From IMG/VR virus record IMGVR_UViG_3300032240_001148, positions 1 through 25,249 of that record: a stretch of DNA of 25,249 nt. One strand, given 5' to 3'. Positions 1 through 25,249 of the stretch are shown here, in pieces. A program made the translations under genes and the position numbers. The number at the start of each line of letters is the position of its first letter. The stretch's first letter is position 1. The notes beneath the pieces were generated by a model that was not told the DNA's origin, did not search any database, and was given only the letters and a program-made list of their open reading frames with translations. Source of the stretch: a virus.

Positions 1-1091
1 AAGACGGGTTCATTTGGTGGACTGGCGTAATTGAAAGTAGAGATGACCCGTTAAAGATGGGTCGTTGTTTGGTTCGTTGTGTTGGTTGGGATTCTGAAGA
101 CAAGATGAATACACCAACCGAATCTCTTCCATGGGCAATGCCTATGAATGGTGTGAATTCTATCACAAACACAACTGCTAAAGAAGGTGATATGGCAGTC
201 GGTTTCTTTATGGATGGAGAAAGCGCACAAGAACGAATCATCATGGGAACATTCCCAAAGATTCCACTTAAAGAAGCCGATTCTGAATCTGCATTTCAAG
301 ACCCACGAACAGATGCTCTTGCAACTGCACCAAGACCACCAGAATCAAAAGTATACAACACAGATGGCGCAGGTATCGAACTTACTGAATCTGGCCAAGC
401 AACTGCATACCCAATCAATTTAGATGAACCAACAACATCACGCCTGTTTAGGAATGATGAAGATACGATTACACAAACTTTCATACAAGAAAGAAAAGAA
501 AATATTGTAACTGGTGTTGAAACAGTAAATGATTCATGGGACGAACCAGAAACAACTTACAACACAACTTACCCATTTAATAATGTGATTGAGACTGAAT
601 CTGGTCACATATTGGAGATGGATGATACATTTGGTGCCGAACGAATTCATTTGGCACACCGCAACGGGTCTTTCCAAGAATGGTTTCCTGACGGAGACAA
701 AGTTGAAAAGATTACCAAAGATAACTATCAGATTGTAATGGGTGATGATAAGATTTATATTATGGGTAAATGTCTCATTACAGTACAAGGTGATGCTGAG
801 ATTTATGTAAAAGAAAACGCATATCTTTTAGTGGATAAAGATGTTGATGCCACAGTTCATGGAAACATAACTGCACAAGTTGATGGAAATGTAGATGCAA
901 CAGTAGATGGTAATCTAAATGCTACGATTGGTGGAAATGTTACTGCGGATATTGGTGGTAACATGACTGCTGATATTGGTGGTAATGTAACTGAAACAGT
1001 TGGTGGTTCTATGACTACTAAAGTTGGTGGTGATTATAATATTAATGCCGGTAACTTTACAGTTAAGGCCGGAAAAATTAGTCTAAACTAA
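1..1091 (+). CDS. 5: Baseplate hub / central spike protein gp5, lysozyme-less (5' partial)
   Basis: This is the T4 gp5-type central spike, which sits under the tail tube and punctures the outer membrane. The reading frame is open from base 3 through the first ATG (57), and the residues before that ATG (WWTGVIESRDDPLKMGR) match the start of the gp5 OB-fold domain, so the true start lies before the window. 362 residues are visible. In order they are an OB domain (about 1-110), a low-complexity Thr/Glu-rich linker, the segment around IETESGHILEMDD that opens the gp5 C-terminal domain in T4, and a beta-helix of octapeptides. T4 gp5 carries a lysozyme domain between the OB and C-terminal parts. 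Here there is only a linker, with no lysozyme-like catalytic segment. The PAAR tip gene follows after 8 nt, as expected for a spike and its cap. The family call is firm; the missing N-terminal residues are unknown. Confidence 0.93.
   Translation, partial: DGFIWWTGVIESRDDPLKMGRCLVRCVGWDSEDKMNTPTESLPWAMPMNGVNSITNTTAKEGDMAVGFFMDGESAQERIIMGTFPKIPLKEADSESAFQDPRTDALATAPRPPESKVYNTDGAGIELTESGQATAYPINLDEPTTSRLFRNDEDTITQTFIQERKENIVTGVETVNDSWDEPETTYNTTYPFNNVIETESGHILEMDDTFGAERIHLAHRNGSFQEWFPDGDKVEKITKDNYQIVMGDDKIYIMGKCLITVQGDAEIYVKENAYLLVDKDVDATVHGNITAQVDGNVDATVDGNLNATIGGNVTADIGGNMTADIGGNVTETVGGSMTTKVGGDYNINAGNFTVKAGKISLN
855..1046 (+). repeat. Eight octapeptide repeats of the gp5 triple-stranded beta-helix
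   Basis: Eight consecutive 24-nt units encode octads of the form (V/I)-x-G-(N/S/D)-x-x-x-x, for example VDGNVDAT, IGGNVTAD and VGGSMTTK. This is the repeat that winds three gp5 chains into the needle in T4. Two units are nearly identical at the DNA level (around 927-974), so the unit number could change by slippage. Confidence 0.85.
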
Positions 1092-1099
1092 GGAAAAAT

Positions 1100-1465
1100 A
1101 TGCCTGCAGCAGCTTTGAGTGGTGGTGCAAGTTCAGTTTCTTGTACAGATGGAGCAAAAGGTTCTCCATGTGGTAAAAATGTTTGGCATTGGGATGTCCC
1201 AATTACTTCTACAAGTGATGCCGGAAGTTCAGATGTTATTATTGAAGGTAAAGGTGCGGTTAGAGAAGGTGATGTTATGACATCTCATCCAGATGGTGAC
1301 CCTTGTGTTCCTAGTCCAGTTAATCATGCACCCGCACTAAGTTCATTCAGTTCAACAGTTTTTGTTAATGGAAAAGGTATGGGTCGTGTTGGTGACCATT
1401 ATGATTCAGATGGTCACTTTTCACACACAATTTCATCTGGTGCGGCCACGGTAACTTGTGGATAA
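1100..1465 (+). CDS. 5.4: PAAR-domain spike tip protein (T4 gp5.4-like)
   Basis: This 121-aa protein is of the PAAR-repeat type that caps the beta-helical spike of contractile tails and type VI secretion systems, forming a sharp metal-bound cone. Two PAAR-like hairpins are visible: VIIEGKGAVREGDV (46-59) and VFVNGKGMGRVGDH (87-100), the latter followed by a His-rich turn (H100, H106, H109) and a closing SGAATVTCG. H63, C69 and H76 are further candidate metal ligands. It is somewhat longer than T4 gp5.4. It has a clear ribosome-binding site (AAGGA just before the ATG at 1100) and lies directly after gp5, its structural partner. The call is based on motif pattern and position; the actual metal ligands are inferred. 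Confidence 0.9.
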   Translation: MPAAALSGGASSVSCTDGAKGSPCGKNVWHWDVPITSTSDAGSSDVIIEGKGAVREGDVMTSHPDGDPCVPSPVNHAPALSSFSSTVFVNGKGMGRVGDHYDSDGHFSHTISSGAATVTCG

Positions 1466-1470
1466 ATTAG

Positions 1471-1478
1471 TATAAATA
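1471..1478 (+). promoter_or_regulatory. T4-type late promoter octamer TATAAATA before gp25
   Basis: An exact match to the T4 late -10 octamer lies 5 nt after the PAAR stop codon, with 4 nt between it and the gp25 ATG. By T4 spacing, transcription would begin at or within the first codon, giving an essentially leaderless message. Alternatively it is only an A-rich translation start region. No separate Shine-Dalgarno sequence is visible. Confidence 0.6.
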
Positions 1479-1482
1479 GAAC

Positions 1483-1887
1483 ATGGCCACAACTAACATA
1501 GATTCCACAAGAACATTTAGAGACTTGGATTTGAATTTCAATATTCATCCAATCCGTAAAGATGTTACAGTACATATTAATGAATATGCTGTTGTAAATG
1601 CGGTTAAAAATCTTATTCTAACCAATCATTATGAGCGTCCTTTCAGACCTAATGTTGGTAGTAATATTCGTAGATTGTTGTTTGAGCCAGTTGATGCCAT
1701 TATGTCGGCACAGTTGGAAAGAGAAATAAAAGAAACAATTGGAAACTTTGAGCCTAGGGTTCAAGTCAATACTGTTACCGCCTCTCCTGTCCCCGATGAA
1801 AATGGTTACAAGATTTATTTGGAATTTTTTGTAATCAACAATCCAAAACCAATTACAATTAATTTTTTCCTAGAGAGAATTAGATAA
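1483..1887 (+). CDS. 25: Baseplate wedge protein gp25
   Basis: This 134-aa protein is of the gp25 family, the conserved wedge component that seeds sheath polymerisation in contractile injection systems. The length is almost that of T4 gp25. The core is visible: RDLDLNFNIHP near the N-terminus, then NLILTNHYERPFRPNVGSNI, with the conserved E-R-P-F-x-P-x-x-G-S element, followed by RRLLFEP. The C-terminal half alternates strand-like stretches ending in INFFLERIR. It sits directly before gp6 with 1 nt between them, matching the usual gp25-gp6 neighbourhood. A late promoter octamer lies just upstream. I see no anomaly. Confidence 0.95.
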   Translation: MATTNIDSTRTFRDLDLNFNIHPIRKDVTVHINEYAVVNAVKNLILTNHYERPFRPNVGSNIRRLLFEPVDAIMSAQLEREIKETIGNFEPRVQVNTVTASPVPDENGYKIYLEFFVINNPKPITINFFLERIR

Positions 1888-1888
1888 A

Positions 1889-3946
1889 ATGGCAGACCGT
1901 TTAAGAGTTACAGAACTTGATTTTGATACAATCAAGAACAACTTAAAATCATTCCTGAACCAACAATCTCAGTTTACAGACTACGATTTTGAAGGTTCTG
2001 GTCTTAACATCCTATTGGATATTTTGGCCTATAATACTCATTATAATGCGTATTACCTTAACATGGTTGCCAATGAATCTTTTATGGACACCGCATTACT
2101 CCGTGATTCTGTTGTTTCACATGCAAAGTCTCTTGGATATACTCCATATTCTACAAAAGCACCTGTTGCACAAATCAATTTCACAGTCGTAACAACAAAC
2201 AATACACCTGCAACATTGACATTGCCTGCTGGGTATTCTTTCTTGTCTAATCAAATTGATGGCAAATCATATAACTTTGTTGTTTTGGAAGACACAACTG
2301 TAACCAAATCAAATACAAATTTCTATTTTGAGAATTTGAATATACACGAAGGTCAATTAGTTACCTACACATTCGTTCACAATCAATCAACGAATCCAAA
2401 ACAAGTATTCACATTAAAAGATGCCAACATTGACACCACAACTATTAAAGTTCAAGTGTCTCCATCAACTTCAAATACTTCATTAACATCATACTCTAAA
2501 GTTACTGATATTTTAGATGTAACATATGATTCTAATGTTTTCTATTTGCAAGAAAGTAAAAACGGAAAATTCCAAATTTATTTTGGAAACGATGTTGTTG
2601 GTAAAAAATTAGCAGATGGTTCTGTTGTTTATGTAACTTACTTACTCAACAACGCAACTGCCGCAAACAAAGCCAATAACTTTGTTGCCGCAGCATCTAC
2701 TACAGATTCTATAGGTAATGTATTAACACGATTTATTATTACTCCAGTTTCTGCTGCTGCGGGCGGTTCTGAACGTGAGAGTGTGGACTCAATCAAGTTT
2801 GGTTCTGCTGCACAGTTCTCAACACAAAATCGTTTGATTACATTTAAAGATTATGAATCATATATTAAGAAGAATTATCCTTCTGTTGATTCATTGACTG
2901 TTTGGGGTGGTGAAGAAGAAGTTCCACCTGCATATGGCAAAGTTTATATTGCTTTGAAACCTAAAAAAGATTATTACATTTCTGAAGCAGAAAAAACACG
3001 CATTATTAATGAAATCATTAAACCAAAGTCTATTGTAGCGGTTGATACAATCATTCGTGACCCTGAGTATCTTTATCTTTTAGTTGAAAATTATGTTGAA
3101 TATGATAAAAATAAAACAACTCAAAGTACAGATGCAATTAAAACAGGTATTAAAAATGCGGTTCTAACTTACGCACAATCAAATTTAAATAAATTTGCGG
3201 CAACATTTGTTCTTTCTAAAATGCAAGACGGTATTGATGCGGTAGATTATAATGCGATTCGTGGTTCTGAAACTACATTAAAATTACAAAAAAGATTTGA
3301 ACCAGATTTAACAAAATCATCAACATATAATATTAATTTTAATGCAGAGTTACATAGAGGTACTATTACCAATAAAATGACTTCAACTGAGTTTGATGTT
3401 TATGACACTACTGGTAAAAGAAGAACAGTTTTATTGGAAGAAGTTGAACAATCATACACTGGCATTTCTTCTATTCAAGTTACTAATAGCGGAACAGGAT
3501 ATCTTGTTGCACCAACAGTAACAATTACTGGTGATGGTTCTGGTGCTTCAGCCGTGGCAACAATTATAAATGGAAAAGTTGATAGTATTACTATAGTAAA
3601 TCGTGGTACAGGATATTCAAGAGCTTTGGTTTCAATATCTGGTGCAACAGGATATGGTGCTACTGCATCTGCAATTTTAGATTCTAAAATAGGAACATTG
3701 AGAACAGTTTACTATGACGAATTTGTACAAAGACAAACTGTTAATGCTACTGCGGGTACAATTTATTATGACACAGGTTTAATTACATTAAAAGATTTAA
3801 GAGTATTATCTGTTACTTCTAGTGATAATATGATTCGTTTAACTATTGAATCTGAAAGAGGTATTTTAAATTCTGCTAAAAATACAATCATCACAATTGA
3901 TGAAACAGATCCAAATTCTATTTCAACCGAATTAACTGTATATTAA
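1889..3946 (+). CDS. 6: Baseplate wedge protein gp6
   Basis: This 685-aa protein is of the gp6/baseplate J-like family. In T4, gp6 dimers join the wedges into the inner baseplate ring, and the T4 protein is of similar length. The N-terminus is diagnostic for T4-like gp6: LDFDTIKNNLKSFLNQQ, then GSGLNILLDILAYNTHYNAY and a MDTALLRDSVVSHAKSLGY-type segment within the first 95 residues. The middle (about 300-460) contains the ring-forming region ending in FVLSKMQDGIDAVDYNAIRG. A glycine/tyrosine beta module is embedded at about 527-600. The C-terminus runs straight into gp7, whose ATG overlaps this stop codon by one base (TAATG), indicating translational coupling. The added module is what makes the C-terminal part unusual. 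Confidence 0.94.
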   Translation: MADRLRVTELDFDTIKNNLKSFLNQQSQFTDYDFEGSGLNILLDILAYNTHYNAYYLNMVANESFMDTALLRDSVVSHAKSLGYTPYSTKAPVAQINFTVVTTNNTPATLTLPAGYSFLSNQIDGKSYNFVVLEDTTVTKSNTNFYFENLNIHEGQLVTYTFVHNQSTNPKQVFTLKDANIDTTTIKVQVSPSTSNTSLTSYSKVTDILDVTYDSNVFYLQESKNGKFQIYFGNDVVGKKLADGSVVYVTYLLNNATAANKANNFVAAASTTDSIGNVLTRFIITPVSAAAGGSERESVDSIKFGSAAQFSTQNRLITFKDYESYIKKNYPSVDSLTVWGGEEEVPPAYGKVYIALKPKKDYYISEAEKTRIINEIIKPKSIVAVDTIIRDPEYLYLLVENYVEYDKNKTTQSTDAIKTGIKNAVLTYAQSNLNKFAATFVLSKMQDGIDAVDYNAIRGSETTLKLQKRFEPDLTKSSTYNINFNAELHRGTITNKMTSTEFDVYDTTGKRRTVLLEEVEQSYTGISSIQVTNSGTGYLVAPTVTITGDGSGASAVATIINGKVDSITIVNRGTGYSRALVSISGATGYGATASAILDSKIGTLRTVYYDEFVQRQTVNATAGTIYYDTGLITLKDLRVLSVTSSDNMIRLTIESERGILNSAKNTIITIDETDPNSISTELTVY
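3467..3688 (+). repeat. Glycine/tyrosine beta module inside gp6
   Basis: Codons 527-600 of gp6 encode a twice-repeated pattern: V-T-N-S-G-T-G-Y, then PTVTITGDGSGASA, then G-K-V-D-S-I-T-I-V-N-R-G-T-G-Y, then a second GATGYGATASA. The same pattern recurs in the gp7-like protein, gp8 and the DUF4815-type protein in this window. It is predicted to be all-beta and to sit on the protein surface. Boundaries are approximate. Confidence 0.7.
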
Positions 3947-6579
3947 TGGCTGACCAAAAAACATCATTACTGATTAACAGACAAGTTCCTGAATTCGTTC
4001 GGGACGAATATCCTGTTTTCGTTTCATTTTTGGAAGCCTATTATGAATTCCTTGAACAGAAACAAGGCACCGAATTAAATGATTTAGTTGCTAAATCAAA
4101 AAATTTAAGAGACATATCAGATGTTGATTTATCAATAGAAGATTTTGAAAGAAACTTTTTTAATACTTTTGCTGATTTAATACCAAGAGATGTTGCGGTA
4201 GATAAATCAGTATTGATTAAAAATGTGTTGCCACTTTATCTTTCTAAAGGTTCTGAATCATCATTTAAACTTCTTTATAGAATGTTGTTTGGTGATGAAC
4301 TTGAAGTTAAGTATCCAAAGAATGATGTTCTTCGTGCTTCTGATGGTAAATGGGTAGTTGAAAATGCTTTGAAAATATCAAAAGATTTTTACTCATATTA
4401 TACAGGCAATGGAACAACAAAAGAATTCAAACTTCTTCAACAATTAGGCCAGACTGATGTAACTGTTTATATTAATGATATTGCACAAACATCTGGTTAC
4501 TATGTTCGTAAAGAATCAAAAAAACTTGTATTTGATACCGCACCATTATTAAATTCAACAATTAAAGTCTTATATTCAACTTTAGATAAAACAGTTTTCA
4601 CCAATCGTAAAATTACTGGTGAATTATCTGGTGCAACGGCACTTGTTGAGAAAGTATCAAATCAAATTGTTAATGAAGAACTTATTGTTCAATTTTTTAT
4701 AGATGAAAAAACATTAATTGGTAATTTTATTAATGGTGAAAATATTTTAACTGATGTTTTTGTTGATGATATTTTAGTTAATGTTATCTCAGAAACAGTA
4801 TCAAATGTTTTAAAAATTAATATTATTGACGGTGGTTCAAACTATAATGTTGGTGATCCTGTTATTGTAAACGCACCAGTTGCAGAAGTAGGTCCGTCTG
4901 CATTAATTTCCAAAACATTTAAAGGTGTAATTAATCAAGTTATAATTGCAGATGGTGGTGCAGGTTTTACAGTTGGTGAAAGAATCGCAGCCATTGGATA
5001 TGAAACAACTCAATTAAACTTTGCTATTTCTAATGTGAACTTGTCTGGCGCAAATACTGCCAATGTTTTTAAGATTTACTCAGATGTTATCTCTGATGTT
5101 GACCCAGCAAACACAATATTGACTGCATCCAATTGGCATTTTCCTGGCAACATCGCACCATCACAGACAATCAATGTAAACTCGGTAATATCAACTGCAT
5201 TTTCCAATGTTACATATGTTGGCATTGGCGAGATTTCAAATGTAACTATTGCGGCTGCAAACGTAGTTGTTACTTCAACTCCTATTTTAAATGCCGCACC
5301 TGCATATGTTACGATTAGTCCATTAACTGCAAATACACCATCATCAACTATTGTTTTGATTGATACTTTTGGTTCTTTAGGTAAATTAGTTATTCGTCAA
5401 AGTGGTCTTGGATATGCAGTTGGTGATGAATTAATATTTACAAACAAACCAATGTCTTTTGGAACTGGTGCTGCAGCTGTAGTTAAATCAGTTTCAAGTC
5501 TTGGTCGTATTTTGAATGTTCAATTTGTTCCATCCAAAATAACAGGAACTGCAAATGTAACATCAATATCTAATGTGATGGTTCAGGGTATTGGAACTTC
5601 ATTTTTATCAGAACTTGTTCCGGGTGATGATATTATGATTGGATTCGATACACGCAAAGTATTGACTATTGCATCTGATACTTCATTAAATGTTACATCG
5701 GCATCTTGGTCAACAATATCATTAAATCAACCAATCAGAAAATATGGTAAAAATTTAATTGGTGGCCAAGGTTACACACAAGATAAATTACCAACAGTTA
5801 CAATTAGTTCCACTGGTGGTTCTGGTGCATCTATTGAAGTTACTGCCATCATGGGTGATGGTGAGAATTTGGATCCAAAAGGAACTAAACGACCAGGTGA
5901 GATTGAAGAAATTATTATCACCAATCCAGGTAAAGCAATTAAAGTATTACCAACTGTAGACTTGGTAAATTATGGTGATGGTACTGCACTTGCAAATGTC
6001 ACATTGAATCCTTCATATGAAACATTTGAGGGTCGTTGGTCAACATCTGATGGTATTTTATCATCGGTAGATAGAAAAATTCAAGGTAGAGATTATTATG
6101 TAAATTATTCTTACCTATTATCGTCTGCCACCGAGTTCTCTAAATATAAGAAGATTTTTAAAGAATTATTACATCCATCTGGATTCAGAATGTATTCAGA
6201 ATTGACTCGTTTGGATGAGTTAAATTCTAATGTGGTGACACTTGATACAATCACCGCACCAAAAAATATTAAGTCTCTTTCTGGTCGTGTAAATGTTGCA
6301 AACACAAGCATTTATGTAACCGGTGAGGGAACTAAGTTTAATGTGGCCAATAGTTTAGGTATTATTTCTATTGGTGCTTATATTGCCGTTAACAACGGAA
6401 TAAGAGTTATTAATAGTATTATAAGTAATACGAATCTTGCGGTTACAAGTGCGTTCACAATTACTGCAAACAATGAAGAAATGTTGGTTGTAAATACCGT
6501 ATACAATGCAGTTGCAACCGAAATCACATTAGACGAAATCCTTGCAGAAAACGAAATTACTTTGACAGTAGAATCATAA
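3946..6579 (+). CDS. 7: Baseplate wedge protein, gp7-like (marine T4-like type)
   Basis: This 877-aa structural protein sits where T4-like phages carry gp7, directly after gp6. The N-terminal 130 residues (SLLINRQVPEFVRDEYPVF, FVSFLEAYYEFLEQKQ, LPLYLSKGSESSFKLLYRML) are typical of the wedge protein that follows gp6 in marine T4-like phages. T4 gp7 itself is longer (about 1030 aa) and diverged. The region from about 290 to 690 is a string of glycine/tyrosine beta modules. Two copies of another module, of the pattern GTSFLSELVPGDDI / GTKFNVANSLGIISIG, occur near 545-585 and 780-855. The stretch YYVNYSYLLSSATEFSKYKK followed by LHPSGFRMYSEL (about 705-750) is a conserved-looking island between the modules. 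The start is fixed by the TAATG overlap with gp6. The role is assigned by N-terminal pattern and synteny. Confidence 0.82.
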   Translation: MADQKTSLLINRQVPEFVRDEYPVFVSFLEAYYEFLEQKQGTELNDLVAKSKNLRDISDVDLSIEDFERNFFNTFADLIPRDVAVDKSVLIKNVLPLYLSKGSESSFKLLYRMLFGDELEVKYPKNDVLRASDGKWVVENALKISKDFYSYYTGNGTTKEFKLLQQLGQTDVTVYINDIAQTSGYYVRKESKKLVFDTAPLLNSTIKVLYSTLDKTVFTNRKITGELSGATALVEKVSNQIVNEELIVQFFIDEKTLIGNFINGENILTDVFVDDILVNVISETVSNVLKINIIDGGSNYNVGDPVIVNAPVAEVGPSALISKTFKGVINQVIIADGGAGFTVGERIAAIGYETTQLNFAISNVNLSGANTANVFKIYSDVISDVDPANTILTASNWHFPGNIAPSQTINVNSVISTAFSNVTYVGIGEISNVTIAAANVVVTSTPILNAAPAYVTISPLTANTPSSTIVLIDTFGSLGKLVIRQSGLGYAVGDELIFTNKPMSFGTGAAAVVKSVSSLGRILNVQFVPSKITGTANVTSISNVMVQGIGTSFLSELVPGDDIMIGFDTRKVLTIASDTSLNVTSASWSTISLNQPIRKYGKNLIGGQGYTQDKLPTVTISSTGGSGASIEVTAIMGDGENLDPKGTKRPGEIEEIIITNPGKAIKVLPTVDLVNYGDGTALANVTLNPSYETFEGRWSTSDGILSSVDRKIQGRDYYVNYSYLLSSATEFSKYKKIFKELLHPSGFRMYSELTRLDELNSNVVTLDTITAPKNIKSLSGRVNVANTSIYVTGEGTKFNVANSLGIISIGAYIAVNNGIRVINSIISNTNLAVTSAFTITANNEEMLVVNTVYNAVATEITLDEILAENEITLTVES
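4810..6015 (+). repeat. Series of glycine/tyrosine beta modules inside the gp7-like protein
   Basis: Three related blocks are readable: about 4810-5000 (IDGGSNYNVGDPVIV to DGGAGFTVGERI), about 5380-5535 (RQSGLGYAVGDELIF to LGRILNVQFV) and about 5745-6015 (GGQGYTQDKLPTVTI, GGSGASIEV, then PGEIEEIIITNPG). The second and third are separated by a different module (GIGTSFLSELVPGDDI, SDTSLNVTSASW, about 5560-5715) that looks inserted into the series. Boundaries are by eye. Confidence 0.6.
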
Positions 6580-6592
6580 TAGGACACAGAGA

Positions 6593-8725
6593 ATGTCAAC
6601 AACAAAGATTACATCTTTACCAGTATTAACATCGCCAAGTGCTAACGGTGAAAACACCGTTTTTGTGGTCGTTGATAAGAGCAGTGGTACATACACAACC
6701 AAACAATTAAGTTTGCAAAACCTCGATTCGTTTGTGGACAATGTTGGACCAGTAGCCTTTGCTCAAGCAAATAGTGCATACGCAAAGGCCAATTCTGCCA
6801 ATGTGATTGCACAAGGCGCATACGACAAAGCAAATGCGGTAAACACATATGCTTATTCCGCATACGCACAGGCAAATACTTCAAACACAAGTGCATTGGC
6901 CGCATTTACAAAAGCTAATGCCGCTTTTGATACTGCTAATACTGCCAATTCTACTGATTACACAACTATCTCTATTACCGCAGGCACTCACGGTAATGCA
7001 ATTTATGTTCCTGTTGTTACTGTTACTTCCAATGGTCGTGTAAGTTCAATTTCTAATACTGCAATCACAGGATTTGCAAACGCAACTTTTGCACAAGCTG
7101 CATTTAATGCCGCAAATACTGAAACTATTGGTACTGCCGCTTTTGCAAAGGCCAATAGTGCCAATGTTTTAGCGCAACAAGCATTTGATGCCGCTAATAC
7201 TAATGGTTCAACATATAATTCAGGTGCATTTGCACAAGCAAATGCTGCCTTCAACAAAGCAAACTCTGCAAATGTACTAGCACAACAAGCATACGATGCC
7301 GCTAATAGTGCAAACACTTTTGATTACACTTTAATTAATATAACTGCTGGTACATATGGTAATGCAACTTTTGTTCCAGTAATCACATTGACTGCAAATG
7401 GTCGTGTATCATCTGTTACAAATACCGCAATTACAGGTTTTGCCAATTCAACTTATGCAACTGCGGCCTTTGATAAAGCAAACTCTGCAAATGTACCAGC
7501 ACAAGCAGGATTTGATAAAGCTAATAGTGCAAACGTGTTAGCACAAAACGCATACAATTATGCAAATACAATTGCTACAACAATCAATAACACATTCATT
7601 ACTGAATCCAGAAATACTGCTAATGCGGCATATGCAACTGCCAATGGTGCATATACAACCGCAAACAGTTCATTGGGAACTTCTGCTCTTGCGTATACAG
7701 TATCCAATACTGCACAACTAACTGCTAATGCAGGATTCGTACAAGCAAATGCCGCCTTCAATAAGGCCAATAGTGCGAACATATTGGCACAACAGGCATA
7801 CACTCAAGCAAACATCGCAACTCCTGCATACATTCAGGCTAATGCCGCTTTTGATAAAGCAAACTCTGCGAATGTACTTGCACAGGCCGCATTTGACCAA
7901 GCAAACACAAATGGTTCAGGATACAATCAAGCAAATACTGCAACCACACTTGCACAAAACGCATACAATTTTGCCAACACAGTTAATGTCTATGCGTATT
8001 CTGCATATGCACAAGCAAATACAAACACCATAACAATCTCTGGTGTATCGACAAGAACCAACTCTGCATTTGATGTTGCCAATACTGCTCTTGCAACTGC
8101 TGCTATTGCATTGAATATTGATAATCAAGCAAATGGTGCTTTTGATAAAGCAAATGCGGCTTTTGACCAAGCAAATACTGGGACTGCATTTGGTTCTAAT
8201 GCTTATGTGCAAGCAAATACCGCATATAATACCGCAGTTTCTGCCACAACAACTGGTCAAGCTGCATTTGATAAAGCTAATAATGCTATTGCAAATACAG
8301 GTAGTGTTTACTTAACTGGTAATTTAACTCTTGGTGGAATAGTTACTGGTAATGCGGCTACAGGAAATGTTTCTCCAATTGCAATTGGCTACATGGGTAT
8401 GCCACAAAATAATTTGACTTCAAATTATGTGATTACTCTTGCAGACCAAGGCAAACATTTATACTATAATGTTGCGACAAGTAGTGTTCTTTATATACCA
8501 ACAAGTGCCAATGTGGCATTTCCTATTGGTACAAAAATTGATATTATTTCAATGACCTCTTCATCTGCAAATGTAACAATCACACCTAATACTGGCGTGT
8601 CATTGTACTTAACAGGAAATACAACTCCTGCGGGAAGAAACTTAACAACATACGGTACTGCAACATTAATTTGTGTGGCTGCAAATACTTGGTTCGTAAG
8701 AGGATCAGGAATTTCTGCTCTGTAA
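6593..8725 (+). CDS. Alanine-heptad fibre-like structural protein between gp7 and gp8
   Basis: This 710-aa protein has no T4 counterpart at this position. After a short N-terminal part (about 1-50: KITSLPVLTSPSANGENTVF), it consists mainly of alanine-rich heptads of the form A-(F/Y/N)-x-x-A-(N/Q)-x. Many are arranged as a 14-residue unit like AFDKANSANVLAQQ. Ala therefore occupies both core positions of a canonical 3-4 coiled-coil spacing, which implies a very thin trimeric or dimeric rod. Two near-copies of a beta module (ITAGTHGNAIYVPVVTV and ITAGTYGNATFVPVITL, each ending in NTAITGFAN) interrupt the rod at about 122-162 and 243-285. The C-terminal 118 residues (from SPIAIGYMGMPQNN) are a beta head of a kind seen at the ends of phage tail fibres. 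The start ATG follows AGGACACAGAGA. A fibre or whisker-like role is inferred. Confidence 0.75.
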   Translation: MSTTKITSLPVLTSPSANGENTVFVVVDKSSGTYTTKQLSLQNLDSFVDNVGPVAFAQANSAYAKANSANVIAQGAYDKANAVNTYAYSAYAQANTSNTSALAAFTKANAAFDTANTANSTDYTTISITAGTHGNAIYVPVVTVTSNGRVSSISNTAITGFANATFAQAAFNAANTETIGTAAFAKANSANVLAQQAFDAANTNGSTYNSGAFAQANAAFNKANSANVLAQQAYDAANSANTFDYTLINITAGTYGNATFVPVITLTANGRVSSVTNTAITGFANSTYATAAFDKANSANVPAQAGFDKANSANVLAQNAYNYANTIATTINNTFITESRNTANAAYATANGAYTTANSSLGTSALAYTVSNTAQLTANAGFVQANAAFNKANSANILAQQAYTQANIATPAYIQANAAFDKANSANVLAQAAFDQANTNGSGYNQANTATTLAQNAYNFANTVNVYAYSAYAQANTNTITISGVSTRTNSAFDVANTALATAAIALNIDNQANGAFDKANAAFDQANTGTAFGSNAYVQANTAYNTAVSATTTGQAAFDKANNAIANTGSVYLTGNLTLGGIVTGNAATGNVSPIAIGYMGMPQNNLTSNYVITLADQGKHLYYNVATSSVLYIPTSANVAFPIGTKIDIISMTSSSANVTITPNTGVSLYLTGNTTPAGRNLTTYGTATLICVAANTWFVRGSGISAL
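6755..8300 (+). repeat. Degenerate 42-nt (14-codon) repeats encoding the alanine-heptad rod
   Basis: Dispersed copies of a sequence reading roughly GCATTTGATAAAGCAAA(C/T) followed by a codon series for SANVLAQQ occur across this stretch, e.g. near 6775, 7144, 7243, 7465, 7507, 7747 and 7846. Third-position changes between copies show that the protein pattern, not the DNA, is conserved. Some neighbouring copies are similar enough for unequal recombination. Confidence 0.8.
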
Positions 8726-8732
8726 AGCGACA

Positions 8733-8740
8733 GATAAATA
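8733..8740 (+). promoter_or_regulatory. Late promoter-like octamer GATAAATA before gp8
   Basis: This octamer sits in the 22-nt gap between the fibre-like gene and gp8, with 7 nt between it and the ATG at 8748. It matches the NATAAATA form of the late promoter reported for T4-like cyanophages. No Shine-Dalgarno sequence is visible in the gap. The 20 bases 8734-8753 recur exactly at 24727-24746. Confidence 0.55.
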
Positions 8741-8747
8741 AAACACT

Positions 8748-10289
8748 ATGTCAAATTATACTTCAAAGAAGTTGGCGTTTAATAATGCCGAACAGTTTAG
8801 AGAATCGTTCTTTGAACCAGCGCCTGCTACATTAGGATATATCTTTATTGGTAATTCTGTTTCATGGCCAAATGAAGATGCGCCTGATGCAACAGGAGAT
8901 ACCGTTGCAAATGAAAAGTCTATTTGGGATAACATGTATGCGGGTAAAAAAATTACTGGTAATGATGTTGAATTAGTTATTCCAAGAATCAATTGGACTT
9001 CAGGAACAAAGTATCAACAGTATGATGACCTTGCAGATTTATCAACAATGGTTACTGCAAATACAATTGGTCCAATTTATACCTTAAATACTGAAAGAAA
9101 TGTTTATTTGTGTCTATCAAATAGTGTATCTTCAAACTCAACAGTAGAACCATCAGGTAAAAATTTAAATGCTAATGGAATTATTCAAACTGCTGATGGG
9201 TATGTTTGGAAATATTTGTATAACATTCGTCCTTCAAATAAATTCTATACAAATAATTGGATTCCTGCACCAGTATCAACTGCAAAATTAGACTTTGACA
9301 CTTCTCCAGTTATTTCAGTTGATGGTGAAATAACATCTATTGTTGTTACAAATACTGGTTCTGGATATATTCATAGTACAATTACTTTGAGTGCTTTTGC
9401 CACAGGATGTACAACTCTTTATCTTGCCAATACTAATAATTTATCTGCTAATATGTCAATTAGTGGAACAGGTATTGCAACAGGAACATATATTACGAAT
9501 GTGGATATAGTAAATACTACGATTGGTCTTTCTACTGCAACAACCTCAACGGGTGGTGGTACTGGTAATAATGCCACAGTTACTTCTAGAGTCTACATTC
9601 AAGGTGATGGTATTGGTGCAATTGCCACATCGTCATTAACAGGAAATACCATCACTAAGATTACTGTAAATTCTTATGGTAAATCTTACTCAAGAGCCAA
9701 TGTGACAATTTTTGGAACAGGTACTGGATCTACTGCTCGTGCCGTTTTACCACCTAAATATGGCCACGGTTATAATGCAGCTAAAGAATTAGGCGCATCT
9801 AATGTGATGATAGCAATGAGAATTGGTGAAGTAGATTCCACAGAAGGTGGAATAATTTCTGCAAATACATCATTCAGACAATACGGCTTTCTAAGAGACC
9901 CGTATAAATATGGTGAGACAACACCGGCAGTAACATCAACCGCAAATACTGTATTTTCGCAAACAACTGATTTAACAGTTGTGGCTGGTTCGGCATACAA
10001 TTTAAATGAATTCGTATATCAAGGACCATCAATTAGCGCATCTACATTTAGTGGTTATGTTCATGCATATGATACAAACTTAGTTAGATTAACACAAGTA
10101 AAAGGTTCAGTTTCAATAGGTAGTCCTTTAAAAGGTACTGCCACAAATCCTTCGGGTAGAACAGTTGTGACATATAATTCACCCGAATACGAACCCTATA
10201 CAGGCGACATTTTATATGAAGAAAATATTGTTAAAGTTGACAGAACAGATGGACAAGCTGAGAATCTCAAGTTTGTCATACAATTTTAG
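8748..10289 (+). CDS. 8: Baseplate wedge protein gp8
   Basis: This 513-aa protein is of the gp8 family, the wedge component that joins gp7 and gp10 in T4. The N-terminus is typical of marine T4-like gp8: AFNNAEQFRESFFEP, ATLGYIFIGN, then NDVELVIPRINWTSG and ADGYVWKYLYNIRPSNKF. So is the segment PPKYGHGYNAAKELGASNVM (about 337-356), followed by RIGEVDSTEGG. It is much longer than T4 gp8 (334 aa). The extra length is largely a glycine/tyrosine beta module at about 194-335 that itself seems split by another module. The C-terminus (GDILYEENIVKVDRTDGQAE, ending NLKFVIQF) resembles the closing strand of gp8. A late-promoter octamer precedes it and the giant DUF4815-type gene follows after 8 nt. Confidence 0.92.
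   Translation: MSNYTSKKLAFNNAEQFRESFFEPAPATLGYIFIGNSVSWPNEDAPDATGDTVANEKSIWDNMYAGKKITGNDVELVIPRINWTSGTKYQQYDDLADLSTMVTANTIGPIYTLNTERNVYLCLSNSVSSNSTVEPSGKNLNANGIIQTADGYVWKYLYNIRPSNKFYTNNWIPAPVSTAKLDFDTSPVISVDGEITSIVVTNTGSGYIHSTITLSAFATGCTTLYLANTNNLSANMSISGTGIATGTYITNVDIVNTTIGLSTATTSTGGGTGNNATVTSRVYIQGDGIGAIATSSLTGNTITKITVNSYGKSYSRANVTIFGTGTGSTARAVLPPKYGHGYNAAKELGASNVMIAMRIGEVDSTEGGIISANTSFRQYGFLRDPYKYGETTPAVTSTANTVFSQTTDLTVVAGSAYNLNEFVYQGPSISASTFSGYVHAYDTNLVRLTQVKGSVSIGSPLKGTATNPSGRTVVTYNSPEYEPYTGDILYEENIVKVDRTDGQAENLKFVIQF
9328..9750 (+). repeat. Split glycine/tyrosine beta module inside gp8
   Basis: The first half reads EITSIVVTNTGSGY, then STITLS. The second half reads GDGIGAIATSSLTGNTITKI, then SYGKSYSRANVTIFGTGTGS. 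Between them lies a different segment (TTLYLANTNNLSANMSISGTG, ITNVDIVNTTIGLSTATT) that fits a separate small beta module. Joining the halves gives the uninterrupted pattern seen in gp6. Boundaries are approximate. Confidence 0.6.
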
Positions 10290-10297
10290 GGAAATTC

Positions 10298-13200
10298 ATG
10301 GCTCTTGATACAAATTTTAATGTAAATCCATATTATGATGATTTCGATGAGGACAAGAAGTTTCTTCGTGTCCTTTTTAAACCTGGTTATGCCGTACAAG
10401 CTCGTGAGTTAACTCAGCTTCAAACTATATTACAGAAACAATCTGACCGTTTTGGTTCTGCTGCTTATAAAAATGGTAGCGTTGTTACTGGTGCGGAAAC
10501 TTTTACGCAAGATGCAACCTATATTAAATTAAATGCATCTTATCTTGGTACAGACATTGTTGCCAATAATTTTATTGGAATGACAATTCTTTCCAATGAT
10601 GAATCAAAAAGAGCAGAAGTAATCAAAGTATATCCTGCGGATTTGGCTACTGGTGATCCAATCACGTTGATGGTTAAACAATTATATGGTGATACATTTG
10701 CATCTTCTGATGTAATTAAAACAAATGAAATTTCACCATATTATGCTCAAATTTCCACTGGTGGCGTAGGCACAGGGCAAATATTTTCTGTTACTGAAGG
10801 CATATTTTACTATGAAGGTTTTTTCATTAAAACCAATAAACAAACTATTGCAACTTCAAAGTATGATAACATTACTACAAATGCAAGAATTGGTTTTGAA
10901 ATTGAAGAAACACTAATAAGTTCTTCAACTGATACAAGTCTTTTAGACCCAGCTCAAGACGCATCAAACTATCAAGCACCAGGTGCTGATAGATATAAAA
11001 TTGAATTGGTTCTTGCAACAAGAGCTTTAGATTCTACAGACACTAAAAAATTCATTGAAATAAGCAGAACTGTTGCTGGTCAATCTACCAGAACGGCAGA
11101 TACGGGTGTTGCTGCAATTATTGAAGATGAATTGGCAAGAAGAACATATGATGAATCTGGTAACTATACAGTAAGACCATTCATACTTTCATTACAAACA
11201 AATGCCGCCAATAGTGCGAACATGGATATTATTTTATCTCCAGGTAAAGCATATGTTTATGGTTATGAATATGGTACTAGTTCACCAACTACAATTACAA
11301 TTGATAAACCAAGAACAACTTCTAATGTCAATAACAAAAGAATAACTGGTGATTATGGTAACTTTATCTATACAACCGGTCATATTGGTAGTTGGCCTAT
11401 TAATCATTTGGCAACTGTAGATTTGCATACTGTTCCAAATGCATCAATTAATGTAACATCAACTGCATCAATTTCAAATACAAAAATTGGTACTGCAAGA
11501 ATTAAATCTATTGCATTTGATTCTTCTTCAAATACTGCCAATTCATCAACATATACATACAAAACATTTTTGTTTGATGTTAATGTTAATAATTCAATCA
11601 CTGGTAATGTAAATACATATACCACAGGCACTTCAACAATTGTAAGTATTGGTAATACAACTGCGGGTCAAGTATATTCTACTGTTGATAACGCATATAA
11701 AGGTGCAAAACTTAGAATTACTGCCGGACCAGGTACTGGTGAAGCACCTAAATTTATTACATCACATACTGGCGCAAGTGGCAACTTAACACTTGCATCC
11801 GCATTTACTGCTACACTAAACTCACAATCTAAATTCTCAATTGATTTCGAATTTAATGATGCCGATTCTTTGGCAACATTTAGTGGTACTACAAAAATTA
11901 ATGCTGCCACAATTGATAATCGTTCAAAAGATTTAACATCAACATATGTTGATGCATTTATTTCCGATTCATCATATGAACCATTAATATTCCCAATTGG
12001 CCAAGCATATGTTACACCAGGCACAATTGCAGATTTCTCATACACATATAGAAGACTGTTTGAAAATGTCTCATTCTCAGGTGTAGGTGCGACTGTAGAT
12101 TCAACTGCATTGACTGTTGAATCTGGTGCTAATTTATCTTCTGCTGTAACAGATTCTAGTAAATTGGAAAAGTACCAAGTTGTTGTTACTAGTGTTGGTA
12201 CTTCACCATACACATTATATCAAACTGTTCCTGTTGCTAATGTTACCACAATTAACACTACAACTAGAACATTGACTGTTGCTGTCGCAAATAATATGAC
12301 TGCCAACATTACTGCCACAATTGATTATTCATTGTTGTCTGGTAGTCCTGCAAAAACTAAAACACTTGTTAACCCATCATCAACTATTCAAACTACTTCT
12401 GGTGAAGTAATTAATTCTAGTGGTGTTATTGTCTATGCAGCAAGTGGCCAAACAACAATTCAAGCTAATAATATTATTAGAACACCCGATATATTACAAT
12501 CATTGTATGTGCCTGATGTTATTGAATTAATTTCTGTTTATGATTTTAATGGCGGTGCCGTTGCTAATACAGGATATACTGATGTAACTTACAAGTATGC
12601 ATTAGAAACTGGCCAAAAAGATTCTTTCTATGACCACTCTTCAATTAAATTGAAGCCTGGTTATTCTGCGCCAGTTGGTCCTATTGTTGTTCGTTACAAG
12701 GCATACTCATCAACTTCTGGTGGTGGTTTCTTTAGTGCAGATTCTTATCCAACATATGGAACAATACCAACATATGCAACTAAGAGTTCTGGTATTACAT
12801 ACTATCTCCGTGATTGTTTAGATTTTAGACCAGTTCGTAAAGCGGCAACTGCTGCTATAGGAACAGCAGTAGTATTTGATGTTAGTCCATCAACATATGG
12901 TCCAAAAATTCCAAAATATGGTTCTGACATTTTGTTAGATTTCTCATATTATTTGCCTAGAATTGACAAACTTGTATTGAACAAAAACAAATATTTTGAA
13001 GTGGTCAAAGGCATACCAGCAGTAAATCCTATTGTACCTAGTGATAAACAAGACACAATGAATCTGTATATGTTGACAGAACCTGCATATGTGGCAAACA
13101 CATCGGATGTTTCTGTAACATATTTTAATAATCGCCGTTATACGATGCGAGATATTGGTGCGTTGGATTCAAGAATTAGTAACCTTGAATATTATACATC

Positions 13201-16200
13201 ATTGTCTCTACTTGAACAAGATGCAATTAATATGCAAGATTCAACAACCACTTATTCTCCAAATCTACAAAGATTTAAGAATGGTATTGTTGTTGATTCA
13301 TTCAAAGGCCATTCTGTTGCTGATGTGACTGCAATTGATTATGCGGCATCTATTGATGTAACTAAACAAGAACTTCGTCCAACATTTAATATTACAAGTA
13401 GAGCATTAAATTTTGATTCAAGCAATTCTTCAAATTATTTAACAACTGGTCCATTTGTTACTGTTACTGCATCAAACACAGCTTTTGTTGACCAAAAATT
13501 AGCATCAAAATCTTTAAATATTAATCCATTCAATGTGGTTAATTACATTGGTAAAATTACTTTAAATCCACCTTCTGATACTTGGGTTGATATAACTAAA
13601 AAACCTGATGTAACTGTTAATCTAGGTGGTGATAAAGATGCATGGGCATTAATTGACCAAGTTGTTAATAATTCAGCATTTACATATGAATGGGGTTCAT
13701 GGCAAACAGTTTGGAGTGGATCGACTACTAGTACCGAAATGATTGGTAACGGTGCTATCAGTTGGGCTCAATTAGCGGGCGTAGCAGGTAATGCTATAAA
13801 AACCACAACAACTACTACACAATCTCAAACTCGTAGTGGTATAAAATCACAAATTGTTCCAGAAACAATTACCAAATCTATTGGCGACCGTGTGGTTGAT
13901 GTTTCTATTATACCTTACATGAGAGCAAAATCAGTATTATTTGTTGGTACTGATTTTAAACCAGACACGGTAATGTATCCATTTTTTGATGGAACACCTG
14001 TTGAACAATATACAGTTCGTGCAAACAAATTTATTCTTGCACAAAACAAATTAACATATAGAACATCGGTTGGAAATGAAGAATCTGTTACCATTTATAA
14101 CAATGGAACTTCTTCATCTCTTGGTACTGGAGTTGTTGTTAAATCATCAAATAATTCGGTATTTGTTGTAAACCTTACTCCAATTTCTGCATTTAATGTT
14201 GCGAGTGCCAATTTAATTGGTTCTTCAACAGGTTCAAGTGTAAGAATTTCTGGATATGAACACTACTCTGGATTTGCAAATACCGCATCTTCTAACACAA
14301 TTAGATTAGCTATTGATGCCACTGGTGCTAATAATGAAATATTATACGGCAATACATCTGGTAGTAACATCATTAGTATTGTTGCAGGCACTGGTGCAGG
14401 CCAACAAAGAACAATTAGTTCATATGTTGCATCAACAAGAACGGTAACCGTTTCTTCTACATGGACAACAACACCAGATAACACCTCTGTTTACTCAATT
14501 GGTCGTTTAACAACAACTCGTTTTGGAGATGTTGCAGGTATTTTTAATATTCCTGCATCTATTTTCCGTGTAGGTGAAAAACAATTCCGTTTAATTGATA
14601 GTTCAACTGGTGATATTCCAAGTTCATCTACAAACGGTGATGCATCTTTCTTTGCACAAGGTCTTTTAGAAACAACTGAAAACACTATCGTTTCTACAAT
14701 CCAACCCACCATTCAAAGAACATCTGTTGGTGACACCAGAGTAACTAGTACAACAAGTACCATCACAACTCCTATTGCAGGATGGTGGGATCCACTTGCA
14801 CAAACATTCCTAATTTCACCTGCACAATATTCACAAGGTTTGTTTATTGAAAAAGTTCGTGTTTGTTTTAAATCAAAACATGATTCTTCACCAGTAACAT
14901 TACAATTAAGACCAGTTGTTAATGGATATCCATCTTCAACAACAGTTTACCCATATGGATCCGTTACTCTGACTCCAGATAAAGTTAATGTAACTGATTC
15001 TCCAAGTTTGGATGATGCAACAAAATATACAGATTTCGTATTTGATGCACCTGTTTACATGTTGCCTGGAGAACACACATTTGTTCTTCTTTCAAATTCA
15101 AATGGATATGAAGCATATGCGGCTGAAATGGGTAAATTAGATTTGGTAACAAATTTACAAATCTCTGAACAACCATATGGTGGTTCTCTATTCAAATCTC
15201 AAAATGGTTCTACATGGACTGCTGACCAGAATATAGATATGATGTTCAGATTGTATCGTAAAGATTTCAGTACTTCTACAACAGCTACAGTAAAATTCTT
15301 AGTTGATAAACCAAGTTCAAATGTTGTGTTTGATTTGTTAAATTTAACTACATCTCAAATTGCATTGGCAAATACTACCGTAAATTACTCTTTCTTATCA
15401 GAAAAAATAACAGGTGGCACAACAGATTATTACAGTATCAATTCAAATGAAGATTATGCAATGACTGAAGGCAGTGGTCGTAGAGTATTAAATCCTACAT
15501 CAGGAAATAATACATTCATACTTAAAGCGACAATGACAACAAATAATCCACACATTTCTCCTGTGATTGACACAACAAGATTTGGTGGTTTGTTTGTTGA
15601 AAACATTATCAATTCATTACCTTTATTGAATACTGGATTCTCCATTACTACTTCTGGTTCTGGTTACACAGGAAATACTTCTGTAACCATTTCAGGTGGC
15701 GGTGGTTCAGGCGCAAATGCATATGCAGTCGCCAACGTAACAACTGGAAACATTACAAGTATCGTTGTTGATATTGGTGGTACAGGCTATACTACATCTC
15801 CAACTATTACGATATCTGCACCTCCCGTAACAGGCGGTAACACAACTTCTGTTGTTGTTTATAATGGTGAAGATAAGAAATCTGGTGGTAATTCAGTAAC
15901 TAGATATATGACACGCCGTGTAACATTAAATGATGGATTTGATTCTGGTGATTTGCGTGTATACTTAACTGGATACAAACCATCAGGTTCTAACATTTAC
16001 GTTTATTACAAGATTCTTTCTCGTTCCGACTCAGATACTTTTGATAGCAAAAATTATCAATTGATGACTGAAATTGGAAATGGAAACTTTGTTTCTTTGG
16101 CCAAAAATGATTACCGTGAATTAGTTTTTGCGCCAGGTATTTCTGGTGCTGCAAATAACTCAGTTACATATACTACTGACACATCATCATTTAATTCATT

Positions 16201-16297
16201 TAAAACTTTTGCTATTAAGATTGTAATGTCTGGTACAAATACAACTGATGTGCCTAAAGTTCGTGATGTTCGTGCAGTTGCTTTACCGGCAGTATAA
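10298..16297 (+). CDS. Giant DUF4815-type virion protein downstream of gp8
   Basis: This 1999-aa protein begins NVNPYYDDFDEDKKFLRVLF, GYAVQARELTQLQTILQKQS and RFGSAAYKNGSVVTGAETF, the pattern of the DUF4815 family of large structural proteins next to gp8 in marine T4-like phages. By position it may do the job of T4 gp9/gp10 (fibre attachment and peripheral baseplate), but that is inference. Visible internal structure includes an AGPGTGEAPKFITSHTG-type module near 474, a related AGTGAGQQRTISSY module near 1361 and a glycine/tyrosine beta module near 1781-1848. A conserved-looking island (NNRRYTMRDIGALDSRISNL, EYYTSLSLLEQDAINMQDS) lies near 945-985 and another (AGWWDPLAQTFLISPAQYSQ) near 1495. 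The start follows TAGGGAAA with good spacing. The frame is open throughout and I see no frameshift. It is the largest gene in the window. Confidence 0.8.
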   Translation: MALDTNFNVNPYYDDFDEDKKFLRVLFKPGYAVQARELTQLQTILQKQSDRFGSAAYKNGSVVTGAETFTQDATYIKLNASYLGTDIVANNFIGMTILSNDESKRAEVIKVYPADLATGDPITLMVKQLYGDTFASSDVIKTNEISPYYAQISTGGVGTGQIFSVTEGIFYYEGFFIKTNKQTIATSKYDNITTNARIGFEIEETLISSSTDTSLLDPAQDASNYQAPGADRYKIELVLATRALDSTDTKKFIEISRTVAGQSTRTADTGVAAIIEDELARRTYDESGNYTVRPFILSLQTNAANSANMDIILSPGKAYVYGYEYGTSSPTTITIDKPRTTSNVNNKRITGDYGNFIYTTGHIGSWPINHLATVDLHTVPNASINVTSTASISNTKIGTARIKSIAFDSSSNTANSSTYTYKTFLFDVNVNNSITGNVNTYTTGTSTIVSIGNTTAGQVYSTVDNAYKGAKLRITAGPGTGEAPKFITSHTGASGNLTLASAFTATLNSQSKFSIDFEFNDADSLATFSGTTKINAATIDNRSKDLTSTYVDAFISDSSYEPLIFPIGQAYVTPGTIADFSYTYRRLFENVSFSGVGATVDSTALTVESGANLSSAVTDSSKLEKYQVVVTSVGTSPYTLYQTVPVANVTTINTTTRTLTVAVANNMTANITATIDYSLLSGSPAKTKTLVNPSSTIQTTSGEVINSSGVIVYAASGQTTIQANNIIRTPDILQSLYVPDVIELISVYDFNGGAVANTGYTDVTYKYALETGQKDSFYDHSSIKLKPGYSAPVGPIVVRYKAYSSTSGGGFFSADSYPTYGTIPTYATKSSGITYYLRDCLDFRPVRKAATAAIGTAVVFDVSPSTYGPKIPKYGSDILLDFSYYLPRIDKLVLNKNKYFEVVKGIPAVNPIVPSDKQDTMNLYMLTEPAYVANTSDVSVTYFNNRRYTMRDIGALDSRISNLEYYTSLSLLEQDAINMQDSTTTYSPNLQRFKNGIVVDSFKGHSVADVTAIDYAASIDVTKQELRPTFNITSRALNFDSSNSSNYLTTGPFVTVTASNTAFVDQKLASKSLNINPFNVVNYIGKITLNPPSDTWVDITKKPDVTVNLGGDKDAWALIDQVVNNSAFTYEWGSWQTVWSGSTTSTEMIGNGAISWAQLAGVAGNAIKTTTTTTQSQTRSGIKSQIVPETITKSIGDRVVDVSIIPYMRAKSVLFVGTDFKPDTVMYPFFDGTPVEQYTVRANKFILAQNKLTYRTSVGNEESVTIYNNGTSSSLGTGVVVKSSNNSVFVVNLTPISAFNVASANLIGSSTGSSVRISGYEHYSGFANTASSNTIRLAIDATGANNEILYGNTSGSNIISIVAGTGAGQQRTISSYVASTRTVTVSSTWTTTPDNTSVYSIGRLTTTRFGDVAGIFNIPASIFRVGEKQFRLIDSSTGDIPSSSTNGDASFFAQGLLETTENTIVSTIQPTIQRTSVGDTRVTSTTSTITTPIAGWWDPLAQTFLISPAQYSQGLFIEKVRVCFKSKHDSSPVTLQLRPVVNGYPSSTTVYPYGSVTLTPDKVNVTDSPSLDDATKYTDFVFDAPVYMLPGEHTFVLLSNSNGYEAYAAEMGKLDLVTNLQISEQPYGGSLFKSQNGSTWTADQNIDMMFRLYRKDFSTSTTATVKFLVDKPSSNVVFDLLNLTTSQIALANTTVNYSFLSEKITGGTTDYYSINSNEDYAMTEGSGRRVLNPTSGNNTFILKATMTTNNPHISPVIDTTRFGGLFVENIINSLPLLNTGFSITTSGSGYTGNTSVTISGGGGSGANAYAVANVTTGNITSIVVDIGGTGYTTSPTITISAPPVTGGNTTSVVVYNGEDKKSGGNSVTRYMTRRVTLNDGFDSGDLRVYLTGYKPSGSNIYVYYKILSRSDSDTFDSKNYQLMTEIGNGNFVSLAKNDYRELVFAPGISGAANNSVTYTTDTSSFNSFKTFAIKIVMSGTNTTDVPKVRDVRAVALPAV
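15640..15840 (+). repeat. Glycine/tyrosine beta module inside the DUF4815-type protein
   Basis: Residues about 1781-1848 read ITTSGSGYTGNTSVTISGG, GGSGANAYAVANVTTGNITS and IVVDIGGTGYTTSPTITIS. This is the cleanest uninterrupted copy of the module found in gp6, the gp7-like protein and gp8. It sits between two otherwise unrelated regions, as an inserted domain would. Confidence 0.7.
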
Positions 16298-16298
16298 T

Positions 16299-16541
16299 AT
16301 GAATAATAATTTAGTTCAAGTAGAAGATGCGCCGTTTGTTCGGGATATCCATTCTAAAGCTATTCTAAATACTGATATAGTTGGATTGCAAAATTATTAT
16401 GTACAAAGAGATTTGTATAAAAAAGAACAAGCAGAAAAACTGCAAGCGAGTAATCGTTTAACAAAACTAGAAGAAGACATGTCTGAAATTAAAACGATGT
16501 TGCGACACTTAGTCTCAAAGGAAATGAGTAATGGCAGCTAA
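16299..16541 (+). CDS. Small conserved coiled-coil protein of the baseplate/fibre cluster
   Basis: This 80-aa protein has an ATG one base after the DUF4815-type stop codon; upstream alternative starts would overlap that gene and are not needed. The N-terminal half (VQVEDAPFVRDIHSKAILNT) has the shape of a short protein often found among structural genes of marine T4-like phages. The C-terminal half (about 40-72: RDLYKKEQAEKLQASNRL, then KLEEDMSEIKTMLRHLV) is a heptad-like charged helix, probably an oligomeric coiled coil. The last 11 bases overlap the next fibre gene, which suggests coupled expression. Its function is not known to me. A small virion or assembly factor linked to the neighbouring fibre protein is an inference from position. 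Confidence 0.75.
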   Translation: MNNNLVQVEDAPFVRDIHSKAILNTDIVGLQNYYVQRDLYKKEQAEKLQASNRLTKLEEDMSEIKTMLRHLVSKEMSNGS

Positions 16542-17268
16542 TACAATTAGTCAATTAACAACTGCCAATACCTTCCAACATTGGCTGACTGCAACACAGT
16601 CATTAATCGGAACTGCCAATACTCTTACCAATGGTAATGGTAATACATTCTATGCAAACACACGACTTGAAGTTGGTGGTACAGGCGCATCATTAAATGT
16701 TGTAACAAGTGCATTTATTAACAGTTTATATTCCAACGCAATTAACACAGGTAGTTTAATTGTAACAGGTAATATTGCACAAGCAAATGTAACCGACACA
16801 TTGAAAGTAGGAAATGACGCCTACATATATGATACATTGACTGTTTACGGAACAGCAACAATGAATACCAACCTGAATGTGGTTGGTAATGCAAACATTA
16901 CTGGTGACTTGAATGTTACTGGCAATATCAATTTAGATTCAATTGGATTTGATGACTTAAATGTTTCAGGTTCTGGTGCATTTGGTAACAACTTAACTGT
17001 TACTGGAATAAGTACACTAAGTAATGTAACAATCACTGGTAATGTATCTACTTTAAATGTTACAAGTAATACAATAACTCAAAATTTAACTGTTGGTCGA
17101 GTTTCAACTTTTACAGGTAATATAACTTCACAGAATGTAGTAGTCCAACAAACTTTAACTGCAAATATACTGGCAGGTAATGCCAATACTGCAATTTATA
17201 ATGCAATTGCTAATGCAACAATAGATGTGGCCGCAACCGCTTTAGCCTTCTCAATTGCTTTAGGGTGA
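16531..17268 (+). CDS. Tail fibre-like beta-repeat protein
   Basis: This 245-aa protein has an N-terminus (NTISQLTTANTFQHWLTATQ, SLIGTANTL) like that of fibre proteins in marine T4-like phages, where such a segment is thought to anchor to the baseplate. From about residue 75 on it is a run of Asn/Thr/Gly/Val repeats of the type NLNVVGNANITGDLNVTGNI, continuing to about 215, which would build a beta-helical shaft. The C-terminus (AIYNAIANATIDVAATALAF) is short and Ala-rich rather than a lectin-like head. It may therefore be a connector needing a separate tip, and the genes that follow could supply such tips. The ATG overlaps the preceding small gene by 11 nt and is preceded by AAGGAAATGAG. The stop codon (17266-17268) abuts a late promoter octamer. 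Confidence 0.75.
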   Translation: MAANTISQLTTANTFQHWLTATQSLIGTANTLTNGNGNTFYANTRLEVGGTGASLNVVTSAFINSLYSNAINTGSLIVTGNIAQANVTDTLKVGNDAYIYDTLTVYGTATMNTNLNVVGNANITGDLNVTGNINLDSIGFDDLNVSGSGAFGNNLTVTGISTLSNVTITGNVSTLNVTSNTITQNLTVGRVSTFTGNITSQNVVVQQTLTANILAGNANTAIYNAIANATIDVAATALAFSIALG

Positions 17269-17276
17269 TATAAATA
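17269..17276 (+). promoter_or_regulatory. Late promoter octamer TATAAATA (first of a tandem pair)
   Basis: An exact octamer starts at the base right after the stop codon of the beta-repeat fibre gene, 30 nt upstream of the next ATG. With the second copy at 17281 it marks the border between the baseplate block and the adhesin array. Confidence 0.7.
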
Positions 17277-17280
17277 AAGA

Positions 17281-17288
17281 TATAAATA
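17281..17288 (+). promoter_or_regulatory. Late promoter octamer TATAAATA (second of a tandem pair)
   Basis: This is a second exact octamer, its start 12 nt after that of the first and leaving 18 nt before the ATG at 17307. Predicted transcripts would have a short leader containing the CAAGGA ribosome-binding site at 17295-17300. This is unlike the other late elements here, which lie almost on the start codon. Confidence 0.7.
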
Positions 17289-17306
17289 GGATATCAAGGA
17301 AAATAA

Positions 17307-17633
17307 ATGGCAAATACCTTTAAATCGAATGTGGCAGCAAATATTGTAACAAGTGGTAACACAGTTTACACTTGCCCATCTGCTACACAAACAACTATAA
17401 TCGGTGTGACTTTATCTAATAAGTCGGCCGGTACTGTTACTGCGAATGTGTTTCTAACACGGTCAGCAGTAGATTATTCTATTATATCCAACGCACCAAT
17501 ACTCTCAGGCTCTACCCTAGTTCCAATTGGCGGTGAGCAAAAAGTCGTTCTTCAGGCTGCTGATGTTTTAAAAGTAACAACAAGCGCCAACGGTTCGTTA
17601 GATGTAATTGCATCATTATTAGAGATAGCATAA
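17307..17633 (+). CDS. Small virion-associated protein of marine-phage type
   Basis: This 108-aa protein opens ANTFKSNVAANIVTSGNTVY and continues CPSATQTTIIGVTLSN, SAGTVTANVFLTRS, GGEQKVVLQAADVLKV and ends DVIASLLEIA. The pattern matches a small all-beta protein family that I recall as common in structural clusters of marine phages, with no established function. The strong alternation of polar and hydrophobic residues suggests one compact beta sandwich. It has an AAGGA ribosome-binding site and is first behind the tandem late promoters, so it should be well expressed late. It may be a decoration or fibre-base protein; this is not determined by the sequence. Confidence 0.7.
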   Translation: MANTFKSNVAANIVTSGNTVYTCPSATQTTIIGVTLSNKSAGTVTANVFLTRSAVDYSIISNAPILSGSTLVPIGGEQKVVLQAADVLKVTTSANGSLDVIASLLEIA

Positions 17634-17634
17634 C

Positions 17635-17850
17635 ATGGCACTTACTAGAATTCAAGGCGGTTTAGTTGGTACTGGTGGTTCAGGTAACACGGCCGTTCAA
17701 CTTGGTACTGCCATCGTTGAAAGTTCTAACACAGTATATTCAAACTATACATTGACTGCGGGTAACAATGGTTACTCTGTAGGTCCAGTTACGATTCTAA
17801 CTGGCAAGTCAATCACAGTACCGACAGGTCAGAAATGGGTGGTTCTATAA
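17635..17850 (+). CDS. Short fibre-module protein (71 aa)
   Basis: After the opening MALTRIQGGLVGTGG, the second half (36-71: SNYTLTAGNNGYSVGPVTI, then GKSITVPTGQKWVVL) is a complete small beta module. It has the same plan as the C-terminus of the 140-aa protein at 24741 (SITTGYNASSAGPLTI, GKTVTIANSSTWTIF). In other phages such modules commonly end longer fibre proteins, so here it may be a free-standing tip or trimerisation unit. It lies 1 nt after the previous stop and 1 nt before the next ATG. No strong Shine-Dalgarno sequence is seen, so coupling to the upstream gene is likely. Confidence 0.65.
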   Translation: MALTRIQGGLVGTGGSGNTAVQLGTAIVESSNTVYSNYTLTAGNNGYSVGPVTILTGKSITVPTGQKWVVL

Positions 17851-17851
17851 A

Positions 17852-18370
17852 ATGGCATTGATTAATACAACAACCACAGGCGTTTTAGGAACCACACTAT
17901 ATGGTGATGGTTCTGGTTCATTGACAGTTCAAAAAGATGGTGTAACACAAGGTATTTACGGAAGCATTCCAGCATTTAGTGGATATTTGAGTGGTAATCA
18001 AACATTAAGCTCAACTGTTTATCAAAAATTATCCATTAATACTATGGAATATAATATTGGTAATTTTTATGATGCCACAACAAATTATCGTTTTACACCT
18101 AATATTGCAGGTTATTACCAATTCAATGCTGCACTTACAGTTACAGCTCAACAAGTTATATTATTATCTTTTTATAAAAATAACGCATCATTTAAAAGAG
18201 TTGCATACTCATATAATTCTCCGGTTTTTGTTGCATCTGGTTCTGCATTAATATATTTAAATGGCACTACTGATTATGTTGAAATTATTGGAAGAAGTGA
18301 GACTGGTGGAACTGCATATGGTGGAGTAGAAACTACTTGGTTCCAAGGTTATCTTGTTAAGGCTGCATAA
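17852..18370 (+). CDS. C1q-like jelly-roll adhesin
   Basis: This 172-aa protein has a short N-terminal part with GDGSGSLTVQKDGVTQGIYG (19-38) followed by a C1q/TNF-like domain (about 41-172). The domain shows the family landmarks: AFSGYLSGNQ, then INTMEYNIGNFYDATTNYRF, TPNIAGYYQFNAAL and a closing FQGYLVKAA strand. C1q-like domains are trimeric binding heads and are used by some phages as receptor-binding tips; host-surface binding is inferred here. The ATG lies 1 nt after the previous stop. A 58-aa accessory gene starts inside its stop codon (TAATG). Confidence 0.75.
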   Translation: MALINTTTTGVLGTTLYGDGSGSLTVQKDGVTQGIYGSIPAFSGYLSGNQTLSSTVYQKLSINTMEYNIGNFYDATTNYRFTPNIAGYYQFNAALTVTAQQVILLSFYKNNASFKRVAYSYNSPVFVASGSALIYLNGTTDYVEIIGRSETGGTAYGGVETTWFQGYLVKAA

Positions 18371-18546
18371 TGACATTATTAGAAAAAATTAAAACAATTT
18401 ATACAGAATTAAATATTGAAGATTTTGGTCCATTTGGAACCATAATGATTCAAAACAATAGTGATGGCAAAGGCGACTACATAGCAAAGTGGGAACATCC
18501 AACACTTGCAAGACCAACCAAAGAACAATTAGAGGCTATTGAATGA
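18370..18546 (+). CDS. Small fibre accessory protein, XkdW-like ending (58 aa)
   Basis: This short reading frame begins TLLEKIKTIYTELNIEDFG and ends GDYIAKWEHPTLARPTKEQL followed by EAIE. The Y-I-x-x-W ... P-T-x-x-x-L ending is the signature of small proteins encoded beside phage tail-fibre genes (XkdW-type and related putative fibre-assembly factors). It overlaps the C1q-like gene by 1 nt (TAATG) and the following adhesin by 4 nt (ATGA), so all three are translationally coupled. It is acidic and small enough for a chaperone or a tip-bound subunit; which of these is not shown by the sequence. Confidence 0.75.
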   Translation: MTLLEKIKTIYTELNIEDFGPFGTIMIQNNSDGKGDYIAKWEHPTLARPTKEQLEAIE

Positions 18547-19070
18547 CTACAATCGTAGACGGCACAACCGGTATAACATTCCCTAGTACCATTTCAGGTG
18601 TAAGTGCAACTCAGCAATATTCAGGTAGAGTGTTACAGGTGTTGCAAGTAGTAGACTCAACTGCTACATCATTTACCTCAACTACTTTTGCAACTATGGG
18701 TGGAATGTCAGCAACAATAACACCAACAAGCACATCAAGTAAAATTTTAATAATACTCAATTTACAGGGTCAAAATAGAACTGCTGGTTTGGGTGAGGAT
18801 TTAGGAATACTAAGAAATGGTTCAAATTGTTATACACAAAACCACTATAGTTTGATTGCTGCAGCAGTTGCAAATAATCCTGATAATAATGGACAAGGTG
18901 GTATGGCTCCAGTGATTTATTTGGATTCTCCAGCTTCTTCTTCAGCGGTAACTTATACATTTCAAATGAGACATAGAACAGGTAATAGTGGAACTTTTTC
19001 TGTAAATTATGCCTTGGGTGCAACAGGTGCAGTTTATTCTACCATTACTCTTATGGAGATTGCAGCATGA
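18543..19070 (+). CDS. Beta-sandwich adhesin / fibre tip (unit 1)
   Basis: This 175-aa protein has an N-terminal tag TTIVDGTTGITFPSTISG of a kind common on phage fibre tips, then SGRVLQVLQVVDSTATSFTS, ITPTSTSSKILIILNLQ and a final YSTITLMEIAA. This is a familiar all-beta tip domain of marine-phage fibre genes. The N-terminal tag is the likely attachment part and the rest the surface-binding part; both roles are inferred. It starts inside the stop of the 58-aa gene (ATGA), with AGAGG upstream as ribosome-binding site. Its own stop overlaps the 86-aa gene by 4 nt. By order and accessory type it is the counterpart of the 398-aa gene at 20619. Confidence 0.72.
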   Translation: MTTIVDGTTGITFPSTISGVSATQQYSGRVLQVLQVVDSTATSFTSTTFATMGGMSATITPTSTSSKILIILNLQGQNRTAGLGEDLGILRNGSNCYTQNHYSLIAAAVANNPDNNGQGGMAPVIYLDSPASSSAVTYTFQMRHRTGNSGTFSVNYALGATGAVYSTITLMEIAA

Positions 19071-19327
19071 TTAATCACGATTCTATTTTTGCATTATATC
19101 CTACAGCTGTTACTATTCGTGGTGATGTTGCCTATGATGCCAATGAAAACATTGTTGAATACAATGAAGCCACAGTTCAGGCATATACAGATTCCATTGC
19201 ATACAAAGGTTTTCGTGCCAAAGAATACCCCTCCATTGCAGACCAACTAGATACTTTATATCATGGTGGTCTTGATGCATGGAAAGCACAGATTAAAACA
19301 GTTAAAGACAAATATCCAAAGGCATAA
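19067..19327 (+). CDS. Small fibre accessory protein, EYPSI-DQLD type (86 aa, unit 1)
   Basis: This 86-aa protein contains EYPSIADQLDTLYHGG (53-68) and ends KTVKDKYPKA, a signature I recognise from small genes next to phage tail-fibre genes. Its in-window paralogue at 21817 shares the start MIN, an LYPT element near residue 12, EYPSIGDQLD and K-x-KYPK. The middle differs. The motif-bearing half looks helical. It overlaps the adhesin before it by 4 nt (ATGA, with GGAGA upstream) and ends 3 nt before the next adhesin. A role in folding, capping or attaching the cognate fibre is inferred. Confidence 0.75.
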   Translation: MINHDSIFALYPTAVTIRGDVAYDANENIVEYNEATVQAYTDSIAYKGFRAKEYPSIADQLDTLYHGGLDAWKAQIKTVKDKYPKA

Positions 19328-19330
19328 CAA

Positions 19331-20449
19331 ATGAGTGTATCATACGGTGGCGATAGTATAACATTTGGCGATGGTTCAATAGTATCGTCTGGATCGCAAG
19401 GTTTTAAAAATAAAATCATCAATGGTCACATGATGATTGACCAACGGAATGCTGGTGCAAGCGTTACACCTACTAGTAATGTTTTTGGTCCTGATAGATG
19501 GACTCCACAATTAGCGCAATCTAGTAAGTTTAGTTATCGTCAAATGGAGTCTGCAAATACTTCTGCTTCCAATTACGAATCAAGTTCTGCACCAACAGGT
19601 TTTACAAATTCTTTAAAGATAACATCATCATCTGCTTACACACCTGTAACGGGTGATTATATGTTGATTAGACAACATATTGAGGGGTATAATGTTGCGG
19701 ATTTAGATTGGGGTTTGGCAACTGCTAAAACAGTCACCGTATCATTTTGGGTCAAATCAAGTTTAACAGGGTCTCATAGTTTTTCTGTTTATAATTTTGA
19801 TGGTTCTCGTTCTTATCCTGTTTTATACACAATCAATACTGCAAATACTTGGGAATATAAAACAATTGTTATTCCGGGTGATACATCGGGAACATGGAAA
19901 AAAGATAGTAATATAGGAATATCTATAGCATTTAGTATTGGTTCTGGTGCTACATATTCAGGACCTTCTGGTGCATGGGCATCTGCTTGGTATCCAGCGG
20001 CAACAGGTGCTGTACCTTTAATTGGTACATCAAGCGCTACATTGTATATTACTGGAGTTCAATTCGAAAAAGGCACGGCTGCATCAACTTTTGAATTCCG
20101 TTCATATCAAAAAGAATTGATGTTATGCCAAAGATATTATCAATTATATACAGCCACATCTGTGGAATGGATTTATAATGAAGATGCTACGACAAACCAC
20201 AAGTGGTGGCAATGTTATTTAACTGGTGCAACGATGAGAACCACTCCAAGTGCGACATTTATTGGTTCTTGGACTGGAGGCACTTCTGGTGGTTTAACGG
20301 GAACAATAGCTTCAATGACTGCAACTGATATTTCTGTGAACAGGTTTATTGTTAGAGTTGGTATGTCAGCTGATGGTGGAACATCACATTTAATGTATCA
20401 TACAGATGGTTGGCAAACTAAACAAATTGGATTTACTTCGGAGTATTAA
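19331..20449 (+). CDS. FKN-IING-type adhesin with jelly-roll-like core (unit 1)
   Basis: This 372-aa protein has a short N-terminus, then [19 protein letters not shown] (24-42), the hallmark opening of a large phage fibre-tip family. A carbohydrate-binding-like beta core follows (about 43-260: [56 protein letters not shown]). The region after LCQRYYQ (about 267 on) is a separate C-terminal part with no similarity to the paralogue at 22157, so the receptor-facing end appears to be the variable part. Sugar binding is inferred from the fold-like pattern only. Upstream AAAGG lies in the end of the 86-aa gene. The stop codon overlaps the 53-aa gene by 1 nt (TAATG). Confidence 0.8.
19831..19867 (+). 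repeat. Direct repeat copy shared with the paralogous adhesin (copy 1)
   Basis: These 37 bases match 22609-22645 at 35 positions, and the last 21 are identical. They encode the [11 protein letters not shown] / [11 protein letters not shown] core strand of the two FKN-IING-type adhesins, a possible crossover point. Confidence 0.75.
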
Positions 20450-20610
20450 TGTATAAATTAACATTACCTATTAATGGTGTTTCTAGAGTTGTTGAAAGAC
20501 TATCTGATAATACTTTTATTCCTTTTGACCCCGCTAACTCAGATTACCAAACTTATCTAAAATGGCTTGCTGAAGGTAATACTCCAGAACCTGCTGACCA
20601 AGGCGAATAA
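20449..20610 (+). CDS. 53-aa fibre accessory protein (unit 1)
   Basis: This 53-aa protein runs [19 protein letters not shown], then [20 protein letters not shown] and [14 protein letters not shown]. The D-N-T-F-I-P-F ... Y-x-x-Y-L-x-W-x-x-x-G-N-T-P-E-P pattern is widespread in short proteins beside phage tail-fibre genes. Its paralogue at 23158 has the same length and the same C-terminal two thirds, and follows the paralogous adhesin. That argues for a cognate adhesin-accessory pair. It is coupled to the adhesin by TAATG with CGGAG upstream. Its last codons overlap the late promoter-like octamer at 20606. The biochemical role is unknown. Confidence 0.8.
20560..20598 (+). repeat. 39-bp near-identical repeat at cassette end (copy 1)
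   Basis: This matches 23275-23313 at 37 of 39 positions. Both copies encode the [13 protein letters not shown] end of the 53-aa proteins and lie just upstream of a late promoter-like octamer and a new adhesin gene, so recombination here would exchange whole downstream cassettes. Confidence 0.85.
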
Positions 20611-20613
20611 ATA
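20606..20613 (+). promoter_or_regulatory. Late promoter-like octamer AATAAATA overlapping a stop codon
   Basis: The octamer includes the TAA stop of the 53-aa gene (20608-20610) and ends 5 nt before the ATG at 20619. T4 spacing would place the start of transcription on that ATG. The next bases (AAAAC) are also shared with the elements at 8733 and 24726. Confidence 0.5.
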
Positions 20614-20618
20614 AAACT

Positions 20619-21815
20619 ATGAGTTACATCGGAACAAATTCTACCATTTACGACCCAACAAGAACTATTGCTTCTCCAAGAGATGCAGATAGATTCTCTG
20701 GTGACGGTTCTACTACAGTATTCACATTAACTAGGTCAGTTCAAAAAGAAGTTGACCTTGAAGTTTTTGTTGAGAATGTACAACAAGAACCAATTACTGC
20801 TTTCTCCGTATCTGGTACAACACTAACATTCACTGGTGCACCTCCATCAGGTACTAATAACATCTATGTTGTTTATCGCAACTTTGATTCTGGCGCACAA
20901 GTATATGTACCCGATGGTTCTATTACCTATGCAAAGTTAGCAAACAACATAAGAATTTTTACAACTGATAACTTAACACCAAACGGCAATAACACAGTCT
21001 TTACTTTGACTGAACCACCTGCTGATGCAAATACAGTTATGGTTACAGTTGATGGTGTGGTGCAAAGAGCACCAGTACACTATACGACTACAGGTAATAC
21101 AATTACTTTTACTTCTAGCCCACCCGCCGGTGCCAATGTCCATGTAAGACATTTGGGTTTTAGAACTACAAGTACAATTACAACATTAGCAGCAAATAGT
21201 AGTATTAGTCAACCAACATTGTTATCACCAACAATTTCAACACCATCAATTACAGGTAATATTTCAGTAACAGGAACATTTTCTAGTAATATTCTTCCTG
21301 CTGCAAATGCAACTTATGATTTAGGTTCATCGTCTTCAAGATGGAACAACATTTACGGAAATTTGGTAGGTAATTTTTCTTTTCCTACTACATCAGTTTT
21401 AGCTAATACTGTTAGTTCTGGTCAACAATCATTGTCATCAAGTGCTTCAACATATACTGATTTGAATGTGAGTTTAAGTCTTGATCCAGGTACATGGGCA
21501 GTATTTTATGCCGCTTCAATTGAAAACCAAAATGTATCTGGTTCTAGTTATCCTGTTCAAGGTGTTATTCATTATTTGTCATTAAGAACAAGTGGTGGTA
21601 CTGTTATACAATCATCTCAGTTGGTATATGCCAACTATGAAAAAACTTATGACTGGAATACTTCAACATTTATGAGAATAATGACTGTTGCATCAACCAC
21701 TACATATAAACTATCACATGTTTGGCAAGGTAATTCTGGTTCACCATCTACATCTTCACTTTATTGCAGGCCTGATAATCACCCAACACAACTAATTGCG
21801 ATTAAATTATATTGA
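20619..21815 (+). CDS. Modular tail fibre adhesin (unit 2, promoter-proximal)
   Basis: This 398-aa protein starts MSYIG, like the 140-aa protein at 24741, and contains two tandem copies of an N-terminal module. Copy 1 is FSGDGSTTVFTLTRSV to PSGTNNIYVVYRNFD (about 26-90). Copy 2 is TPNGNNTVFTLTEPP to PAGANVHVRHLGF (about 120-171). Next come repeat-like Thr/Ser stretches and the fibre motif NILPAANATYDLGSSSSRWN (about 224-243). The C-terminal beta-sandwich head (about 270-398) ends HPTQLIAIKLY. The modular plan (anchor, spacer, head) fits a receptor-binding fibre; the receptor is unknown. The 109-aa accessory gene follows after one base. No Shine-Dalgarno sequence is seen, only the late promoter-like A-rich stretch. 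Confidence 0.78.
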   Translation: MSYIGTNSTIYDPTRTIASPRDADRFSGDGSTTVFTLTRSVQKEVDLEVFVENVQQEPITAFSVSGTTLTFTGAPPSGTNNIYVVYRNFDSGAQVYVPDGSITYAKLANNIRIFTTDNLTPNGNNTVFTLTEPPADANTVMVTVDGVVQRAPVHYTTTGNTITFTSSPPAGANVHVRHLGFRTTSTITTLAANSSISQPTLLSPTISTPSITGNISVTGTFSSNILPAANATYDLGSSSSRWNNIYGNLVGNFSFPTTSVLANTVSSGQQSLSSSASTYTDLNVSLSLDPGTWAVFYAASIENQNVSGSSYPVQGVIHYLSLRTSGGTVIQSSQLVYANYEKTYDWNTSTFMRIMTVASTTTYKLSHVWQGNSGSPSTSSLYCRPDNHPTQLIAIKLY

Positions 21816-21816
21816 T

Positions 21817-22146
21817 ATGATTAATAAATACGCACAAGCACTTAGAAATTTATATCCAACTGTACATGGTTACAGTATGGATTTTACTTTGCCTACAATA
21901 CAAGAATTTTTAAATTCTATTACTGGTTGGCCAGAAGGACAATCTTTACCAACACTTTCAGAAGTACAATCAGAAGTTGATTCGATTGAACTAAAGATAC
22001 AAAACGCTCAATATAAAGAGAATCGTTTGGTTGAATACCCATCAATTGGTGACCAATTAGATGCATTATGGAAAGGCGGCGCAGCTGCTGAAGCGATGCT
22101 TGCAAAAATACAAGCAGTTAAGTCTAAGTATCCTAAGCCAGAATAA
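21817..22146 (+). CDS. Small fibre accessory protein, EYPSI-DQLD type (109 aa, unit 2)
   Basis: The ATG at 21817 is chosen because it follows the previous stop by one base and gives the N-terminus MINKYAQALRNLYPT, which parallels the paralogue at 19067. An in-frame TTG further upstream is unnecessary. The protein has EYPSIGDQLDALWKGG (73-88) and ends QAVKSKYPKPE. Compared with the 86-aa copy it has about 20 extra residues in the middle, including a helical segment SEVQSEVDSIELKIQNAQ that resembles a coiled coil. It follows the 398-aa adhesin, as the 86-aa copy follows the 175-aa adhesin. The function (assembly factor or tip subunit) is inferred from context. Confidence 0.77.
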   Translation: MINKYAQALRNLYPTVHGYSMDFTLPTIQEFLNSITGWPEGQSLPTLSEVQSEVDSIELKIQNAQYKENRLVEYPSIGDQLDALWKGGAAAEAMLAKIQAVKSKYPKPE

Positions 22147-22156
22147 GAGAATATAA

Positions 22157-23155
22157 ATGCCAATTCAAACAGCAGCAGATAGTATTAGTAATAGTGCGGG
22201 TTCACCGTACGGATTTAAGAACCGTATTATAAACGGTGCAATAACTATCGACCAAAGACTTAATGGTTCTGGAAATACATTAGTAACTGCAACAGAGACT
22301 TTTGTTGTGGATAGATTTGTTGCATATAAAGATGGTGGAGTTATTACTTCTGGCCAATCAACGATTGCACCTGCTGGATTTACAAATTCAATATCTTGGT
22401 CAGTTGGAACAGGATATTCTGCAACATCTGGTCAATATACTTTTTTAAAATATCACATCGAAGGTTATAATGTTGGAGATTTAGGATTTGGAACTTCTGA
22501 TGCAAAAACTGTTACTTTATCTTTTTGGGTAAGAGCATCAGTAACAGGTACATATAGTGGTACTTTAGGTAATGTTTCTTTAAATAGAAGTTATCCTTGG
22601 ACATATACAATCAATTCTGCAAACACTTGGGAATATAAAACAATTACTGTACCAGGTGATACTACAGGAACTTGGGCAAAAGATAACACAACAGGATTGA
22701 GAATATATTGGGATTTAGGTACTGGTAGCGGTAGCAGAGGCACAGCAGGTTCTTGGCAAGCGACAACATTAGTTGGTGCAACTGGAACAACTTCCATTTC
22801 TGCAACAACAGGTGCCACATTTTATATTACTGGTATTCAATTGGAAAAAGGTTCACAAGCCACAGCATTTGATTATCGTCCATATAGTACAGAATTACAA
22901 TTGTGCAAACGATACTATCGCATAGCAAAATGGAGATGGCAAGGTCAAAGTGCAGGATTGGGTCAAGGTCAAGGATGGACTTGGGTGTTTGACCCAGAGA
23001 TGAGAACTACCCCAAGCATTACAACTTCTAACTTTACAAATGGTTCTTCTTTTAATTTAGCTGGGCCACAAGGTGGTGATACTATGGGAATGTATGCACA
23101 AGGTGATGGAAACGGAACTGTTATTCTTTATACGGCTGCAAATGCAGAATTCTAA
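22157..23155 (+). CDS. FKN-IING-type adhesin with jelly-roll-like core (unit 2)
   Basis: This 332-aa protein is the paralogue of the 372-aa protein at 19331. It opens GFKNRIINGAITIDQRLNG (19-37). The shared core continues with [47 protein letters not shown] and YITGIQLEKGSQATAFDY, up to LQLCKRYYR. After that the two proteins diverge. This one has a Gly/Gln/Trp-rich part (KWRWQGQSAGLGQGQGWTW) and ends NGTVILYTAANAEF. The conserved core with variable end suggests a scaffold carrying exchangeable receptor-contact segments. The start ATG overlaps an ATATAAATG string, and AAGAGA upstream is a weak ribosome-binding site. The 53-aa accessory gene follows after 2 nt. Confidence 0.8.
   Translation: MPIQTAADSISNSAGSPYGFKNRIINGAITIDQRLNGSGNTLVTATETFVVDRFVAYKDGGVITSGQSTIAPAGFTNSISWSVGTGYSATSGQYTFLKYHIEGYNVGDLGFGTSDAKTVTLSFWVRASVTGTYSGTLGNVSLNRSYPWTYTINSANTWEYKTITVPGDTTGTWAKDNTTGLRIYWDLGTGSGSRGTAGSWQATTLVGATGTTSISATTGATFYITGIQLEKGSQATAFDYRPYSTELQLCKRYYRIAKWRWQGQSAGLGQGQGWTWVFDPEMRTTPSITTSNFTNGSSFNLAGPQGGDTMGMYAQGDGNGTVILYTAANAEF
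22609..22645 (+). repeat. Direct repeat copy shared with the paralogous adhesin (copy 2)
   Basis: This is the partner of 19831-19867, with 35 of 37 bases the same. It encodes the [11 protein letters not shown] strand of this adhesin. The surrounding DNA has diverged much more, so this patch is either a recent conversion tract or under tight coding constraint. Confidence 0.75.
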
Positions 23156-23157
23156 TT

Positions 23158-23319
23158 ATGTATAAAAAAATTAAAAATATCGACACTGGTTTAGATGCTA
23201 ATCACATCAAACGATTATCTGACAACACATTTATTCCTTTTGTTGAAGACAACACCGATTACCAAGAATACCTAAAGTGGCTTGCTGAAGGCAATACTCC
23301 AGAACCTGCTGACGAATAG
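23158..23319 (+). CDS. 53-aa fibre accessory protein (unit 2)
   Basis: This 53-aa protein runs MYKKIKNIDTGLDANHIKRL, then [19 protein letters not shown] and [14 protein letters not shown]. From about residue 19 it aligns without gaps to the 53-aa protein at 20449. The N-terminal 18 residues differ, so specificity for the partner adhesin may lie there. It sits 2 nt after its adhesin and ends 1 nt before a late promoter-like octamer. The family is common beside tail-fibre genes, but its function is not known to me. Confidence 0.8.
   Translation: MYKKIKNIDTGLDANHIKRLSDNTFIPFVEDNTDYQEYLKWLAEGNTPEPADE
23275..23313 (+). repeat. 39-bp near-identical repeat at cassette end (copy 2)
   Basis: This is the partner of 20560-20598, with two mismatches, both third-codon changes. 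It again lies just before a late promoter-like octamer and a new adhesin gene. Confidence 0.85.
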
Positions 23320-23320
23320 A

Positions 23321-23328
23321 GATAAATA
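23321..23328 (+). promoter_or_regulatory. Late promoter-like octamer GATAAATA before the 289-aa adhesin
   Basis: The octamer lies 1 nt after the 53-aa gene's stop, with 7 nt between it and the ATG at 23336, the same spacing as at 8733 and 24726. No Shine-Dalgarno sequence is visible between it and the ATG. Confidence 0.55.
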
Positions 23329-23335
23329 AAAGAAT

Positions 23336-24205
23336 ATGCCATTAAGTAAATTATCTTCAAACAGTTTCAACACACAAGCCAATCTTACCTCATTATCAAT
23401 AGGTACTGCGGCTAATCGTGCGCTTGGTGGAAGTGGAAACACTACAACGATTGCAACTGAAAATCCTGGTCTTGTGACCATTGCTAAACCATATGATGGT
23501 GGTGCAACAACAATCAGATTTACTTCTAATCCATCAGGATATGGTAATGATTTTTATCATTCAATTGCACATGGTGCAGGTTCTGGATTTAATATCTATG
23601 CTGGTGGTTATCAAAGTCATATAGATAACCAAACTTATACATCAAATAATTCGAATACGATGATGTATTTTGGTGGTAGTACTTCCGATTTTAATGTTCA
23701 ATTATATACTGGTACACAACAAGCCGCAGCAAATAATACATACATTGGTAATAAATCTTATGTTAGACAGTTGCTTGCATTTTCTATTGGTTCATTTGGT
23801 AATATTAAAACTCCTGCTTGTGAGTATACCACTTTAGGAACATCATCATGGGCAACAACTCTTGCTGGTGACTCTGGTGGACAAGTTCCATTTCAAGCAT
23901 TTCAATGTCGTGCGTTTTGTTACTTTAATGGTATAACTAATGCTGTTGTTAGAGGTGCTAACATTAGTTCAATAACTGACCAAGGTACAGGATTGTATCG
24001 TGCAAATTTTAGTAGTAATATGCCTGATGCAAATTACACAGTTGTTACCGCTGGACAACATAATGGTTATGGTGGTGCTGCATTAGGTACAGGACCAGGA
24101 TCAGCTGCTGGCGACAATACAACTTCATATGTTTCACTTGAGTGTAGAAATTACACAAATAGTAATAATGAACCAAATGCACTTTACTTTGCGGTGTTTA
24201 GATAA
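23336..24205 (+). CDS. Tail fibre adhesin with a common fibre C-terminal domain (unit 3)
   Basis: This 289-aa protein has an N-terminal part (PLSKLSSNSFNTQANLTSLS) of fibre-tip type, then a Gly/Asn/Tyr-rich middle (about 60-190). The C-terminal domain starts at CRAFCYFNGITNAVVRGANI, continues ISSITDQGTGLYRANFSSNM and PDANYTVVTAG, and ends NALYFAVFR. This C-terminal pattern is a familiar ending of phage tail-fibre proteins, probably a trimeric beta head. Several Cys residues (e.g. in PACEYT and CRAFCYF) are more than in neighbouring adhesins. Two accessory genes, rather than one, follow it. It lies directly behind a late promoter-like octamer and opens the third cassette. Confidence 0.77.
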   Translation: MPLSKLSSNSFNTQANLTSLSIGTAANRALGGSGNTTTIATENPGLVTIAKPYDGGATTIRFTSNPSGYGNDFYHSIAHGAGSGFNIYAGGYQSHIDNQTYTSNNSNTMMYFGGSTSDFNVQLYTGTQQAAANNTYIGNKSYVRQLLAFSIGSFGNIKTPACEYTTLGTSSWATTLAGDSGGQVPFQAFQCRAFCYFNGITNAVVRGANISSITDQGTGLYRANFSSNMPDANYTVVTAGQHNGYGGAALGTGPGSAAGDNTTSYVSLECRNYTNSNNEPNALYFAVFR

Positions 24206-24206
24206 T

Positions 24207-24479
24207 ATGACAAAAAAAATACTATATCCAAATGATGATGGTGGAATTTCTATCGTCACTCCAAATCCAGATTGTGGCATACCTTATGACCAAATTGCAC
24301 TTAAAGATGTGCCTGCTGGAAAACCATTTTTAATTGTTGATGCAGATGATGTTCCAACTGACAGAACATTCCGTGAAGCATGGGATGCCGACTTTAGTAA
24401 TCCTCATGGTCATGCCCTTGGACATTTTGCTTGGGTTGAAACACAACCTAAAGAAGAAGAAAGTAAGGCCGGCAAATGA
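24207..24479 (+). CDS. Small fibre accessory protein, IALKDVPAG type (90 aa)
   Basis: The ATG at 24207 is chosen because it follows the adhesin stop by one base and gives TKKILYPNDDGGISIVTPNP, the normal start of this family; an earlier in-frame start would overlap the adhesin. The protein continues PYDQIALKDVPAGKPFLIVD and PTDRTFREAWDADFSN, then an acidic tail. The G-G-(I/V)-S-(I/V) ... K-D-V-P-A-G ... P-x-D-R-T-F-R-x-A-W pattern is common in small proteins after tail-fibre genes. In many phages this part is, to my recollection, fused to a segment like the next gene. Its ATGA overlap with that gene supports joint action. Function is inferred from context. Confidence 0.78.
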   Translation: MTKKILYPNDDGGISIVTPNPDCGIPYDQIALKDVPAGKPFLIVDADDVPTDRTFREAWDADFSNPHGHALGHFAWVETQPKEEESKAGK

Positions 24480-24730
24480 TTATTATTGATTTAGAAAAAG
24501 CAAAACCTATTGCTAAAGATATTCTTAGAAAAGAAAGAGCGCCAGTTCTTGCATCTTTGGATGTTCAATTTCAAAGAGCATTGGAAACAAATGCTAATAC
24601 ATCTGCGATTGTTGCAAAGAAACAAGAATTAAGAGATATCACTAATCACGATTCTATTGTTAATGCCGAAACGGCAGCAGATTTAAAAACTGCCTTGGAT
24701 ACATTAGTAGCTCAAATTAAAGCAGAATAA
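24476..24730 (+). CDS. Small fibre accessory protein, LDVQF-RA type (84 aa)
   Basis: This 84-aa, probably all-helical protein reads IIIDLEKAKPIAKDILRKER, then APVLASLDVQFQRALETNAN, VAKKQELRDITNHDSIVNAE and DLKTALDTLVAQIKAE. The element P-x-L-x-x-L-D-V-Q-F-x-R-A followed by A-x-K-x-x-L-R-D is widely found in short proteins coded after phage tail fibres, often as the C-terminal half of a longer protein whose first half resembles the gene at 24207. It overlaps that gene by 4 nt (ATGA), with TAAGG as ribosome-binding site. Its stop codon is shared with the late promoter-like octamer at 24726. Confidence 0.77.
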   Translation: MIIIDLEKAKPIAKDILRKERAPVLASLDVQFQRALETNANTSAIVAKKQELRDITNHDSIVNAETAADLKTALDTLVAQIKAE

Positions 24731-24733
24731 ATA
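24726..24733 (+). promoter_or_regulatory. Late promoter-like octamer AATAAATA overlapping a stop codon
   Basis: The octamer contains the TAA stop of the 84-aa gene and has 7 nt between its end and the ATG at 24741. The 20 bases 24727-24746 are identical to 8734-8753 before and into gp8. Confidence 0.55.
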
Positions 24734-24740
24734 AAACACT

Positions 24741-25163
24741 ATGTCATATATTGGAAACCCTATTGTCAATGGTAGCTTTCGCTCAGAGTTGTTCTCTGGT
24801 GATGGTACTACGACTGCATTTAACTTAGCATACGGAACAGGTAACGAAGCATCTGTTATCGTTACTGTGTCTGGTGTTAAACAAGCAACAAACACATACG
24901 CACTAAGTAATGGTCAGTTAGTGTTCACAGAAGCACCACCTACAGGCACTCAAAACATTGAGATTGTCTATATGGGTGATAGAGTGCAAGTGAACCCATA
25001 TTTGAGTGCAGATACATATGGTATCGTTAGAATCAATTCCAATGTGCTTAGTGAAAACGTCTCCATCACAACCGGGTATAACGCCAGCTCTGCGGGACCT
25101 CTAACGATTGCTTCTGGTAAGACAGTAACAATTGCAAATTCGAGCACTTGGACAATTTTTTAA
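24741..25163 (+). CDS. Short modular fibre protein (140 aa)
   Basis: This 140-aa protein starts MSYIG and carries one copy of the module seen twice in the 398-aa adhesin: FSGDGTTTAFNLAYG to PPTGTQNIEIVYMGD (about 18-80). A short link (NPYLSADTYGIVRINSNVL) follows, then the end module SITTGYNASSAGPLTI, GKTVTIANSSTWTIF (about 108-140), which resembles the 71-aa protein at 17635. It is thus an anchor module fused to an end module without a receptor head, and could be a fibre base or a minimal fibre. It lies behind a late promoter-like element with no Shine-Dalgarno sequence. No accessory gene follows within the 22 nt before the next ATG. Confidence 0.7.
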   Translation: MSYIGNPIVNGSFRSELFSGDGTTTAFNLAYGTGNEASVIVTVSGVKQATNTYALSNGQLVFTEAPPTGTQNIEIVYMGDRVQVNPYLSADTYGIVRINSNVLSENVSITTGYNASSAGPLTIASGKTVTIANSSTWTIF

Positions 25164-25185
25164 TGAAAACAAAGAGAGTTAAATA

Positions 25186-25249
25186 ATGGCCGGTACAATC
25201 ATTGCTGACTTCATCCGTTCGGATGCAAACAAAATTTCATTGAATGTAG
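25186..25249 (+). CDS. Start of a further fibre protein gene (3' partial)
   Basis: Only 21 codons are in the window: MAGTIIADFIRSDANKISLN followed by V. This opening is one I recognise from fibre/tail proteins of aquatic phages, where it precedes repeats of the type GNxxVATINASG. The ATG has an AAAGAGAG ribosome-binding site upstream (25171-25178). It shows that the adhesin array goes on past the window. Confidence 0.6.
   Translation, partial: MAGTIIADFIRSDANKISLNV

Follow-up and report, generated by a model that had tools for sequence, protein, structure and literature searches.

The locus described here raises the question of how one phage comes to carry several similar tail-tip genes in a row. 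The window, which is the whole stretch of DNA that was analysed (25,249 nt; IMG/VR record IMGVR_UViG_3300032240_001148, positions 1 to 25,249), is a fragment of a genome, and the array in it most likely sits among the baseplate and tail genes of a T4-like marine myovirus. Two consecutive blocks within it have the same gene order, and the initial annotation interpreted them as a four-gene unit that was tandemly duplicated and then diverged to give one phage several tips. The eight open reading frames of the array are all present where they had been placed (Table 1), the second DQLD gene starting with ATG at 21817 with a TTG upstream at 21796. A near-DNA search of phage records returned a sole match, of 56 bp, to S-CAM9, and promoter-like sites within the array did not exceed the level of shuffled sequence (35 vs 38).

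The three paralogous pairs are real, and their homology is far beyond chance. In within-window blastp the FKN adhesins g19331 and g22157 are 40% identical over about 320 aa (E 4e-71), the EGN proteins g20449 and g23158 are 78% identical over 37 aa (E 1.5e-20), and the DQLD proteins g19067 and g21817 are 48% identical over 60 aa (E 6e-12). The two FKN adhesins are paralogues of tail-tip type with a common core and unlike C-termini, and the presence of several tips in one phage is supported. The genes at the first position had been paired by order and accessory type only, as the annotation itself admitted; no homology between g18543 and g20619 was found by blastp within the window or by comparing the g18543 family profile with the g20619 C-terminal domain (probability 0.7%). 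The DNA likeness between the blocks is patchy and lies chiefly in the FKN core and the EGN 3' end (70-79% identical, spacing 2.72-2.78 kb), and no continuous duplication was seen in the DNA repeat comparison of the window. For each copy, many genes of other phages outscore the window partner, which ranks 229th-242nd for FKN, 105th for EGN and 114th/184th for DQLD in blastp against the loci fetched, counted without deduplication. The annotation had proposed that copies closer to the genes of unrelated phages than to each other, and in different orders, would speak against duplication; this is nearly what was found, except that slot-mates in related phages are among the closest genes.

Table 1. 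Features of the tail-tip array, in window coordinates.
Feature	Position	Strand	Evidence
Slot 1 tip, beta-sandwich adhesin (BS18543 family), g18543	18543..19070	+	PHROG 6942 tail fibre 6e-14; profile match PDB 9efk
Slot 1 partner, DQLD protein, 86 aa, g19067	19067..19327	+	Slot-1 homologues in L083, L047
Slot A N-terminal tag of FKN_A (g19331), 24 aa	19331..19402	+	Slot-specific tag identity
FKN_A carbohydrate-binding-like jelly-roll core (predicted)	19403..20137	+	Family alignment; fold of homologous g22157 core; joint position
ELMLCQRY, end of FKN_A core	20114-20137	+	
FKN_A variable C-terminal tip, 103 aa, orphan	20138..20449	+	No relative in viral contigs or PHROGs
Slot A EGN partner (g20449), 53 aa, ends PADQGE	20449..20610	+	FKN directly upstream; slot-specific ends
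g20619 conserved N-terminal/shaft part, up to RWNNIY (21339)	20619..21338	+	Relatives' alignment; Pfam Phage_T7_tail N-domain 3.5e-6
Slot B tip: C-terminal domain fused to g20619 shaft	21339..21815	+	Alignment breaks past RWNNIY
Slot B partner, DQLD protein (g21817), 109 aa	21817..22146	+	Closest relative in L362, 60%
Slot C N-terminal tag of FKN_C (g22157), 19 aa, begins MPIQTAADSISNS	22157..22213	+	Kept in slot C of six phages
FKN_C jelly-roll core (predicted)	22214..22915	+	AlphaFold2 model; PDB matches to CBM4, CBM11, CBM22
ELQLCKRY, end of FKN_C core	22892-22915	+	
FKN_C variable C-terminal tip, 79 aa, orphan	22916..23155	+	No relative in viral contigs or PHROGs
Slot C EGN partner (g23158), 53 aa, ends PEPADE	23158..23319	+	72% identical to L005 slot-C EGN; slot-specific ends

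Related stretches were then compared (457 and 428 identified, 80 of each kept). These are metagenome contigs, and chimaeric assembly could mimic a mosaic, though numerous contigs of separate samples have similar joints. In six syntenic relatives the array consists of fixed slots, each with a two-gene cassette that is either an FKN adhesin with EGN or a beta-sandwich (BS) adhesin with DQLD. An FKN gene occupies each of the distinct slots A and C, and a further cassette lies between the two, so the resemblance of the two blocks would have arisen through replacement of one cassette. Slot B contains FKN and EGN in five of the six relatives, another tip with a tail-assembly chaperone (a PF16778 protein, 7e-18) in L007, and, in the window, a DQLD gene preceded by g20619, to which an unrelated tip domain is fused. 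These genomes differ from one another by two-gene cassettes and not by the number of whole four-gene blocks. The small partner gene lies directly behind the tip gene and is specific to the tip type. Among the loci fetched, EGN follows 171 of 196 FKN genes and FKN precedes 172 of 177 EGN genes (directly upstream in 75/75 loci of the EGN-anchored scan), while DQLD follows BS in 110 of 148 members of the BS18543 family and a BS gene precedes DQLD in 103 of 142 cases. Isolates carry the cassette too, among them Methylophilales phage MEP402, where DQLD, FKN and EGN are consecutive, and Synechococcus phage RB11-B.

The BS18543 family profile matches the C-terminal part of orf22 in PDB 9efk (1.2e-35), the slot-1 copies of L083 and L047 share 80% and 74% identity with g19067, and slot 1 holds two N-terminal alleles, not one tag. 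Residues 1-272 of g20619 are 73-78% identical in five syntenic relatives; the alignment breaks after RWNNIY, and the C-terminal domain that follows differs from all five and has no relatives in phage records or PHROGs. Its partner g21817 has its nearest relative among the loci fetched in L362 and not in g19067. The g21817 protein is all-helical by prediction with no fold match in the PDB, and DQLD gave no usable Pfam match and no PDB sequence match. An NCBIfam match of g21817 to CpoB (2.4e-5) is far under the cut-off and likely reflects helical-repeat similarity. Most likely an FKN cassette in slot B of the window was swapped out through a joint inside g20619 for the fused tip and DQLD; we infer this direction of replacement.

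Each FKN gene is a mosaic of three modules. It opens with a slot-specific N-terminal tag (14-24 aa), continues with a carbohydrate-binding-like jelly-roll core and closes with a C-terminal tip that is an orphan. The tags are 64-100% identical within a slot and 7-42% between slots (medians 84% vs 21%) with no overlap, and the slot C tag is common to six phages; the cores and tips carry nearly no slot signal. The AlphaFold2 model of FKN_C has a pLDDT mostly >85 over residues about 41-230, and the core matches CBM4, CBM11, and CBM22 structures in the PDB by Foldseek (best 2.9e-6, probability 1.00), so that a CBM-like jelly-roll fold is predicted for the FKN core. Against the Pfam CBM families the FKN family gave nothing significant, with only 1 of 62 members near one (E 0.084). 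In the FKN tree that includes the N-termini, slot-C copies are the companions of g22157 (SH-aLRT 95-97), g19331 lies with slot-A copies in a group of 89, and the slot labels take 5-6 changes where the minimum is 2. Sisterhood of the two window cores is not rejected by the AU test (p 0.20), so the FKN gene itself may still have been duplicated long ago.

Near-identical tips are found in different slots of different phages. The joints cluster at the FKN core end and inside EGN, and 15 of 17 pairs have the joint within 35 nt of the core-end motif ELxLCxRY, running both ways (same core with different tip, different core with same tip). Between slot A of L083 and slot B of L005 (tip 92%, core 52%, EGN 86%), and likewise between slot B of L083 and slot C of L047, DNA identity starts at about 55-60%, climbs to 90-100% close to where the core ends, and drops at the EGN end. 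Three pairs combine tips at 0.91-0.95 and EGN bodies at 0.98-1.0 with cores that have diverged to 0.45-0.64. The partner thus moves with the tip, the moving part being the EGN 5' half. Outside recent swaps the covariation of tip and EGN is weak overall (partial rank correlation 0.11, 9/500 permutations as high). No donors of the FKN tips of the window were found in viral contigs, so the swaps are seen in the relatives and not caught in the window.

EGN has ~53 aa. Its 3' half is strongly conserved, its 5' half is short and variable, and its C-terminal ends are slot-specific. In L122 (1e-15) and L080 (3e-15) it is fused to Phage_tail_APC (PF16778), both matches passing the curated cut-off. The EGN proteins of the window match no Pfam family, including PF16778 and DUF4376, and gave chance-level matches only against the PDB. 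These fusions, and the PF16778 protein paired with the slot-B tip of L007, suggest that EGN most likely acts as a cognate assembly chaperone (or cap) for the tip. It could instead belong to the tip structurally, for instance as a small adhesin at its distal end that touches the receptor in the manner of gp38 of T2 or S16, and obligate pairing and co-transfer with the tip would be expected in that case as well; we regard this as unlikely, though worth keeping in view, as the protein is so small, its variable half is short next to a strongly conserved one, and the Phage_tail_APC fusions point to assembly.

We consider it probable that the locus is a receptor-binding tail-tip cassette array with cognate assembly chaperones that is diversified by homologous recombination. 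Each fixed slot takes a cassette of two genes, that of a tip protein and, directly behind it, that of its small partner. The short tag, which differs from slot to slot, would be the address that docks an FKN tip on the tail; a jelly-roll core of carbohydrate-binding type comes next, and the hypervariable C-terminal tip would make the specific contact. The conserved core end and the conserved EGN 3' half would act as recombination arms, so that the tip and the tip-specific EGN 5' half would be exchanged together between phages and between slots. The appearance of a four-gene repeat would be a by-product of the cassette replacement in slot B.

Other histories can be weighed against this cassette array. 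Tandem duplication of the four-gene unit in the window lineage is very improbable: it would account for paralogy at three of four positions in identical order and for the direct DNA repeats, but the pair at position 1 is unrelated, other phages' genes are closer to the window copies than these are to each other, and synteny contradicts it, with slots A, B, and C of the relatives holding other contents and the tags marking A and C as old, separate slots. The initial annotation therefore holds for the paralogues, the shared core, and the several tips, and not for the duplication. A duplication of the FKN and EGN cassette before the relatives split, followed by mostly vertical divergence with fast tips and little exchange, is somewhat less improbable but still doubtful. 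Slots A and C are common to several relatives, the window FKN genes group with their slot-mates, and sisterhood of their cores is not rejected; on the other side, cores and tips cross slots, some near-identical at the DNA level, and the slot labels change more often on the tree than the minimum. The two are compatible, as such an early duplication may have been followed by exchange. Hypervariable C-termini behind a conserved core would also fit a system dedicated to making tip variety, either a diversity-generating retroelement or DNA inversion. We give this hardly any credence, as the tips differ in length and whole sequence, the joints are sharp at the DNA level, the copies lie in direct orientation, and such inverted repeats as occur are short and imperfect; the family matches of the genes in the window, itself a genome fragment, include neither a reverse transcriptase nor a recombinase.

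In the distal tail-fibre locus gp37/gp38 of T-even phages, recombination between conserved motifs reportedly swaps adhesin specificity (Tetart et al. 1998, J Mol Biol 282:543, cited in PMC11414711). The array resembles it in that conserved motifs serve as putative recombination arms and the receptor tip is swapped with the following gene; it differs in its parallel slots, its jelly-roll core, and the arm inside the small partner gene, and no sequence link to gp38 was found. The marine Alteromonas phages V22 and A5 also have a tail fibre gene followed by its cognate chaperone (DUF4376, gp27 in V22; 195 and 239 aa), a module common to unrelated phages (PMC10579305, PMC7289586), but this is one module, whereas the window has a multi-slot array with 53-aa EGN proteins that lack a Pfam match. 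The branched tailspike complex of Ackermannviridae similarly places several receptor-binding proteins on a virion, each with an N-terminal structural part that is conserved and a C-terminus that varies and can be exchanged (PMC11414711); the former comprises the folded domains XD and TD, in contrast to tags of 14-24 aa. Phage_tail_APC is found behind EGN in two relatives and as the slot-B partner in L007, yet the window EGN proteins lack it. The CBM4, CBM11, and CBM22 domains share the predicted jelly-roll fold of the FKN core at only about 9-17% identity.

It is quite possible, and we suggest it tentatively, that such shuffling is general and follows the order "address tag - sugar-binding core - tip". 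The short tags would assign each tip to a fixed place on the virion, and tips would pass between slots and between phages, along with the tip-specific half of their chaperone gene, by way of built-in homology arms. With one of these arms inside the chaperone gene, fibre and chaperone would remain matched. The array also illustrates that cassette replacement can produce an apparent duplication of a gene block. It is difficult to infer from sequence which hosts a marine phage infects; fixed slot tags and joints would allow tips to be recognised, compared, and counted across metagenomes, and the tiny EGN family would be named as a likely tip-specific chaperone.

The initial annotation had read two consecutive four-gene blocks of the tail-fibre array as a tandemly duplicated adhesin/accessory unit. 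All eight genes were found in place, three of the four block positions are clearly paralogous, and the first position (g18543/g20619), which that annotation had matched by order and accessory type only, shows no homology. Tandem duplication of the four-gene unit fails, since relatives differ by two-gene cassettes. DNA-level repeats between the blocks are chiefly the core of the FKN adhesin (slot tag, jelly-roll core and variable tip) and the 3' end of its 53-aa partner gene, EGN. For each window gene, numerous genes in other phages are closer than its own window partner is, which is in line with cassette replacement and not with block duplication. When the locus was compared across relatives, two-gene cassettes were seen to come and go; as these are the units gained and lost, the second block is the product of cassette replacement. 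In a 110-row tree g22157 groups with slot-C copies and g19331 with slot-A copies. A tree of cores only has lower support, and the AU test does not reject the two window copies as a clade (p 0.20). The tree results fit exchange among modules; FKN as such may also have been duplicated long ago.

The record is a virus fragment of 25,249 bp that encodes several baseplate wedge proteins, a PAAR protein and a tail lysozyme/spike in its first 10 kb, and the array of small tail-fibre-type genes lies at its end, downstream of a 1999-aa protein. At only 38-41% identity, the isolate proteins closest to one of the wedge proteins are those of Methylophilales phage Melnitz and Pelagibacter phage HTVC008M, and no near DNA match beyond 56 bp was found in 50,697 phage records, which makes the virus a distant T4-like marine-type myovirus.

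Coordinates of features in the window and in related metagenome contigs
Feature	Sequence	Coordinates
Wedge protein	window	1889-3946
Two four-gene blocks	window	18543-23319
A/T-rich leader	window	20605-20616
g20619	window	20619-21338 (N-terminal shaft part)
A/T-rich leader	window	23321-23332
g23336	window	23336-24205
ORF overlapping g23336	window	24129-24479
A/T-rich leader	window	24725-24737
g24741 (140 aa)	window	24741-25163
EGN/Phage_tail_APC fusion	L122	1162-1548
EGN/Phage_tail_APC fusion	L080	3821-4183
Endonuclease gene	L083	972-1574
Endonuclease gene	L083	9201-9470
Endonuclease gene	L007	3422-4315

The same neighbourhood is present in six relatives (L047, L083, L059, L008, L005 and, in part, L007); the L187 contig extends only as far as slot A. 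The common order is a beta-sandwich adhesin (BS) with its small partner DQLD, FKN_A+EGN, a g20619-like shaft, FKN_B+EGN and FKN_C+EGN, followed in several by BS+DQLD again. The first BS+DQLD is absent from L008. The g20619-like protein ends in an identical short C-terminus type in all five aligned relatives. The window shaft is 73-78% identical to these over 272 residues, and past RWNNIY it continues into an unrelated domain and then the DQLD gene, with FKN_B+EGN absent. In L007, slot B is filled by a different tip (213 aa), which is paired with a PF16778 tail-assembly chaperone. The slot-B state of the window appears to be derived, because the window is alone among the seven. Behind slot C, g23336 is an additional tip of another family; it overlaps the next ORF and matches tail-fibre PHROG 11355 over its C-terminal part. 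A repeated N-terminal domain is common to g24741 and g20619 (41% over 86 aa); g24741 has a 91% identical counterpart in L047 and is probably another conserved part of the array, a shaft or an adaptor. Three array genes are immediately preceded by similar A/T-rich leaders (about AATAAATAAAA), which may be akin to the core of a T4-type late promoter or mere A/T-rich spacers.

With near-copies removed, EGN directly follows FKN in 171 of 196 testable FKN genes and FKN directly precedes EGN in 172 of 177 EGN genes, while DQLD follows BS in 110/148 and BS precedes DQLD in 103/142. Because these loci were collected mainly via FKN and DQLD, a separate EGN-anchored scan was run, in which FKN was immediately upstream in 75 of 75. 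The gene preceding FKN is of mixed types. The pairing also occurs in isolates, as MEP402 encodes a fibre gene, DQLD, FKN and EGN consecutively.

The first 14-24 residues of FKN are particular to the slot: within slots A, B and C their identity is 64-100%, between slots 7-42%, without overlap. Cores and tips are nearly without slot signal (median identities of 50% within vs 44% between and 32% vs 29%, respectively). Tips are 92% identical between L083 slot A and L005 slot B and likewise between L083 slot B and L047 slot C; DNA identity in these cross-slot pairs climbs from ~55-60% to 90-100% close to where the core ends and drops at the EGN end. The last EGN residues are slot-bound (PADQGE in A, L/IPADE in B, PE(P/L)ADE in C), L059 slot A being an exception. 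In 15 of 17 further pairs the joint lies ≤35 nt from ELxLCxRY, the motif at the core end, and joints fall near it both where the same core carries different tips and where different cores carry the same tip. Clustering against a uniform null (7e-16) is indicative only, as pairs share members and joints are placeable only where similarity changes. In L225/L226, L129/L089 and L347/L257, tag and tip are alike and the intervening core differs. EGN moves with the tip: three pairs combine near-identical tips (scores 0.91-0.95) and diverged cores (0.45-0.64) with near-identical EGN bodies (0.98-1.0), and L083 slot A/L005 slot B is another case. Beyond such recent swaps, tip-EGN covariation is weak.

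A high-confidence prediction makes the FKN core a beta-sandwich, which matches structures of CBM4, CBM11, CBM22, a Pa193 tail-fibre chain and CBA120 TSP4. For the BS family, the match is to the C-terminal region of orf22, a solved 658-residue protein (9efk). EGN proteins proper contain no Pfam domain, and in two relatives a Phage_tail_APC protein has EGN as its N-terminal half. These fusions naturally link the tiny EGN proteins to longer tail-assembly chaperones. EGN is best read as a tip-specific assembly chaperone. DQLD is all-helical by prediction, its predicted structure matched no known fold, and from its position it should serve BS tips as EGN serves FKN tips.

In relatives, several different slot boundaries carry free-standing GIY-YIG type endonuclease genes; none was seen in the window. 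The L083 and L007 genes match a group I intron endonuclease in NCBIfam (1.6e-26 at best), and similar ORFs in L059, L008, L005, L187 and L047 are of GIY-YIG type by eye from their N-termini only. Such endonucleases might drive local cassette exchange. In T-even phages, receptor tips are exchanged between conserved arms. Ackermannviridae combine N-terminal anchors with exchangeable C-termini (PMC11414711), and Alteromonas phages have fibre-chaperone modules common to different marine phages (PMC10579305). In the open-access full texts searched, no description was found of a multi-slot array that combines such short slot tags with a homology arm lying within the partner gene.
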